A stretch of 64,000 nt of DNA, from assembly GCA_903861145.1 (NCBI GenBank), contig CAIOTH010000047.1, positions 62,001 to 126,000 on the forward strand, given 5' to 3'. The stretch is from an uncultured Bacteroidota bacterium. Lineage in GTDB: Bacteria; Bacteroidota; Bacteroidia; Chitinophagales; LD1. This document shows positions 1 to 64,000 of the stretch, in pieces (the stretch's first letter is position 1; every line of letters begins with the position of its first letter). Below the pieces are notes generated by a model, which saw only the letters and a list, made by a program, of their open reading frames with translations, was not told where the DNA came from and made no database searches. Both the position numbers and the translations under genes were made by a program.

Positions 1-969
1 GTAGTAGTTTTCCAACGATTTTGGAATGTCATAATGTATTACAAACCTGATATCGGGCTTATCAATACCCATTCCAAAGGCGATGGTGGCCACTATTACA
101 TCCAATTCTTCCATCAAAAAGGCATCCTGGGTGTTAGTGCGCACTTTTCCATCTAAACCGGCATGGTAAGCACCGGCTTTAATACCATTGGCGCGCAAAA
201 CCTGCGATAGCTCATCGGCAGTTTTACGGTTAATTACGTAAACAATACCCGACTTGCCATGGCGCTGCTTAATAAACTGCACCATGTTCTTAATGGCAAG
301 CTGCGGCGTCTTCTTCGGCCTTATTTCGTAATAAAGGTTAGGCCTGTTAAACGATGATATAAAGATGTTGGGCTTAACCAGTTCAAGTGTTTTAACAATA
401 TCACTTTGTACTTTAGGCGTAGCGGTAGCGGTAAGGGCTATTAACGGGAATTTTTGGTCAAGTGCCTTAATAATTTCGTGTATCCGGCGGTACTCCGGCC
501 TAAAGTCATGACCCCATTCCGAGATACAATGTGCCTCATCTACAGCAATAAAGCTCACTTTAATCTCCTTAAACAAGTCAACGGTTTCCTGCTTGGTAAG
601 GGTTTCGGGGGCCACATAAAGCATTTTGGTTTGGCCGCCTTTTATGTCTTTTATAACCACGTTACGCTCGGTGCGGCTTAACGATGAGTTTAAAAAGTGG
701 GCAATGTTATCCTGCGATGAGTAGTTTCTTACTAAATCAACCTGGTTTTTCATTAAAGCAATAAGCGGCGATATAATAATGGCTACGCCCTCACTCATAA
801 TTGCCGGTAACTGATAACACAACGATTTTCCTCCGCCGGTAGGCATAATAACAAACGTATCCTTACCCGCCATTAACGACTTTATAATCTTTTCCTGGTT
901 GCCTTTAAATTTGTTAAAGCCAAAGTATTCCTGAAGCCCCTCTTCAAGCGACATTGTAGCTACTGCCAT
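1..969 (-). CDS. recQ: ATP-dependent DNA helicase RecQ (N-terminal 323 residues, cut by window edge)
   Basis: Superfamily 2 3'-to-5' DNA helicase acting in recombination and repair. Translating the minus strand from the ATG at 969 gives an open frame to the window edge. Walker A is MPTGGGKS with its Lys at residue 48. The DEAH box is at residues 144-147, followed by CISEWGHDFRPEY, the RecQ-specific motif after DEAH. ALTATA (motif III) follows, and the C-terminal helicase lobe includes ATIAFGMGIDKPDIR. The zinc-binding, winged-helix and HRDC regions would lie beyond position 1 and cannot be seen. An in-frame ATG five codons later is an alternative start. Family assignment is firm. Whether the gene is complete cannot be judged here. 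Confidence 0.96.
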   Translation of the reverse strand, partial: MAVATMSLEEGLQEYFGFNKFKGNQEKIIKSLMAGKDTFVIMPTGGGKSLCYQLPAIMSEGVAIIISPLIALMKNQVDLVRNYSSQDNIAHFLNSSLSRTERNVVIKDIKGGQTKMLYVAPETLTKQETVDLFKEIKVSFIAVDEAHCISEWGHDFRPEYRRIHEIIKALDQKFPLIALTATATPKVQSDIVKTLELVKPNIFISSFNRPNLYYEIRPKKTPQLAIKNMVQFIKQRHGKSGIVYVINRKTADELSQVLRANGIKAGAYHAGLDGKVRTNTQDAFLMEELDVIVATIAFGMGIDKPDIRFVIHYDIPKSLENYY

Positions 970-1094
970 GTGTTTTTTGTTTTGATGAACAAAAGTTTAA
1001 CGTAAATATCTAATCAATAGGGGTGTGTTTTTAAAGCATCGTCAATATAATAAACATTTTTGACGAAAGGGAGGCGAATTTACAAACAAGTTTT

Positions 1095-1121
1095 TTTGCC
1101 ACGGGGGTTTATGTATTTTTG
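1095..1121 (+). promoter_or_regulatory. Putative Bacteroidota-type promoter for manC
   Basis: A T-run ending in TTTG (1095-1098), then 15 nt, then TATTTTTG (1114-1121), which fits the TAnnTTTG -7 box known for Bacteroidota sigma-ABfr promoters. The box ends 30 nt before the manC ATG. The spacer is somewhat shorter than the usual published spacing, so the -33 assignment is tentative. Confidence 0.45.
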
Positions 1122-1151
1122 CAGCCTTTCGATTAACAAAATTTCTATTTG

Positions 1152-2231
1152 ATGGGCAATGTCTATGTGGTAATTATGGCCGGGGGTATTGGAAGCCGCT
1201 TTTGGCCTAAAAGCCGAAGCTCTAATCCAAAGCAGTTTCTGGACATTCTCAATACCGGAAAAACACTCATCCAGCTTACTTACGATAGGTTCAGGCCAAT
1301 TGTTCCGGAAGAAAACTTTTATGTTGTTACCGCCGATGATTATGAGGATTTGGTAAAAGATCAATTACCAGACCTAATGGACTACCAGATACTTAAGGAG
1401 CCCGTTAGAAGAAATACAGCCCCCTGCATTACCTATGCCTGCGATAAAATATACCAGCGCGACCCTAATGCCACAGTAATAATTACCCCTGCCGACCACC
1501 TGATTTTACAGGAAGACCGCTTTTTAACCGTTATTGCCAAATGTCTTGACTTTGTGGGACAGAATGAAAAGCTAGTTACCATTGGTCTAAAACCAACAAA
1601 GCCCTCCACAGGTTATGGATACATACAATACCTGGATGATGATGGTGGTAAGGAGTTTTTTAAGGTTAAGACCTTTACTGAAAAGCCATCGCTGGAAATA
1701 GCCCGCACTTTTATTAAGAGCGGTGATTTTTTATGGAACTCGGGCATGTTTGTTTGGAAGGCGAAAACAATTCTTGAGGCCATACGTAAGTATTTGCCAG
1801 AGATTGGAGATGCTTTTAAAAACGGCGCCACATATTATAATACAGCTGCCGAAGAGGCCTTTATACGCGAGGCATACTCGCAATGTACCAATATTTCGAT
1901 TGACTATGGTGTAATGGAAAAAGCCGACAACGTTTATACCATGCCTGCCCAATTTGGCTGGAGCGATGTAGGCTCGTGGGGTTCATTATACGAAGCTTAT
2001 GAGCACGATTACTTAGGTAATGCAGTGGCAGGTAAAAACGTAAAAATTTACGACTCGGCGAATAATATGATTATGGTACCCGAAAACAAACTGGTGGTGT
2101 TACAGGGCCTGAGAGATTTTTGTGTGATTGATACCGGCGATGTATTGCTGATTTGCGAAAAACAACAAGAGCAGGAAATAAAGCAGATAACGGTTGACTT
2201 AAAGGTTGCCGATTTGGATGAGTACTTATAA
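1152..2231 (+). CDS. manC: Mannose-1-phosphate guanylyltransferase
   Basis: Makes GDP-mannose from mannose-1-phosphate and GTP in the cytoplasm, a precursor for GDP-sugar-dependent polysaccharide and glycan synthesis. The nucleotidyltransferase signature AGGIGSRFWPKSR sits at residues 10-22. FTEKP, the sugar-phosphate-binding motif, and the GDFLWNSGMF stretch follow in family order. At 359 residues it is the short ManC form without the C-terminal cupin isomerase domain of bifunctional ManC/AlgA. I chose the ATG at 1152; a TTG one codon upstream is also open. The gene stands alone, with recQ divergent on its left and a repeat element after its stop. Confidence 0.93.
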   Translation: MGNVYVVIMAGGIGSRFWPKSRSSNPKQFLDILNTGKTLIQLTYDRFRPIVPEENFYVVTADDYEDLVKDQLPDLMDYQILKEPVRRNTAPCITYACDKIYQRDPNATVIITPADHLILQEDRFLTVIAKCLDFVGQNEKLVTIGLKPTKPSTGYGYIQYLDDDGGKEFFKVKTFTEKPSLEIARTFIKSGDFLWNSGMFVWKAKTILEAIRKYLPEIGDAFKNGATYYNTAAEEAFIREAYSQCTNISIDYGVMEKADNVYTMPAQFGWSDVGSWGSLYEAYEHDYLGNAVAGKNVKIYDSANNMIMVPENKLVVLQGLRDFCVIDTGDVLLICEKQQEQEIKQITVDLKVADLDEYL

Positions 2232-2245
2232 TAACGAAATGCATA

Positions 2246-2334
2246 GCCACAAAGACACGAAGGCACAAAGTTTTAATTTTTTAGTGCCTGTATTTTTTAA
2301 AATTGTATTCTTAGTGTCTTAGTGCCTTAGTGGC
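2246..2334. repeat. Inverted array of degenerate CACnAAG heptamer-like repeats
   Basis: Two 25-bp arms (2246-2270 and 2310-2334) face each other around an AT-rich centre. Each arm reads GCCAC followed by nAAGnCACnAAGnCACnAAG, a run of three CACnAAG units. The arms match at 20 of 25 positions when one is reverse-complemented. The element lies between manC and the aminotransferase gene. Related but shorter runs occur at 39936-39952 and 43836-43864. Similar degenerate repeats are seen in many environmental bacterial genomes. Their function is unknown, and this copy could fold as a weak terminator hairpin. Confidence 0.7.
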
Positions 2335-2365
2335 AGAAATTGCTGCGAAACAATGAACGACTAAC

Positions 2366-3520
2366 ATGAATTTTCCCTCCAACATTAACTCAAAGCTGCC
2401 GGCTATAGGCACTACTATTTTCACTACCATGTCGGCGCTGGCAAAGGAGCACAATGCTATTAACCTGTCGCAGGGCTTTCCCGATTTTAGCCCGCACCCG
2501 TTATTGACCGAGGCAGTTGAAAAAGCTATGAAGAGTGGCTTTAATCAATACGCGCCAATGGCGGGTTATTTGCCACTGCGCGAAAAGATTGCTGAAAAGG
2601 TTGAGGCGCTTTACTCCTGCCCTATCGACCCGGAAACGGAGGTTACAATTACTGCAGGTGGTACTCAAGCAATTTTTACAGCCATACTTTCAGTTATCCG
2701 CGAAAATGACGAGGTGATACTTTTTGCCCCGGCGTACGATAGTTATGCCCCGGCCATTGAGCTTGCCGGCGGCAAACCTTTATACTACGATTTAGAAGCG
2801 CCGGAGTACCGAATTAATTGGACGAACGTAAAAAAACTGATTAGCCAACGCACCAAAATGATCATTATCAATACGCCGCACAATCCATCGGGTACTGTGT
2901 TGAGTGCATTTGATATGCAGCAGTTGGATAAAATTACTCGCGGTACGGATATTGTAATTATTAGCGATGAGGTTTACGAGCACATTATTTTTGATGGCAT
3001 TGAGCATCAAAGCGTATTGCGCTTTCCCAAACTGGCTGAAAGAAGTTTTGTAATTAACTCATTTGGTAAAACATACCATACCACCGGTTGGAAAGTTGGT
3101 TATTGCGTTGCACCTAAAAACCTGATGACCGAGTTTAGAAAGGTGCACCAGTTTAATGTGTTCAGCGTAAACTCCATTGCACAGGTGGCTTTTGACGAAA
3201 TATTACCCCGGAAGGATTTATACCTTGAGTTAAGCGCTTTTTACAAACAGAAAAGAGATTATTTCCATAAAGCAATTCAATCATCGCGCTTTAAGCTTTT
3301 TAAGTGCGAGGGCACTTATTTTCAATTGGTTTCGTACAGCAAAATAAGCGATGAACGCGATTTGGAGTTTGTGCGCCGCATGACCCGCGATATGGGTGTT
3401 GCTGCAATACCGGTATCCGTTTTCTATCGCCACAATATCGATAACAGCGTTATCCGTTTCTGTTTTGCTAAAGAAGAAGAGACCCTTAAAAGAGCGGCGG
3501 AGTTGATTTGCAAGATTTAA
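2366..3520 (+). CDS. Methionine/glutamine (keto-acid) aminotransferase, PLP fold type I
   Basis: A class I/II aminotransferase of 384 residues, closest by motif pattern to the YbdL/MtnE/kynurenine-aminotransferase (glutamine transaminase K) group. These enzymes transaminate aromatic and sulfur 2-oxo acids with Gln or Met. Visible motifs are NLSQGFPDF near the N-terminus, NTPHNPSG, SDEVYEH and the PLP-Schiff-base stretch SFGKTYHTTGWKVGY with Lys235. The conserved C-terminal substrate-carboxylate Arg lies in the VIRFCFAK region. An omega-amidase gene lies about 3.8 kb downstream on the same strand, the usual partner of this enzyme. Family is sure. The preferred substrate is inferred from family and context. 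Confidence 0.9.
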   Translation: MNFPSNINSKLPAIGTTIFTTMSALAKEHNAINLSQGFPDFSPHPLLTEAVEKAMKSGFNQYAPMAGYLPLREKIAEKVEALYSCPIDPETEVTITAGGTQAIFTAILSVIRENDEVILFAPAYDSYAPAIELAGGKPLYYDLEAPEYRINWTNVKKLISQRTKMIIINTPHNPSGTVLSAFDMQQLDKITRGTDIVIISDEVYEHIIFDGIEHQSVLRFPKLAERSFVINSFGKTYHTTGWKVGYCVAPKNLMTEFRKVHQFNVFSVNSIAQVAFDEILPRKDLYLELSAFYKQKRDYFHKAIQSSRFKLFKCEGTYFQLVSYSKISDERDLEFVRRMTRDMGVAAIPVSVFYRHNIDNSVIRFCFAKEEETLKRAAELICKI

Positions 3521-3636
3521 TCAACCGCTATAAAGTACACTTCCGTTTAAAATCTATACAGTTCGTAACACTCAACACCTGCGTAATTCAACACTATAGT
3601 ATTTTATTATACCTTTCAGGGATATAAAAGAATGCT

Positions 3637-6009
3637 ATGTCTGAAAACGAAGAGAAGATAGCCGATTTGCTAACCAGGATAAACCAGCTTAGCTTTAAGC
3701 AGGAGCAATTTCAATTTGAAATAAACCAGCTAAAGTTTGAGGTAAGCAAGTTGAGAGAGGCTTCGCAAAAGCCAGTTACTGCTAAAGAGACAAAACCGGT
3801 TGTTGAAGAAACGAGGGTCTACTATTCTATTACACCACCGTTTACTGAAACTTCCACAACCAAAACAGAAACCTCACCACCAGTATTTGAGCAGCGCCGG
3901 GCTATAAGCGTTCAAAAGCCATTAATAGCCAAAGAGGATTGGGAGAAATTTATTGGCGAAAACCTGATAAATAAAATCGGTATTATAATAACCGTAATTG
4001 GTGTGGCCATTGGTGCCAAATATGCTATTGACCACCAATACATAAGCCCATTGATGCGCATTGTTTTTGGCTATGTAGTTGGTATAGGGCTGCTGGGGTT
4101 TGCGCTAAAACTTAAAACCAAATATGAAAGCTTTAGTGCTGTATTATTAAGCGGTGCCATGGCTATTATGTATTTAATAACGTTTATGGCCTACAGTCTG
4201 TATGGCCTTTTTCCGCAGGCAGCGGCCTTTGGATTGATGGTAATGTTTACGGTGTTTACTGTAATTGCCGCCATACATTATAACCGGCAGGTAATTGCGC
4301 ATATTGGTTTAGTTGGTGCATATGCCGTTCCTTTTTTACTGAGTGACGGCTCAGGCAAGGTGCTCATTCTTTATAGCTACATGGCCATTATTAATACCGG
4401 CATATTAGTTCTATCGTTCAAAAAATACTGGAAAAATCTGTTGTACGTTGCGTTTGGGCTTACCTACCTTATTTACCTTTCGTGGTTTGTTTCTAAATAT
4501 GATAGCGCTACCCAATTCAGAATGGCATTTGCCTTTTTGGGTATTTACTTTTCTATTTTTTATGCGGCTATCCTTGCATATAAGCTCATTAAAAAAGAGA
4601 AGTTCAGTGTAGAAGATATTATGCTCTACATGGCCAATTCATTTATCTTTTTTGGTGTTGGCTATGCTTTGCTTGACGACAATGTAACCGGTAAAAATCT
4701 GTTAGGACTATTTACACTAGGCAATGCGGTTATACATTTTATTGTAAGCGTAATAATTTACCGAAACAAGCTTGCCGATAAAAACCTGTTTTACCTGGTA
4801 TCGGGTATGGTGCTGGTATTTATTACCATAGCTATACCGGTGCAGCTGGATGGCACATGGGTAACGCTATTGTGGGCCGGCGAGGCTGCTTTATTGTTTT
4901 GGATTGGCAGAACAAAAAATGTTGTGTTTTATGAGTTGATGTCGTACCCGCTTATGATACTGGCGTTGGGCAGTATTTGCCAGGATTGGAGTATTGACTA
5001 TAATGCCTATTCAAAACAAAACCCTGCAGCCCGCATTACGCCATTGCTCAATGTTCATTTTTTAAGTTCAATACTGGTTGTGGCGGCTTTTGGCTTTATT
5101 ACTTTTTTAGAAAAGAGCAATAAATACACAGCACCAACCGGCAGCAAATATCGCATTCAGGACCTTTACGGAGCGGTGCGATACGGACTACCGGTAATTT
5201 TTGTAGGATTGCTATATGCTTCTTTTTTGATGGAGATTGCAAGCTATTGGGACCAGCTATATATAGACTCGGGCATTACCCTTCCATCAAAAGATTATGC
5301 CTCGATGGCTTATAATGAAGACCTGCCAAACTTTAAGTTTATCTGGTCGGTTAACTACACGCTGTTGTTCTTGTCTGTGTTATCGGCCGTCAACATTAAA
5401 TGGCTGAGAAATAGAGAGCTTGCTTTGGTTAACCTGGTTTTAAATGTTGTTTCGGTAGCCGTGTTTATGACTATTGGCTTGTACACATTAAGCCTGCTAC
5501 GCGATACGTATTTAAGCCAGGATTTGGCAAAGTATTATAACCATGGCCCGTTTAACATCTATTTCCGCTACCTCTCATTTGGGTTTGCTGCAACTATGAT
5601 TTACTGCTGCTATCGGTACATGAAAGAAGAGTTTGTAAATTTTGACCTTAAAATGCCTTTTGATTTGCTGCTATATACCAGCATACTTTGGGTAGCCAGC
5701 AGCGAACTAATAAACTGGATGTGCTTAATGCGCCTATCACAATCGTATAAATTAGAGTTAAGTATTTTGTGGGGGGCTTATTCGTTGCTTTTGATTATGC
5801 TGGGCATTTGGAAAAAGAAAAAACATTTACGACTTGGGGCCATTGGCCTTTTTGCCGTTACCCTGGTTAAGTTGTTTTTCTACGATATTTCGCAATTAGA
5901 AACTATTGCAAAAACAATTGTGTTTGTATCGTTAGGCATCCTGTTACTAATTATCTCGTTTCTGTACAACAAATACAAGCATATTATTGAAGATGAGCCC
6001 AAGGTTTAA
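3637..6009 (+). CDS. DUF2339 polytopic membrane protein
   Basis: A 790-residue predicted inner-membrane protein. Residues 1-35 form a charged coiled coil (heptads of Leu/Phe with EEK and KQEQFQFE). A Thr/Pro-rich linker follows to about residue 90, then the DUF2339 hallmark WEKFIGENLINKIGI runs into the first membrane segment. Nearly the whole remainder is hydrophobic, with well over fifteen likely membrane helices. The function of DUF2339 is not known. The next gene starts inside its last codons, which indicates translational coupling with DUF3999, a pairing known from other phyla. Confidence 0.88.
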   Translation: MSENEEKIADLLTRINQLSFKQEQFQFEINQLKFEVSKLREASQKPVTAKETKPVVEETRVYYSITPPFTETSTTKTETSPPVFEQRRAISVQKPLIAKEDWEKFIGENLINKIGIIITVIGVAIGAKYAIDHQYISPLMRIVFGYVVGIGLLGFALKLKTKYESFSAVLLSGAMAIMYLITFMAYSLYGLFPQAAAFGLMVMFTVFTVIAAIHYNRQVIAHIGLVGAYAVPFLLSDGSGKVLILYSYMAIINTGILVLSFKKYWKNLLYVAFGLTYLIYLSWFVSKYDSATQFRMAFAFLGIYFSIFYAAILAYKLIKKEKFSVEDIMLYMANSFIFFGVGYALLDDNVTGKNLLGLFTLGNAVIHFIVSVIIYRNKLADKNLFYLVSGMVLVFITIAIPVQLDGTWVTLLWAGEAALLFWIGRTKNVVFYELMSYPLMILALGSICQDWSIDYNAYSKQNPAARITPLLNVHFLSSILVVAAFGFITFLEKSNKYTAPTGSKYRIQDLYGAVRYGLPVIFVGLLYASFLMEIASYWDQLYIDSGITLPSKDYASMAYNEDLPNFKFIWSVNYTLLFLSVLSAVNIKWLRNRELALVNLVLNVVSVAVFMTIGLYTLSLLRDTYLSQDLAKYYNHGPFNIYFRYLSFGFAATMIYCCYRYMKEEFVNFDLKMPFDLLLYTSILWVASSELINWMCLMRLSQSYKLELSILWGAYSLLLIMLGIWKKKKHLRLGAIGLFAVTLVKLFFYDISQLETIAKTIVFVSLGILLLIISFLYNKYKHIIEDEPKV

Positions 6010-7249
6010 AACATATTTAGTTGCATTACTCCTATTACCCGCCGGCCTTTTAATGGCGGACAATAATGGCTATCACTATCGGCGCGATTTAGGCAGCTTA
6101 TCAAGCGGCTGGTATAAAATAGGCTTGCCCGATAGCCTGTTTGGCAAAACGAATACGGACCTTTCGGATATCAGAATTTATGGCGTTACAGAGCATGGGG
6201 ATACTTCACCGGTTCCATATATAATAGACGTAGCCACCGGTTCGGAAAACGAGGTGAATGCGCCGTTTAAGATTATCAACCCTACGCATAACGCAACCGG
6301 CTACAATTACACTTTTGCTGTTGCCACCCAACAAACCATCAATAGAATTGAACTACACTTTGAGGAACAGAATTTTGATTGGAAAGTGAACCTAAGCGGC
6401 AGCCAGGATTTGCAGCACTGGCAACCGGTAGTAGAAAATTACCGTATAGTGGCTATAAAAAATCAATTAACCGATTACGGTTTTACAACGCTACTTTTCC
6501 CCGATGCCAAATACCGATACTACCGTGTGCAAATACCCGCTGCAACACAGCCAAACTTGTTAAACGCAAAAGTGTTCCTCAAAATATTAAAGCCGGGATT
6601 TTATAATGATTATTGGTGTTCGGCAACAAACATGCAGGTGCTTAACAAGGGGAAAACGATGGTTGTAGACCTGACCCTTCATCAGCCTGAACCGGTATCG
6701 TATTTAAAAATACAGGTGGGCGATAGTATTGATTACGAAAGGCCCTTTGTTCTTGAATATTTAACCGATAGCCTAAAAACCGAAAAGGGTTGGGTATACA
6801 ATTATTCAAACCTAACCGAGGGTGTGCTAAGTTCGGTTGAGCCGAATGAATTTAAATTTGGCAAAAGACTTTGCCAACGACTGCGCCTTACCGTACAAAA
6901 CGGAGATAACCCCGGATTGACCATTAAATCGTTTGTTGTTAAAGGGTATGTGTATAGCTTATATGCCCGCGTTGCGCAGCCGGCTAATTGCTATATGCTA
7001 TACGGGAATAAAATAGCCTCCACACCTGATTATGACCTTAGTAAATTCCAAAACAAAATTCCGGATAGCACCCGGCAAATTACACCCGGCGGCGAAGAGG
7101 TTTTGGCCAGTGTGCCGGCTAAGCAAATACATCCCTTGCTTGAAAACAAGGCCTGGTTGTGGGGAATAATGGCCTGCATAATTTTGCTACTGGGCCTATT
7201 TACGTTTAAGATGATGGCCGGTGTTGGAAACAGCGAACAGAATCAATAA
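5993..7249 (+). CDS. DUF3999 family membrane-anchored protein
   Basis: A 418-residue protein with an N-terminal signal peptide (about residues 1-22, ending near LLMADNNG). A long beta-rich periplasmic or extracytoplasmic part includes YRVQIP and galactose-binding-like stretches. One C-terminal membrane helix (IMACIILLLGLFTFKMMAG) is followed by a short polar tail. Its start overlaps the DUF2339 gene by 17 nt. I prefer the ATG at 5993; a TTG at 5987 is also open. DUF3999 has no assigned biochemical role. The overlap and the shared membrane topology suggest that the two proteins form one complex. Confidence 0.8.
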   Translation: MSPRFKTYLVALLLLPAGLLMADNNGYHYRRDLGSLSSGWYKIGLPDSLFGKTNTDLSDIRIYGVTEHGDTSPVPYIIDVATGSENEVNAPFKIINPTHNATGYNYTFAVATQQTINRIELHFEEQNFDWKVNLSGSQDLQHWQPVVENYRIVAIKNQLTDYGFTTLLFPDAKYRYYRVQIPAATQPNLLNAKVFLKILKPGFYNDYWCSATNMQVLNKGKTMVVDLTLHQPEPVSYLKIQVGDSIDYERPFVLEYLTDSLKTEKGWVYNYSNLTEGVLSSVEPNEFKFGKRLCQRLRLTVQNGDNPGLTIKSFVVKGYVYSLYARVAQPANCYMLYGNKIASTPDYDLSKFQNKIPDSTRQITPGGEEVLASVPAKQIHPLLENKAWLWGIMACIILLLGLFTFKMMAGVGNSEQNQ

Positions 7250-7321
7250 TTAATTGTTTGCCTGAGGTAAGTGTTGTAGTTAAAGATTACCCTTAACTTA
7301 GCACCATCAGTTTAATTAAGT

Positions 7322-8137
7322 ATGGAGAATCTAAACATAACCCTCATTCAAACATCTATTCACTGGGTAGATGTGTCGGCAAACCTTGAGATGCTGACCC
7401 AAAAAATTGCTGGCATAACGCACAAAACAGATTTGATTGTATTGCCTGAAACCTTCACTACCGGTTTTTGTATGGATGCAAAGCAATATGCCGAAGATGT
7501 TGCCAATAGCAAGGCAATTGAGTGGATGCGCACAACTGCCAAACAAAAAAACTGTGTTATAACCGGTAGCCTGATGTTGAAGGAAGGGGACAGTTTTTTT
7601 AACCGCCTTATATGGATGAAACCCGATGGTAGTTTTGAATACTACAATAAGCGCCACCTGTTTTCGCACGCGCATGAGGATGAAAATTATATTGCCGGCG
7701 ATGAAAAACTGATTGTAGAATTAAAAGGCTGGAAAATACGGCCGCTTATTTGTTACGACCTCCGTTTCCCGGTGTGGAGCAGAAATTTAGATGAGAACGG
7801 CGCGCCACAGTATGATGTGCTGTTATACGTAGCTAATTGGCCCGAACGCAGGGTATATGCCTGGAAACATTTGTTGATTGCCCGCGCTATCGAAAATCAG
7901 GCGTATGTTGTAGGCCTTAACCGCACCGGTAATGATGGTAACGATATTTATTATAGTGGCGATTCGATGGTAATTGATGCCATGGGGCAGGTGTTGTATC
8001 ACAAAATGCAGGATGAAGATGTTTTTACTGTTGAGCTTGAATACCCGGCCATCCAAAAAGTGCGCGAGACGCTACAGTTTTTAAAGGATGGCGACCTTTT
8101 TTCGTTTAATAAGAAATTAAAAATTGCAGGACACTAA
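7322..8137 (+). CDS. Omega-amidase, nitrilase superfamily (Nit2/YafV type)
   Basis: A cytosolic carbon-nitrogen hydrolase of 271 residues. The Glu-Lys-Cys catalytic triad is visible as LPETF with Glu43, YNKRHLF with Lys110 and LICYDLRFP with Cys144. The YDLRFPVWSRN context and the length match the YafV/Nit2 branch, which hydrolyses 2-oxoglutaramate and 2-oxosuccinamate to 2-oxoglutarate or oxaloacetate plus ammonia. 2-Oxoglutaramate is the by-product of glutamine transamination, so the enzyme pairs with the aminotransferase at 2366-3520. The next gene follows after 2 nt, probably in one transcript. Superfamily and catalytic residues are seen; substrate is inferred. Confidence 0.9.
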   Translation: MENLNITLIQTSIHWVDVSANLEMLTQKIAGITHKTDLIVLPETFTTGFCMDAKQYAEDVANSKAIEWMRTTAKQKNCVITGSLMLKEGDSFFNRLIWMKPDGSFEYYNKRHLFSHAHEDENYIAGDEKLIVELKGWKIRPLICYDLRFPVWSRNLDENGAPQYDVLLYVANWPERRVYAWKHLLIARAIENQAYVVGLNRTGNDGNDIYYSGDSMVIDAMGQVLYHKMQDEDVFTVELEYPAIQKVRETLQFLKDGDLFSFNKKLKIAGH

Positions 8138-8139
8138 TT

Positions 8140-8502
8140 ATGCCATTGTTGAACGAAGGAAAAAATGAAGAAGAAAAAAGTTGGGCACTGCGGTGGTACC
8201 AGGTGCGCAACCGCGTAAAAGAGCAATTTGGTGAGCGGCCCGACATTAATGCATTGCTTTTTATTATTGGCATGAATGAAGTGGGCATTGTAAAAGATAA
8301 ATGGGAGAAGGAAGAAAAGCAAGACCTGATGCACGTTGCGCTTTGTAAAATGATGAGCACCGAGGGCTATTACGAATTACTTGGCCGTGATGCAGAAGGG
8401 TGGCCGATATACGAACCGGTTAAAGGCATACCCAAATTACCACTAAAAGACCAGGATGAGTTGTTGAAGCGGAAGATTGTTGAATATTTTGAGGCGCTAT
8501 AA
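8140..8502 (+). CDS. Small conserved protein of unknown function downstream of omega-amidase
   Basis: 120 residues, soluble and charged, with no signal peptide or membrane segment. It contains INALLFIIGMNEVGIV followed by KDKWEKEEKQDLMHVALCKMM and ends in a helical Lys/Glu-rich tail. It reads like a compact alpha-helical domain. The start codon lies 2 nt after the omega-amidase stop, so it is almost certainly cotranscribed and real. I do not recognise a named family and infer no function. Confidence 0.75.
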   Translation: MPLLNEGKNEEEKSWALRWYQVRNRVKEQFGERPDINALLFIIGMNEVGIVKDKWEKEEKQDLMHVALCKMMSTEGYYELLGRDAEGWPIYEPVKGIPKLPLKDQDELLKRKIVEYFEAL

Positions 8503-8514
8503 GGGGCTTAATTT

Positions 8515-9465
8515 TTAAGCTTCCTTCAAATGCTTTTCCGCGATACTCGCAGCTTGTTCGTGCGATTCGATTCCCACCGGGTCTAAGGAATAACCCCGGT
8601 GCATGGCCAACGCTCGCGTAAATTCGGCACCGAAGAAAACAAGTTGAGAAGAGTAATACACCCAGGCTAAAATCATTACACCGCTACCTACCGCACCGTA
8701 TGTGCTGGCAATACCGCTGTGGCCAATGTACATGGCTATAAAATGCTTTCCTATAACAAACAATACGGCAGTAAAAAAAGCGCCCTCCCATAAACCGGTC
8801 CATTTAAGTTTGGCATCGGAAAGGTATTTGTATACAAAGGCAAACATAACGGTTGCACCGCCTACCGATAGGGCATGGTCTAATACCCGGATCATTCCTA
8901 TGGATATGCCAGGAAAGTGAGAGTTCAGGAACTGTGTAAAGGCAACCAGTGCCGCATGAAACACCAGCGATACTAACAGCAAAAACGCTACACAAACAAT
9001 CATGCCAAACGAAAAAATACGGTTCAACAAAAATTTAATAACCGGTTGCTTTGCATGTGGCTTAACCTCCCAAATAATATTTAGCGAAGTGCGTAGCTGA
9101 CCAAAAACACTTGTTGCTCCCATAATCAAAAGAATGGTTGCCAGTATGGTTGTTATTAAACCCTTGCCGGGATGATAAAGTGTTTTAATAACGTTCTCTA
9201 ATTGCATAGCACCACTTGGCCCCAAAAAGTCTTGTAGCTGGTCTTTAATTTCTCCCTGCACGGCGTGCGGCCCCAATATGGCGCCCACTAATGAAATGAT
9301 GATGATGATAACCGGAGCGATTGAAAACACCATGTAGTACGACAGTGCGGCGCCAAGCGTTGAAGTATCGTGCTGCATATAAAGCTTAACACTACTCTTA
9401 AAAACATCAACTATGAAAAAGCCTTTTCGTTCCTTTTTTTCGTTGGCTATCTTCTCTTCTGCCAT
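8515..9465 (-). CDS. YihY/BrkB family inner-membrane protein
   Basis: A 316-residue polytopic membrane protein of the YihY/virulence factor BrkB (UPF0761) family. The hallmark GAALSYYMVFSIAPVIIIIISLVGAI is near residue 40, with about six membrane helices in total. Later conserved stretches include KWTGLWEGAFFTAVLFVIGKHFI and TYGAVGSGVMILAWVYYSSQLVFFGAEFT. The N-terminus is charged and cytoplasmic. Despite its old name, the family is not RNase BN, and its transport role is unsettled. The start ATG at 9465 is 75 nt from the end of the upstream ATPase gene, with a terminator between them, so it is likely a separate unit. Confidence 0.9.
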   Translation of the reverse strand: MAEEKIANEKKERKGFFIVDVFKSSVKLYMQHDTSTLGAALSYYMVFSIAPVIIIIISLVGAILGPHAVQGEIKDQLQDFLGPSGAMQLENVIKTLYHPGKGLITTILATILLIMGATSVFGQLRTSLNIIWEVKPHAKQPVIKFLLNRIFSFGMIVCVAFLLLVSLVFHAALVAFTQFLNSHFPGISIGMIRVLDHALSVGGATVMFAFVYKYLSDAKLKWTGLWEGAFFTAVLFVIGKHFIAMYIGHSGIASTYGAVGSGVMILAWVYYSSQLVFFGAEFTRALAMHRGYSLDPVGIESHEQAASIAEKHLKEA

Positions 9466-9483
9466 GCTATGTTTTGTTTAATT

Positions 9484-9516
9484 AAAAAACCCCAGTCAAA
9501 ACGAATGGGGTTTTTT
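9484..9516 (-). terminator. Rho-independent terminator of the RsbW-like gene
   Basis: Perfect 11-bp stem with arms 9484-9494 and 9506-9516 (AAAAAACCCCA with its complement) and an 11-nt loop. A T-run follows on the minus strand. It lies just after the stop of the gene ending at 9540. It is symmetric enough to work in both directions. Confidence 0.85.
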
Positions 9517-9539
9517 GAAATATATCTGGTTGTGTGGTT

Positions 9540-9938
9540 TTATATTCTGAATTGCATTTCAACCGTTGCTCCTTTATCCGAGAAAACTACCATATCGGCC
9601 AATTGCATCATTAAAAATACTCCACGGCCACTGGTTCTTTCAAGGTTCTCGGGTGCAGTTGGGTCTGGTAAATTATTATAGTCAAAACCAGGGCCCTCAT
9701 CTTTTACAATGAAAGTGATATTCTTTCCACGCTCATCAACGCTGTACGATATTTCCACATTCTTTTTTTCATTAGCCCTGTTGCCATGCAGCATTGCATT
9801 GTTGGCCGCTTCGGTTAACGAAATAAGGATGTTTCCATAAACATCATCTCCTATATTAACCTCATTGCGTAAGTCGTCAATAAACTTCTCAACGATAGTT
9901 ATGTTTTCTGCTTTGGATGCGAATTTGATTGCTTTCAC
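9540..9938 (-). CDS. RsbW-like ATP-binding protein (anti-sigma/serine kinase fold, HATPase_c_2)
   Basis: 132 residues, matching a single GHKL ATPase domain of the RsbW/SpoIIAB type. The N-box is SLTEAANNAMLHGN, the G1 box is VKDEGPGFDYNNLPDP and the G2 region is SGRGVFLMMQLAD. Such proteins usually bind a sigma factor or phosphorylate an anti-anti-sigma partner on Ser. I see neither partner next to it, so its target is unknown. The start is a GTG at 9938, giving MKAIKFASK, the usual beginning for this Bacteroidota family. A promoter-like pair lies upstream and a strong terminator downstream, so it appears monocistronic. Confidence 0.88.
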   Translation of the reverse strand: MKAIKFASKAENITIVEKFIDDLRNEVNIGDDVYGNILISLTEAANNAMLHGNRANEKKNVEISYSVDERGKNITFIVKDEGPGFDYNNLPDPTAPENLERTSGRGVFLMMQLADMVVFSDKGATVEMQFRI

Positions 9939-9979
9939 GTCTGGTTTTAATTACATGGGCGCGTAACGAATATTGCACG

Positions 9980-10006
9980 CAAAAATATACTATTTGTTGA
10001 TTCAAA
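9980..10006 (-). promoter_or_regulatory. Putative Bacteroidota-type promoter for the RsbW-like gene
   Basis: On the minus strand TTTG (10006-10003) is followed by 15 nt and then TATTTTTG (9987-9980), 41 nt upstream of the GTG start. The architecture, including the 15-nt spacer and the T-run before TTTG, is the same as in front of manC. Confidence 0.45.
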
Positions 10007-10185
10007 AAACATCTCTTAAAAACCTACTGTTAATTAAAAGATTCTTGTTCGGCCCACTTGTGGTGCAACGGGCACAGCAAATAAAGCCAAGCCCCCGCAA
10101 TTTACAAATATATAAAGGCTTTTATTCTGTCCACAACTCCTTATACCGTCTATTTTATTCCTCTTCCTTTACGGATTAGAGTCGC

Positions 10186-13100
10186 TTATTGTTGTATTGA
10201 AAGTGAACGAAAGTACTTTTCAGCTAAGTTTTTATAGTACGGCTTTAAGCTGGGGGGAACCGTTTTGTATAAATCTACTTCGCTTTGTTTAGCCTTCAGG
10301 TAAGCCTCAATAGCCGGTGGCACTTCGCGTTTTACATCTTTGCCGGTATGCGACTCTCTCTCTTGTTTCTGGTCTTTTTCGCGTTCAGCATTTTCGGCCT
10401 GTAACAATTTATCCATTATTTGCTGCTGGCGGTTAAGCATTTCGGCAGTAATTTGTTTGTTCACCAATTCCTTCTCAGTTTCCTCCATTTGCTTGGCAGT
10501 TTGGCCCATGTCAGTACCCGGAGTTTTCCCATCCTTGCCGTCTTGCTGCTGTTGCTTTTCCATCTCTCGCCGTATTTGCGCCTGCATTTGCGCCATTTCG
10601 GCAAACTCCTTGCTCATGGCACTACTCTTTGGCCCAGCGCCGTTTTGCGGCTTGCCCTGGCCTTCTTTTTTCATCATCTCGCCCATGGCAGTAATCTTAT
10701 CTTTTAGCTGCTTTTGCATTTTAGATAGGCTTGGTTTGCCCTGCCCGGGTTTATTGCATTTCATGCACATTTTGGGTTTGCCGTCTTTGGGGTCGCCCTT
10801 GCTCTCCTTTTCGCTCATTTGTTGCTGCATTTGCTGCATGGCCTCGCTAAGCATTAGGGCAAGGTTATTGTAACCGGTCATTACAAACTGCTCGTTGCTG
10901 GCCGCCCGCATTTTGTTACGGTCTTCCATATCGCTTATAGCTTTCCCCAAATATTTATTTACATCATTCATCTGTTTGGTGATGAACGAACTGATTTTAT
11001 CCTGGCGTTTAGCCAATGCATACAAACTATCCTCTACCATTTTCGAGTTTTCGCGAATGCGTTGTTGCTCGTGCATCAGGTCCACATACTTAGGGTTGTT
11101 GATGTTTGTTTGGTTTACATCGGCCATCAGTTTTTCTTCATCAAATGATAGCTTCAAAATGTTTTTCAGCAACTGGCGAATGGCCTGTAGGTCCTCGCCT
11201 TCTTCTTCCTGCTCCATAGCGTTTTTCATATCCGATAGGCTTTTAGACGCCTCCTTCATATCCTGCTCTGCACCCTGTTGGCTTTTTGAGGCTTTTTTAT
11301 TTTGCCCGGCATCCATGTTTTGTTTCGCATCGGCAGTTTGCTTTTCGGCACCGTCCATTTTCTTGTCTACATCTTTAAAGTCCTGGCCGCTTTTGGTTTC
11401 TTCATTTAGCTTCTTCAAATCCTCCACATCTTTTTTGGCGTCTTTCAACTCCTCATTCAATTTGGCTTGCTGGTCTTTTAGTTGCTCTTGTGCTTTTTGA
11501 TCTTTGGCTGCATCCTTTGCGTCTTGCCCCTTCTGATCTTTTGCATCGGCCTTTTTATCCTTGGCATCTTTAGCGTCCTGCGCCTTTTTGTCTTCGGCCT
11601 TTTCAGTCTGCTTGGCAAGTTCTTCCTGCTTTTGTGCCAACTTCTCTAATTTGTCAGATGCCTGCTCAAGCTTTTGATCGAACTCCAGTTTTTTAAACAA
11701 CTCCAGCATACGGTCAAGCTCTTTTTCAAGCTTTTCGTTATTGGCTTCCATGTCACCCATCTTTTCGAGTGCGTCTTTCTTCTGTAAATCTTCCAGCATC
11801 TTTTGAAGCTTATCATACAGATCCTTCATTTCCTTATTCATTACCTGGTCAAACAAATCCTGCAGGCGCTTTTCTTTTTCAGCAATTTCGGGCTTGGTTT
11901 CGTTTAGCTCATTCTGCTTTTCGAAGTTCTGGTCCATTTTATTCTTCATCTTCTCCAGTTCCTTTTGCAGGTCTTTCTGTTTCTCGATGTTTTGCGCCAG
12001 GTTCTTTTTATCATCCCAATTCAGGTCCTTTTTCTCCTGAAGCTTATCCTGCATATCGTGCAATTCATTTTTCAGCTTTTCGGCTTTGGTCATGGTTTCT
12101 TTCATGTCCTGCTTTAGCTCCTTATTGTCTTTGGTAATTTCCTTGTTCAACTCATTCAATGTTGGCATCTGGAAATTCATCATGTTGCTGCGCGTTGATT
12201 TGCTGCCGTGTATGCCATCGTTATCCCAAACCTCGAAATAGTAACTCATTTTATCGCCGGGCTTAATTGCAAAGTCGGCAAGGTTCCAATAGAAAGTAAA
12301 TTTTGAAGCAATGCCCTGTGTGATTGGAATATCAAGGCTCTTATTTATATCAACCGCACCAGAATCTGATTTGGTGATTTGATAGTTGAAGGTTAACCGG
12401 CGCACACCATAATCGTCTGATACTTCGCCATTGTAATAGAAATATTTTTGCGTGGCAGTATCGTGTTGCTCGTTCACCGTAATAACCGGGTAAAGATCGG
12501 GCACGACGTTGAGGGAGTAGGTTACCGAGTCGGCATCCTTTACATTGGCATTTGAAACCTTAAGTGTATAACCAACACTTTGCATAAACGTTTTGGTAAA
12601 AACAAACTCGGCATCGCCGGTGCGTTTTACCTGATAAGCCGAATCGCCTAATAAAAACTTTAGCTCTTCAACGTTTTGCGTGTTGAACTTCCAGCTCAGT
12701 TTGGTTCCTGCAGGCACAACAAGGTCGCCCAGGTTTTTAACCGTTTCGTTTTGCTTACCGGTGTATGGCGGGTAAAGGCAGCTTATTTCAAAACCGGCTA
12801 CAATAGGTTTGGCCACCACGCTAAGGGTATATTCTTTTGAACGAAAACCATTGGCTGTTAATTCAAAATCAGTGCTCTTTCTTACGTTCGAAAACTCGTA
12901 GGTAAAGAGGTTTTTATCTTTCTTTTTAAGCTTAACCGTGTTTTTGTCAGACTCCAAAAACACTTCATTGGGCAAAGCATCGCCTTCAATTTTAACTTCG
13001 AGGGTGTAGTTATCGTACTGCAATGCTTTTAAATCCTTGTTCTGGATAACGAATTGAAATGGCGCCTGTTTTTCGTACTTGGTATTGCTATGGTACAAAC

Positions 13101-13659
13101 GGCTTGTTCCTTCCTTAATAACATTCGGGGCGGCAATGATGATGAACAAGAACAATAGCAGCGGTGGAATAAGAAAGCGTAAATACCTGCGGTTTTTTGA
13201 AAGGTCGACGGCAAATGAAAAGTCAACCGGTTTTAATTCAAATGCTTTTTGGTCGATGGCGGCAAAAAGAAGCGCCGTGTTGGGCTGTACACTTGCGTCA
13301 TGCCGCAATTGCAAAATGTTTAACAGCTTATCTTTTACCTCGGTAAAGTGCGTACCAATTATTTGCGCGGCCTGTTCGTACGAAATTATTTTACCCAGTT
13401 TATAATAATGCAAAAGTGGGGCAACAAAGAAACGCGCAACAAAGCCTGCTGATGATAGAATAAAGCCATAAAACAACACCTTGCGCAACAAGCCCGGCAG
13501 ATAGAAGTAATATTCCATCAGGTTTATAGCCATAAAAAAGGCGAGTACGTAAATGGCTGAAAAAATAGCGCCCCTGATTACCTGGTTGGTGTAATACTTA
13601 CGTGTGAAACTATCGAGTTTCTGTATTAGTGAATTGTATTGCGATGATTGCTCTGCCAT
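10186..13659 (-). CDS. DUF4175-type giant coiled-coil membrane protein
   Basis: 1157 residues. Two membrane helices lie near residues 20-75 and a third near 165-185, followed by an extracytoplasmic beta-rich part to about residue 490 (FEISCLYPPYTGKQNETV and similar). A very long Lys/Glu/Gln/Asp-rich coiled coil follows to about residue 900, including a low-complexity stretch of repeated DAKDQK/KDQKAQ units near residues 690-740. The last part is Met/Gln-rich with a CMKC pair. DUF4175 proteins are common in Bacteroidota and lack a known function. I start at the ATG at 13659; a TTG three codons upstream is open. The low-complexity part strongly suggests a filamentous or scaffolding role, which is inference. 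Confidence 0.85.
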   Translation of the reverse strand: MAEQSSQYNSLIQKLDSFTRKYYTNQVIRGAIFSAIYVLAFFMAINLMEYYFYLPGLLRKVLFYGFILSSAGFVARFFVAPLLHYYKLGKIISYEQAAQIIGTHFTEVKDKLLNILQLRHDASVQPNTALLFAAIDQKAFELKPVDFSFAVDLSKNRRYLRFLIPPLLLFLFIIIAAPNVIKEGTSRLYHSNTKYEKQAPFQFVIQNKDLKALQYDNYTLEVKIEGDALPNEVFLESDKNTVKLKKKDKNLFTYEFSNVRKSTDFELTANGFRSKEYTLSVVAKPIVAGFEISCLYPPYTGKQNETVKNLGDLVVPAGTKLSWKFNTQNVEELKFLLGDSAYQVKRTGDAEFVFTKTFMQSVGYTLKVSNANVKDADSVTYSLNVVPDLYPVITVNEQHDTATQKYFYYNGEVSDDYGVRRLTFNYQITKSDSGAVDINKSLDIPITQGIASKFTFYWNLADFAIKPGDKMSYYFEVWDNDGIHGSKSTRSNMMNFQMPTLNELNKEITKDNKELKQDMKETMTKAEKLKNELHDMQDKLQEKKDLNWDDKKNLAQNIEKQKDLQKELEKMKNKMDQNFEKQNELNETKPEIAEKEKRLQDLFDQVMNKEMKDLYDKLQKMLEDLQKKDALEKMGDMEANNEKLEKELDRMLELFKKLEFDQKLEQASDKLEKLAQKQEELAKQTEKAEDKKAQDAKDAKDKKADAKDQKGQDAKDAAKDQKAQEQLKDQQAKLNEELKDAKKDVEDLKKLNEETKSGQDFKDVDKKMDGAEKQTADAKQNMDAGQNKKASKSQQGAEQDMKEASKSLSDMKNAMEQEEEGEDLQAIRQLLKNILKLSFDEEKLMADVNQTNINNPKYVDLMHEQQRIRENSKMVEDSLYALAKRQDKISSFITKQMNDVNKYLGKAISDMEDRNKMRAASNEQFVMTGYNNLALMLSEAMQQMQQQMSEKESKGDPKDGKPKMCMKCNKPGQGKPSLSKMQKQLKDKITAMGEMMKKEGQGKPQNGAGPKSSAMSKEFAEMAQMQAQIRREMEKQQQQDGKDGKTPGTDMGQTAKQMEETEKELVNKQITAEMLNRQQQIMDKLLQAENAEREKDQKQERESHTGKDVKREVPPAIEAYLKAKQSEVDLYKTVPPSLKPYYKNLAEKYFRSLSIQQ

Positions 13660-13760
13660 AAATCTCAAAATCCCTGCTCTTTTTGAGCAAACATAAATTT
13701 AAACGTTATAAAGATAGGAATGTTGTTTTAACGAGTTTTTAACGCCGCCGGCACACCTAA

Positions 13761-14351
13761 TTACTTATAAATCCACATCAGCACCGGTTTGGTTTCAGCA
13801 TCAATTAGTTTCTCGGCGGCTCTAAATGTTTTTTGCGATACCATTGGGCAACCGTTACTGCGGCATACCACGTTTTCGTCTTCCTTATCGGCAACTTTAA
13901 AATAGTAATGAAAAACTACTTCGCGCTTTAATGCGTTGCTGTTGGTAGAATCGAGCCCATGCAAAATGTAACCGGTTCCGTAATCGCCTTCAAACTTTAC
14001 GCCCAATTTGTATCGGCCCTCGGAAGTGCAATAGCTGCCGGGCTTATTTGAAAAAACTACTTCCTCCTTGTTTACATCATCACCCTGTCCGTGCGCGCAA
14101 AGACCCGAAATCAATACAGAATCGTTTTGAAGATTGACTACAAAAAACCTGTTTTTGCGCGAAGCGATGCTCATATCAATTAATATACCCAGCGAGGTTG
14201 AACCATTTAGTGTTTTGGCAAAGGACTTTAAACTGTGGGCATGTTGAGCGAGCCTTTCGTTGGTTTCTCTTTTGCCGGCGTCGTGCTGTATGAAAAACGA
14301 GGAGAAAAGAAATAAGAAGGAGAGAAGCACCATTTTCAGCATAGTAAACAT
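13761..14351 (-). CDS. Murein L,D-transpeptidase catalytic domain protein (YkuD_2 type)
   Basis: 196 residues with an N-terminal signal peptide (MFTMLKMVLLSFLFLFSSFF). The catalytic region contains YILHGLDSTNSNALKR and CRSNGCPM, which supply the His and the SxGC-like Cys of the YkuD fold. Upstream is the paired FVVNLQNDSVLISGLCAHGQGD stretch of the YkuD_2 subfamily. The fold cross-links peptidoglycan peptides or attaches proteins to them, but activity of this subfamily is poorly tested. I place the start at the ATG at 14351 because it begins the signal peptide; a TTG at 14384 is open too. Confidence 0.85.
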   Translation of the reverse strand: MFTMLKMVLLSFLFLFSSFFIQHDAGKRETNERLAQHAHSLKSFAKTLNGSTSLGILIDMSIASRKNRFFVVNLQNDSVLISGLCAHGQGDDVNKEEVVFSNKPGSYCTSEGRYKLGVKFEGDYGTGYILHGLDSTNSNALKREVVFHYYFKVADKEDENVVCRSNGCPMVSQKTFRAAEKLIDAETKPVLMWIYK

Positions 14352-14437
14352 GCTCCGCGCTACAAGGCAAAAGTCTTTGCCCAATCGGAGTTACCTTAAA
14401 GATACTACACTAATGTCTTTTCCACAAGCAACGGCTC

Positions 14438-15211
14438 TTATATCTTCAGCTTGCAATAAACCGGTGCATGGTCGCTTTGGACTACATCCATCATTATAGA
14501 TGCTTCTACCAGGTTTTTCTCAAGGTTTTTGGTTACTGCTATGTAATCTATTCGCCACCCTTTGTTATTAGCTCGTGAGTTAGCCCTGAAACTCCACCAT
14601 GAATATTGGTGCGGGGTTTTGTTGAAATGCCTGAAGGTGTCTATAAAACCTGATTCAAAATATTTGGTCATCCAGTCGCGTTCCTCAGGTTTAAAACCCG
14701 AAGTATCTTTGTTGGCAACCGGGTTATGAATATCAATAGGGTTGTTGGCAATGTTGTAGTCGCCTGTAACCACCAACTTGGTTCTTGTTTTAGCCAGCTT
14801 AAGGAGGTAAAGCTGCACATCCGCTAAAAATTTCATCTTCACGGCCTGGCGTTCATCACCGGTGGTGCCGCTGGGAAAGTAAACGCTTAAAATGCTAAGG
14901 TCACCAATGTCAATCCTCAACATTCGTCCTTCATCATCATATTGTTTCATGCCCATGCCCACTTCAATATGGTCGGGTTTTATTTTTGTGAAAATGCCCA
15001 CGCCACTGTAGCCCTTTTTAGCAGCATCGAACATGTAGCAATGGTAACCAAGCGCTTCGAATGGTTTAGGATCAAAGTCGTCTTTATGCACTTTCATTTC
15101 CTGCAAGCAAAGTACATCTGGCTTTGCAATTTTAAGCCAGTCAACCAACCCTTTGCTTATTGCCGAACGAATTCCATTAACGTTGTAAGAGATTATTTTT
15201 ATTTCGCCCAT
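14438..15211 (-). CDS. xth: Exodeoxyribonuclease III (AP endonuclease, ExoA/Xth)
   Basis: 257 residues, full family length. Mg-dependent AP endonuclease and 3'-5' exonuclease for base excision repair. All catalytic motifs are visible: ISYNVNGIRSA with Asn, LCLQEMK with the metal-binding Glu, VTGDYNIA with Asp/Asn, the WSFRANSRANNKGWRIDYI segment and the final SDHAPV with Asp-His. The start MGEIKIISYNVNG is typical. It is flanked on the same strand by the PIG-L gene 54 nt upstream and the transpeptidase-like gene downstream. Confidence 0.95.
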   Translation of the reverse strand: MGEIKIISYNVNGIRSAISKGLVDWLKIAKPDVLCLQEMKVHKDDFDPKPFEALGYHCYMFDAAKKGYSGVGIFTKIKPDHIEVGMGMKQYDDEGRMLRIDIGDLSILSVYFPSGTTGDERQAVKMKFLADVQLYLLKLAKTRTKLVVTGDYNIANNPIDIHNPVANKDTSGFKPEERDWMTKYFESGFIDTFRHFNKTPHQYSWWSFRANSRANNKGWRIDYIAVTKNLEKNLVEASIMMDVVQSDHAPVYCKLKI

Positions 15212-15265
15212 AGCCTTTATTAATTTACTTGCCGAAAATAGAAAACTTCAAATTACCGCCGAAAG

Positions 15266-16186
15266 CTAGTACTCTTTCGTTTTGTATGGTCTTGATTTTA
15301 ATTTCTCAAAAAGCGCTTTGCACTTAGCAACGCCATCGGGCCCGTTTAACGAAAAGTACCAAAAATTTTCATAGTCACCCAAGTTCATCGCCAGTTGCAT
15401 GGTGCCCTGCGATTTGTGTTCGGCAATTTCCCAGTTTACAATTATTTTGTAGGTCAGTTTATTATTATATCCAAAAGGCCTTGACTTGTCGAAGGTAAAC
15501 ATAGGGGTATGTACCATCACCTTACTTTCGGCATAATCTTTTAGCTGGTCGAAAATAACACCCGAAGTATCTGTTTTAGATGCGCTGGTTAAACCCAAAA
15601 CAATGGGCCTGGCATTTTGCGGCAGAGATTGAACAGCCCTTAAAGCCAATAGTGACGCGGCTTTGTGCCCGCCGTGAGTGCCAGGTACTGGTAACAAACA
15701 AAAAACATAGTCGTAATGGTTTTCGTTTAAAATCTCTTTTAAGCGGGTATTAATCCAGGCCACATTCCATGAAGTATCAAGCGGCTCATGTTCATCCAAT
15801 CCATAATGGGCATCCTTTTGGTCAAGAAAATAAATGTTGTGGGTGCCTATAATTTTACCGGCGTTCATTAATTCCTGCTTACGGATGCGAGGGAGATTGG
15901 CTCGGCCTACGGCCTCGTCCGTCAACTCAAGCCCATAGTAAGATTCGGCAAGAGTTGAATATTTATAACCGCCTTCGCCATTGGTAATTACGCACTGGTC
16001 GACCAGTCCGTTTAGTTCGTGTGTAATTTTATAGATGGTAGCGGCGGCGGCAGTTTCATCATCAGGATGAGCAACAACTACCAATACCTTGGGGCCGGTT
16101 ATTTGTTGAGCAGACAATAAGCTACACCCGAAGGTGCCAAATATTAGTAATAGAAAAGCATGCTTAAAATATATTATGTATCGCAT
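15266..16186 (-). CDS. Secreted PIG-L family deacetylase
   Basis: 306 residues. Signal peptide at about 1-27 (LLLIFGTFGCSLLSAQQ); a Cys at 21 could instead be a lipobox. The zinc motif AHPDDE starts at His40, and the third metal ligand sits in GTHGGHKAA. The family removes N-acetyl groups from GlcNAc-containing substrates, including GlcNAc-PI, mycothiol and bacillithiol precursors, and chitin oligomers. The exact substrate cannot be told. Export suggests action on envelope or environmental sugars. It may share a transcript with exonuclease III. Confidence 0.88.
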   Translation of the reverse strand: MRYIIYFKHAFLLLIFGTFGCSLLSAQQITGPKVLVVVAHPDDETAAAATIYKITHELNGLVDQCVITNGEGGYKYSTLAESYYGLELTDEAVGRANLPRIRKQELMNAGKIIGTHNIYFLDQKDAHYGLDEHEPLDTSWNVAWINTRLKEILNENHYDYVFCLLPVPGTHGGHKAASLLALRAVQSLPQNARPIVLGLTSASKTDTSGVIFDQLKDYAESKVMVHTPMFTFDKSRPFGYNNKLTYKIIVNWEIAEHKSQGTMQLAMNLGDYENFWYFSLNGPDGVAKCKALFEKLKSRPYKTKEY

Positions 16187-16260
16187 AATTTGAATTTATC
16201 TAAATTGCAAAGTAGCTATCTTAACAAACAAATCATAAAATTGGTTTAAGAGGGATATTG

Positions 16261-17598
16261 ATGAGCAAACTAGTTCGCGGTTTAGGTTTAACACAGGCTG
16301 TAGCCATTAACACCATTGATATGGTGGGGATAGGGCCGTTTATTGTTATTCCCTTCATTATTGGCTCTATGCACGGGCCTCAATGTATTATTGCATGGAT
16401 ATTGGGCGCGGTACTTGCATTTGCCGATGGCGCGGTATGGTCTGAACTAGGTGCAAAATGGCCGGAGGCCGGGGGCAGTTATGCTTTTCTTCAGAATTTG
16501 TACGGAAGAAAAGGGCTGGGCAGGCTGATGTCGTTTTTGTATGTATGGCAAACTATTATTCAGGCGCCCTTAGTGGCAGCCTCTGGTGCAATCGGTTTTT
16601 CTCAATACCTGCTTTACTTAATTCCTTCGCTTACACCGGTTGGGCAGAAGGCGGTATCGGGTGGTTTAATTATCCTTATCACCATTTTGCTTTATCGCAA
16701 AATAACCGACATAGGTAAGATTTCGGTTTTCATGGGTATCATAGTAGGCGGCACCATTTTGTGGTTGATAGCCAGTGGATTTTCGCATTTTCAACCAGCC
16801 CTTGCTTTTACTTACAGCAAAGATGCATTTGATCTTACTCCGGCATTTTTTCTGGGACTCGGGCAAGCCAGCACCAAAACCATATACTCTTACCTAGGTT
16901 ACTACAATGTTTGCCATTTGGGGGGAGAAATAAAAGAGCCCGAACACAATATACCCCGTAGTATTTTTATTTCAATTGCCATTATTGCAACGCTTTATAT
17001 ATTGATGCAAATTGCCGTGCTGGGTGTAATACCATGGCAAGAAGCTAAAGACTCAAAATTTATTATCAGCCTGTTTTTTGAGCAGCTTTATGGACACACT
17101 GCGGCTTTAATTGCAACCGGGCTAGTTTTATTTATTGCTATCTCATCATTGTTCGCAGTAATGTTGGGTTACTCGCGGGTACCTTATGCTGCGGCGGTTG
17201 ATGGAAATTTCTTTTCGGTTTTTGGAAAACTGCATCCTACCAAAAACTTTCCGTATGTATCGTTATTGCTTTTGGCAGGTACTGCATTTGTTTTTAGTCT
17301 GCTTTTTAAAATGGCTGAGGTAATCACTGCCATTATCGTTATGCGGATATTAGTGCAGTTTATTGGCCAAAGTGTTGGTATTATCTTATATCGTCAACGG
17401 AAAAAAGAAGAGCGCTTTCCTTACCGCATGTTGTTGTATCCTTTACCACCACTTATCGGTATTGCGGTGTGGCTGTTTGTTTTTTGCTCGGCTGAGTTGA
17501 AATATATATTGGGGGCATTAGCGGTAATTGGGGTTGGAGGGGTGTTGTTTCTGATTAGGGAAACCTGGATGAAAAAGTCTTTTGAAAAAAATAGCTAA
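16261..17598 (+). CDS. APC superfamily amino acid permease
   Basis: 445 residues with about twelve membrane helices. The first helix carries the APC signature NTIDMVGIGPFIVIPFIIGS, with the unwound Gly-rich substrate loop. Later parts include GAVLAFADGAVWSELGAKWPEAGGSYAFLQ and the YLGYYNVCHLGGEIKEPEHNIPRSI segment, both standard in this family. Substrate is unknown. The start ATG at 16261 follows AGAGGGATATTG, a rare good Shine-Dalgarno match in this window. A second, only distantly similar permease lies at 58996-60360. Confidence 0.9.
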   Translation: MSKLVRGLGLTQAVAINTIDMVGIGPFIVIPFIIGSMHGPQCIIAWILGAVLAFADGAVWSELGAKWPEAGGSYAFLQNLYGRKGLGRLMSFLYVWQTIIQAPLVAASGAIGFSQYLLYLIPSLTPVGQKAVSGGLIILITILLYRKITDIGKISVFMGIIVGGTILWLIASGFSHFQPALAFTYSKDAFDLTPAFFLGLGQASTKTIYSYLGYYNVCHLGGEIKEPEHNIPRSIFISIAIIATLYILMQIAVLGVIPWQEAKDSKFIISLFFEQLYGHTAALIATGLVLFIAISSLFAVMLGYSRVPYAAAVDGNFFSVFGKLHPTKNFPYVSLLLLAGTAFVFSLLFKMAEVITAIIVMRILVQFIGQSVGIILYRQRKKEERFPYRMLLYPLPPLIGIAVWLFVFCSAELKYILGALAVIGVGGVLFLIRETWMKKSFEKNS

Positions 17599-17610
17599 TC
17601 ATATTTGTTA

Positions 17611-17618
17611 TAACTTTG
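17611..17618 (+). promoter_or_regulatory. Putative -7 box directly before the retropepsin-like gene
   Basis: TAACTTTG fits TAnnTTTG. Its last base is only 8 nt before the ATG at 17626, so a transcript from it would be leaderless or nearly so. No convincing -33 TTTG is present at the usual distance. Confidence 0.35.
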
Positions 17619-17625
17619 TAAAATT

Positions 17626-18006
17626 ATGGGATTAGTCTATTCAAATATCGAACTATCAAATCCGGTTAAGCCGGATATGCAACCGCTGCAAGTAAAGTGT
17701 CTGGTGGATACGGGGTCTACTTATCTTTGCATTCCATCGCACATTGCTACCCAACTTGGCCTTAAAGAACTAGAAACGCGCGAGGCTACTCTGGCTAACG
17801 GTCATAGCCAATCCGTTCCGTACGTAGGACCCATCAGAATTACTTTTGAAAACAGAAACTGTTTTGTTGGTGCTTTAGTTTTAGGAGATGAAGTACTATT
17901 AGGCGCTGTGCCTATGGAAGATATGGACTTGATAGTTCAGCCAAAGCTGCTTAAGCTTTCAGTCAATCCGGACAGCCCTAATATTGCAAGAGGGCATGTG
18001 AAGTAA
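17626..18006 (+). CDS. Retropepsin-like aspartyl protease domain protein (clan AA)
   Basis: 126 residues holding one retropepsin-type lobe. CLVDTGSTYLCIP carries the catalytic Asp in the DTGS motif near residue 29. LLGAVPMEDMDLIV is the expected later hydrophobic-Gly motif, and a flap-like region lies between them. A single lobe means the active enzyme would be a homodimer. There is no signal peptide, so it is cytosolic. It resembles short bacterial clan AA proteins of unknown substrate. It sits 27 nt after the permease but appears to have its own promoter box. Confidence 0.82.
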   Translation: MGLVYSNIELSNPVKPDMQPLQVKCLVDTGSTYLCIPSHIATQLGLKELETREATLANGHSQSVPYVGPIRITFENRNCFVGALVLGDEVLLGAVPMEDMDLIVQPKLLKLSVNPDSPNIARGHVK

Positions 18007-18052
18007 AGAAGTTGGGCGAAAACATTCTTGACTTTGCTCTTCGGTAAATCTA

Positions 18053-18616
18053 TTAGAAGTCTCTCTTTCTAGTATTTTCTTCAATATCCAAAAACACCTT
18101 AATTGCCTCTGCTAAGGCGAAATACGTTGTACCAGCTATTATGCAAATGGATATAAGAAAAAATGTGGCCCAAGTTGGCCACCATTCCGGCCATTTTCCA
18201 AATAAAACAAATAAAATGTCACAGAAACTGACAACACCAATAAGAGCATAGATATGGCTAAACGCCCGAAGGAATGGATAACGTTTTTCTGCTACAATTT
18301 CTGACTCCTCAATTGATTCATCGTAACTTGTTTCGTTTTTGAAGCCCCTGGCAAGATATTCTGCGATAGCCAATTCCATATATTCCAAATAATAATCCTT
18401 CCTTTCCCTTTCTACTACACTTTTTAAATCATCATCGTTAAGCTCTTTAATTCTCTTTTGCATCTCAACGTTATAAGGAAAGGATTCTCCTCTTCTGATA
18501 AGTTCATTTTTAGTATAATCTATAAAGCTTTCGCTATACGCGCCAGATTGCCCTTCGATAATTTCTCTAAGCTTTTTTGTACTGAATTCTTTTATTTCCA
18601 ACTCTATTTCCTTCAT
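18053..18616 (-). CDS. Unknown membrane protein with two N-terminal helical repeats
   Basis: 187 residues, no recognised family. Two related units of about 35 residues occupy roughly residues 11-45 and 67-101. Both follow the pattern L..ii/vv......Y...fi/me...aEL/EYL.RG: compare FIDYTKNELIRRGESF with YMELAIAEYLARGF. Two membrane helices follow (HIYALIGVVSFCDILFVLFG and the WATFFLISICIIAGTTYFAL region). The repeat resembles short helical pieces found in many Bacteroidota proteins. It is convergent with the retropepsin gene. Confidence 0.65.
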   Translation of the reverse strand: MKEIELEIKEFSTKKLREIIEGQSGAYSESFIDYTKNELIRRGESFPYNVEMQKRIKELNDDDLKSVVERERKDYYLEYMELAIAEYLARGFKNETSYDESIEESEIVAEKRYPFLRAFSHIYALIGVVSFCDILFVLFGKWPEWWPTWATFFLISICIIAGTTYFALAEAIKVFLDIEENTRKRDF

Positions 18617-18791
18617 AGCAAAGTGTTTGTTTCGAAGAAAAATACATCATTTTATTTAACTATGAAATTTTTTAACCCCAGAAACCTCTTCTCCTGCCCT
18701 CCCCACTATTCACACAAAAAAACTGCTGTTTAAAACAGGCAATGTGCTACCGGTAAAATGCCCTAACATTCGGTTTTAAAATAAGGGGCAC

Positions 18792-21260
18792 ATGCAGGTA
18801 TTAAAATTTGGCGGCACTTCGGTGGCCAATGCAGAGAACATTAACAAAGTAATTGCTATTGTAAAAGACACTTTAAAGCGCGGGCCAGCCATGGTAGTTG
18901 TTTCGGCTTTGGGTGGCACTACTGATGTATTAATTGACGCGGGAAAATTAGCCGCAGCAGGCAATGAAACGTATAAAGAAAAATTGCTAACTATTGAGCA
19001 ACGACATTTGCAAACTGTTAAGGATTTAATACCGGTTGCAAACCAGAGCGCCATTTTAAGCGAGGTAAAGAAAAAGTGTAACGAGCTTGAGGCAATTTGC
19101 GAAGGAGTGTTTATGCTGGGTGAGCTATCGGCAAGGACATTGGATAGAATTGTTAGCTACGGAGAATTGCTTTCATCAATTATTATTTCGCACAAGCTTA
19201 AGTCGCTTGATATTGCACACGAATGGGCCGATTCTCGTAACCTGATTGTTACCAATTCGAATTTTGGTGCGGCATCCGTTAATTTTGAGGTTACCAACCA
19301 TAAGATTCAGGATTTTGTAAAAACAAATCCTTCACAGCTTTATCTTTTCCCGGGATTCATTGCGTCAGACGCTCACGGTGTTACTACCACACTAGGCCGC
19401 GGAGGTTCTGATTATACTGCCGCTATTTTTTCGGCGGCGGTTGCCGATAAAAATCCGGATGCGCTGGAAATATGGACCGACGTAAGTGGTATGATGACTG
19501 CCGATCCAAGGCTGGTGCAAAATGCTAAAATAATTCCGCGCACTACATACCAGGAGGCAATGGAGTTGTCGCATTTTGGGGCGAAGGTTATTTATCCGCC
19601 GACCATTCAGCCCGCCATGGCCAAGGGCATTCCGCTTTTGATAAAAAACACTTTTGCGCCGCAAGATGCGGGGACCTTGATTGAAAGTAAAGCTGTAGGC
19701 GTATCCGAAGATGCTCCCTCTAAAATTGTAACCGGCCTATCGAGCATGGGCAAAATATCGCTGCTATTGCTTGAGGGCGGCGGTATGGTGGGTGTGCCTG
19801 GCTTTTCGAAGCGCTTATTCGAGGCGCTATCGGACGAAAAGATAAATGTCATTCTCATTACGCAAAGCTCTTCTGAACATTCCATTTGCGTTGCCATTGA
19901 TAGCGTAAACGCAGCCAAAGCAAAGGAAGCCGTTGATGAAGAATTTGATTACGAAATAGCAGCCGGTAAGCTCGATCCCCTGATTGTTGAAAATGATTTA
20001 GCTATTGTGGCCCTGGTTGGCGAAAACATGAAAAACCACCCAGGCATTAGCGGGCGCATGTTTAGCGCATTGGGTAAAAACGGGGTTAATATTCGCGCGA
20101 TAGCGCAGGGTTCATCTGAAAAAAATATTTCGGCGGTTATAAGTGTAACTGATGTAAAGAAGGCTGTTAACGTTTTGCACGAAGAGTTTTTCGAAACGGC
20201 CTATAAACAGCTTAACCTATTTGTTGCGGGTACGGGCAATGTAGGCAAACGCTTATTTGAGCAGTTAAAGCAACAACAGGCCTACCTGCTAAAACATCTT
20301 AGGCTGCAACTGCGGGTTGTGGCGATTGCCAACAGTAAAAAAGTGGCGATTAACGAAGAGGGCCTGGATTTGAATAAATGGGAGGAAGAGCTTGGTAGCG
20401 CAAAAGCAATGACCATAAATGAGCTGGCCGACTTTATCCGCGATAAAAATTTGCGCAACTCGGTGTTTGTAGATATTACGGCAAGTGATGTGGTGGCCGG
20501 CACTTATGCGGGGCTGTTGCAAAAAAGCATTTCGGTAGTAGCGTGTAATAAAATTGCAAGCTCATCATCGTTCACTAATTACGAAAAGCTGAAGGCACTG
20601 GCCAACGAATTCAATACCGCGTTTTTGTTTGAAACCAACGTTGGGGCGGGCCTACCTATTATTGGTACGCTGAATGATTTACTTAGGAGTGGTGACGAAG
20701 TGCACAAAATGCAAGCGGTATTATCGGGCACTCTAAATTTTGTGTTCAATAATTATGATGGAAGCCGTCCGTTTGCCGCAGTGGTTAAGCAAGCGCAGGA
20801 TGAGGGCTACACCGAACCAGACCCGCGCTTAGACCTGGGCGGGGTTGACGTGATGCGCAAAATTTTAATTCTTAGTCGCGAGGCGGGCTATAAAATGGAA
20901 ATGGAAGAAATTAAGAATGATGTGTTTCTTCCGGAGTCGTGCATGAAGGGTAGTGTAGCCGATTTTTATAAAGAGCTGGAGAAACATGAGGGGCACTTCA
21001 AAAAACTATATACCGATGCCGTAGCCAAAGATTGCAAGTTGAAATTTGTTGCGCAGTTTGAAAGCGGCAAAGCGGCTGTAGGGCTTCAGCATATTGGCAA
21101 GGAGCACGATTTGTATCACCTGTATGGTAAAGATAATGTGGTACTTTTTTATACCCGCCGATATTCGCAACAACCACTGGTAATAAAGGGGGCGGGCGCA
21201 GGGGCAGAGGTTACGGCATCGGGGGTATTTGCGGATATCATCAGGGCGGCAGGGGTCTGA
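18792..21260 (+). CDS. thrA: Bifunctional aspartate kinase / homoserine dehydrogenase I
   Basis: 822 residues, the usual length of ThrA. It catalyses the first and third steps from aspartate toward threonine and methionine. The kinase domain starts with KFGGTSVANAENI and has GRGGSDYTAAIF near residue 200. Two ACT-like regulatory domains lie between about 315 and 460 (SMGKISLLLLEGGGMVGVPG, LAIVALVGENMK). The dehydrogenase part begins at VAGTGNVGKRLFEQL, with ETNVGAGLPIIGTL and GYTEPDPRLDLGGVDVMRK as substrate and catalytic segments. ACT domains imply feedback by threonine. AAGGGG lies just before the ATG. It heads the thr cluster. Confidence 0.97.
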   Translation: MQVLKFGGTSVANAENINKVIAIVKDTLKRGPAMVVVSALGGTTDVLIDAGKLAAAGNETYKEKLLTIEQRHLQTVKDLIPVANQSAILSEVKKKCNELEAICEGVFMLGELSARTLDRIVSYGELLSSIIISHKLKSLDIAHEWADSRNLIVTNSNFGAASVNFEVTNHKIQDFVKTNPSQLYLFPGFIASDAHGVTTTLGRGGSDYTAAIFSAAVADKNPDALEIWTDVSGMMTADPRLVQNAKIIPRTTYQEAMELSHFGAKVIYPPTIQPAMAKGIPLLIKNTFAPQDAGTLIESKAVGVSEDAPSKIVTGLSSMGKISLLLLEGGGMVGVPGFSKRLFEALSDEKINVILITQSSSEHSICVAIDSVNAAKAKEAVDEEFDYEIAAGKLDPLIVENDLAIVALVGENMKNHPGISGRMFSALGKNGVNIRAIAQGSSEKNISAVISVTDVKKAVNVLHEEFFETAYKQLNLFVAGTGNVGKRLFEQLKQQQAYLLKHLRLQLRVVAIANSKKVAINEEGLDLNKWEEELGSAKAMTINELADFIRDKNLRNSVFVDITASDVVAGTYAGLLQKSISVVACNKIASSSSFTNYEKLKALANEFNTAFLFETNVGAGLPIIGTLNDLLRSGDEVHKMQAVLSGTLNFVFNNYDGSRPFAAVVKQAQDEGYTEPDPRLDLGGVDVMRKILILSREAGYKMEMEEIKNDVFLPESCMKGSVADFYKELEKHEGHFKKLYTDAVAKDCKLKFVAQFESGKAAVGLQHIGKEHDLYHLYGKDNVVLFYTRRYSQQPLVIKGAGAGAEVTASGVFADIIRAAGV

Positions 21261-21291
21261 AAACATGAATGGCCTTAAAATTTAATACTAG

Positions 21292-22044
21292 ATGATTAAA
21301 CCCGCTTTACTTTTCATAATAGTAGTTTTATTATCACTTACCGCAGTGGGACAAAAACCTATTATCGACACTATCCAAAACCTGGTAAATAAAGGCAGCT
21401 ATGCAGAACTTGACAGCTTTATTAGTTATTGTCATGGATTTAAGGGAACCGAATATGCTTGTAGTAAAACAAGCCGAACGATCATTGATTCATTTGATGC
21501 CAGTGGTTTTTCATTGGAGAGCTTTTCCCGAAAGAGAATGGACCGCAGTCTCTCCATTGTTACCATTGAATGTTCTGGCCAAATTGCATACGCCGAGTTA
21601 AATATTGTTCCGGATGACAATAAGCCGCCCAAACAGATAATGAAATATTCAAATAAACAATTACTTGATGCTTTATTTGCTGATTATCAAAAAACATATA
21701 ATACAAACCTAAATATTGACACACTATTTAATTGGGGTATGGAATACGGGCATGGATGTGGCTTGGCAGGCATTGAGCTGGAGTACGCTAAAAAATTAAA
21801 GGCAATACTCAAGTCCAATTCAATGGCCGAATTAGATATTTGGCTTCGTTCGCCCATTCTTGAAATACAGATATATGCTTTGAATGGCTTCAATCAATTA
21901 AAGCAGAAGGGGTATGCGCTAACACCAGATGAGCTGCGCTTGATAAATATTATAAAATCAAAAAAGGGAACCATTACAACTTGTCAGGGTTGCATTGTTT
22001 CGAAAACGAACGTTGAAGATGTAATTAAGAATTTTAAATTTTGA
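21292..22044 (+). CDS. Secreted protein of unknown function inserted in the thr operon
   Basis: 250 residues with a signal peptide (MIKPALLFIIVVLLSLTAVGQ, cleavage near 21). It is rich in Cys for its size: YCHGF, YACSK, ECSG, GHGCG and a CQGC pair near the C-terminus. A helical stretch near residues 170-220 (AELDIWLRSPILEIQIYAL, NGFNQLKQKGY) recalls a HEAT-like repeat. I do not recognise a named family. It lies 31 nt after thrA and 5 nt before thrB on the same strand, so it is probably cotranscribed, yet an exported protein has no obvious part in threonine synthesis. Confidence 0.75.
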   Translation: MIKPALLFIIVVLLSLTAVGQKPIIDTIQNLVNKGSYAELDSFISYCHGFKGTEYACSKTSRTIIDSFDASGFSLESFSRKRMDRSLSIVTIECSGQIAYAELNIVPDDNKPPKQIMKYSNKQLLDALFADYQKTYNTNLNIDTLFNWGMEYGHGCGLAGIELEYAKKLKAILKSNSMAELDIWLRSPILEIQIYALNGFNQLKQKGYALTPDELRLINIIKSKKGTITTCQGCIVSKTNVEDVIKNFKF

Positions 22045-22049
22045 AAATT

Positions 22050-22976
22050 ATGCCCGTTGTAACCGTTCATACCCCTGCTACCGTAGCAAACATTGTTTGC
22101 GGTTTTGATGTATTGGGGTTTGCGCTGAACGAACCTTACGATAAACTGGTGATGCGTTTGCTGCCGGAAAAAACTGTTCGCATAATCAACAAAGACAATT
22201 ACAATTTACCCATAGAACCAGAAAAGAATGTGATTGGCGGAGCGTTGTTAGCCATGCTTAGAGAGCTGGATGATAACATTGGTTTCGAAATTGAAAGCAC
22301 TAAAAATATAAAACCGGGAAGCGGTATTGGCTCAAGCGCCGCCAGCGCAGCGGGTGCAATTGTTGGTGCAAACGCATTGTTGAATAACCGGTTTGGAAAA
22401 GAAGACCTGGTGAGGCTGGCTATGTATGGAGAGCAGATAGCATCGGGCGCAAGGCATGCCGATAATATTGCACCGTGCATATATGGTGGCGTTACACTAA
22501 TTCGGAGCAACGACCCGCTGGATATTATTCCGCTCAACTTTCCGCCATTGTATGTAACGGTCATTCATCCGCAGATTGAAGTGAAGACTTCGGAGGCGCG
22601 TCAAATTTTAAAGAAACAGGTGCCGCTAAAAGATGCAATAACGCAATGGGCAAATGTGGGTGGCCTTGTGGCCGGTTTTATGAAAGGAGATTACGACCTG
22701 ATTGGCCGCTCCATGCAAGATGTTTTGATTGAGCCAATACGCAGCATGCTGATTCCGGGTTTTAATGATTTGAAAAAAGTTAGTATGGAAGCGGGCGCTT
22801 TGGGCGGGGGAATATCAGGTTCTGGGCCATCGGTGTTTATGCTGAGCAAAGATGAGGCGACAGCCAGAAAAGTTGAAGGTGCAATGCGTCGCGTTTACGA
22901 AAAGATAGATGTCGATTTTCATATTCACGTTACTACGGTAAATAGTCAGGGGGCGACCATTCAAGCAAGCAACTAA
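22050..22976 (+). CDS. thrB: Homoserine kinase
   Basis: A GHMP-family kinase of 308 residues that phosphorylates homoserine to O-phosphohomoserine. The ATP-binding GHMP motif is KPGSGIGSSAASAAGAIVGAN near residue 90. TPATVANIVCGFDVLGFAL is the characteristic N-terminus, and the third GHMP motif is GGGISGSGPSVFML. I chose the ATG at 22050. The upstream TTG at 22041 would overlap the stop of the preceding gene. thrC follows after 7 nt. Confidence 0.95.
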   Translation: MPVVTVHTPATVANIVCGFDVLGFALNEPYDKLVMRLLPEKTVRIINKDNYNLPIEPEKNVIGGALLAMLRELDDNIGFEIESTKNIKPGSGIGSSAASAAGAIVGANALLNNRFGKEDLVRLAMYGEQIASGARHADNIAPCIYGGVTLIRSNDPLDIIPLNFPPLYVTVIHPQIEVKTSEARQILKKQVPLKDAITQWANVGGLVAGFMKGDYDLIGRSMQDVLIEPIRSMLIPGFNDLKKVSMEAGALGGGISGSGPSVFMLSKDEATARKVEGAMRRVYEKIDVDFHIHVTTVNSQGATIQASN

Positions 22977-22983
22977 TTAAAAC

Positions 22984-24279
22984 ATGCTTTACTACAGCAC
23001 CAATCATAAATCAGAAAAAGTAAACTTTAGGGAAGCGACCATTCAGGGGCAGGCACCGGATAAAGGTTTGTACTTTCCGGAACGGATTGCGATGCTTCCA
23101 ACAAAACTATTGACCGAACTTAAATCAACTCCAAAGGCGGATATCGCATTTGAGGTTATCAAACCTTATGTTGGAGATACTATTCCCGCAAATGAATTGC
23201 ATGAAATTTGCACTCATACCGTCAACTTCGAATTTCCTTTAGTACAGGTTAACGATACGATTTCGTCGTTGGAATTATTTCATGGCCCAACGCTTGCGTT
23301 TAAAGATGTGGGTGCAAGATTTATGAGCCGCTGCCTTGGTTATTTCTCCCGCGACAACAAGAAAAAAATTACGGTGCTGGTAGCAACCTCCGGCGATACT
23401 GGTAGCGCAGTAGCTAACGGGTTTTTAGGAGTTGATGGAGTAGAGGTAATTATTCTTTATCCCTCGGGCAAGGTAAGTAAGATTCAGGAGCTGCAGCTTA
23501 CCACTCTGGGCCAAAACATTAAAGCGCTTGAGGTGCAGGGCACATTTGATGATTGCCAGAAAATGGTGAAGCAGGCGTTTACCGATAGCGAGCTAAATGC
23601 GAAACTGTTTCTCACATCAGCCAACTCTATAAATGTTGCCCGGTGGTTGCCGCAGCAGTTTTATTATTTCTATGCGCTACAGCAATGGGCCGATGACGAA
23701 CCACCGGTTGTTTGTGTACCGAGCGGTAATTTTGGAAATATTTGTGCCGGGCTTTTAGCTGCGGTTTCGGGTTTGCCCATTAAACATTTTATAGCGGCTT
23801 GTAACAGCAACGATGTTTTTACCCGTTACCTGGAGTCTGGAAAATTTGAAACCAGGGAGGCCGTAGCAACAATATCGAATGCGATGGATGTGGGCCTGCC
23901 AAGTAACTTTGTGAGGATACTGGAATTGTTTGGGCACGATTATTCTCGAATTAAAAACTTCATTAGCAGTTATCGGATTAGCGATGAAGAGACCGTTAAT
24001 ACCATACAACAGGTTTTTAAGAATTACGGCTACACACTTGATCCGCATGGGGCCGTTGGGTTTGCTGCGCTGGAAAAATATCTGCAACAAAACGCCGGAC
24101 AAAAGGGATTGTTTTTAGAAACGGCCCATCCGTTAAAGTTTAGTGATGTGGTTGAAAAGGCCATTGGCGAAAGGCTGGAAATACCCGCGCAACTACAGCA
24201 TCTGTTGCAACTTAAAAAACAGAGCCTTGTTATAAAGCCGGAATATGAGGGCCTGAAAGATTTTTTAATGAGCGCTTAA
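22984..24279 (+). CDS. thrC: Threonine synthase
   Basis: A PLP fold type II enzyme of 431 residues making threonine from O-phosphohomoserine, the last step of the pathway encoded here. The PLP Lys is Lys107 in HGPTLAFKDVGARFM. TSGDTGSAVANGF binds the cofactor and substrate phosphate. The PSGNFGNICAG loop binds the PLP phosphate. N-terminal YYSTNHKSEKVNFREA is typical of the class. It is translated just after thrB, and ybeY begins 9 nt later. Confidence 0.96.
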   Translation: MLYYSTNHKSEKVNFREATIQGQAPDKGLYFPERIAMLPTKLLTELKSTPKADIAFEVIKPYVGDTIPANELHEICTHTVNFEFPLVQVNDTISSLELFHGPTLAFKDVGARFMSRCLGYFSRDNKKKITVLVATSGDTGSAVANGFLGVDGVEVIILYPSGKVSKIQELQLTTLGQNIKALEVQGTFDDCQKMVKQAFTDSELNAKLFLTSANSINVARWLPQQFYYFYALQQWADDEPPVVCVPSGNFGNICAGLLAAVSGLPIKHFIAACNSNDVFTRYLESGKFETREAVATISNAMDVGLPSNFVRILELFGHDYSRIKNFISSYRISDEETVNTIQQVFKNYGYTLDPHGAVGFAALEKYLQQNAGQKGLFLETAHPLKFSDVVEKAIGERLEIPAQLQHLLQLKKQSLVIKPEYEGLKDFLMSA

Positions 24280-24288
24280 TTAACCGAT

Positions 24289-24726
24289 ATGCCGATTTCA
24301 TTTTATGCTGTTGACGTAAAACAACCGCCCTTGAAAAAGACGGTGATCAAAAAGTTTATTGCAGCGCAAGCATTAAAGGGGGCGAAAAAGAAACTGCAGG
24401 TTACTTACATTTTTTGTAGCGATGAGTATTTGCTGAACATGAATCGCCAATTTTTAGAGCACGATTTCTATACCGATATCATCACCTTTCCGCTTGGTGA
24501 AACTGAAAAGGAAATTGAAGCGGAAATATATATCAGTGTTGACCGGGTTAAAGACAATGCAGAGAAGTTCAAAAGCGATTTTTCAGATGAGCTTCATCGG
24601 GTAATTTTTCATGGGGTATTGCATCTAATGGGTTATAAGGACAAGAGTAAGGCGGACAAAGAAACCATGCGAGGCAAAGAAAATGAGTGGCTACGCAAGT
24701 TTAAAGCTGCTTTAAAGAGGGTTTAA
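24289..24726 (+). CDS. ybeY: Endoribonuclease YbeY (16S rRNA maturation)
   Basis: 145 residues. A zinc-dependent RNase for 16S rRNA 3' end maturation and ribosome quality control. The metal motif is HGVLHLMGYKDKSKADKETM near residues 104-123. The first two His are present, while the third position of the canonical HGxLHLxGyDH motif is Lys-Asp-Lys rather than Asp-His, a form I associate with Bacteroidota YbeY. FYTDIITFPLG is the other conserved stretch. It ends the thr run, followed by 266 nt with the parS-like sites. Confidence 0.92.
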   Translation: MPISFYAVDVKQPPLKKTVIKKFIAAQALKGAKKKLQVTYIFCSDEYLLNMNRQFLEHDFYTDIITFPLGETEKEIEAEIYISVDRVKDNAEKFKSDFSDELHRVIFHGVLHLMGYKDKSKADKETMRGKENEWLRKFKAALKRV

Positions 24727-24834
24727 TGCAAATAGTACAGCGCAGATAAAAACAGGACGTTTTTTCAGTACAACATAATGACAATCAATTAGATGTACCT
24801 AAAAATTGTCTTAAAAGCATCAAACCCCCATTTT

Positions 24835-24850
24835 TGTTCCACGTGGCACA
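24835..24850. other. parS-like ParB/Spo0J binding site 1
   Basis: TGTTCCACGTGGCACA matches the consensus TGTTNCACGTGNAACA at every fixed position except the 13th (C for A). It has the CACGTG core. An identical 16-mer follows 46 bp downstream. Chromosomal parS sites usually lie near the replication origin and are loading sites for ParB and hence SMC. Confidence 0.75.
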
Positions 24851-24880
24851 ATTTTGAGGACATATTTCAGGCCGCCCAAT

Positions 24881-24896
24881 TGTTCCACGTGGCACA
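24881..24896. other. parS-like ParB/Spo0J binding site 2
   Basis: Second exact copy of the 16-mer at 24835-24850, same orientation and same single deviation from consensus. The flanks differ beyond a few A/T bases, so the shared core is the conserved part. It lies 96 bp upstream of the mnmG start, and mnmG (gidA) is near the origin in many bacteria. Confidence 0.75.
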
Positions 24897-24964
24897 TTTG
24901 CTAAGTAAGTACAACACCAGCCAAGTGGTTCAAGAGGGAAGCAATATTTAATAAGCAGAGTAGT

Positions 24965-24972
24965 TATCTTTG
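24965..24972 (+). promoter_or_regulatory. Putative -7 promoter box of mnmG
   Basis: TATCTTTG fits TAnnTTTG and ends 20 nt before the mnmG GTG. A -33 TTTG is not evident, so only the -7 box is proposed. Confidence 0.45.
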
Positions 24973-24992
24973 CGCTCTAAAACAAAAAAGAA

Positions 24993-26876
24993 GTGTTTAA
25001 AGAATACGATGTTATAGTGGTTGGTGCGGGCCATGCCGGTTGCGAAGCGGCGGCAGCAGCGGCCAACATGGGAAGCAGCGTTTTGCTAGTAACCATGAAT
25101 ATGCAAACCATTGCACAAATGAGTTGCAATCCTGCCATGGGTGGAATTGCTAAAGGGCAGATTGTAAGGGAGATTGATGCCATGGGGGGTTACTCTGGTA
25201 TCGTTTCTGATAAAAGTATGATTCAATTCCGCATGTTGAACAGGAGTAAGGGGCCTGCCATGTGGAGCCCGAGAACGCAGAACGATAGAATGATGTTTGC
25301 CAGCGAATGGAGAAACATGCTGGAGCAAACTCCCAATGTAGATTTTTGGCAGGAAATGGTAGGGGGATTGATAGTAAAAGGTGGGCGCGTTTGTGGCATT
25401 AGAACCTCAATGGGGATTGATATACCAGCTAAATCGGTAGTGCTTACCAATGGCACTTTTTTAAACGGTTTGATACATATAGGCGAGAAGAATTTTGGTG
25501 GTGGTAGAGCAGGAGAGAAGGCCGCCCATGGTATTACTGAACAGTTGGTTGACCTTGGTTTTGAAGCCGGAAGAATGAAGACCGGCACGCCACCAAGGAT
25601 AGATGGGAGAAGCCTTGATTATACCCGAATGGAAAGACAAGAGGGGGATGAAGATGTAGTAGGATTTTCATACAAAAAGGGGGTTAATCCTTTTAAAGAA
25701 GTAGGCAAGCCTCTTGCCCAAAGGTGTTGTTGGATGACTTATACCAACCAGAAAGTGCATGATTCGCTACGCACTGGCTTTGATAAATCGCCGATGTTTT
25801 CGGGTAGGATAAAGGGGTTGGGGCCGCGCTATTGCCCTTCAGTAGAGGATAAAATAGACCGCTTTGCCGATAAAGACAGGCATCAACTGTTTGTTGAACC
25901 CGAGGGTTGGAGCACTGTGGAGATATATGTCAATGGCTTTTCAACCTCATTGCCAGAGGACGTTCAATACAAAGCCTTAAGGGAGGTTTCCGGCTTTGAG
26001 AACATGAAGATGTTCCGTCCCGGATATGCCATAGAGTATGATTATTTTCCCCCTACCCAATTAACTCAAAGCCTGGAGACCAAGCTTGTAAAAAACCTGT
26101 TCTTTGCCGGGCAAATTAATGGTACAACCGGTTATGAAGAAGCTGCCTGCCAGGGATTAATGGCTGGAATAAACGCCCACAGGGCCGCAAAAGACGAGGA
26201 GCCAGTAATAATGAAGCGCTCGGATGCTTACATTGGAGTACTAATTGACGACCTGATTAATAAGGGAACGGAAGAACCCTACCGTATGTTTACCAGTAGG
26301 GCAGAATATAGAATCCTTCTTCGCCAGGACAATGCCGACCTGAGACTTACCGAAATCGGACATCAAATAGGCTTAGCAGATGATGAAAGACTTCAAACTG
26401 TGAGAGCTAAAAAAGCCGCGATAAGTGCCATTGGAGAGTTTATAACCAAATACCCGGTAAGCCCGGAGGATATTAATAGCAGCTTAAGGGAGGTAGGAAG
26501 TGCCGAAATAAACCAAAAAACCAAGTTAGATAAGATACTGGCCCGGCCGCATGTGGACCTTGTACTACTAGGAAAAGCCCTACCTGAGCTAAAAAACATG
26601 CTGGGCAAGTACGATAAAGATGTAGTAGAGTCGGCAGAAATTGAGCTTAAATATGCCAGCTATATTCAAAAAGAAGTCGAGCTAGTAGAGCGCATGGGCA
26701 AGATGGAGAACATTAGGTTAGATGCCGAATTTGATTATTCCAACCTAAAATCTCTCTCGATAGAAGCAAGGCAGAAGCTGGCTAAGATAAAACCAACATC
26801 GCTGGGACAGGCTAGTAGAATAAGCGGAGTTTCACCGGCAGATATGTCGGTTTTACTAGTGCACATGGGCAGATAA
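24993..26876 (+). CDS. mnmG: tRNA uridine-5-carboxymethylaminomethyl synthesis enzyme MnmG (GidA)
   Basis: 627 residues, full length. An FAD protein that works with MnmE to modify the wobble uridine of several tRNAs. FAD motif VVGAGHAGCEAA is at the N-terminus. The MnmG signatures GGRAGEKAAHGI... GRMKTGTPPRIDGRSLDY and FFAGQINGTTGYEEAACQG are present. The C-terminal helical MnmE/tRNA-binding part ends in SLGQASRISGVSPADMSVLLVHM. The start is the GTG at 24993, after an AAAAAAGAA leader; no better ATG fits the conserved N-terminus. The parS-like pair lies directly upstream. Confidence 0.97.
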   Translation: MFKEYDVIVVGAGHAGCEAAAAAANMGSSVLLVTMNMQTIAQMSCNPAMGGIAKGQIVREIDAMGGYSGIVSDKSMIQFRMLNRSKGPAMWSPRTQNDRMMFASEWRNMLEQTPNVDFWQEMVGGLIVKGGRVCGIRTSMGIDIPAKSVVLTNGTFLNGLIHIGEKNFGGGRAGEKAAHGITEQLVDLGFEAGRMKTGTPPRIDGRSLDYTRMERQEGDEDVVGFSYKKGVNPFKEVGKPLAQRCCWMTYTNQKVHDSLRTGFDKSPMFSGRIKGLGPRYCPSVEDKIDRFADKDRHQLFVEPEGWSTVEIYVNGFSTSLPEDVQYKALREVSGFENMKMFRPGYAIEYDYFPPTQLTQSLETKLVKNLFFAGQINGTTGYEEAACQGLMAGINAHRAAKDEEPVIMKRSDAYIGVLIDDLINKGTEEPYRMFTSRAEYRILLRQDNADLRLTEIGHQIGLADDERLQTVRAKKAAISAIGEFITKYPVSPEDINSSLREVGSAEINQKTKLDKILARPHVDLVLLGKALPELKNMLGKYDKDVVESAEIELKYASYIQKEVELVERMGKMENIRLDAEFDYSNLKSLSIEARQKLAKIKPTSLGQASRISGVSPADMSVLLVHMGR

Positions 26877-26885
26877 AACACTTAC

Positions 26886-28571
26886 GTGAATAAAAAAGAA
26901 GGCTTTACAATATCTTTTGGGCATTTAAACTTGCTTGCGTTGGTATGTTTTACCGTATTCCTGGCTAATTGTGCTAATGAAAAAGCGCCTGAAGGGGGGA
27001 AGAAAGATACTACTCCACCCAAAATAAGAAAAGCTCTACCGGCTAATAAAACCCTCCACTTTACCTCCGATAAAATCGAAATTACGTTCAACGAATACAT
27101 CAGAGCAAGCGGGTTTTCGCAAACTTTGATATCACCGCCTATGGAGAAAAGGCCGGAATTCAAAGTAAACGGCAAAACTTTAGTTATAAAACTAAAGAGT
27201 CGCCTGCGCGATAGCACTACTTACACCATCAATTTTGCCGAAGACATAAAAGACGTAAATGAGGGGAACGTACTGAATAACTTTAGCTACGTTTTCTCAA
27301 CAGGAGACTTCATCGACTCGCAAAAGCTAAGCGGAAAAGTGACGATGGCCAAAGACAATGCCATTGCCGATGGAGTAATTGTATCACTTTATCCGCAAGA
27401 TTCGGTAAATGCAATTAAAAGATCGAAACCGTACTACTTCGCTAAAACAGATAAGTCAGGAAATTTTCAAATCAATAATATTAAGGCCGCGAAGTACCGA
27501 GTTTTTGCGCTAAAAGATCAGAACTACGATTACCTATATAATCAACCAAATGAAATGATAGGTTTTCTGGACTCGGTAGTAGACTTAACCGATACCTTAC
27601 CGCAAAAAATTGAGCTAAAACTATTTCTTGAATCAACCGGGAAGCTGGCCTATGCAGGAGATAAGGCGATAAAACCTGGTCTGGTTCAAATTTACTACTC
27701 TAAACCGCTCGACTCACTAAAACTGAGTTCGAACATTCAAACAGATAATGATTTTTATTACTTAAACAAGACAAAAGACACGATAACCTACTGGTATTCA
27801 AAATATTACGAGAAGAGGATTAAAATGTTTCTCGTGGCAAACGATACACTATATGATACGGCGAGAATCGAATTACAAAGTTTTTTAAAGGATTCAATTT
27901 TCACAAATTCTAAATACAAATTAAATCTTGATAATCAATCAAATACGAGCAAATCAGCAATACCTACTAAAGAAATTTCTAATACTCAAGACATCTATAA
28001 ACCGGTTAAATTATTCTTCTCCCGACCAATCATCAATATAAACCAGGCTAAGGCCTTTCATCTTTCGGAGGATTCTGTTAAAAAGGACCTTCCTTCTGAA
28101 TTTAACATTGACCCCAAAACAAAACAGTTTGTTGAGTTCCGTTTTTCCAAAAAAGAAAATACAGACTATACTCTCGAAATTCCCGATTCAGCTTACCAGG
28201 ATATTTTCGGCACGTGGAACACAAAAATTAAGTACAAATTCAAAACCAACTCGAAAGACAATTACGGTAATCTGAATGTAATACTTAAATCAACCATAGC
28301 AGAAAAAAATTATATTGTTAGAGTTTTAGATGCTTCGACAGATGCATTAATTAAAGAAATCCTGGTAACCCACGAAGCCGAGAAAAAAGTGCTGATAGAA
28401 AATGTTCCTGCCGGCACTTATAAAGTAATGGCGATTGAGGATACAAATGGAAATGGAATATGGGATACCGGTAACTTTAAAACGAAAACCCAGCCCGAAA
28501 AAATAATAACCTTTAGAGACACTTATAACCTTAAAGGTGGCTGGGACCTGGATATGGAGGTTAAGCTTTGA
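26886..28571 (+). CDS. Ig-like (Big_5) domain lipoprotein
   Basis: 561 residues. The N-terminus (LLALVCFTVFLANCANEK) is a lipoprotein signal with lipobox Cys29. A Big_5-type domain follows at about 42-140 (TPPKIRKALPANKTLHF... ITFNEYI), and a second similar unit is near 380-460 (VKLFFSRPIININQAKAF). A C-terminal beta-sandwich has LIENVPAGTYKVMAIEDTNGNGIWDTG, a carboxypeptidase-regulatory-like ending with an Asp-rich loop. These are envelope proteins of unknown role common in Bacteroidota. The start is GTG at 26886, 9 nt after mnmG. ATG-led alternatives would lose the signal peptide. Confidence 0.85.
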   Translation: MNKKEGFTISFGHLNLLALVCFTVFLANCANEKAPEGGKKDTTPPKIRKALPANKTLHFTSDKIEITFNEYIRASGFSQTLISPPMEKRPEFKVNGKTLVIKLKSRLRDSTTYTINFAEDIKDVNEGNVLNNFSYVFSTGDFIDSQKLSGKVTMAKDNAIADGVIVSLYPQDSVNAIKRSKPYYFAKTDKSGNFQINNIKAAKYRVFALKDQNYDYLYNQPNEMIGFLDSVVDLTDTLPQKIELKLFLESTGKLAYAGDKAIKPGLVQIYYSKPLDSLKLSSNIQTDNDFYYLNKTKDTITYWYSKYYEKRIKMFLVANDTLYDTARIELQSFLKDSIFTNSKYKLNLDNQSNTSKSAIPTKEISNTQDIYKPVKLFFSRPIININQAKAFHLSEDSVKKDLPSEFNIDPKTKQFVEFRFSKKENTDYTLEIPDSAYQDIFGTWNTKIKYKFKTNSKDNYGNLNVILKSTIAEKNYIVRVLDASTDALIKEILVTHEAEKKVLIENVPAGTYKVMAIEDTNGNGIWDTGNFKTKTQPEKIITFRDTYNLKGGWDLDMEVKL

Positions 28572-28635
28572 CCTCTATTCTTCCAATAAATATCTACCAT
28601 TTGCCGTTGCAAAAAATAGCGCTTATCCTTGCACT

Positions 28636-29163
28636 ATGGCATTAGTAATTCCGGTAAACGGCATACAACCCAAATTTGGAACCAACTGCTTTTTGGCAGA
28701 AAACAGCACCGTGGTAGGTGACGTGGAAATGGGGGATGATTGTAGCGTATGGTTTACAAGTGTTGTGCGCGGCGATGTTAACTCAATACGCATAGGTAAT
28801 AAAGTAAATATTCAGGATGGGGCCATATTACATTGCACTTACCAAAAGGCTTCGGTAACCATTGGCAATAATGTTTCAATCGGGCATCGCGCAATTGTGC
28901 ACGGATGTACCATACATGACAATGTGTTAATTGGTATGGGTGCTATAATAATGGACCATGTTGTAATTGGGGAAAACAGCATCATTGGTGCCGGCGCCAT
29001 TGTGCTGGAAAACACGATTGTAGAACCGGGTTCAATTTACGCAGGTATACCCGCCAAAAAAGTTAAGGATGTCGACCGGGAAAATCACAAGAATCTGATT
29101 GAACGAATTAGCAATAATTATATTATGTACTCGGGTTGGTTTAAAGAAACTAACAGCAAATAA
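28636..29163 (+). CDS. Gamma-carbonic anhydrase family protein (left-handed beta-helix)
   Basis: 175 residues of hexapeptide repeats. Zinc-ligand His residues appear in LHCTY and SIGHRAIVHGC, matching the CamH/YrdA/PaaY group of gamma-carbonic anhydrase-like trimers. GDVNSIRIGNKVNIQDGAI and IYAGIPAKKVKDV are typical. I start at ATG 28636 (MALVIPVNG) because the longer frame runs upstream through sequence unlike the family and overlaps the lipoprotein gene. Many relatives have not shown hydratase activity. idi follows after 2 nt. Confidence 0.9.
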   Translation: MALVIPVNGIQPKFGTNCFLAENSTVVGDVEMGDDCSVWFTSVVRGDVNSIRIGNKVNIQDGAILHCTYQKASVTIGNNVSIGHRAIVHGCTIHDNVLIGMGAIIMDHVVIGENSIIGAGAIVLENTIVEPGSIYAGIPAKKVKDVDRENHKNLIERISNNYIMYSGWFKETNSK

Positions 29164-29165
29164 GC

Positions 29166-29708
29166 ATGAACGAAATGGAAGATTTAGATAAACAGGAAAT
29201 TGTAGTGTTGGTTAATGATAAAGACGAAGTGCTTGGGTACATTGAAAAACTGGACGCCCATGAAAAGGGATTGCTGCACCGGGCTATAAGCGTAATTATT
29301 TTTAATGATAAAGGAGAAATGTTGATTCAACAACGCGGGTTAAACAAATATCATTGGGCAGGAATTTGGAGTAATACTTGTTGCAGCCATCCGCGTAAGG
29401 AAGAAAGCTACCAACATGCAGCGGAGCGCAGGTTATTTGAAGAGCTTGGATTTAAGACGCCGCTGAAAGAAGCCTTTCATTTTATATACAAGGCTTATGA
29501 CAATGACAGCGGTTTAACTGAGCATGAATACGACACTGTATTTACCGGTACCTTCAACAATTCTTTCGAATTTAATAAAGACGAAATTGAGGCGATTGAA
29601 TGGATACAACCGGCGGCATTGGAAGAGGATATAAAAATGCACCCCGAAAAATATTCATTCTGGTTTAAGATAATTTTGAATGAGTTGAAGAACAAAAACA
29701 TAATCTGA
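29166..29708 (+). CDS. idi: Isopentenyl-diphosphate delta-isomerase, type 1
   Basis: 180 residues, Nudix fold. Interconverts IPP and DMAPP for isoprenoid synthesis. The catalytic Cys lies in WSNTCCSHPRKEE, the metal and Nudix part in AAERRLFEELGF, and the catalytic Glu region in TEHEYDTVF. The enzyme needs Mg and one more divalent metal. Tightly packed between the carbonic anhydrase-like gene and the methyltransferase (gaps of 2 and 6 nt). Confidence 0.95.
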   Translation: MNEMEDLDKQEIVVLVNDKDEVLGYIEKLDAHEKGLLHRAISVIIFNDKGEMLIQQRGLNKYHWAGIWSNTCCSHPRKEESYQHAAERRLFEELGFKTPLKEAFHFIYKAYDNDSGLTEHEYDTVFTGTFNNSFEFNKDEIEAIEWIQPAALEEDIKMHPEKYSFWFKIILNELKNKNII

Positions 29709-29714
29709 TTTTAT

Positions 29715-30353
29715 ATGCACCTGGTATCGGCCGAAATAGAACAATACATAGAGCAGCATTCATCTGCAGAACACAAAGTGTTGCAAGAGCTAAATCGTGA
29801 AACGCATTTGAAAGTACAAATGCCACAAATGCTATCGGGGCATTTACAGGGCCAGTTTTTGGCCATGGTAACCGGTATGTTACAACCCAAAAGAATTTTG
29901 GAAATTGGAACATACACCGGCTACTCGGGTATTTGCCTGGCAAATGGTTTGGGCGAAGACGGCATACTGTATACCATCGATATAAACGAAGAATTACAAC
30001 CGATGGCAGAAACATACATTACGAAGGCCGGGCTTACAAAAAAAGTAAAGCAATTGATAGGCGATGCACAGCAAATTATACCAGACCTTAATGAAACTTT
30101 TGATCTTGTTTTTATTGATGCTGACAAAGTAAATTACAGCACTTACTACGACCTGGTTTTTGACAAAGTGCGCACCGGTGGCTACATCATCGCCGACAAT
30201 GTTTTGTGGAGTGGCAAAGTAGTATTGGAGAAAAAGGATAAAGACACCCTGGCCATTGATAGTTACAACAAAAAAGTACTGGCCGATAAGCGCGTTGAGA
30301 CCTTCATTCTACCGTTGCGCGATGGCCTTAATATTGCCCGCAAATTAGTATAG
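29715..30353 (+). CDS. Class I SAM-dependent O-methyltransferase (COMT/CCoAOMT type)
   Basis: 212 residues. SAM-binding motif I is ILEIGTYTGYSGICLANGL. Motif II with the metal-binding Asp is LVFIDADKVNYSTYYD, followed by GGYIIADNVLWSGKV. This order is that of the Mg-dependent catechol and caffeoyl-CoA O-methyltransferase family. The substrate is unknown. It is the last of a tight four-gene series. Confidence 0.92.
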   Translation: MHLVSAEIEQYIEQHSSAEHKVLQELNRETHLKVQMPQMLSGHLQGQFLAMVTGMLQPKRILEIGTYTGYSGICLANGLGEDGILYTIDINEELQPMAETYITKAGLTKKVKQLIGDAQQIIPDLNETFDLVFIDADKVNYSTYYDLVFDKVRTGGYIIADNVLWSGKVVLEKKDKDTLAIDSYNKKVLADKRVETFILPLRDGLNIARKLV

Positions 30354-30477
30354 CCCGGTAATACCGCTCAAAAAATGATACGTTAATGCGCCAATGCACA
30401 ACATTTGGTAAATATCCTACGTTAATCCATACACCAACGTTTAATACTTTAGACCTTGCAAAATAGTGTGTGCCTTA

Positions 30478-31803
30478 ATGAAACGATTAATAGCAATAGT
30501 TTCCCTCTTTTTCTTCATTCAGTCGGCCAATAGCCAGGCAAGGCAAGATGTGCTTTGTTATATAGCCAAATACAAAGACATAGCATTGGAAGAAATGGTG
30601 CGCTGTAGAATACCCGCTAGTGTAACTCTTGCGCAAGGGCTGCATGAAAGCAGTTTTGGAAAAAGCAAATTATCGTGCGAAGCCAATAATCACTTTGGTA
30701 TAAAATGCAAAGGTGAGTGGGATGGCAAAAAATTCTATCAAAATGACGACGAGCCTAATGAATGTTTCAGGGTATATGAACAGGCGGAAGATTCGTACGC
30801 AGACCACTCGGATTTTTTAATTACACGTAGCCGGTATGCGGGTTTATTTGATTTACCAATTACAGATTATAAAGCCTGGGCACATGGATTAAAAAGTTCT
30901 GGTTACGCCACAAACCCTAAATACGCCGAAATACTGATTAAGACCATTGAAGATTACAACCTGACCGATTTCGACCAACAAGGCCTGGCGATGATTGATG
31001 AACATGAAAAGTTAATGGCGTGGCCGTTAGAAATAGAGCAACCCTTGTTAGCCAATAAAAAAGCAGAACCCGTCGGCGTAACAACAAACGCAGTAACAAC
31101 AACTACAGCGTCAACTCAAACTATAGCCGATACCAAAAAAGAAGAGAAGAATTTAAAGGCAGCCAATAAAATATTTGCACCGGCAACCAGCGGGGCTAAC
31201 CAAAAAGAAATTACTGTAAATGGGGTTAAGGTAATTAAAGCACAAGGCAGTGTCGATCCACTTACCATTGCTTTCGATTACCAGATACAATACGCACAGG
31301 TACTAGCGCTTAACGACATGAATGAAGGCGACCATTTTAAGGATGGAGAAAATATATTTCTGCAAAGTAAAAAAGGACGTGGCGCCGAAACAAATTACAC
31401 GGTGCTTGCAGGAGAAAGCATGCACGATATATCGCAAAAGACAGGCGTAAAGATGAAAGACCTTTATCAGAAAAACCTGATGGTAATGAACGACCAACCG
31501 GTGGCCGGTGAAAGTTTGGCGCTGCAGGAAAAACGCGTCAAAGCCCCGCACACCATAGCTTATAGCGACTTCTTAAAGTCGTTAGCGAACAATACAGCCA
31601 AACCGGTAAGTACAGAAGCCACTAATACTATCCTTATCAAAAAATCGGATGTGCAACAAACCAAGCAGTATACTGTAGGCCCAACTGATACACTCTATTC
31701 GATTGCAAAAAGATTCAATACTTCTGTTCAACAACTTTGTGTGATAAATAATTTGCAAAGTGCAGATTTACAGCCGGGTCAAACACTGGTAATAGGAAAA
31801 TAA
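30478..31803 (+). CDS. Secreted glucosaminidase with LysM domains (peptidoglycan hydrolase)
   Basis: 441 residues. Signal peptide MKRLIAIVSLFFFIQSANSQ. Glucosaminidase domain (GH73-like) at about 25-165, with catalytic Glu in LAQGLHESSFGKSKL and the NNHFGIKCKGEW segment. A Thr/Ala-rich linker spans about 200-235. At least two LysM domains follow (NYTVLAGESMHDISQKTGV and QYTVGPTDTLYSIAKRFNTS to the C-terminus) and probably a degenerate one near 255-300. LysM binds glycan, so it acts on peptidoglycan in the periplasm. I chose the ATG at 30478 over a GTG at 30466. A strong terminator ends the unit. Confidence 0.93.
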   Translation: MKRLIAIVSLFFFIQSANSQARQDVLCYIAKYKDIALEEMVRCRIPASVTLAQGLHESSFGKSKLSCEANNHFGIKCKGEWDGKKFYQNDDEPNECFRVYEQAEDSYADHSDFLITRSRYAGLFDLPITDYKAWAHGLKSSGYATNPKYAEILIKTIEDYNLTDFDQQGLAMIDEHEKLMAWPLEIEQPLLANKKAEPVGVTTNAVTTTTASTQTIADTKKEEKNLKAANKIFAPATSGANQKEITVNGVKVIKAQGSVDPLTIAFDYQIQYAQVLALNDMNEGDHFKDGENIFLQSKKGRGAETNYTVLAGESMHDISQKTGVKMKDLYQKNLMVMNDQPVAGESLALQEKRVKAPHTIAYSDFLKSLANNTAKPVSTEATNTILIKKSDVQQTKQYTVGPTDTLYSIAKRFNTSVQQLCVINNLQSADLQPGQTLVIGK

Positions 31804-31822
31804 TCAAAACCCTAGCCCAAAT

Positions 31823-31856
31823 AAAAAAGCCAACCTGAAAACGGGTTGGCTTTTTT
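31823..31856. terminator. Strong bidirectional intrinsic terminator
   Basis: Stem arms 31823-31835 and 31844-31856 (AAAAAAGCCAACC with GGTTGGCTTTTTT), 8-nt loop, T-runs on both strands. It lies between the glucosaminidase (+) and lipocalin-like lipoprotein (-) stops, so it serves both convergent units. Confidence 0.92.
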
Positions 31857-31874
31857 ATTTATTCGTCCGCCAAT

Positions 31875-32366
31875 CTATTTGGTGAAGTCGTATTCCTTAT
31901 TACCGTTTAAGAGGTTTAGGTTGCTGTTAGTAAGCTTAAGGATATTAAATATCCGAACACTGCTATCGGAACCACCATTGGTACGCAATTGCAAATCCTC
32001 TTCGCTGTTAAGTAAAGTCCAGGTGCCGCTTGATGCGTATGGTGTGATTGTAGTATCTACAAAACGAAGTGTATCATACAATATATGGAAAGTCATTGTT
32101 GTGCTATCAAAGCCCAGGGTATCCTGCTTAAGCAAAGAATCTGCGCGGAACGAAAAGCTCTTCCAGGTTTCGTTGTAAACGTAGCCGGGGCTAATAATCA
32201 ATTGATACCCATAATTAGTAGTATCGAATTGGGCCGTTTTGTTTTGATTAGCATAGAGATAGGTACTGAGTTTCCAGGTTCCCTCTATCTTCTTCACAAA
32301 ATCTTTGCGGTTACAGGCGCAAAGAACAACCACTAAAGCTACTGCTACAAAAAGTAATTTCTTCAC
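31875..32366 (-). CDS. Lipocalin-like small lipoprotein, copy 1
   Basis: 163 residues. Lipobox LCAC with Cys18. After it comes IEGTWKLSTYLYANQNKTAQF and then alternating beta strands, the usual look of lipocalin-like Bacteroidota lipoproteins. It shares the KxxxGTW(K/H)xxxxLxxNxxxTAQ pattern and overall length with the gene at 32394-32864, so the two are tandem paralogues, though diverged in sequence. No function is known. Cys-anchored and envelope-located. Confidence 0.82.
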   Translation of the reverse strand: MKKLLFVAVALVVVLCACNRKDFVKKIEGTWKLSTYLYANQNKTAQFDTTNYGYQLIISPGYVYNETWKSFSFRADSLLKQDTLGFDSTTMTFHILYDTLRFVDTTITPYASSGTWTLLNSEEDLQLRTNGGSDSSVRIFNILKLTNSNLNLLNGNKEYDFTK

Positions 32367-32393
32367 GGGTAATATTTTTAGGCTTATTTAATT

Positions 32394-32864
32394 TTAATGA
32401 ACTCCGTTTTTGGCTAAGTAAAACTGTGTTGTATCAGTATCTAACTGCACATTGCTACCACTTAAATCAAAAATTGTATAGGTGCGGTTAATAAGTGTTG
32501 GAACCAACACGGTATCCATCAACACATAAGTAGAATCGGTAAGAATAAGGTTTACGTAATGATTAGAGAACGAATAGGTTCCTGCCTTTGAAGATGCATA
32601 GGTAGTATCGGCATAAGTAACGCCGTTAATAACCGTTGCGTGAACTGTTCCGTTATTCTTCTCAACAAATTTACCATCGGAGGTAAACGTAATGGTGTAT
32701 AAGGGATTTGCGGCCAGCCATTGAGCTGTTTCGTCAACGTTTCTGAACAAAAATTTATAAACGTGCCAAGTGCCGGTTAGATCCTTGGTGTAAAGTTTCT
32801 CTTTGCTACAGCTTGCTACTACAAGAACCAATGCAATAACTACGAGGGATATTATTTTCTTCAT
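32394..32864 (-). CDS. Lipocalin-like small lipoprotein, copy 2
   Basis: 156 residues. MKKIISLVVIALVLVVASCSKEK carries a lipobox with Cys19. LTGTWHVYKFLFRNVDETAQWL and YTITFTSDGKF align with the downstream copy. The start is set at ATG 32864. The frame is open 17 codons further but without a signal peptide. The two paralogues are 27 nt apart and probably cotranscribed. Confidence 0.82.
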   Translation of the reverse strand: MKKIISLVVIALVLVVASCSKEKLYTKDLTGTWHVYKFLFRNVDETAQWLAANPLYTITFTSDGKFVEKNNGTVHATVINGVTYADTTYASSKAGTYSFSNHYVNLILTDSTYVLMDTVLVPTLINRTYTIFDLSGSNVQLDTDTTQFYLAKNGVH

Positions 32865-32958
32865 TCTACTATGGATTTTCTGACAGCCGAAGATAAAAAA
32901 GAAATCAATTCTCAAAATGTTTTTTAACCTTTATCAATATGGCCTGTTAATCAAAGGC

Positions 32959-33447
32959 TTACCCAAGCTCTTCGAAAATGCCCGATGCCTTGTTTTTCTT
33001 AACATTATTCCAGTAAAAATACCTTCCGTTCATGGCCACATAAACCCCTTTTGGCAACGATTGCACAAAAGCCAGGGCGCTCCCTAAATTAAAGAGCCCA
33101 TCGGAAGAGCCAAACTTATAGGGCACCATAGCCCCGGTAAGCACAACGGTTTTATTCAAATTTGCCAGGCCTAGCTCTCGGGCGGTAATTTCCATTGTAT
33201 CTGTTCCGTGCGTAATCACGATCCTCTCCTCCCTGCAATCTCTACAATGCTTCACTATTAGCCCCCTATTCTCATCCGTCATTTCCAGGCTATCTATCAT
33301 CATCAGGCTATCAATATCAATAGCTAAATTTGAACGCCCCAACTGCAATATTTCAGGAACATGCGTGTGGTTGAAATAAAGCTTGCCCGCTATTTCATCA
33401 TACTCCTTATCGAACGTTCCACCGGTAACTAATATTTTAATAGCCAT
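32959..33447 (-). CDS. Asparaginase N-terminal domain protein (single domain)
   Basis: 162 residues matching only the N-terminal catalytic domain of L-asparaginases. TGGTFDKEYDEI holds the first catalytic Thr motif, and ITHGTDTMEITARE holds the second (Thr-Asp). VLTGAMVP follows. The C-terminal domain is absent. The frame closes cleanly and stand-alone asparaginase-domain proteins of about this size occur in other bacteria, so it need not be a broken gene. Start at ATG 33447 (MAIKILVTGG). Whether it hydrolyses asparagine is not shown. Confidence 0.85.
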   Translation of the reverse strand: MAIKILVTGGTFDKEYDEIAGKLYFNHTHVPEILQLGRSNLAIDIDSLMMIDSLEMTDENRGLIVKHCRDCREERIVITHGTDTMEITARELGLANLNKTVVLTGAMVPYKFGSSDGLFNLGSALAFVQSLPKGVYVAMNGRYFYWNNVKKNKASGIFEELG

Positions 33448-33634
33448 GTTGCGAAAATGGCAAATACATTTAGACTTGCCAAGTTCGCTGTTATTATAAG
33501 ATGCCTTGAACACTTAAAGCGTTGCGTAATATGCTTTGCCGCTGCAAACATTATTTATAAGGAAAATTTCCGTCAACTATTTTTTTTGTTACCTTCGGAT
33601 TACCCCTAAAGGAGTAAAACCTAAGCACCCGCGC

Positions 33635-36472
33635 ATGAAACAACTTTTACCTCTCGTTTTTCTCTGTTTCTTCTCAAGCATTCTTTTTGCCCAAAACAAA
33701 ACCATATCGGGTACAATTACCGACCAAAACAACAAAGAGCCGCTGGTAGGCGCAACCGTTATAGTTAAAGGTGGTGGCGTAGGAACTGTCAGCGATTCAA
33801 AAGGCAATTTTACCATTTCTGTGAGCCCTGACGCAAAAGCGCTTTCAATATCGTATGTAGGCTATATTACCCAGGATGTTTCGATTGGAAACAAGATCAG
33901 TTTTAATGTAAATTTAGAAACGGCCGATATACCCGGCAAAGAAGTGGTGGTAACCTCATCGCGCGTATCAGAATCGATACTACAGGCACCGGCTGAAATT
34001 GAAAAAATGACTGCTACAGAAATCAAGTCGGCAGCGTCGGGCGATTTTTACCAAAGCATAGGTAATTTTAAAGGGGTAGATATAATAACCACGTCGGCAT
34101 TTTTTAAGGTGGTTAACCTACGGGGTTTTGGTGATACCCGCTCACTAAGAACAAAACAATTTGTTGATGGGATAGATAACGAAGCTCCCGGACTAAACTT
34201 CCCAATAGGAAATATGGTAGGCAGTAACGATCTTGACCTGCAAAGCGTGGAAGTAATATCGGGCCCGGCCTCGGCATTGTATGGCGCCAATGCCATGCAA
34301 GGGCTTATTTCGATGAATACAAAAAGTCCATACGATTTTCAGGGGCTTTCCTTCCAGGTAAAAGGCGGTGGCACTACCATACCCGGCCCTTATTTTGATG
34401 CGCAAATGAGATATGCGCAAGTGTATGGCAAAAAGCAACGCTTTGCCTTTAAGCTTACCGGTGAGTATACCCGTATGAATGACTGGCCGGCAACCAACGA
34501 CACGTTGAACAGGTATGGAAATATTGCTGCCGATGTAAACGTAGGCGCCTCTATTCAGCAAACGGCCAATGCGCCCTACTGCCCAACCTGCCCTGTAACC
34601 ACAGCACAGCATAACACTTACGCATCATTAACCGGATGGCTGGCATTTAACCCCGAAGCGCTGGCATTTGATAAATCGGAAACACAAAACGGATACCTAC
34701 ATATACAAGCTCCCGGATATAAAGAAACGGCGATAGCAGATAACAATGCACAAAACATTAAATTCTCTACCGGCATGTATTACCGGTTTAATAATGATGT
34801 TGAATTATCGGCCGTTTACCGATTCGGTTTTGGTACCGCAGTTTACCAGGCAACCACACGCTACCAGATAAAAGATTTTCGCTTTAACCAGCCAACACTG
34901 CAACTACAGGGTAAAAACTTTTTTATAAGGGCATATACATCTATTGAAAATGCGGGCAGTTCATATAACATGGCCCTTGCAGGTGCGTATGTTTCTAAGG
35001 CTGCGGCACCTGCGTATGTAAGTGCCTTTACAACTGCTTATTTTAATACTATCCAGAATTTAGTGGGTGGCTTTGCTAATTGCACTACGTGCTTTGACGG
35101 TGGACAAAACCAATGGGTGTTAGATAGTGCCCGCAATGTAGGCCGCAGGGCTGCACAATCTGCCTGGTTTCAACCGGGTAGCAAGATGTTTAACGACACC
35201 CTGAGTAAACTGATACACGACAAAAACTCATTAACCGGTGCGGAGTTTTACGACCGGTCGGCATTGGTGCATGTTGAAGGCCAGTATAACTGGGATTTTG
35301 TAAAATGGATTGATATTATAACCGGTGCTTCTTACCGTCTTTATATACCGAATTCGGAAGGAACCATTTTACAGGATACATCGGGAGCCAAAATACGCAT
35401 GAGCGAAGTTGGCGCTTATTTACAGTTTACCAAGAGACTGTTTAATGACGCGTTTAAAATTATCGGTTCAATAAGAGCAGATAAGAATTCAAACTTTGCT
35501 GCACAGGTTTCGCCAAGGGGTGCTTTGGTTTATACTTATAAAGGTATCAGTGGTTCGCACACCTTCAGGGTATCGGCTACATCAGCGTTTAGAACACCAA
35601 CGCTGCAAGACCAATACCTATATCTAGACGTGGGCACCATGAAATTGATTGGTAACCTGAACGGATTAAATAATGTTTACACGCAAGCTTCGGTAAGCAA
35701 TGCTCTTTCGGTACTAAACCAAACCGGCAATGGGAGTAACTCCAGCGCCGCAGAGGCTGCATTAGTATCGGTAAACCTGGCGCCGATTAAACCCGAGCAT
35801 TTAACATCTTTCGAATTTGGCTACCGGGGAGAAATAAAGAATAAGCTGTACATAGACTTTACCGCATACTATGGCATTTATAAAAACTTCATTGGCTTTA
35901 CACGGATTGTATCGCCTTACGATGCTACCCATACCGGTGGTACACCGGCCGATAATGTAATAGCAGGGTACTACTCAAACCTGCAAACCTGGGTTAACTC
36001 TAAAGGTACTGTTCCGTCGTGGGGCGGGGTTATTAGTTTATCGTATTACGTAGGCCATGGCATTACGCCATACGTTAACTATACATATACCGATTTAGAC
36101 GACCGAAATATTAGCAGCGACCAGGTTACAGTGCTATCGGGCTTTAACACGCCAAAGCACAAACTAAATGTTGGATTTAATGCTGCACATGTGTTTAAAG
36201 GCCTTGGTTTTACGGCTAACTTTAAATGGGTTAACTCGTACCAGTGGGAGAGCCCTTTTGCCAATGGCATAGTGCCAAGTTATCATACTTTAGACCTACA
36301 GGTTTATTACGAGATGTCAAAAATACATTCAACAATAAGAGTGGGTGGCTCAAATATTTACAACAACATGCATATTGAAGCTGTAGGTTCGCCGCAGATT
36401 GGAGCGCTATATTATGTGGCCTACGCCCTTGATATAAGCAACTTTAAAAAACGCAGCCAGCCGGCACAATAA
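33635..36472 (+). CDS. TonB-dependent outer-membrane receptor (SusC-like N-terminus)
   Basis: 945 residues. Signal peptide MKQLLPLVFLCFFSSILFAQ. Residues about 22-105 form a carboxypeptidase-regulatory-like domain (ISGTITDQNNKEPLVGATV). The plug is at about 115-245 with VVNLRGFGDTRSLRTKQFVDG and VEVISGPASALYGANAMQG. A 22-strand barrel follows and ends in ALDISNFKKRSQPAQ. Substrate is unknown. No SusD-like partner is adjacent, so a role in siderophore, vitamin or other small-ligand uptake is as likely as glycan. I chose ATG 33635 for the signal peptide. Confidence 0.92.
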   Translation: MKQLLPLVFLCFFSSILFAQNKTISGTITDQNNKEPLVGATVIVKGGGVGTVSDSKGNFTISVSPDAKALSISYVGYITQDVSIGNKISFNVNLETADIPGKEVVVTSSRVSESILQAPAEIEKMTATEIKSAASGDFYQSIGNFKGVDIITTSAFFKVVNLRGFGDTRSLRTKQFVDGIDNEAPGLNFPIGNMVGSNDLDLQSVEVISGPASALYGANAMQGLISMNTKSPYDFQGLSFQVKGGGTTIPGPYFDAQMRYAQVYGKKQRFAFKLTGEYTRMNDWPATNDTLNRYGNIAADVNVGASIQQTANAPYCPTCPVTTAQHNTYASLTGWLAFNPEALAFDKSETQNGYLHIQAPGYKETAIADNNAQNIKFSTGMYYRFNNDVELSAVYRFGFGTAVYQATTRYQIKDFRFNQPTLQLQGKNFFIRAYTSIENAGSSYNMALAGAYVSKAAAPAYVSAFTTAYFNTIQNLVGGFANCTTCFDGGQNQWVLDSARNVGRRAAQSAWFQPGSKMFNDTLSKLIHDKNSLTGAEFYDRSALVHVEGQYNWDFVKWIDIITGASYRLYIPNSEGTILQDTSGAKIRMSEVGAYLQFTKRLFNDAFKIIGSIRADKNSNFAAQVSPRGALVYTYKGISGSHTFRVSATSAFRTPTLQDQYLYLDVGTMKLIGNLNGLNNVYTQASVSNALSVLNQTGNGSNSSAAEAALVSVNLAPIKPEHLTSFEFGYRGEIKNKLYIDFTAYYGIYKNFIGFTRIVSPYDATHTGGTPADNVIAGYYSNLQTWVNSKGTVPSWGGVISLSYYVGHGITPYVNYTYTDLDDRNISSDQVTVLSGFNTPKHKLNVGFNAAHVFKGLGFTANFKWVNSYQWESPFANGIVPSYHTLDLQVYYEMSKIHSTIRVGGSNIYNNMHIEAVGSPQIGALYYVAYALDISNFKKRSQPAQ

Positions 36473-36541
36473 ACCTTTATTGTATTTTTGCCGTTAAAGA
36501 CAACGGGCTATACTAAAACCATAGCTTATCGTTTAATATCA

Positions 36542-37945
36542 ATGATACAGGCTTTTAATAATTACTTTCTATCGGGCTTTAAACACGCCAGCTATTTTGA
36601 AAGGCGCAAAGCAAGCTACCTGCTGTATATACTGCTGGCGGCACTAACCTTTATAGGCATTACGACCGTTGGGCAGGTTTTTGGCCAAATGGGGCCCTTT
36701 TATTTAGCTGCTAACCTAATCGGGTTAACAGGGGTATCGCTATCGATTGCCTTTTTTAAACACAAAAAAATCAACGCAGCCGGCCACGTTATGGTTTGTT
36801 CCGCTATGTTTATGGTGGCTGTAGAGACAATTGTTGTTGATCTTTTTAATACCGACCCCTCTATACGCTATCGCCTATACATCAACTTTTCCTCTTTGCT
36901 GGGCATTTTCTTCATCATCCTGTCATTCTTTCGAGAAAAGAAGTATGTTTTTAGATATGCCGCCGCTTTTGAATTAATTCTGTTCGCCCATGCCTTTGTG
37001 ATTTATCATCAAATAAACCAGGTGCCTAATATGGGGGTGTATGTCATCGAACACTTTATAACTGTTTCTTCAGGCATGTTTATCGTAGCGGCTATTGCTA
37101 CCTGGCTATTATCGCATATGGAAGCCTTGTTTCAGCAAAATATGGAGTTTGCCGAACGGTTCAAAGCGCAAAATGAGCAATTGGAAAAAATGGTGGCCGA
37201 GCGCACCAACGACCTGCAAAGCTCTAACCAAAACCTGAGCGAATTCGCATATATAGTATCGCATGACCTGAAGGAACCCCTACGCACCATTTCGGGTTTT
37301 GTAACACTTATTAAAAAAGAGCTTGACCGACAGGGACTGAAAGACGAGGAAATTGAAGAGTATATGAATTTCATTAACTCGGGCACCAAGCATATGGAGC
37401 GCCTGATTAGCGATATATTGACTTATTCGAAGCTAAACGTGGCCGAAAAGAATTTTGAACCGGTAGACCTGAACGAAGTAATTGGACTGGTTAAGAAAAG
37501 GCTTGCCCAATCTATTTACGAAAGCGAAGCTGAGCTTTACGTAGCCAATACACTACCCGTGCAGGGCGAAAAAGTAATGTTGGGACAGCTTTTTGAAAAC
37601 CTGATTTCAAACGCTATTAAATACCGCGGCACCGATAGAAACGTAAAAATAACCATAGGCTGCACACGCGAATTAAACACCATACGCTACTTTGTAAAAG
37701 ATAATGGCATAGGTATATCAGAAAAATACTACGAAACGATTTTTAAAGCGTTTAGAAGATTACACAGCAAGGTTGAATACGAAGGCACCGGTGTTGGCCT
37801 TGCTATTTGCAAAAAGATTGTAGAAAGGCACCGGGGTGATATTTGGGTAGAAAGCAAAGAAGGAGAAGGAAGTACTTTTTGGTTTATTCTGCCTTACGCT
37901 CAAACTGATGTGCCGGCTATCCAGCCGGAGGTCCACGCCAATTGA
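36542..37945 (+). CDS. Membrane sensor histidine kinase
   Basis: 467 residues. About six membrane helices form the sensor part to roughly residue 195, with short loops and no periplasmic sensor domain. A coiled linker follows (FAERFKAQNEQLEKMVAERTNDLQ). HisKA has His241 in YIVSHDLKEPLRTISGF. The ATPase domain shows N-box ENLISNAIKYRG, G1 DNGIGISEKY and G2 GTGVGLAICKKIVERH. The sequence is of the phytochrome-like HisKA class. No response regulator is adjacent, so it is orphan here. Its last 46 nt overlap the convergent flavoprotein gene. Confidence 0.9.
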   Translation: MIQAFNNYFLSGFKHASYFERRKASYLLYILLAALTFIGITTVGQVFGQMGPFYLAANLIGLTGVSLSIAFFKHKKINAAGHVMVCSAMFMVAVETIVVDLFNTDPSIRYRLYINFSSLLGIFFIILSFFREKKYVFRYAAAFELILFAHAFVIYHQINQVPNMGVYVIEHFITVSSGMFIVAAIATWLLSHMEALFQQNMEFAERFKAQNEQLEKMVAERTNDLQSSNQNLSEFAYIVSHDLKEPLRTISGFVTLIKKELDRQGLKDEEIEEYMNFINSGTKHMERLISDILTYSKLNVAEKNFEPVDLNEVIGLVKKRLAQSIYESEAELYVANTLPVQGEKVMLGQLFENLISNAIKYRGTDRNVKITIGCTRELNTIRYFVKDNGIGISEKYYETIFKAFRRLHSKVEYEGTGVGLAICKKIVERHRGDIWVESKEGEGSTFWFILPYAQTDVPAIQPEVHAN

Positions 37946-39126
37946 AAATTAAAGCCACCGGTTATAGCATCAATATCCATTACCTCGCCGGCAAAATACA
38001 GGTCCGGCAATTTTTTGCTTTGCATGGTTTTAAAATCTATTTCATTTAAATCTATACCACCGGCAGTTACAAACTCATCTTTAAAAGTTGATTTACCCGT
38101 GACCTTATAGCGCCCACCTGCTAACTCCCGGCCCAATTGCTCAATTTGTTTGTTCGATAAATCGGCGTAATTAAACAAGGGTTTATTAAGCGTAATAAAT
38201 GCTGAAAGCCGCTCCCACAAGCGCCGGGGAATATTAAATAAGGGATTGGCCATTACAGATTTTTTTGCCTGCCTGCGCTTTACCTGCTTGATATCTTCAA
38301 TCACTTCGGCTGTGGGATGATTGCCGGTCCAGTTAACTTCTATTTCAAACTGATGATTCATTTCGGCCAGCGCCCTTGCGCCCCAGGCCGATAAACGCAG
38401 AATACCAGGGCCGCTCATTCCCCAATGAGTAATAAGCAAAGGGCCCTCGTTTTTTAGCTTAGTGCCCACAACGGAAACCATAGCCATTTCAACCGAGAGG
38501 CCTTCTAATCCTTTTATGCGCGGGTCGTTAATATTAAAAGTAAACAATGATGGTACCGGCTGAACAATTTGTAGCCCAAGGCCACCGAGCATGCTCCACA
38601 CGCGGGCAGATGAACCGGCGGCAACAATTACCGCATCGGCTTTAATTGGATTACCAGTGGTGGTAATAACCAACCATTTCGCGCTACCATCATTTGCGGA
38701 TGGAGGAACCAAATCATCAACGCCTATTTGAGTTTCAACATTGACACCCAAACGCCTCGCTTCGACTAAAAAACAATTGATAATAGTTTGCGAATTATCG
38801 GTTACCGGAAACATACGGCCATCAGCTTCTGTCTTCAGAGAGACGCCCCGGGATTTAAACCACTCAATAGTGTGGGTAGGATTAAAGCGGGTAAAGGGCC
38901 CCAATAATTGCTTTTCGCCACGGGGATAGTTCTTTGTCAACGGCCTTGAATCAAAACAGGCGTGTGTTACATTACAACGGCCACCACCGCTTATTTTGAC
39001 TTTACTAAGCAGATTAGGAGAGCGCTCGAGAATTGTAACCTTATAATCGGAATGTGTTTCGGCACAGGTAATGGCTGCAAAAAAACCGGCTGCGCCCCCT
39101 CCAACAATAACAATGTGTTTACCCAT
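37900..39126 (-). CDS. HI0933-like FAD/NAD(P)-dependent flavoprotein (YhiN/BaiN family)
   Basis: 408 residues. N-terminal FAD motif IVIVGGGAAGFFAAITCAE. Then VKISGGGRCNVTHACFD, the HI0933 family signature, and a C-terminal LYFAGEVMDIDAITGGFNFQLAWTSGWIAG. The biochemical role is unclear; BaiN relatives act on bile acids, while most family members are uncharacterised. ATG 39126 is the start consistent with the FAD motif. The 3' end overlaps the histidine kinase gene tail to tail. Confidence 0.9.
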   Translation of the reverse strand: MGKHIVIVGGGAAGFFAAITCAETHSDYKVTILERSPNLLSKVKISGGGRCNVTHACFDSRPLTKNYPRGEKQLLGPFTRFNPTHTIEWFKSRGVSLKTEADGRMFPVTDNSQTIINCFLVEARRLGVNVETQIGVDDLVPPSANDGSAKWLVITTTGNPIKADAVIVAAGSSARVWSMLGGLGLQIVQPVPSLFTFNINDPRIKGLEGLSVEMAMVSVVGTKLKNEGPLLITHWGMSGPGILRLSAWGARALAEMNHQFEIEVNWTGNHPTAEVIEDIKQVKRRQAKKSVMANPLFNIPRRLWERLSAFITLNKPLFNYADLSNKQIEQLGRELAGGRYKVTGKSTFKDEFVTAGGIDLNEIDFKTMQSKKLPDLYFAGEVMDIDAITGGFNFQLAWTSGWIAGTSV

Positions 39127-39132
39127 AACTAC

Positions 39133-39293
39133 AGTATTAAGTAGCAAGTATTAAGTATTTAGACTTAATACCAATACAACACTTCCATACCCTTTGCCAG
39201 TGCTTGTTCAAAAAATATTATTTGAAAATATCCTCGTCTGAATATACGGTACCCGGCGTTAGTCTATATACTTAATACCAACTACTAAATACC
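39133..39293. repeat. Imperfect inverted repeat built from TTAAGTA-type units
   Basis: Left arm 39133-39164 contains two TATTAAGTA units. Right arm 39262-39293 is its imperfect reverse complement, matching at about 25 of 32 positions. The right arm ends at the hpt stop codon. The arms flank about 97 nt of A/T-rich sequence without an open frame. Between the flavoprotein start and hpt, it may act in termination or mRNA stability. Confidence 0.6.
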
Positions 39294-39844
39294 TATTCTT
39301 CGTCGATAACCTGGTAAATATCGCGCAGGTTGCGACCAAGGCCGTTATAATCGAGACCGTAGCCAACAATAAAGTCGTTTGGAATTTCAGCACCCACATA
39401 ATCAACTTTTACATCAGCTTTTAAAGCGAGCGGTTTAAAAAGCAGAGAAGCCACTTTAAGTGATGCCGGGTTTTGCTGTAATAGGTTGGGCAGTATTTTT
39501 GAAAGGGTGTGGCCAGAGTCAACTATATCTTCAACAAGAATAACATGACGGCCCTCGATGTTTTGATTAAGCCCGATAAGTGTTGTTGCCTGACCGTTAG
39601 AATTAGTGCCGTGATAAGAAACCACCTTTACAAAAGAAAGTTCGCAATCCAGTTTTAACTCTTTCAGCAAATCGGAGGCAAACATAAAAGAGCCATTTAA
39701 AACAGGCACAATCAGGGGCCGTCTACCTATATAATCTGCATTGATTTGGTTAGCAACGTTTTTTACGTACGAAAGAATTTCGTTTTCGCTTTTATACAAC
39801 CTGAAAGATCTATCGCCGAGCTTTACCAGCTTCTCCATATTCAT
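39293..39844 (-). CDS. hpt: Hypoxanthine phosphoribosyltransferase
   Basis: 183 residues. Purine salvage, hypoxanthine (and guanine) plus PRPP to IMP (GMP). The PRPP motif is VILVEDIVDSGHTLSKIL. RRPLIVPVLNGSFMFASDLL and VKVVSYHGT are the usual Hpt segments, and VGYGLDYNGLGRNL the C-terminal loop. Starts at ATG 39844 or 39838 (MNMEKL). It is followed by the imperfect inverted repeat. Confidence 0.93.
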   Translation of the reverse strand: MNMEKLVKLGDRSFRLYKSENEILSYVKNVANQINADYIGRRPLIVPVLNGSFMFASDLLKELKLDCELSFVKVVSYHGTNSNGQATTLIGLNQNIEGRHVILVEDIVDSGHTLSKILPNLLQQNPASLKVASLLFKPLALKADVKVDYVGAEIPNDFIVGYGLDYNGLGRNLRDIYQVIDEE

Positions 39845-39935
39845 ATCCGTTCTTCAAAGATGTAAAAATAAACTGAGTAATAAATAAACACGCCCATTAC
39901 AACAGCCAAAGCATCTTTAAATGCTCAAGAAGTTT

Positions 39936-39952
39936 CGCACGGAGACACGGAG
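39936..39952. repeat. Short member of the degenerate CACnnAG repeat family
   Basis: CGCACGGAGACACGGAG contains two CACGGAG units, related to the CACnAAG array at 2246-2334. It lies between msrA and hpt in a gap of 140 nt. Confidence 0.45.
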
Positions 39953-39984
39953 TTTAACAGCCGAGAAATACATTGTGTTATACA

Positions 39985-40650
39985 CTACTTCTTCAATTTA
40001 TCTTTAAAATACTCCTCAAACTTTTCGATTTTAGGCACTATAACAAACTGGCAGTACGAGTTGCTGTTTTTGTTGAGATTGTAATAGTCCTGGTGGTAAT
40101 CTTCGGCTTTATAGAAGTTAGTATAGGGGGTAATTTCGGTAACAATGGGTGAGTTAAAGGCGCCGCTTTTATCAAGACCGCTTTTTACATCTACAGCTGT
40201 TTTTCTTTGCTCTTCGTTACTATAGAAAATTGCAGAGCGATATTGGGTGCCTTCGTCATTTCCCTGGCGGTTAAGGGTAGTAGGGTCATGCACTTTAAAG
40301 AAAACCTGAAAAATCTCGGCAAGCGAAACGATGTTCTCATCAAACACAATCTGCACGGCCTCAGCGTGACCGGTTGTGCCCATGCAAACTTCGCGGTAAG
40401 CCGGGTTTTTAATTTTACCGCCTGAATAACCGGAGGTAACTGACACAACGCCATTTAATCTTTGATAAATAGCCTCTACACACCAAAAACAGCCACCAGC
40501 CAGGGTAATGGTATCTAACTTTGCATTTTCGCTCATAACGGGTTCTTTTTTAGGATTGCTTTTAGTTTTTGAATCGGTTTTTTGCGCGCATGAGGTGAAA
40601 CACAACATTACGGCACAAACAACAGTAGGAAAAACAGATTTAAGTTGCAT
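39985..40650 (-). CDS. msrA: Lipoprotein peptide-methionine (S)-S-oxide reductase MsrA
   Basis: 221 residues. A lipoprotein signal (MLCFTSCAQKTDSK, Cys21) precedes a Lys-rich linker. The MsrA domain begins with LAGGCFWCVEAIYQRL, where Cys54 is the catalytic one. SGYSGG and the GTQYRSAIFYSNEEQ segment follow. It repairs oxidised methionine, here in the envelope. A cytosolic MsrA has no such signal, so export is a real feature of this gene. Hydrogen donor recycling is not evident nearby. Confidence 0.93.
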   Translation of the reverse strand: MQLKSVFPTVVCAVMLCFTSCAQKTDSKTKSNPKKEPVMSENAKLDTITLAGGCFWCVEAIYQRLNGVVSVTSGYSGGKIKNPAYREVCMGTTGHAEAVQIVFDENIVSLAEIFQVFFKVHDPTTLNRQGNDEGTQYRSAIFYSNEEQRKTAVDVKSGLDKSGAFNSPIVTEITPYTNFYKAEDYHQDYYNLNKNSNSYCQFVIVPKIEKFEEYFKDKLKK

Positions 40651-40711
40651 GTTCTTTTTCTTATCAGTCGTATAAACAAGCTAAACCTTACAAAGTTTGG
40701 TAATAGCCTTA

Positions 40712-40735
40712 GAGGTTGGCGGGGACGCCAACCTC
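40712..40735. repeat. Perfect 10-bp hairpin GAGGTTGGCG/CGCCAACCTC
   Basis: Arms 40712-40721 and 40726-40735 with a GGGA loop, no mismatch. It lies just beyond the stop of the phosphodiesterase gene (40748, minus) and before msrA. It lacks a T-run, so it is not a standard terminator; an intergenic palindromic repeat element is as likely. Confidence 0.6.
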
Positions 40736-40747
40736 GCAGCTCAACAT

Positions 40748-41842
40748 TTATTGTCCCGAAGAACCAGAATAAACTACCTCAATTGGCTTACCGCTGGCAT
40801 GATCTTCTTTATACTCTTTACCGAACAACTTAGCTATAGTAGCGGCGATTTGATTGGTGTGGTAGTGCCTACCTTTTGAAAGTTCGCCTTTGGCAGGTGT
40901 ATCGGGCCCAATGGCTGCGAGCCAAACCTGGTGGGCATCGCGCACTAAAGGCCCGTGGTGCCGCCAAAACTGCTTGCCAAGGTGGCCACGGCCATGGTCG
41001 CAGGTGATGATGAGAGTGGTTTTGTCCTTATACTCCGGGTCGCTTTGAATCATGTTCCAAAGGTCTTGCATATAGGCGTCCATCATGTGGGCGGTAGTGA
41101 GATATGAATCATATTGACCTTCGTGCGAATAATGGTCGGTTTCATCAAAGCCAATGAAAGCGAATTTGGGATGATTGCGGTGGATATACTCTTTGGCAAA
41201 GTGATAGGTAATGGTATCGACCATTGCACAATTTGTGCCTGCAGGGCAAGCGGTTTGCCAGCTATCGTAGGCAACGCCGTTGCAGCTTGCACCGTTGCTT
41301 GCACATTTAAAGTTAACAAACACCGGCACGCCGTTACGGTGCGAATTAATGATTTTAGGAAATGCATCCCAATTAGCAATGGCGGCAAGCTTATGCTCGA
41401 AACCCGGTTGAGTTGCTAAAAAATCGAAGATGTTTTTGTTGAGGTCATCGCCGTAATTGTTGCTGTTAACACGGGTATCTTTATGACCGGTAAAGATTTC
41501 GTTATAACCGGGGAAGGAGAACTTATACAAGTTAGTGAGGCTCATTTTGCTGCCTAATTTTCGGTTGCCAATTAATAAGCCTTGTTTGGCTATGGTGCCC
41601 CAGAAAAACGGCATTAAGCGGGTCCTTCTTTCCTGGGGCGTTTCGGCCCAGTACTGGCCTCTGAGCTTAGCGGTATCTTTAACCAGTTTCTTTTCGCCCA
41701 CTAAATTTTTATCGGCACCGGTAAAGAGGTCTTGCCAGCGATAGCCATCGAAGGTTACTAAAATTACATTTTCGGTTTTGTGTTGTTGGGCGAAAAGGCC
41801 GGCACACACAAACAATAGGAATACAGTTATTACGTTTCTCAT
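40748..41842 (-). CDS. Alkaline phosphatase/sulfatase superfamily phosphodiesterase, secreted
   Basis: 364 residues. Signal peptide MRNVITVFLLFVCAGLFAQ. The metal and nucleophile region is ILVTFDGYRWQDLFTG. FIGFDETDHYSHEGQYDSY and TLIITCDHGRGHLGKQFWRHHG hold the second metal cluster. The superfamily includes nucleotide pyrophosphatases, phosphopentomutase and sulfatases; the GYRWQDLF pattern suggests the alkaline phosphatase/nucleotide pyrophosphatase branch. Starts at ATG 41842 so that the signal peptide is the N-terminus; the longer open frame has no family likeness. Confidence 0.87.
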   Translation of the reverse strand: MRNVITVFLLFVCAGLFAQQHKTENVILVTFDGYRWQDLFTGADKNLVGEKKLVKDTAKLRGQYWAETPQERRTRLMPFFWGTIAKQGLLIGNRKLGSKMSLTNLYKFSFPGYNEIFTGHKDTRVNSNNYGDDLNKNIFDFLATQPGFEHKLAAIANWDAFPKIINSHRNGVPVFVNFKCASNGASCNGVAYDSWQTACPAGTNCAMVDTITYHFAKEYIHRNHPKFAFIGFDETDHYSHEGQYDSYLTTAHMMDAYMQDLWNMIQSDPEYKDKTTLIITCDHGRGHLGKQFWRHHGPLVRDAHQVWLAAIGPDTPAKGELSKGRHYHTNQIAATIAKLFGKEYKEDHASGKPIEVVYSGSSGQ

Positions 41843-42202
41843 CGGCTTGTTAAGTGGCGCAAAGGTGCAGCATGAGAATGAATAAACTATGAAGTGTTGA
41901 AAATAAATTACAAGCGGGAACGGCTGCGTTGAAAAAGGACGTCGGCTAATGTTCGTTCTATTATTTTTTAATATGTTACTTGCAAGACACTTGCATAAAA
42001 ATGACATAAATGGTTTACACCTGCTATTTTTGTATTAGACTGAAAATCGATTAATAGCGCGTGTTTTTAACAGTTGGATGGTTTACAGTTTGCAAAAATG
42101 TATACCGTGCAGCCGAGATTAAAACCACATGAATTTTGAACCAATTTGAGCAAGGCCATGACCTCGAAAAAAGAATCGTAAATTAGCCATTAAACATATT
42201 GC
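41843..42202. other. 360-nt divergent intergenic region
   Basis: No open frame or RNA gene recognised between divergent genes. A TATTTTTG sequence near 42024 could be a -7 box for the + strand, without a clear -33. Two A/T-rich stretches surround it. Nothing else is seen. Confidence 0.5.
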
Positions 42203-42712
42203 ATGAAGGCAACATCCATCATCCGGCTCGCAATAATTTGCACCCTGCTAACATTGGTATTTACCAAATGCTGCTGCAAAAAACAGTGTGGTAATGGTAG
42301 GTTATTGATAAATGAAGATATCCATATTGCATACAGCGGCTTCACCGATTTGGGAAAGGATTCGGTTTACTCAGGCTTAATAGACCTGGGAAAAGACTCG
42401 GTATTTTTGAAAGAATACGACCTATCATCGAGGCAATTGGTTAAAACCACTCTTTTAAGCGGGCTTTATTTAGACCTTGGCCAACAATATGTTGCCCTCA
42501 ACGATTCGTTTTACCTGAACCAGCGCTTTTTTATTTTAACCAGGCCGGGGGGAACCGATACTATCAATAATATAAGTTACCAAATAGGTAGATATGAGTA
42601 TTGCAATAATTGCCCCGGGCAACACGATTATGCCCCCAATGTTATAAACTTCACCTATGGCTATAGAGGTGTAAAGCACAGTTATGGCGATACGATTTAT
42701 ATTAGCCGATAA
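42203..42712 (+). CDS. Small secreted/lipoprotein-like protein with a 12-residue tandem duplication
   Basis: 169 residues, unrecognised. N-terminal export signal (LAIICTLLTLVFTKCCCKKQC), a run of Cys that could include a lipid-modified residue. YSGFTDLGKDSV and YSGLIDLGKDSV follow one another at residues 44-67, and their DNA (42332-42403) matches at about 25 of 36 bases. The rest is beta-rich with YEYCNNCPGQHDY and a C-terminal FTYGYRGVKHSYG. No function inferred. Confidence 0.7.
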   Translation: MKATSIIRLAIICTLLTLVFTKCCCKKQCGNGRLLINEDIHIAYSGFTDLGKDSVYSGLIDLGKDSVFLKEYDLSSRQLVKTTLLSGLYLDLGQQYVALNDSFYLNQRFFILTRPGGTDTINNISYQIGRYEYCNNCPGQHDYAPNVINFTYGYRGVKHSYGDTIYISR

Positions 42713-42715
42713 GCC

Positions 42716-43114
42716 CTAAACCTTGTTGGTTTCTTCGGGCTCTTTCTTCTCTAACAAATGGCTTAAAACCAAACCCAGCCCAACAAATGTGGCAACAAAC
42801 CCAAAGTAAATAACAGTGTGATCATCCCCGGGGTACTTATCGACTATAACATTATTGCACAGAACATAAGCCAGCAAAAGGCCGATACCCGCCCCCAAAA
42901 CTACCAGACCAGAGCGAAGAGGGCTCCTCCTTCTTTTTGGCATACCCATGTCGTTTAGTTTTGAAATATCCATGCCTCGGCTTATCATTTCCATACGCTC
43001 GCGATTGCGAAGGTATAGAGAACCAAATGCGAGGCTTATACCACCTACAATTGCAACAATGGGTATCATAACGCCTAATACCCCTTCTAATCTTGTTTCA
43101 TTTAATGCTATCAT
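42716..43114 (-). CDS. DUF6249-like membrane protein
   Basis: 132-residue frame with one membrane helix near the N-terminus (VLGVMIPIVAIVGGISLAFG) and two in the second half. Between them lies the short basic LRNRERMEMISRGMD...PKRRRSPLRSG loop typical of DUF6249-type proteins. ATG 43114 is preferred because the longer frame from 43174 gives an unlike N-terminus. It is divergent from the ECF sigma gene at 43247; such small membrane proteins often accompany sigma/anti-sigma genes in Bacteroidota. Confidence 0.78.
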   Translation of the reverse strand: MIALNETRLEGVLGVMIPIVAIVGGISLAFGSLYLRNRERMEMISRGMDISKLNDMGMPKRRRSPLRSGLVVLGAGIGLLLAYVLCNNVIVDKYPGDDHTVIYFGFVATFVGLGLVLSHLLEKKEPEETNKV

Positions 43115-43246
43115 GTTTTTAGTTTTAAAGTGTTTAAAATTATTGACCTTTAAGGTTAAGACAACGGGGTACACATACAGGTTACAGAAAATTTAAAAAA
43201 ACTTTTTGGTAACCTGTTTCGGTTGGGAGTAGTCATATAACCAATA

Positions 43247-43795
43247 ATGCCAAGCAACGCGCCTGACGATATAATACTAATAGACCGGATATTAAAAGGG
43301 GACAAACCTGCCTTTAGGTTGCTGGTAGAGCGTTATCAAAATATGGTGTTTACGCTGGCGTTTAGAATTACCGGTAAGCGGGAAGAAGCAGAAGAGGTTG
43401 CGCAAGATGAATTTTTGAAGGTGTATAATAGTTTGCAGGGTTTTGAGGGTACGGCAAAGTTTTCGAGTTGGTTATATCGGATTGCTCACAATACGGCGCT
43501 TACCAAAATAAGAAACCGCAAAGCCGAGTTTAAGACGCTGGATAATTTTGAGACCAGCGGGAATTCGAGAGCCGGAGTTCAGAATGAAGTTGAACAGGTT
43601 TTTACGAGAGAATATCTGGACAGAGCGATTAATATGCTTGAGCCTGAGGAGAGCACTGTTATAACTTTGTTTTATGTATCGGAGCAGAGCCTTGAGGAAA
43701 TTGCAGAGATATTAAATATTGAAACCAATGCGGCGAAGGTGAGATTGCACAGGGCACGAAAAAAGCTACGGGAGAAACTGGAGTTGATAGGATAA
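43247..43795 (+). CDS. ECF-type RNA polymerase sigma-70 family factor
   Basis: 182 residues. Region 2 is visible as LLVERYQNMVFTLAFRITGKREEAEEVAQDEFLKVYNSL with FSSWLYRIAHNTALTKIRNRK. Region 4 is ESTVITLFYVSEQSLEEIAEILNIETNAAKVRLHRARKKL. No region 1 or 3, as for ECF sigma factors. The next gene on the same strand (43885) has a small cytoplasmic N-terminus and two membrane helices, as anti-sigma factors do. Regulon unknown. Confidence 0.94.
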   Translation: MPSNAPDDIILIDRILKGDKPAFRLLVERYQNMVFTLAFRITGKREEAEEVAQDEFLKVYNSLQGFEGTAKFSSWLYRIAHNTALTKIRNRKAEFKTLDNFETSGNSRAGVQNEVEQVFTREYLDRAINMLEPEESTVITLFYVSEQSLEEIAEILNIETNAAKVRLHRARKKLREKLELIG

Positions 43796-43816
43796 TGTGA
43801 ATTGAGAAATTAACCA

Positions 43817-43864
43817 CTCCCGATAGCCATCGGGAGGCACTAAGAACACGAAGAAACACTAAGG
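43817..43864. repeat. Hairpin CTCCCGAT/ATCGGGAG joined to CACnAAG-like repeats
   Basis: Perfect 8-bp stem (43817-43824 and 43829-43836, loop AGCC), then 28 nt with three CACnAAG-like units (43837-43864). This is the same unit as in the array at 2246-2334. It sits between the sigma and putative anti-sigma genes and could control their ratio, or just be a repeat. Confidence 0.55.
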
Positions 43865-43884
43865 TTAAAAGCAAAAAAGAAACT

Positions 43885-44352
43885 ATGATAACCGAAGAGC
43901 AAATATGGAGCTACCTGGATGGGGGGCTTACCGGTAAAGATAGAAGTGAGTTGGAATTGGCTATTGCCAATGATACTAATGCTAAGGCCTTGTTTGAAGA
44001 AATATCGGCGTTGCATAACTCATTAAAAAGTGAAGCCTTGTTGCTTAGCCCTTCTGTTTTGTTTACCGATAGGGTAATGGCTGCCATACCTATGGCTGCG
44101 GCATACGCCCCACCGGCAAAAATTTCGATTAACCCGTTTTTGATATTTATGTTGCCTACGGTTTTAGTAATGGTGGCGTTGGGAGCACTGCTGGCTTATA
44201 ACCATGTTCCAATTGAGTATAGTTTACCGGTAAGCCTACCCGATTTTAAAAGCTTCCAGTTATACTTTTTGGTTGCCGATATTTTATTGTTCGCTTATTT
44301 TATTGACTGGATTTCAGAGTACCGGTTCAACCGTAAAACCCTTTTTGCGTAG
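43885..44352 (+). CDS. Putative anti-sigma factor (membrane protein downstream of ECF sigma)
   Basis: 155 residues. The N-terminus is soluble (MITEEQIWSYLDGGLTGKDRSELELAIAND...), resembling anti-sigma N-terminal helices in order and size but without the HCC zinc motif. Two membrane helices follow (PFLIFMLPTVLVMVALGALL and FKSFQLYFLVADILLFAYFI). It is 90 nt after the sigma gene. A role as its anti-sigma factor is inferred from position and topology only. The last 39 nt overlap the convergent TraB gene. Confidence 0.65.
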   Translation: MITEEQIWSYLDGGLTGKDRSELELAIANDTNAKALFEEISALHNSLKSEALLLSPSVLFTDRVMAAIPMAAAYAPPAKISINPFLIFMLPTVLVMVALGALLAYNHVPIEYSLPVSLPDFKSFQLYFLVADILLFAYFIDWISEYRFNRKTLFA

Positions 44353-45198
44353 TAGAGCAATTACACCAATATTACCGGGCAGGTGCAATGCGCCGATAGC
44401 AATAAAAGTGGGTTGCTTTTTAATAAACTCGGCCATACGATTAGCCATGCGCTCGTTACGATCTACCACTAAGGCTTTGTAGAATTTCTCTCCCTTTTTT
44501 GAATCGTCTTCACTATTGGCCGCGAGGCTATCAAGGTCCTGTGCCAGGTAATATTTGACGACATCGGAACCACCACTGCCATTGACCCGAAAAGAATCTA
44601 CTTCTTCTTTCAGCATATCTGCTTGTTCCTGGTAGGTTAAAGCATTGAGTGCGCCCAATTGCTCGGCTACGGTTTCTATACCGATAATTTTCTTTTTGGC
44701 CTTTTTAGCATTATCGTGAAAATACAGGTCGAGCACCGGTGCTTTACCTTGCAAGCCACTTGCATCGAGGCCCATGCTTGCCTCTTCAAAAATTGTCATA
44801 ATTACAACCGGCGATACGTTATCAAACATAATCATAGGCACGCCAATAAGGCCCGAGCAAATGGAATCGAGGTAACTATATTCCTTTGTCGGGATCATCT
44901 TTTGCAAACTATATCCTTTGCCCATCATCAGTTTGCTCATCATGCCCATCATATTTTTTTCGCCGGCATCGGGATCAATTTCCATAGCGAAAGCTTTGGA
45001 GGCATCGAAATAAGGTTTAGCCCGGTTGCTTAAATCTATAATGCGCGGATCCGCTACATGCATGGTGCCATATAGGTACGATGTATCTTTTAAGCCGTTA
45101 CCCGAAATTTTCCATAACAGCGATTTGTATTGAGCCTGCGTATTACTGGCCAGCAATAACAAAACAAGCGCCTGAACTACTTTAACTACCTTCTTCAT
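44314..45198 (-). CDS. TraB/GumN family protein, exported
   Basis: 294 residues. Signal peptide MKKVVKVVQALVLLLLASNTQAQ. LWKISGNGLKDTSYLYGTMHV is the N-terminal TraB/GumN motif, and AIGALHLPGNIGVIALLRKKGF the C-terminal GxxH motif with His. These residues suggest a metal-dependent hydrolase related to Tiki peptidases, not proven here. It is the family of pheromone-shutdown TraB and of GumN. Its 3' end overlaps the putative anti-sigma gene. Confidence 0.9.
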   Translation of the reverse strand: MKKVVKVVQALVLLLLASNTQAQYKSLLWKISGNGLKDTSYLYGTMHVADPRIIDLSNRAKPYFDASKAFAMEIDPDAGEKNMMGMMSKLMMGKGYSLQKMIPTKEYSYLDSICSGLIGVPMIMFDNVSPVVIMTIFEEASMGLDASGLQGKAPVLDLYFHDNAKKAKKKIIGIETVAEQLGALNALTYQEQADMLKEEVDSFRVNGSGGSDVVKYYLAQDLDSLAANSEDDSKKGEKFYKALVVDRNERMANRMAEFIKKQPTFIAIGALHLPGNIGVIALLRKKGFTVEPVL

Positions 45199-45361
45199 TT
45201 TTTTCTTCTTTTGTTTTCCGGTTTATATGACTGTTACAAACCAGGATTCCATAAAGGCCCGAAATTAAGTTAAGAACGTAGCCGGCAATACTTTTATGCC
45301 AAAAAATGAGTTTTATTATGAACTTTGATTGCTTTTAATGAATAAACGGCTGCATTAAACC

Positions 45362-45940
45362 ATGATAGTAATAGACGATAAAACCATTAGCGACGACGTT
45401 GTTGAAGAACAATTTGTATGTGACTTAAATGCCTGTAAGGGAGCTTGTTGCATAGAAGGAGATTTTGGTGCTCCGCTTGATAAAAGCGAGTTGCCGATAC
45501 TGGATGACATTTATGAAAAGGTGAAGCCCTACCTAACGCCGGAAGGAATTAGAACCATAGAAAAGCAAGGCAAGTACGTTTACGTAAAAGAAACCAAAGA
45601 ATATTGCACGCCCCTGATGGAAAAGGACAAGGGCTGCGCCTGGTTAAATTACGATAGCAACGGCGTGGTTATTTGCGCCATTGAAAAGGCCTACCGCGAA
45701 GGAATTGTTGATTTTAAAAAGCCGGTATCGTGCCATTTATACCCCATCCGCATTACCAAATACAAGCATTACGACGCGGTTAATTACGAACGCTGGCATA
45801 TTTGCAAGGCCGCCTGCAAAAACGGCAAGGCGTTGAAGGTTCCGGTATATAAATTCCTGAAGGAAGCGCTGATAAGAAAATATGGTGCTGACTTTTACGC
45901 TACGCTGGAGTTAACGGTTCAGGAAAAATTCAAGAAATAA
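45362..45940 (+). CDS. DUF3109 family Cys-rich protein
   Basis: 192 residues. Eight or more Cys in the pattern CDLNACKGACC (near residue 20), CTPL, KGCAW, VICAI, SCHLYP and HICKAAC, typical of DUF3109 and similar to YkgJ-type Cys clusters that may bind iron-sulfur or zinc. No signal peptide or membrane helix. The role is unknown. It is widespread in Bacteroidota. Flanked by PBP1A downstream, 120 nt away. Confidence 0.88.
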   Translation: MIVIDDKTISDDVVEEQFVCDLNACKGACCIEGDFGAPLDKSELPILDDIYEKVKPYLTPEGIRTIEKQGKYVYVKETKEYCTPLMEKDKGCAWLNYDSNGVVICAIEKAYREGIVDFKKPVSCHLYPIRITKYKHYDAVNYERWHICKAACKNGKALKVPVYKFLKEALIRKYGADFYATLELTVQEKFKK

Positions 45941-46060
45941 TTGTCTTGTCTACTACTCAATACCCTGTTATTGTTATAATGATTTTGGCATAAATGCGTT
46001 TATGTGTTATCCTGAAAAGTAAATTCGCCTGAGAAGAGGTTAATACTGTTTTAAGAAAAC

Positions 46061-48445
46061 ATGGCAAAATCAAAATTCAACGCTAAAGATTTTTGGAGGG
46101 CATTTAAATGGGTGCAGATTGTACTGTGGTCGTTTATTGGATTGATAGTGCTGTTTTTTATGGGCGTGAACTACGGTATGTTAGGCAAGCTGCCTGATTT
46201 AGATGCTATTCAAAACCCGAATAATTCAGTTTCTACAACCATTTACTCTTCGGACTATGAAGTGCTGGGTAGTTATTACACTGAAAACAGGATTGAAATA
46301 AGCTACGATGAACTATCTCCATACCTTGTAAGGGGTTTAGTGGCTACCGAGGATAAACGCTTTTACGACCACTCGGGCATTGACCTTAAAGGGCTTTTTC
46401 GGGCAGTAGTAATGACCGGTATTTTAAGAAGAAATGAGGGGGGGGGAAGTACGCTAACCCAACAGTTGGCCAAGAACCTTTTTCATCGCGATTTTGAACA
46501 CGCAGGGAGGTGGCAACGTTCAACACAAAAAATAAAGGAATGGGTTTTGGCCGCTAAGCTTGAGCGAACATTTACCAAAGAAGAACTGATAGACATTTAC
46601 TATAACACCGTTGAGTTTGGTTCGCTTTCGTACGGTATTAAAACAGCATCCTTCACCTATTTCTACAAGGACCCGAAAGATTTAAAACCGGAAGAGGCGG
46701 CTTTGTTGGTGGCCATTGTAAATGCCCCATCGCACCTTAACCCCAGGCGCTACCCTGAACGTGCAATTGTGCGCCGCAATCTTGTTTTAGACAGAATGAA
46801 AGAGGCAGATTTTATAAGCAAAACGCAGTGCGACTCGCTAAAAAAGCTGAAGATAAAACTGAACTATCATAACCCGGATTTTAGAGCGGGACTGGCGACT
46901 TACCTGCGCGAAAACCTAAGACAGGAATTGCAAAACTGGTGCGATAAAAATCCTAAACCGGACGGCAGTAAATGGAACATTTATGAGGACGGTTTGAAAG
47001 TATTTACAACCATCGACTCGCGCATGCAACGCGATGCAGAAGATGCGATGGCCGAGCATTTGACCGCTTTGCAGGATGCTTATTTTAAAGAGTGGCATGG
47101 AAAAGACCCTTGGAAATTTGGCGCCAAGGCTAAACCGGATCTGTTGAACAAAATGGTTAGGGAGAGCGAGCGATATCAAGGCATGAAGGCTGATGGAAAA
47201 ACTGATGAGGAAATAAAAGAAGCCTTCGATACCAAAATACCGATGACCATTTTTTCGTGGCACGGCAATAAGATTTTAAGTGAGGATACTACGATGAGTC
47301 CGCTGGATTCGTTGCGGTATTATTTACAGATTATTCAAGTAGGTTTTATTGCTGCCGATGCAAAGACCGGTGAAATAAAGGCATGGATTGGCGGACCGAA
47401 CATTCGGTATTTTCAGTTAGACCATGCCAAGAAAAGTACGAAGCGACAAGTTGGCTCGACCATGAAACCATTTTTGTATGGCATGGCGCTTGAAAGAAAT
47501 TATGAGCCCTGTACGCTAGTGCCTTACCTATCGCCAGAGTGCGCCGGTATAGATGCCAGCTGGAACCCAGAGGGCAGTGGTAAGTTTGAAGAAGGGCAAA
47601 TGGTGCCTATGAAAGACGGGCTTGCTTTTTCGGATAACCGGATAACGGCGCGTATTATGTGCGAAATAGGCAACCCGCAGTTGTTAGTTGATTTTGCAAG
47701 GCGGTGTGAAATTGAAAGCCCGCTGGATGCCGTGCCTTCGCTTTGTTTAGGTACTTGTGATATTTCGTTGTACGAAATGGTTGGTGCTTATACCTGCTTT
47801 GCCAATTTGGGCACCTACAGTAAACCCTATTTTATTAAAAAGATTGAGGACCGCGATGGCAACGTTTTGGCACAGTTTACCGAAACGCATAAAGAAGCTA
47901 TTCCTGAAAAAACGGCTTATACGGTTACCGAAATGCTGAAAGGTGTTATTAATAAGGGCACAGCAGCCCGTTTACGTGGACGCTATGGGCTGGATATGCC
48001 ACTTGCGGGCAAAACCGGAACTACCCAAAGTAACAGTGATGCCTGGTTTATGTGTTATAACCCAGACATTGTTGTAGGCGCCTGGGTGGGCTTTGAGCAG
48101 CCTAGCGTGCATTTTGCCAGCAATACCTCGGGAGCGGGCGCAACGGCAGCTATGCCCATTGTAGGGGGCTTTTTAAAGCGCATATTTGCTGACCGTGTGT
48201 TGCAGGTACCTAGAAATGAGTTTGCTTTACCGGGAGACTCGACTATACTTTACAATTTTGATTGCGCACCAATACCGATAGATACGAGTCAAAAAAAAAG
48301 TCCAATAATTAAGGTTTTCGAAAAAATAAAAGATGCATTTACACCGAAACACAGGGAAGCTAATACTGATACCGTCGTTCGTGGGCGAAGACGACACAAG
48401 CATCATACCCGAGCAGGTAAAGACGACGATATTACCACTAACTGA
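46061..48445 (+). CDS. Penicillin-binding protein 1A (bifunctional transglycosylase/transpeptidase)
   Basis: 794 residues. An N-terminal membrane anchor at about 15-40 is followed by the GT51 transglycosylase with ATEDKRFYDHSGID and GGSTLTQQLAKN. The transpeptidase has the active Ser466 in GSTMKPF (S-T-M-K), the SDN motif in FSDNRITA and KTG in AGKTGTTQSNSDAWF. The C-terminus is basic (GRRRHKHH). It polymerises and cross-links peptidoglycan in the periplasm. Its last 113 nt overlap the next gene in another frame. Confidence 0.96.
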   Translation: MAKSKFNAKDFWRAFKWVQIVLWSFIGLIVLFFMGVNYGMLGKLPDLDAIQNPNNSVSTTIYSSDYEVLGSYYTENRIEISYDELSPYLVRGLVATEDKRFYDHSGIDLKGLFRAVVMTGILRRNEGGGSTLTQQLAKNLFHRDFEHAGRWQRSTQKIKEWVLAAKLERTFTKEELIDIYYNTVEFGSLSYGIKTASFTYFYKDPKDLKPEEAALLVAIVNAPSHLNPRRYPERAIVRRNLVLDRMKEADFISKTQCDSLKKLKIKLNYHNPDFRAGLATYLRENLRQELQNWCDKNPKPDGSKWNIYEDGLKVFTTIDSRMQRDAEDAMAEHLTALQDAYFKEWHGKDPWKFGAKAKPDLLNKMVRESERYQGMKADGKTDEEIKEAFDTKIPMTIFSWHGNKILSEDTTMSPLDSLRYYLQIIQVGFIAADAKTGEIKAWIGGPNIRYFQLDHAKKSTKRQVGSTMKPFLYGMALERNYEPCTLVPYLSPECAGIDASWNPEGSGKFEEGQMVPMKDGLAFSDNRITARIMCEIGNPQLLVDFARRCEIESPLDAVPSLCLGTCDISLYEMVGAYTCFANLGTYSKPYFIKKIEDRDGNVLAQFTETHKEAIPEKTAYTVTEMLKGVINKGTAARLRGRYGLDMPLAGKTGTTQSNSDAWFMCYNPDIVVGAWVGFEQPSVHFASNTSGAGATAAMPIVGGFLKRIFADRVLQVPRNEFALPGDSTILYNFDCAPIPIDTSQKKSPIIKVFEKIKDAFTPKHREANTDTVVRGRRRHKHHTRAGKDDDITTN

Positions 48446-49046
48446 GTTTATTGTTGAGAATGCCAAAACGGCGCGCCGATACTTACGAGCTATTGGATAC
48501 AAAAAGAACTTTGATACAGAGGTAACCATCCATGAGTTAGATAAACACGCCCAGCATCAAAACTGCGAATCGTTATTACACGGTGTTCTACAGGGCACAG
48601 ATTGCGGTCTTATATCTGAAGCAGGCAACCCGTGCATTGCAGACCCAGGGCATGAGATTGTAGCTTATGCTCATAAACGAAGTATACAGGTAGTGCCTTT
48701 AGTGGGCCCAAGTTCCATTTTACTAGCCCTTATCAGCTCAGGATTTAATGGACAACAATTTACCTTTAACGGTTATATACCTATACAAAACCCGGAGCGG
48801 AGTAAGAAAATTAGGAACATGGAAAGCAACAGCCGGTTAGCTACCCAAATATTTATGGAAACGCCTTTCCGTAATCAAAACATGCTGGATGAAATTTTGA
48901 AGACCTGTTTAGATGAAACCATGTTGTGCATTGCCTGCGACTTAACCTTACCTACCGAATATATAAAAACACAAACCGTTAAAGCCTGGCGGAAGAATAC
49001 AGAGAACTTTCAAAAGCGGTACTGTATTTTTTTGTTGGGGCGGTAA
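48333..49046 (+). CDS. RsmI-like SAM-dependent tetrapyrrole methylase-fold methyltransferase
   Basis: 237 residues. KLILIPSFVGED starts the fold, EFIVENAKTARRYLRAIGYK follows, and the SAM-binding GLISEAGNPCIADPGHEIVAYAH is the TP-methylase motif. It resembles the 16S rRNA 2'-O-methyltransferase RsmI, but in the shorter Bacteroidota form. Its conserved N-terminus begins with MHLHRNTGKLILIPS, so ATG 48333 is the start, inside the last 113 nt of PBP1A, read in another frame. A rRNA target is inferred. Confidence 0.88.
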   Translation: MHLHRNTGKLILIPSFVGEDDTSIIPEQVKTTILPLTEFIVENAKTARRYLRAIGYKKNFDTEVTIHELDKHAQHQNCESLLHGVLQGTDCGLISEAGNPCIADPGHEIVAYAHKRSIQVVPLVGPSSILLALISSGFNGQQFTFNGYIPIQNPERSKKIRNMESNSRLATQIFMETPFRNQNMLDEILKTCLDETMLCIACDLTLPTEYIKTQTVKAWRKNTENFQKRYCIFLLGR

Positions 49047-49056
49047 ATACGAATGC

Positions 49057-49188
49057 AATAGAACGCTGATTTATTATGATCATTATTATTAAAGCCAATG
49101 ATTAAAACATACAAAGGCCATGTCTTCAAAAAGCTTTTATTAAATAATTGTATTGATCATAACCATCATAATAAATCAGCGTTCTATT
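49057..49188. repeat. 132-bp long inverted repeat (hairpin)
   Basis: Arms 49057-49080 and 49165-49188 are 24 bp with perfect complementarity (starting AATAGAACGCTGATTTATTA). Weaker pairing continues into the centre through ATGATC/GATCAT segments. The hairpin sits between the methyltransferase stop and tRNA-Thr. It has no coding potential or transposase. It may act in termination or be a repeat of a dispersed family. Confidence 0.75.
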
Positions 49189-49210
49189 ATTCTTTTGCAT
49201 TTAAATAATG

Positions 49211-49283
49211 AGCCGATGGTGGGACTCGAACCCGCGACCAACGCATTACGAATGCGCTACTCTACCAACTGAGCTACATCGGC
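49211..49283 (-). tRNA. tRNA-Thr (anticodon CGT)
   Basis: 73 nt with all arms. The acceptor stem is GCCGATG/CATCGGC with discriminator U. D-stem GCUC/GAGU. The anticodon loop TTCGTAA gives CGT, hence Thr. The T-loop is TTCGAGT. The T-stem has one C-A mismatch (positions 50-64). CCA is not encoded. The phosphatidylserine decarboxylase gene ends 13 nt upstream on the same strand, so it may be cotranscribed. Confidence 0.95.
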
Positions 49284-49295
49284 AAATACAGTTTA

Positions 49296-49937
49296 CTAAT
49301 TTACTGCTTTCCCCAGAATAGTTTCTCCATCAATTGTTACATCTCCGTTTTTAACCAATACTTCTACATCGTGGGGTAATAGCACTGTAACCTGGCTACC
49401 TAATTTTATTAAACCAATTACATCGCCTTGTTTAACTGCCTGGCCGGGTTTGGTATAATCTACAATTCTACGCGCTAAAAAACCTGCAATTTGAATAACC
49501 TTATATTTTTTACCGGTAGGTGTTTCCATTAAATATTCGTTGTGTTCATTTTCGAAACGAATACCGTATTCATTACTCATTTGGACGGCATTATGAAAAC
49601 TACCATGGGTGTATGTTTCGGTAACTACCTTTCCATCGACCGGTGCACGCTGGTAATGTACATTGGTAACATCCATTTGAATTGAAATGATTGTGCCTGC
49701 AGTATCCACATCTTTTGTCCACACGTTGATAGCGCCGTATTCTTCTTTGGTAACTACTAAGGATTGGCTATTCCATTTATGAATAGATACAATTTTACCG
49801 TTAGCAGGACTAACAAAAACCTGAGAATTACCAGGTATATTACGATTAGGCTGACGCAAAAACCAGACCTGGTAGTATGTAAATAAAAAGACGGTAAGTG
49901 CAATTGCCGTGTAGATAAGCCCCTTTAAAAATTTCAT
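49296..49937 (-). CDS. psd: Phosphatidylserine decarboxylase, short form proenzyme
   Basis: 213 residues. An N-terminal membrane segment (LIYTAIALTVFLFTYYQVWF). VSPANGKIVSI and NVHYQRAPVDGKV are the Psd motifs. The pyruvoyl-forming cleavage site would be Gly180-Ser181 in IKLGSQVTVLLP, where the usual short-form motif is FGSRVD. Serine becomes pyruvoyl after self-cleavage, and the enzyme makes phosphatidylethanolamine. The substituted residues around the site are odd, but the core Gly-Ser is kept. Confidence 0.88.
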   Translation of the reverse strand: MKFLKGLIYTAIALTVFLFTYYQVWFLRQPNRNIPGNSQVFVSPANGKIVSIHKWNSQSLVVTKEEYGAINVWTKDVDTAGTIISIQMDVTNVHYQRAPVDGKVVTETYTHGSFHNAVQMSNEYGIRFENEHNEYLMETPTGKKYKVIQIAGFLARRIVDYTKPGQAVKQGDVIGLIKLGSQVTVLLPHDVEVLVKNGDVTIDGETILGKAVN

Positions 49938-49976
49938 GTAGTTCTGCTTGGTTTGAATATCAAACCTACATAAAAT

Positions 49977-50771
49977 CTACTTCTCTTCTCTTTCTTCGGC
50001 TTGTAATGACAACGGATCAGTGAATTGGTATCTGCCGTATTTGTCTACACTTACATCAGGTACCCGTTTATTTTTTTCGAAGAACTTATAGCCCACCAAC
50101 AAATTATCCCAAAATTCTTCATGTTGTTTATAAGGATCGAAGCTGAGGTAATAAGTCATATTCTCGGGCGTCATTCTAAAAGGAAAAATTTGAACCGGTA
50201 TTTTTTGCTGACCATTACTGCATGCTTTAACAGCACACATGTAAATATCTTCGATGTAGTAATTACTCATAGCTAAACAACCAGCACTACATTGTGCACC
50301 ATGAATAAAAATATTACCTCCCTTCCTTTCAGCTTCGCTTAGCTTAGTATCACTTTCGTTAGGATAGTTAATACCTAAAGACAAATAATAACTGCTTTGG
50401 GGATTGAAATCGTTGATGTAATAAAAACCTTCAGGCACTTGCATATCGCCTTGTTGGCGTTTAGGGCCTAATAGGCCGGATAAGGCATAAATATCGAACT
50501 GTTTGAACTTTACATATTTTCCATCAGATCTTTGCACCCAAACTTCCATAACTGCTTCCATTTTAAAAACCCTGACAACCATATTTCCAAAGGTCTCTTC
50601 AGGAATTTCCAGTGAACGGCATTTCATTTTAATTAACTCCTCCTTACGCTCATAAACATCCTTTAGCTTTGGCAAACCCTTCTGAATTTCTTCAAACGAT
50701 TGCTTTTCGGGCCTAAATGCTGAGCCAACGAGAAAAACCACTAAGAGAAAGCAGACCTTCAAAATTTTCAT
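49977..50771 (-). CDS. L,D-transpeptidase family protein (YkuD domain)
   Basis: 264 residues. Signal sequence MKILKVCFLLVVFLVGSAFR. A charged helical stretch to about residue 65 is followed by the YkuD domain. The catalytic motif is IFIHGAQCSAGCLAMSN, with His, the SxGC Cys and the extra Cys four residues before it. DMQVPEGFYYINDFNPQS is the preceding substrate-binding part. It cross-links peptidoglycan or attaches proteins to it. ATG 50771 is preferred over the TTG at 50780. It borders the gene-free region. Confidence 0.88.
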   Translation of the reverse strand: MKILKVCFLLVVFLVGSAFRPEKQSFEEIQKGLPKLKDVYERKEELIKMKCRSLEIPEETFGNMVVRVFKMEAVMEVWVQRSDGKYVKFKQFDIYALSGLLGPKRQQGDMQVPEGFYYINDFNPQSSYYLSLGINYPNESDTKLSEAERKGGNIFIHGAQCSAGCLAMSNYYIEDIYMCAVKACSNGQQKIPVQIFPFRMTPENMTYYLSFDPYKQHEEFWDNLLVGYKFFEKNKRVPDVSVDKYGRYQFTDPLSLQAEEREEK

Positions 50772-51271
50772 AAGCCACAAGTGTCATATTAGCAGGGGGA
50801 TTACATATTTTCTTTGTTTTTATACGTGGCTTAAAAAATAAAGTGCCCAAAATCAACAGGTTTTAAGCAATGCACACCTTGTATTATAATAGTTTGTTTA
50901 ATTAATTAATAGAACAGTTATTACTAGCTGTGTGAATTTATAGCCTAAGTTGAGGCCATAAAATTTTGAGTTCACAATAATAGACAGTTGTGCACCGTAA
51001 TCCACATAAAAAAGGCACATTAAATGTATGTAAATCAAGCAACTATATACCTTATACACAAGCTGTGGAAACCCCTGTTGACATCGCAAAAGGCATAACT
51101 TTTGGCTAACACACTGTTAACCTAAGTGTGGATTACGTGAATTGTGTGAACATTGAAAAAGCAGAAAACCGCGAAGTTTTTAAAATTGATTTTCCAAAGA
51201 AACTTTCGGGTCAGTTACCAACTGTTTTTTTGGGTTACCAACAGGCCTTTTTGTGGGTAACGTAAAACGCT
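50772..51271. other. Gene-free region with AT-rich block and DnaA-box-like cluster (candidate oriC)
   Basis: No gene in 500 nt. DnaA-box-like 9-mers: 51052-51060 TTATACACA, identical to E. coli R2. 50998-51006 TAATCCACA and 51127-51135, the same on the other strand, within a perfect 11-bp inverted repeat. 51252-51260 (minus) TTACCCACA, one base off TTATCCACA. Weaker ones at 50929-50937, 51064-51072 and 51143-51151 (minus). An A/T-only rich block lies at 50881-50924. This resembles an origin, but gene orientation on both sides points toward it, which an origin would not favour. Confidence 0.5.
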
Positions 51272-52819
51272 CTATTTGGGCTTTATTTCCAACAATTTTA
51301 ACTGGCGGCCCTCAACGTCAAAATCAACAATCTTCTCTTCGGTGAATAATATACGCCCGGTAGAACTGACGTATATATGGTTTAGACTTACAAAAAAGTC
51401 CTCGGAGGTATGCACTATTTTTTGAGTGGTGGATTCGGTGCCATTCGCCAGTAGCTTTGTGCCTAATAAATAGAGGCCATGTTCGTCATCGGCTGCGCAA
51501 TCTTCATTATAGAACAAGAAAACATCGTTACCCAGGCGGGATGCCTGTGCAGAGAACGCGGAATAGATGTTATGAGCGCTTTGATGCTTATCAATAAAAT
51601 CGGCCGCCTTAATGGTCATACTTTCGTCCAACCGGTAGGCTAAGAGGTAATGCCGTTCAAAAAGCGTTGTGCTTAGACCGGTAACTTTATCTTTTGAGTC
51701 CGTACTATGCCGGCATTCAGCAATTAGCATAAAATTGCCGCCATCTAAAGGTATGATTTGACGGCCCTCTACATACTCTAAGCCCTGGGCCCGGTTGTTT
51801 TGATAGGAGGCCGCTTTAGAAGTAAACTTTACATCAGGTATTATTTCCTGTGACGCAGTGGGGGTAAAATCAGGCAGGTAGCCTTTTATGGAAATATTTT
51901 TTAAAACACTGCTGCGCTCATTCATATAATGGTCAAAGGCAACTACCAATTGCCCGTTGTTGAGACAGGCAATCAAGGGGTCGTTATTAATTAACGCATC
52001 ATGGCCGGGGTTTGTTGAAGGTAACATGAGCATGGGCGCCTCATCATCGGTATTTGTTTTATTGATAGAGAAAAAATAAAACCGGTGGGCCCGTTTGTCT
52101 TTGGTATCCGGGTGCAAAGGGTCTTCCTGTATTCGGGCCTCTAAAAAAACCTGGCCAGTGTTGCTTACAACGATGCGTTTAAAGTTTACCAGGTCTTTAT
52201 CTGTTTTTAAAGTGTAACGATGCTCAAAAACAGCATCGGTTATATTATCAAGGAGCAACACCTTAAACTTACTTTGCCGGAAATAGTGTTTTATAACAAT
52301 AGCCGTTTTGCTTTGGTCTTCGCTTTGGGCAATATCAATGCCGCTGGCTGCAAAATGTTCTTTAGCCTCATCAAAAACCACTACCGGTTCCCCTGCCGGT
52401 AATAAGGTAACCGGGTCGTAATCCTGGCGCAGAATTTTTGGTATTTGTTTGTATCCATCGCGGCCGTCAACCATGTTAGGTCGGTCGGGTAGGTGCTCGG
52501 TACGAGAGTAGAAAATGCAAAGCTTTTTATCTACAATAGCCGCCTTCAGGTAATCGGTTTTTTCGCCGAAGGGCTGGTATACCGGTGAGCTTTTTGCTAT
52601 TGGAAAGCCGGCAGCATATTTTAAAATATAAAACCGGGCAGGCTTTTCGGGGTGGTTGGGTTTTTCAAAACCAATTACGTACCACGAGCCATTATAATCG
52701 CCCAGGACTTCTATCGCCGGTTGGTCAATAATTGAGCTGGTTTTAATGTCAAAACCGGCGGCATAACCACGCAGAAGAAGGAAGCAGTAAAAAAGGGGGA
52801 AAAGCAAAAAATTTTTCAA
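51272..52819 (-). CDS. Secreted protein of unknown function, probably beta-propeller
   Basis: 515 residues. Signal peptide MKNFLLFPLFYCFLLLRGYAAG. The rest consists of short repeated beta strands with GDYNGSWYVIGFEKP, VVFDEAKEHFA and VSNTGQVFLEARIQEDP, as in WD-like or kelch-like propellers, but no named repeat is certain. It starts at a TTG (52819), the only start that gives the signal peptide. No family recognised. Confidence 0.7.
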   Translation of the reverse strand: MKNFLLFPLFYCFLLLRGYAAGFDIKTSSIIDQPAIEVLGDYNGSWYVIGFEKPNHPEKPARFYILKYAAGFPIAKSSPVYQPFGEKTDYLKAAIVDKKLCIFYSRTEHLPDRPNMVDGRDGYKQIPKILRQDYDPVTLLPAGEPVVVFDEAKEHFAASGIDIAQSEDQSKTAIVIKHYFRQSKFKVLLLDNITDAVFEHRYTLKTDKDLVNFKRIVVSNTGQVFLEARIQEDPLHPDTKDKRAHRFYFFSINKTNTDDEAPMLMLPSTNPGHDALINNDPLIACLNNGQLVVAFDHYMNERSSVLKNISIKGYLPDFTPTASQEIIPDVKFTSKAASYQNNRAQGLEYVEGRQIIPLDGGNFMLIAECRHSTDSKDKVTGLSTTLFERHYLLAYRLDESMTIKAADFIDKHQSAHNIYSAFSAQASRLGNDVFLFYNEDCAADDEHGLYLLGTKLLANGTESTTQKIVHTSEDFFVSLNHIYVSSTGRILFTEEKIVDFDVEGRQLKLLEIKPK

Positions 52820-52934
52820 AAACAGCGGGGTTTAAAAAATAAAAATAGGCCCTTTAAAGCGACGTACTGTAGATAAAGCATGATTAGTTTTAACGGGCTA
52901 AACAAGCCTGTTGATTTATTTGGACGCGACCCGA

Positions 52935-54755
52935 TTATCCGGCCTTTACAAACCGGCGCACACTCATGGTACCATTAAACATAATGCGGAACAAATAAGT
53001 ACCGGCAGCCAGCCCAGATGAATTTAATTGAAGCTTGCCCTTGCCGCTGTTTACTTCTGCCGGTGCAAGTTGTTTAACCAATTTGCCTTGGGCGTCGTAA
53101 ATACTGAGGTCCATTTTGCCGCCTTGTGGGGTTTGGTAAGCAACATTCAATTCGTCTTTAACCGGGTTGGGGTAAACGCCGTCAATTTGTAAAGCACCAT
53201 TTACCGCGCTTATATTTTGAACACCGGTTACCGAATCGGCACCCAATTTTACAAAAGCGGCATACAGGTTTATCATACCATCGTTGGTGCGGCCATCGGC
53301 CCACACCGGTATTGCATAGCTGCTGGTTGAAAGTACGGCGTTATACTCGCCAATACCAAAGCCGCCATTTTGAGAACCAATTTGGCTAAATTCGGTTGGC
53401 ACGGTAGTAACTTTAATATCGGCAGCAAAAGTTTGGCCTCCGTCATCTGAATAGGTGAGGTAGATGTCGGATTTGTTATTTAAGGAATCATCCCGTCTAT
53501 CCCACCAAGTAATAATTAAGCGGCCGGTTGAAGAAACCGTGAGCGATGGGTAATATTGATCAGATGCAAGATTGGTGGTGTTGTCGTTTAACACGCGGGC
53601 AGCACTCCAGGTGGTGCCGCCATCGGTTGATTTCGAAAAATAAACGTCGTTACCGGTGTTGAGCTTTGTGGTAATGCCATTGGCGGTCCAAACCATGTAT
53701 AAATTGTTGGCATGCGCGCCGAGACTGTTATCGCAAGCAATATATGCGCAGGGATATAATCTTGAAGGAGTAACCCCCTCAATTGAATCGTTTGGTTCGG
53801 TGGAAGTAAAGCGGCCGAGTGCCAAATCGCTGATTTTTACTTCGGGATGAAAAGTAACACCACCATCGGTTGAAACCGCATGATACAGCGAATAATTAAG
53901 GCTATCAACCGTTGCAAAAAAACTAACATGCACATTGCCGTTATTATCTACCGCGTCGCTACCAAATTGTTCCATTTTATACGTGCCCGAATTAACAACA
54001 GCAGAGATGGTATCGAATATACCGGTAACCGGTGTTTTGCGGCGCAGGCCCATATAAGTGGCGCCGGTGTTACCGTCGGCACCAAAAAACGAGCAATATA
54101 GGTTGCCATAGTAAGGGGATGAAGGATTGTTATCGCCGGCAAGCCATTCTTTATCAAACGCCCCGCCACCACCAAAAATGGAAGATGGTGTGGTGCCAAT
54201 ATAATCGTTTACCGAATCGCGTTTCCAGGTACTACCGCCATCAAGGCTGTAGCTCCAGTACAAATCCCAACTGGTCTGAAATGTGGCATCGGCCCATAGG
54301 TTTATCCAGCTAAAGTAAAGTTTGCCCTGGTCGGTAAACGAAAAATTCGGATCGCCGCCGCCGAGTATTGTTGCGTTGGGGGTAACCGGTGCGGTTAAAA
54401 AGTTGCTTGTGCTCCAGGTGTTACCAAAATCGTTGGTGTAATAAATAAAATTAGTTTGTGTTGGCAACGAAAACTGGTTGGTGCTAACAAAATTAGATGA
54501 CACAACAATATTATTAGAATCGGTTGGGTTGATGGCCGCATGGACTTCAGATTGAATTTCGGTAGCGGTATGATTAACCAGCGTGTTGCTTGCGCTGCGC
54601 TCATTACCCTGCGTACCCACCGGGTGTTGCTGTTGTTGAGCGGCCTGGCGCCATTCGGTTTTTTCTTTCCAGGCATCTCTAACAGCCTGCTGCGCATTTT
54701 GGGCCGAAAGAAAACCAACAAATAAAAAAGCAGAAACGCTTGTAAAAAGTTTCAT
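52935..54755 (-). CDS. Secreted BNR/sialidase-fold protein with T9SS sorting domain
   Basis: 606 residues. Signal peptide MKLFTSVSAFLFVGFLSAQ. Several sialidase-like repeats follow with the Asp-box pattern S.DGG.TW (YSLDGGSTWKRDS, STDGGVTFHPEVK, KSTDGGTTWSAA, YSDDGGQTFAAD). The C-terminal part (YPNPVKDELNVAYQTPQGG to AAGTYLFRIMFNG...RRFVKAG) is a T9SS type A sorting domain, so it is secreted through T9SS and then attached or released. Catalytic residues of a true sialidase are not identified, so no glycosidase role is claimed. Confidence 0.9.
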   Translation of the reverse strand: MKLFTSVSAFLFVGFLSAQNAQQAVRDAWKEKTEWRQAAQQQQHPVGTQGNERSASNTLVNHTATEIQSEVHAAINPTDSNNIVVSSNFVSTNQFSLPTQTNFIYYTNDFGNTWSTSNFLTAPVTPNATILGGGDPNFSFTDQGKLYFSWINLWADATFQTSWDLYWSYSLDGGSTWKRDSVNDYIGTTPSSIFGGGGAFDKEWLAGDNNPSSPYYGNLYCSFFGADGNTGATYMGLRRKTPVTGIFDTISAVVNSGTYKMEQFGSDAVDNNGNVHVSFFATVDSLNYSLYHAVSTDGGVTFHPEVKISDLALGRFTSTEPNDSIEGVTPSRLYPCAYIACDNSLGAHANNLYMVWTANGITTKLNTGNDVYFSKSTDGGTTWSAARVLNDNTTNLASDQYYPSLTVSSTGRLIITWWDRRDDSLNNKSDIYLTYSDDGGQTFAADIKVTTVPTEFSQIGSQNGGFGIGEYNAVLSTSSYAIPVWADGRTNDGMINLYAAFVKLGADSVTGVQNISAVNGALQIDGVYPNPVKDELNVAYQTPQGGKMDLSIYDAQGKLVKQLAPAEVNSGKGKLQLNSSGLAAGTYLFRIMFNGTMSVRRFVKAG

Positions 54756-54826
54756 AGTCCGTTTGTTTTGAGAGAAGTGAAGATACAATTTCGGGAAAAT
54801 ATAATAGTTAAAAATACAGCCCTATA

Positions 54827-55402
54827 TCACTTTTTGTACCAACTCATTTCTTCAATATATTTCCAAACTGTATCAGGTAAAAAAAACTGCATCGAAATAC
54901 CTTTACGGATGTTATCGCGGATAAAGGTGGCCGATATGTCAAGAAACGGAAACTCATCCAACAGGCGAATGTTTTTATGATTGGGGTATGGGTTTTCGTC
55001 AAAACCGCGCCGGCGATATACATAAATAGTATACTTCAACAGCTTTTCGTAGTTCTTCCATTTGTGTAGAGTAACCAGGTTATCGCTACCCATAATGAGT
55101 GAAAACTCGTGTTGCGGGTATTTTTCGTGCAGGTAAACCAGCGTATCTATAGTATAAGATGGCTTGGGCAATTTAAATTCGATGTTTGATGACTTCAGGG
55201 TTGGGCATTCATCAATGGCCAGGTTGAGGAGCGTTAACCTGTCGCGGTCTTTAAGCAGGGTTTCTTTTGGCTTTAGCGGGTTTTGGGGCGATACCACTAA
55301 CCATACCTTATCTAAATCAGTGGTTTGACTGATGTAATTGGCAATTATCAGGTGTCCGTTGTGCACCGGGTTAAACGAGCCGAAAAAAAGACCGATTTTC
55401 AA
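54827..55402 (-). CDS. nadD: Nicotinate-nucleotide adenylyltransferase
   Basis: 191 residues. GLFFGSFNPVHNGHLIIANYI is the nucleotidylyl-transferase phosphate-binding motif with HxGH-type His. ISATFIRDNIRKGISMQFFLP is the C-terminal motif, close to ISSTxIR of the family. It makes nicotinate adenine dinucleotide from NaMN and ATP, an essential step in NAD synthesis. The start is a TTG at 55402; no ATG is in frame upstream, and the family N-terminus MKIGLFFGSFNP begins exactly there. Confidence 0.95.
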   Translation of the reverse strand: MKIGLFFGSFNPVHNGHLIIANYISQTTDLDKVWLVVSPQNPLKPKETLLKDRDRLTLLNLAIDECPTLKSSNIEFKLPKPSYTIDTLVYLHEKYPQHEFSLIMGSDNLVTLHKWKNYEKLLKYTIYVYRRRGFDENPYPNHKNIRLLDEFPFLDISATFIRDNIRKGISMQFFLPDTVWKYIEEMSWYKK

Positions 55403-55546
55403 AACGATTTTTTTGTATTTGAAATAAAAACACTACAAAGCACAACGCCGGCGCTAAAAAGCCGCTAACGAAATTAGGAATATCCTAGATTTGTCGCACA
55501 TCAGGCCTCGATTCTAAATTCTTGCATCTAATATCCCGTTTAAAAA

Positions 55547-56359
55547 ATGTCTGCTCCCGAAAAAATAACCAGCCTTCAAAACCCCAAAATCAAGAACTTA
55601 AAAAAACTTGAAAAGGCATCTGAACGCCGGGAGCAGAACCTGATACTAATTGAAGGCCTACGCGAAACCGTTTTGGCCCAACGTGCCGGTTATACTATAA
55701 CCAGCATCTTTATTTGCGAAGAGATTTTGAAAGAAGACGAGCGCTATAATTTAAAAGCGCTGCTTGCTGCCGGTTCCGGTATCTCGGTTTTCCATATCTC
55801 GAAAGAGGTGTACGACTCATTAGCTTATCGCGAAACTACCGAAGGTATTATATCAACTGCCCGGCCCGGCGACCATAGCCTGGATAAAATGAAGCTTGGC
55901 AAAGCACCTTTGATACTGGTTATTGAAGGCGTTGAAAAGCCCGGCAACCTCGGCGCTATGCTGCGCACCTGCGATGCTGCGCATGTTGATGCTGTTATTA
56001 TTTGCGATGGCAAAACCGATGTGTACAACCCCAACGTAGTGCGCTCAAGCCTTGGTACTGTGTTTACGCAGCAAATAATTGTTTGCGAAACACCCCAGGC
56101 CATTCAATTTTTAAAGACCAACGGCATTAAAATTTTTGCGGCGGAGCTTACCGGTGCTCATGTATATTTTTCGGAAAATTTTAAACAGCCTTCGGCTGTT
56201 GTTGTGGGTACCGAGGCCACGGGGCTGAGCGCTGCATGGATTAATGCTGCCGATGCACGCATAAAAATACCCATGCTGGGTCAAATAGATTCTCTAAACG
56301 TTAGCGTTAGCGCCGCTGTATTATTGTTTGAAGCAGTAAGGCAAAGAACAAACAGCTAA
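55547..56359 (+). CDS. TrmH/SpoU family RNA methyltransferase
   Basis: 270 residues. An N-terminal substrate-binding domain (SLQNPKIKNLKKLEKASERR). The SPOUT domain has motif 1 VIEGVEKPGNLGAMLRTCDA, motif 2 VVVGTEATGLSAAWI and motif 3 IPMLGQIDSLNVSVSAAVLLFEAVRQ, including the knot. The family makes 2'-O-methylations on tRNA or rRNA ribose; which site is unknown. It is divergent from nadD. Confidence 0.92.
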   Translation: MSAPEKITSLQNPKIKNLKKLEKASERREQNLILIEGLRETVLAQRAGYTITSIFICEEILKEDERYNLKALLAAGSGISVFHISKEVYDSLAYRETTEGIISTARPGDHSLDKMKLGKAPLILVIEGVEKPGNLGAMLRTCDAAHVDAVIICDGKTDVYNPNVVRSSLGTVFTQQIIVCETPQAIQFLKTNGIKIFAAELTGAHVYFSENFKQPSAVVVGTEATGLSAAWINAADARIKIPMLGQIDSLNVSVSAAVLLFEAVRQRTNS

Positions 56360-56432
56360 ATAAAAATATATTCTTCGCGGCCGTTGTGTTTTACCTTGGT
56401 GGGCTTTGTGTTAAATGGCCTTTAGCGGTATT

Positions 56433-57680
56433 TTAAAACTCCTTATCAGCAAAATCCCACTTTTCAAAAATGGGTTTGTGCTTGCGGTTTCGCTTGAGCT
56501 CATCGGCATAAATGTCGTTGCACAGGTTGCGGAAAAACGGCATGGCAACGGTTTCATACTCGTACACATCATCATTCAAAATCTCATCCTTGTTTACGTA
56601 CATGCTGCAGCTTAAAAAAAACTCGACATGGTTGATAGTATCAACAAAGTAGCTGCAATCGGTAACAAAACCATAAGCCTGGCCAACCTTATTGAAAATG
56701 CGGATACCCTCTGGCGCGCAGCCAGATTCTTTGGCGGTCATAAAAAATTTGAACTTGTTATCCTGGCATTCGGCGGTATCATATTTGGGTAGCACACACT
56801 CGCGCAGGTACATGCCCATGTATTTATGAATAAAAGTGTAGTCCTCCGGTAACAGGTGTATTTGGTGTTTGCGGGTTTGCAGTTTGGGCAGGGTAAGTTG
56901 CACCAACAGCTTATGCAAATCCCACAACGAAATAAAATTGTTGTGGTTAAAATTTTTAGGGGGGTCCATCACCGTGCCGTTTAAAAAACCGCGGCCCACT
57001 ACAGTGTTCATGTTTTTTATAACCGGTTGGTCGTGATTAATAGTGGCCGGCTGAACGTATTTTAATTTACCGGTTTTGCGGTCGTAAAAATCGACGGCGC
57101 TAGTAATTTGGTTCTGAAAACTATCGCAGGCTGCAAAGCGGTTGGTAATAACAGCGCTGGTATAGCCCAGCTCGTGCGCACGACGGTTAAAATAAGCCTG
57201 CCCTAAAAAATCGTACAGCGGGTTAAAGGCGTGGTTATTGCTAATCAGCAACATTTCCTTAATCATTTGCGCAGGTGTGCTAAAGTTGGCGCGCTTCTGG
57301 TAATTGGTTTCGTACACATCGCCACAAGCATCGCCCGAAACCACCAGCGAATCGTAAATGCTGATGCCGTATTTCTTTTTTAGGTTATCAATTTTTTCCA
57401 TTGCCAGCGGTATCTCCAACAACTTAATCATGCTGGCGGGGTAGTAGTAGTATTTACCGGTATCGAGGCACCAGGTAGTAACGTGGGGCTGGTTTTTACC
57501 ATCGCGCTCAATACGCGTGTAAACTATTTGCAACCGGTAGTTTTCTTTATGCTGCAAAACCGAATTAAACTGCTCGGGGTGCTGGTGCATAATCTCCAGC
57601 AAAGCGTTATCGCTTTTTTGCTGTGCGCTGCAAAAGGCGAAGGAGAGGAGGCAGAGTGTAAGAGCGTAAATGCGATTCAT
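56433..57680 (-). CDS. Serine hydrolase, class A beta-lactamase/PBP-like fold
   Basis: 415 residues. Signal peptide MNRIYALTLCLLSFAFCSAQ. The S-x-x-K motif is PASMIKLLEIPLAM (Ser83, Lys86). SNN at 147-149 fits the SDN position. The KTG position reads KVGQAYG, so the third motif is degenerate. The length is larger than a class A beta-lactamase. A DD-peptidase-like or other penicillin-recognising enzyme is more likely than a drug-resistance enzyme. Cotranscription with the lipoprotein gene 56 nt upstream is possible. Confidence 0.82.
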   Translation of the reverse strand: MNRIYALTLCLLSFAFCSAQQKSDNALLEIMHQHPEQFNSVLQHKENYRLQIVYTRIERDGKNQPHVTTWCLDTGKYYYYPASMIKLLEIPLAMEKIDNLKKKYGISIYDSLVVSGDACGDVYETNYQKRANFSTPAQMIKEMLLISNNHAFNPLYDFLGQAYFNRRAHELGYTSAVITNRFAACDSFQNQITSAVDFYDRKTGKLKYVQPATINHDQPVIKNMNTVVGRGFLNGTVMDPPKNFNHNNFISLWDLHKLLVQLTLPKLQTRKHQIHLLPEDYTFIHKYMGMYLRECVLPKYDTAECQDNKFKFFMTAKESGCAPEGIRIFNKVGQAYGFVTDCSYFVDTINHVEFFLSCSMYVNKDEILNDDVYEYETVAMPFFRNLCNDIYADELKRNRKHKPIFEKWDFADKEF

Positions 57681-57736
57681 AGGCAGCTTTCTTCAAAGCA
57701 AACAACTACTTGGACTAAATGGTTTAAACAACCTAC

Positions 57737-58957
57737 TTACTTAGCAATCCTCTCCGCCTTCATCAAATTCTGATTATTGATATTGCCCCAGTGGTAACCT
57801 AATGAGAAGTTAAGTGGTTTTACTGCTAAAGTATCTGCCGCGTAGGCTTTAGCCAGGCTTTCGTCATACACGCCTTTAAAGTCGCGCACCGGCGTAACGT
57901 AATGGCCGTATAGTTTTACTTTCCAAACTTTTTTGTCGATGTAAGTAAAACCAATACCTGTGTCATCCTGCAAAATAGATTTGCTTTTTGCCAAACACAC
58001 ATCGCGAATAGCCGAGAATGTTTTGTAGTTCATTAAGTACGAAGCCGACTTGGCATACATGTAATGATCGGGCATGTTAATGAGGTACGTTTGCAGCGTT
58101 TTGTTTTGCTTTAATGATGGCAGTCCCTCAAAACCCTCGTCGCCCAGGTTAGCGCGGAAGTAAGTTATTTTACGTAGCGTATCGGTGCCCTGTGTGCGGA
58201 AATAAATTTCGATAAAGTCGTTCACATGGTTAGGTACCGAATCGGCAGCCAATTGGCTGGTAGTGCCGTTATCATTTAAATGGCATTTGTGAATGGCCAC
58301 CACGCTATGCCCGGTGCGCTCTAAAAACACCACCAGCAAAGGCGTAACACCATTTACTTTAACCTTCTGCAGGTCGTTCATCATTTTATGGGTAATAAAA
58401 TAACTCTTCTCAAAAATATCCTGCAACGAAGTGTAAACCGAGTTAAGATAATACGCCGATTGTGCACTATCCATTTTCTGAATGTTAGGTATATCGCCCG
58501 GTCTTTCCATGGCAATCATCACGTAATTGTTGGCATTAGGGTAAAACGCCAGTGCATGCAAAATATCGGGGCCCGAGAAAGGATAGAACAAAGTAAGCGG
58601 ATGCTCCTGCTCGTTCTTCAATTCGGTTTTGGCCCAGCTGCGCATAAGGCTTAAACGGTTTTGGTCAATCTTTAAAAAGTTAGCGTCCATTTCGGTAGCG
58701 TACTTTTTGTACAATTGGTTATTGATAATTTTTGACGGAATGTTTTTAGCATTCATAGGCTGCATGCCGGCTAAAAACAGGGCATAGTCGTTTAAAAGCG
58801 TATCGTGGCTTACTGCTACTGCCGAGGTATCGGTAGTAGTAGCAATAACCTGGTTAGGATTGGTAACCGGTACCACTTTTGTTTTAGCGGGCCCTGACTG
58901 GCAGTTACAAGCCGCGCAAATAAAAACTACTAAACATAACTGGAGCAAGTACTTCAT
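57737..58957 (-). CDS. Lipoprotein of unknown function
   Basis: 406 residues. Lipobox in LVVFICAACNCQ (Cys17). A Pro/Thr/Val-rich linker of about 30 residues precedes a compact domain. HPLTLFYPFSGPDILHALAFYPNANNYVMIAMERPGD is a recognisable block, followed by LVVFLERTGHSVVAIHKCHLND and the C-terminal FSLGYHWGNINNQNLMKAERI. Unrecognised, with no catalytic motif seen. It is exported to the envelope. It is followed after 56 nt by the serine hydrolase gene and could be its partner. Confidence 0.75.
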   Translation of the reverse strand: MKYLLQLCLVVFICAACNCQSGPAKTKVVPVTNPNQVIATTTDTSAVAVSHDTLLNDYALFLAGMQPMNAKNIPSKIINNQLYKKYATEMDANFLKIDQNRLSLMRSWAKTELKNEQEHPLTLFYPFSGPDILHALAFYPNANNYVMIAMERPGDIPNIQKMDSAQSAYYLNSVYTSLQDIFEKSYFITHKMMNDLQKVKVNGVTPLLVVFLERTGHSVVAIHKCHLNDNGTTSQLAADSVPNHVNDFIEIYFRTQGTDTLRKITYFRANLGDEGFEGLPSLKQNKTLQTYLINMPDHYMYAKSASYLMNYKTFSAIRDVCLAKSKSILQDDTGIGFTYIDKKVWKVKLYGHYVTPVRDFKGVYDESLAKAYAADTLAVKPLNFSLGYHWGNINNQNLMKAERIAK

Positions 58958-58995
58958 GAACGGGGAATTGATTTTATGGTTTAAATAATGCTTGT

Positions 58996-60360
58996 TTATT
59001 TTTTGTGTTTGTGCGTATGACTATGCTTTACCTCTTCCACTTTAGCGTGCTTAACATGCTCCTTCACCAATGGCACCGAAAAATGATTGGCCACAAAATA
59101 CACCACCAAACCCACAGCTACAACGCCAATACCAATCAGGCTGGGCATTAGGTGGCTGGTCATCCAAAAGTACATAAACCACAAGTTGGCGGCAATAAAA
59201 AACAGCGGCGTTAATGGGTAACCAAAAGTTTTATAAGGGCGCTCAAGTTTTGGCTGGGTAAAACGCAGCACCAGCACGCCCAATACCGTAAGCGTAGCAA
59301 ACAGCGTCAATACAAAAGTGGTGTACCCCAAAATAGTTTCGAACGATGAGGTATATAAAATAATAAGCGCCACTGCACTTTGAAACCAGATAGCCGTAAC
59401 CGGTATGCCGTTTTTGTTGCGATGGCTGATAATTTGAAACACCGAAAAATCTTCGCCCATGCGCTGCAATACCCGTGGCCCGGCAATAATCATACTACTG
59501 ATGGTTGAAATAAGCAGCATGCTGATAATAAGGCTTATCACCCTCCCGCCGTTTTCGCCAAAAATGTACTTGGCTGGTATGAAAGCTACATCGGGTACAC
59601 CGGTCATTTCTTTAGCAGGTGCTACATATAGAAAAACGAAATTCAGTAGCACATATAACAGTGTAACGATAGCGGTACCCGAGATAATAGAAAGTGGAAT
59701 ATTACGGGTAGGTTGTTTTATTTCGCCGGCGATGTAGCTACTGGCGTTCCAGCCGCTATACGCAAAATTTACAAACACCAGCGCCGATGCAAATGCGCCA
59801 CTTAATACCGAAACAGCTGTAGCTTGTGTAGGCACAAAACTAACCGGTTGTGGATGCACCAACACTAGCCCACAAGTAACAAAAAGCAGTATGAGAACAA
59901 TTTTAAGCCCGGTAGCGGCAGATTGAAAACCACCGCCAATGCGATAGTCGATAGACTGAACAATGGTGATGAAAATAATAACTGCGGCACCAATAATGCG
60001 GGCATCGTAACCGGGTATTACGTTGGCAAAATAGGTTCCCAATAAAAAAGCAGCCATAGCAATAGGCGCACTAAAACCAATAATAGCGCTAACCCAACCC
60101 GATAAAAAGCCAATCGATGGGTGAAATATTTCCGTTAAAAAATTGTACTCCCCACCGCTACGAGGCAGTGCGGCGCCCAACTCGCTATAAGCAAAAGCCC
60201 CACACAAGGCAATTACCCCACCCACAGCCCACAAAATAATAATGGCCGAAAAATCGTGAATGCCCAATAGCTGAAAGCCCAAACTACCAAATACACCGGT
60301 GCCAATCATATTGGCAATTACAACGGCGGTGGCGGTATTGAGGCTGTATTTTTTGGTCAT
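58996..60360 (-). CDS. Amino acid permease, APC superfamily (with His-rich tail)
   Basis: 454 residues. About twelve membrane helices. TATAVVIANMIGTGVFGSLGFQLL is the APC N-terminal motif with the GTG unwound helix. PRSGGEYNFLTEIFHPSIGFLSGW and SGWNASSYIAGEIKQPTRNIP are typical of the LAT-like group. The C-terminal tail after the last helix is basic and His-rich (KHAKVEEVKHSHTHKHKK). Substrate unknown. ATG 60360 is chosen; the frame from 60381 has an unneeded prefix. Confidence 0.9.
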   Translation of the reverse strand: MTKKYSLNTATAVVIANMIGTGVFGSLGFQLLGIHDFSAIIILWAVGGVIALCGAFAYSELGAALPRSGGEYNFLTEIFHPSIGFLSGWVSAIIGFSAPIAMAAFLLGTYFANVIPGYDARIIGAAVIIFITIVQSIDYRIGGGFQSAATGLKIVLILLFVTCGLVLVHPQPVSFVPTQATAVSVLSGAFASALVFVNFAYSGWNASSYIAGEIKQPTRNIPLSIISGTAIVTLLYVLLNFVFLYVAPAKEMTGVPDVAFIPAKYIFGENGGRVISLIISMLLISTISSMIIAGPRVLQRMGEDFSVFQIISHRNKNGIPVTAIWFQSAVALIILYTSSFETILGYTTFVLTLFATLTVLGVLVLRFTQPKLERPYKTFGYPLTPLFFIAANLWFMYFWMTSHLMPSLIGIGVVAVGLVVYFVANHFSVPLVKEHVKHAKVEEVKHSHTHKHKK

Positions 60361-60411
60361 ATGGGTAAAAAGGGCGCGCAAATGTAAAAAATGCTATCTG
60401 ATAAGCCCTAA

Positions 60412-61443
60412 CTACTTACCGTAAACATTAACAACCCGTAAAACCCCGCGAGGGTTGGCTTTATTGGCGGCGGTCTCACGGGCCTTAATTACAAAGCGGT
60501 GCGAGCGAAGGGTTGTTACCCGATATGATTTGTTACGATGCACATGACCCGCCAGCCAAAATGCCAGATGGCTTTTGTAAGGCAAAAGTGCCCGAGTCAG
60601 TTTATCATATTGATTTGTTGGCAAGCCATTGAATATTGACATAAAATCGTGGTTGGGCGGCTGGTGCGTGCAAAGAAAAATATTGTGATAACCCGTATCG
60701 GGAAAAGTGGCGAGGGAATGCATGAGCCAGTCGAACGAGGCGTTTGGAAAATCGTTGAGGCGGGGTTTCGGGCCATGGTCGGTTTTGGGCCGGCCATAAA
60801 TAAAACGAGGGTTGAGGTCAAAAAAAACAAACTCGAAGCCCTGGTATTCAAACATAAAATTTTGAAAAAACTGCATGTGCTGCGAGTAGGGACTGTATAC
60901 CCCTATTTGCCTGAAACCATCATCCCATCGCTGGACAAAATGCCTAAGGGTGTCGAACTCAGACTTAAAAACTACATTACAAAGCGAATCGCCAAAGGCT
61001 GTAGCGGCATGTAAATTTTGCGTGTGCGAAACCACATCGTGATTACCAATTTGCGGCACAAACGGGACGGTTAATGAACTTAATATTTCGTTGGCTTTGT
61101 CAAATTCAGATTGTTCCCCACTATCAGTTAAATCGCCGGTTACTATTACAAAACGAATACCTCTTTTTTTCGCGTTTGCATTAACCCAATTAACCGATCG
61201 GCGCAATCTTTCAGCAGCGTAACCCACATCTCCCTTCGGCATAGTATCGCCTAAAAACCCCGACGTGCCATAATCATCTATATGCTCTCCAACGTGGATA
61301 TCGGAAAGATGCACGAAAGAAAATTTGTACCTGGCACCGGGCGTGTGTTTATTTAAGTTAGAAACCACAATACGCTGCGCCGATAATTGCACAGCGCAAC
61401 CGCCAACTATAAAGAGTGTTAAAATGCAAACGCGCAGAATCAT
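60412..61443 (-). CDS. Secreted metallophosphoesterase
   Basis: 343 residues. Signal peptide MILRVCILTLFIVGGCAVQLSAQ. Calcineurin-like motifs FVHLSDIHVGEH (DxH), IVTGDLTDSG (GDxxD), QIGNHD (GNHD), and later LCTHQP and WLAGHVHRN (GHxH). Two-metal hydrolase acting on phosphoesters in the envelope or outside; substrate unknown. It shares its strand with the permease downstream (51 nt gap). Confidence 0.92.
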   Translation of the reverse strand: MILRVCILTLFIVGGCAVQLSAQRIVVSNLNKHTPGARYKFSFVHLSDIHVGEHIDDYGTSGFLGDTMPKGDVGYAAERLRRSVNWVNANAKKRGIRFVIVTGDLTDSGEQSEFDKANEILSSLTVPFVPQIGNHDVVSHTQNLHAATAFGDSLCNVVFKSEFDTLRHFVQRWDDGFRQIGVYSPYSQHMQFFQNFMFEYQGFEFVFFDLNPRFIYGRPKTDHGPKPRLNDFPNASFDWLMHSLATFPDTGYHNIFLCTHQPPNHDFMSIFNGLPTNQYDKLTRALLPYKSHLAFWLAGHVHRNKSYRVTTLRSHRFVIKARETAANKANPRGVLRVVNVYGK

Positions 61444-61528
61444 ACTTACAAAGGTGTAAGAAAAAATAAATACCCACCGCGCCCTTTTGCTACATAGGCA
61501 ATTAATCGGTTTTGTATTCCTTTGCGGT

Positions 61529-62791
61529 ATGGATGAGGTGAAAAGGAATGACCCCTATGCAGTTTTACGGATAGCAGAATTTCGAAATTTTCAATTATCG
61601 CGCTTTAGCCTAACCTTTGGTATACAACTGGCCGAAACCATTTTGGGCTGGAAAGTATACGAGATAACACACGATAAACTGGCCCTTGGCTTAATTGGTT
61701 TAAGCGAGGCCCTGCCTTTTATACTTACCGCTCTTTACTCCGGCCACGCCGCCGATACCTATAACCGCTACCGCATTGTAAGGCGTACCATGTTTGCTAT
61801 GCTGCTGTGTTTTGCCGGTATTACGGCCCTTATGTTTAACGATGCACAGTTGCTGCATACCGTAGGTATTTGGCCCATTTACTTTTTAATAGGCTGCTCG
61901 GGTATAGCAAGGGCGTTTATGGCGCCGTGCCTGCAAAGTATTGTTCCGCAAATATTGCCGAGAGAGTTGTATGCCAACGGCGCTACCTGGGGCAGCAACG
62001 TGTGGCAAACAGCGGCCGTAACCGGCCCGGCCGCCGGAGGGATTATTTATGGATTGCTAAAAACCCAATACCACAACGGCGCTGCCGAAATTGCTTCGTT
62101 CTCAATAGCCCTGGTGCTTTTAGGTGTTTCGTGGTATGCATTTAGCCGGTTGAAGGTGAGGGAAAACCCACCCAAAGAAAAAATTGAAACTCTGCTGGAA
62201 TCGCTAAAGGGCGGACTGCGGTTTGTTTTCAATAAGCAGGAAATGTTATCGGCTATCTCTCTTGATCTTTTTGCTGTGTTGTTTGGTGGTGCGGTGGCTT
62301 TGCTGCCGGTGTACGCCAGCGATATTTTGCATACCGGCCCGGCAGGCTTAGGCTTATTGCGCTCTGCTCCATTTTTAGGCTCGGTGGTTATGGGCTTGTT
62401 TTTGGCCTTTAACCCGCCCACTTTAAATGCAGGAAGAAATCTATTGATAGCGGTTACCGGTTTTGGATTAGCCACTATTGGGTTTGCGGTGTCTACCAGT
62501 TTTGCACTATCGTTTGTAATGTTGTTTTTAACCGGTGCTTTTGATAATGTAAGCGTGGTTATTCGCCAAACAATTTTGCAGGTAATGACACCTAATCACA
62601 TGCGCGGAAGGGTTAGCGCGGTTAATCAAATTTTCATCTCCTCTTCTAACGAAATAGGCGCTTTTGAATCGGGGCTTGCAGCAAAAATTATGAATACGGT
62701 TCCCTCGGTAATATTTGGGGGATGTATGACTTTGGTAGTGGTAGCAACCACCTATGTGCTGGCGCCGAAGATGAGGAAGCTGAAGCTTTAA
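61529..62791 (+). CDS. MFS transporter, EntS-like exporter group
   Basis: 420 residues. Twelve membrane helices. FRNFQLSRFSLTFGIQLAETILGWKVYEITHDKLALGLIGL is the EntS/MFS_3-like N-terminus, and GHAADTYNRYRIVRRT is the MFS motif A loop. It probably exports small molecules; substrate unknown. Starts at ATG 61529. The 3' end overlaps the antitoxin stop by 4 nt. Confidence 0.88.
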   Translation: MDEVKRNDPYAVLRIAEFRNFQLSRFSLTFGIQLAETILGWKVYEITHDKLALGLIGLSEALPFILTALYSGHAADTYNRYRIVRRTMFAMLLCFAGITALMFNDAQLLHTVGIWPIYFLIGCSGIARAFMAPCLQSIVPQILPRELYANGATWGSNVWQTAAVTGPAAGGIIYGLLKTQYHNGAAEIASFSIALVLLGVSWYAFSRLKVRENPPKEKIETLLESLKGGLRFVFNKQEMLSAISLDLFAVLFGGAVALLPVYASDILHTGPAGLGLLRSAPFLGSVVMGLFLAFNPPTLNAGRNLLIAVTGFGLATIGFAVSTSFALSFVMLFLTGAFDNVSVVIRQTILQVMTPNHMRGRVSAVNQIFISSSNEIGAFESGLAAKIMNTVPSVIFGGCMTLVVVATTYVLAPKMRKLKL

Positions 62792-63087
62792 GCGGCTTCT
62801 TTAAGTTTATTACGCTCTACCTGTAAATCGTAATACATCTGTACTCGTAACCAAAACTCCGCGTCAATATCCAATAACTTCTCTAAGTTGATGGCGGTGG
62901 CGGCACTTACATGCCTTTTGCCATGTATCAATTCACTTAAATGCCCTGGCTTAATACCCAAAGACTGGGCAAAATGAGATTTCATAATACCCCGCGCCTC
63001 TAATTCCAACTCTAGCACCTCACCCGGGTGCAGGGTCTCACTAGTAAAAATCTCGTTTCCCTTTTTGTCTGTTACTTTATATTCCAT
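62788..63087 (-). CDS. higA: HigA-type antitoxin (XRE/HTH)
   Basis: 99 residues. LHPGEVLELELEARGIMKSHFAQSLGIKPGHLSELIHGKRHVSAATA is the HigA-type HTH, and LEKLLDIDAEFWLRVQMYYDLQ the usual C-terminal helix. It would bind the toxin and repress its own promoter. It follows the toxin gene by 70 nt, matching the toxin-first order of higBA. Confidence 0.92.
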   Translation of the reverse strand: MEYKVTDKKGNEIFTSETLHPGEVLELELEARGIMKSHFAQSLGIKPGHLSELIHGKRHVSAATAINLEKLLDIDAEFWLRVQMYYDLQVERNKLKEAA

Positions 63088-63157
63088 GATTTATTTCTCC
63101 TAACGTTTGATAATTTGATAAAAGCCCCTGCCGTGGCTTTTGTACGTTGCTTTAAAA

Positions 63158-63466
63158 TTATTGGTAATGATTCGTTAGATCTTCAATAACCAATATGTCC
63201 TCCACTAATATTCTATCCTTCTCTACTCGTAATATTATTCTGTATTTAATATCAACTCGTACAGAATATTTGCCCTTAAAGTCGCCTTTTAAGGCTTCAA
63301 AATTTAATCCTTTTATTTTTCTAACCTCAGCAAGACTCTTCAGGGCTCTTAAAACCAAGATTGTCTTTCTGAATTTCTTCTTTATCACCGGATCGTATTT
63401 CGATTTTCCTTTATCAACCTCCCGATAAATCGCATCTAAATACGAATTTTCAATCGTAATTCTCAT
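63158..63466 (-). CDS. higB: RelE/ParE-superfamily toxin (HigB-like)
   Basis: 102 residues. Compact basic fold with KFRKTILVLRALKSLAEVRKIKGLNFEALKGDFKGKYSVRVDIKYRIILRV and VEDILVIEDLTNHYQ, typical of RelE/HigB. Such toxins cleave mRNA in the ribosome. Identification rests on the motif layout and the neighbouring HigA. Confidence 0.85.
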   Translation of the reverse strand: MRITIENSYLDAIYREVDKGKSKYDPVIKKKFRKTILVLRALKSLAEVRKIKGLNFEALKGDFKGKYSVRVDIKYRIILRVEKDRILVEDILVIEDLTNHYQ

Positions 63467-63771
63467 TCTACATATCTTAAAAATAGATTAAACAATAACT
63501 CCAATACACTTTGAAATGATTTCGGCAGCAACCAATAAACAAAGAACTTAATTGCGATTTCTCGCCGAGCAAAAATAAGCAAAACACATCCATTTACCAA
63601 ATTTTGGTAAATAAAAATAAAAGCCCTGAGTAACATCCACGAAACTCAGGGCTAAGAAACCAAGGAAACAAAAACAAATCAGAATTTATATCAGCGGGCC
63701 GATTGTTACATAAACGCGGGGCGATATTACGGGCGTTTTACACCACCGGCACCGGTTATTTTCCACAAAGG
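63467..63771. other. 305-nt intergenic region upstream of the toxin
   Basis: No gene recognised. It holds the hairpin at 63622-63653 and, near 63600, A/T-rich sequence that could include the higBA promoter. No inverted repeat that would be a clear HigA operator was found by eye. Confidence 0.5.
63622..63653 (-). terminator. Intrinsic terminator of the small gene at 63772
   Basis: Perfect 10-bp stem, arms 63622-63631 and 63644-63653 (AGCCCTGAGT with ACTCAGGGCT), 12-nt loop. On the minus strand it is followed by a T-rich tail (TTTTATTTTTATTT). It lies about 120 nt after the stop at 63772. Confidence 0.78.
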
Positions 63772-63969
63772 TCAAAAAAGTATCGCCTGAGTGTCCATTT
63801 TTCTTTTACGCAGCTCATCGCGCATTTTTTTAACCAAATCCGGCATTTTAACACCGTAAAGCAGTAAAGAGTTGAAGTTTGTTACCAATTCGTCGTTATT
63901 TAACGTTTGCAGGTAGTCGGTTACGGTAGCTTTTGGTCCGTTTATGAGGTTATATTTTAGTACGCGCAT
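63772..63969 (-). CDS. Small hypothetical protein (65 residues)
   Basis: 65 residues, basic. VTDYLQTLNNDELVTNFNSLLLYG is a helical segment, and KKMRDELRKRKMD near the end is a charged helix. No family recognised. Support is its position ahead of a terminator, an A-rich leader before the ATG at 63969 and normal codon use. It could still be a chance frame. Confidence 0.55.
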   Translation of the reverse strand: MRVLKYNLINGPKATVTDYLQTLNNDELVTNFNSLLLYGVKMPDLVKKMRDELRKRKMDTQAILF

Positions 63970-64000
63970 AGACTTTGGTTTTTAAAACAATTAATTAATG

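Follow-up and report, generated by a model that had tools for sequence, protein, structure and literature searches.

The intergenic region of 500 bp between a ykuD/dpaA-like gene and an ORF of 515 aa is very probably the chromosomal replication origin (oriC) of a Chitinophagales bacterium. The window, which is the whole 64-kb stretch analysed here, corresponds to bases 62001–126000 of contig C47 (150,276 bp) in a genome of 4.70 Mb assembled in 174 contigs. Among named relatives, MAGs with the labels Bacteroidetes, Sphingobacteriales or Chitinophagales are the closest, followed by Chitinophaga. An earlier note had proposed the gap as a candidate replication origin. This proposal is borne out by a rigid array of DnaA boxes and an AT-rich element kept throughout the genus, by mostly single-copy homologues in other families, by the proximity of parS-like sites in 28 genomes, and by the sampled skew minimum of the relative G073. 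The feature is of an ordinary kind; here, it is placed in an uncultured Chitinophagales lineage.

Table 1. Positions of the features in the window.
Feature	Position	Strand	Remark
Probable oriC region (intergenic)	50772–51271		between ykuD/dpaA-like gene and 515-aa ORF
ykuD / LdtF-DpaA-YafK-like gene, flanking	49977–50780	−	ATG probably at 50771
psd, phosphatidylserine decarboxylase family	49296–49937	−	adjoins the element in most of the family's genomes
nadD	54827–55402	−	adjoins the element in several families; here two extra genes intervene
Conserved core of the putative oriC, model R1, 262 positions	50877–51137	−	read in ykuD sense
Putative DNA unwinding element	50877–50926		thermodynamically least stable 50-bp duplex of the 64-kb window
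CTA-GTA-ATA, DnaA-trio-like	50919–50927	−	other strand 3'-GAT-CAT-TAT-5'; CTAATAATAA in most relatives
Degenerate box region CTATAAATTCACACA	50929–50943	−	adjoins the trio-like triplets
DnaA box TAATCCACA, 1 mismatch	50998–51006	+	between array and unwinding element
DnaA-box array, 88 bp, fixed spacing	51050–51137	−	seven box-like sites, 12–14 bp apart
DnaA box TTATACACA	51052–51060	+	faces the box at 51064–51072
Box GTTTCCACA, 2 mismatches	51064–51072	−	relatives have CTATCCACA
Weak box ATGTCAACA	51076–51084	−	one relative has TTGTCCACA
Weak box AGGTTAACA	51115–51123	−	forms such as CAATCCACA in relatives
DnaA box TAATCCACA, 1 mismatch	51127–51135	−	in array
Weaker box TTACCAACT	51215–51223	+	beside the outer box
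Weaker box TTACCAACA	51235–51243	+	beside the outer box
Outer box TTACCCACA	51252–51260	−	
parS-like site TGTTCCACGTGGCACA	24835–24850	+	second copy at 24881–24896
Two DnaA-box-like 9-mers, GTATCCACA and TTGTCCACA	49702–49723	+	inside psd; synonymous-site constraint

Setting of the intergenic region

As shown in Table 1, the ykuD-like gene and then psd, both on the minus strand, lie on one side of the region, and the 515-aa ORF, for which a family match was looked for and none was found, lies on the other. The size of the gap is 491 bp when it is counted from the TTG start at 50780, and 500 bp if the gene starts, as is likely, with the ATG at 50771. The gap had been described as much longer than most, which is confirmed by its rank: among the gaps that separate ORFs of 150 aa or more in the window, whose median is 71 bp, only two are longer, and one of these two (24280–24992) contains a shorter ybeY-like ORF.

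The interval between the region and nadD (51272–54788) is occupied by the 515-aa ORF and a T9SS-sorted BNR-repeat protein. This two-gene insertion is absent from most genomes of the same genus; the interval is similar in G011 and shorter in G006. The rsmI-like ORF at 48333–49046, as listed, starts within the 3' end of the PBP1A-like gene (46061–48445) in another frame, and its true start may be later.

DnaA boxes and putative unwinding element

The boxes read earlier in the gap are all present: one is identical to R2 of E. coli (TTATACACA), two TAATCCACA boxes face each other within a perfect 11-bp inverted repeat, CGTAATCCACA (50996–51006 and 51127–51137), and further boxes carry one or two mismatches. 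Several of the seven sites in the array are recognisable solely through the consensus of the relatives.

The weighted box score of the gap, 11.0 per 500 bp, is the highest of the window and of contig C47. The chance level was estimated from simulated 64-kb sequences (order-2 Markov, 60 runs), in which the mean maximum score was 5.6 and the highest run reached 11.5; in simulations with the composition of the gap, a score of 11 was reached in 0 of 4000. Taken alone, the box score is suggestive, because a simulated 64-kb sequence can reach 11.5, and it is conservation that decides. When 7035 half-kilobase windows from loci of 10 kb or more were ranked by box score, the top 16 all corresponded to the gap in its own or same-genus genomes. 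The non-coding cluster is therefore both above chance and conserved, as is characteristic of oriC. Exact TTATMCACA sites were also collected in the own genome (50 matches listed); for a pair of such sites 296 bp apart on contig C153, no further box with up to one mismatch was found within the surrounding 3.3 kb.

The putative unwinding element lies adjacent to the boxes, which is another characteristic of oriC, and it includes the AT-rich block of 44 bp (50881–50924) pointed out earlier, for which an A+T content of 84% was measured. At its edge, the triplets have the general form CTA-RTA-ATA across the relatives. The complement, 3'-GAT-YAT-TAT-5', read from the box toward the AT-rich block, shares the form and orientation of DnaA-trios (PMC8287927, PMC7561715). 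No genome has more than one copy of the conserved TTCACACAGCTARTAATAA-type motif, and the reversed control gave 0 matches. Under the strict BUS rule, three or more 3'-NAN-5' triplets need a DnaA box no farther than 16 bp away that carries no more than two mismatches; as judged by eye, three triplets (GAT, CAT and TAT) are present here, and the nearest box, AAATTCACA, has three mismatches, which is one over the limit.

The course predicted from this arrangement covers DnaA binding, a DnaA-trio role for the triplets, the direction in which the duplex unwinds, and initiation itself. DnaA would load on the strong and weak boxes of the array (51050–51137), with more at 50998 and 51215–51260, and would be passed on to the degenerate boxes beside the trio-like triplets (50919–50943). 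From there, leaving the boxes behind, the DnaA oligomer would extend along a single strand into the AT-rich element (50877–50926), the opening of which would lead to helicase loading.

Conservation among relatives

Approximately 260 bp are conserved over 15 same-genus copies with nearly fixed spacing, in the order of box-like sites 12–14 bp apart, the CACA / CTA-RTA-ATA motif, and the AT-rich block. The alignment of these copies consists of the 88-bp array, roughly 100 bp of less conserved sequence, the conserved AATTCACACAGCTARTAATAA, and AT-rich DNA. In the array, there is a single 1-nt gap across the 15 aligned sequences, 14 of which are gapless. The cluster lies at the equivalent place, upstream of ykuD, in the same-genus genomes.

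The sequence-only model R1 was run against 18 genomes of the genus, including the own one, and gave a strong match in 16. Outside the genus, a match with an E value of 4e-20 was obtained in another genus of the family, and weaker, mostly single matches were obtained in other families including Chitinophaga, whose element was found by a model built without Chitinophaga sequences. When ykuD was used as the marker in Chitinophaga, no box cluster adjoined it, and the model placed the element elsewhere. Each genome has one strong R1 match, the few extra matches being weak, so that the element occurs essentially in one copy, as does oriC. Under strict filters, R1 gave no match in G002, G012, G018 and many genomes of other families. 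In G018, a member of the family, ykuD-psd and parS share a contig (its contig C4, locus L020); neither a box cluster beside ykuD nor an R1 match was found in this genome. With the model, probable origins next to parS are recovered in further families of the order. Most bacteria of this order are uncultured, and sequence alone suffices to trace the element through it.

Position relative to parS and dnaA

The two copies of the palindrome TGTTCCACGTGGCACA confirm the parS-like sites noted earlier at a distance of 26 kb. The pair lies between what we take, by eye, to be a ybeY-like ORF (approximately 24289–24727) and an mnmG/gidA-like gene starting near 24993. In the relatives, parS was searched for as TGTTYCACGTGRMACA with one mismatch allowed, and the distance to the nearest site was recorded. 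A parS-like site lies 2–42 kb from the element in all 28 genomes that have both on one contig; six fragmented genomes, in which element and site fall on separate contigs, are uninformative for distance. In G073, a single contig of 5.08 Mb, the sole site of the genome is 11 kb from the element, and in two single-contig Chitinophaga chromosomes of 6.3 Mb (LR632930.1 and CP079103.1), the distance is approximately 4 kb. The probability of such closeness by random placement is approximately 0.4% for G073 and 0.1% for each of the two Chitinophaga genomes, which are not mutually independent. A nearby parS is usual, although not strictly defining, for oriC; parS is most often found near the origin (PMC7333895).

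The dnaA gene of the own genome is on contig C4, so the candidate does not adjoin it. A better cluster beside dnaA, which the earlier note would have counted against the gap, was not found: the 3 kb examined around dnaA contain no box cluster. In Bacteroidetes, oriC is commonly far from dnaA (PMC4755523), and adjacency to dnaA, although common in other bacteria, is not a defining property here because it is unusual in Bacteroidota. The sole ParB found is encoded on contig C62 of the own genome.

Gene neighbourhood, GC skew and gene direction

In most of the genus, the gene order is nadD-element-ykuD-psd. The element directly abuts psd in genus g4, lies between nadD and psd in g3, and adjoins nadD in several further families. 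In G005, nadD is 66 kb distant, and psd and ykuD are on a different contig from the element, which indicates that the element is kept independently of these neighbours. The varying neighbours, together with the placement in G005, speak against the element being simply a promoter for a single gene.

For G073, the cumulative skew was calculated from 40 evenly spaced 20-kb stretches. The minimum falls in the stretch holding the element, which also has the highest box score of the 40 (16.0), and the maximum is near 0.9 Mb, approximately 2.3 Mb away; the amplitude has a P value of 0.0003 by permutation. The best symmetric replichore split lies one to three stretches from the element, and in a contiguous 435-kb stretch, the fine-scale minimum is broad, with its lowest point 59 kb from the element. 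In the own contig, the cumulative minimum is at approximately 60–75 kb of C47, which is 40–50 kb from the element (113 kb). Local minima are 61 kb from the element in G040 and approximately 60 kb in G009, and no minimum was seen in G005. The skew is weak throughout, and on fragmentary contigs it is noisy and is not taken as proof. It supports the region and not the exact base pair, because the fine-scale minima lie tens of kilobases off.

Such displaced minima, and the many genomes in which ykuD or psd lies downstream of the element, would also be expected if the gap were a DnaA-titrating or DnaA-regulated site near the true origin, that is, a datA- or DARS-like site or a DnaA-controlled ykuD-psd promoter. 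This explanation is considered highly unlikely. In G005, the element persists at a distance from ykuD and psd, in other families it stands beside nadD, and it has an unstable AT-rich part with a trio-like motif. Furthermore, it is the top box cluster within 150–435 kb in the own contig, G040, G005 and G073, and no other cluster of comparable strength was found near the displaced skew minima. An oriC is the preferred reading of the gap.

The earlier note had also remarked that the genes converge on the gap, which would suit a terminus. The convergence itself is confirmed in the own contig, where approximately 60% of the coding length is on the plus strand to the left of the element and 77% is on the minus strand to the right; however, its reading as a terminus does not hold. 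In the single-contig relative G073, no more than 56–58% of the coding length agrees in direction with the fork, and local reversals of gene direction are accordingly to be expected. Because of this weak strand bias and the parS-like sites close to the element in every informative genome, the argument from converging genes is weak. A terminus was rejected on parS proximity and the sign of the skew, and the probability that the gap is a terminus or an unrelated conserved intergenic element is negligible, considering that parS-like sites lie within 42 kb in 28 of 28 informative genomes, that skew is negative over the first 60 kb of the own contig, the reverse of the sign to the left of a terminus, that the homologue in G073 is at the sampled skew minimum and not the maximum, and that a DnaA-box array is present.

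Box-like sites within psd

The two 9-mers inside psd are contained in the segment GTGTGGACAAAAGATGTGGATAC, 13 bp apart and 1.2–1.4 kb from the core. Over 16 genomes, excess synonymous identity within psd peaks at the codons of this segment (V72, 0.68; T74, 0.60; V77, 0.55; mean, 0.10); in nine-codon windows, the site reaches 0.39 and the others up to 0.34. The pattern is kept in g1 and g2 except G007, and it is lost from g4, whose psd is immediately next to the putative origin. The 9-mers may be a second DnaA site, or they may result from chance plus codon preference. A bipartite origin, the second predicted DnaA-binding part of which would lie within the psd coding sequence, is a tentative idea and rather doubtful.

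Comparison with known origins

The origin model makes coverage-based growth-rate estimates, oriC plasmids and DnaA assays testable in Chitinophagales; oriC plasmids are in use in Cytophaga hutchinsonii. The oriC of Escherichia coli is alike in its closely and regularly spaced boxes, some strong and some weak, next to an AT-rich unwinding element and in not adjoining dnaA, whereas its gene context differs. The BUS of the Bacillus subtilis oriC has the same order of one or more boxes, a short spacer, triplets whose middle base on the loading strand is A, and AT-rich DNA; in contrast, the nearest box here has three mismatches, the run of triplets is short (three), and the region does not adjoin dnaA. 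Among other Bacteroidota, where the gene context may differ from that here, predicted origins such as that of chromosome I of Prevotella intermedia are likened to the present region by arrangement, being likewise intergenic DnaA-box clusters far from dnaA (PMC4755523).
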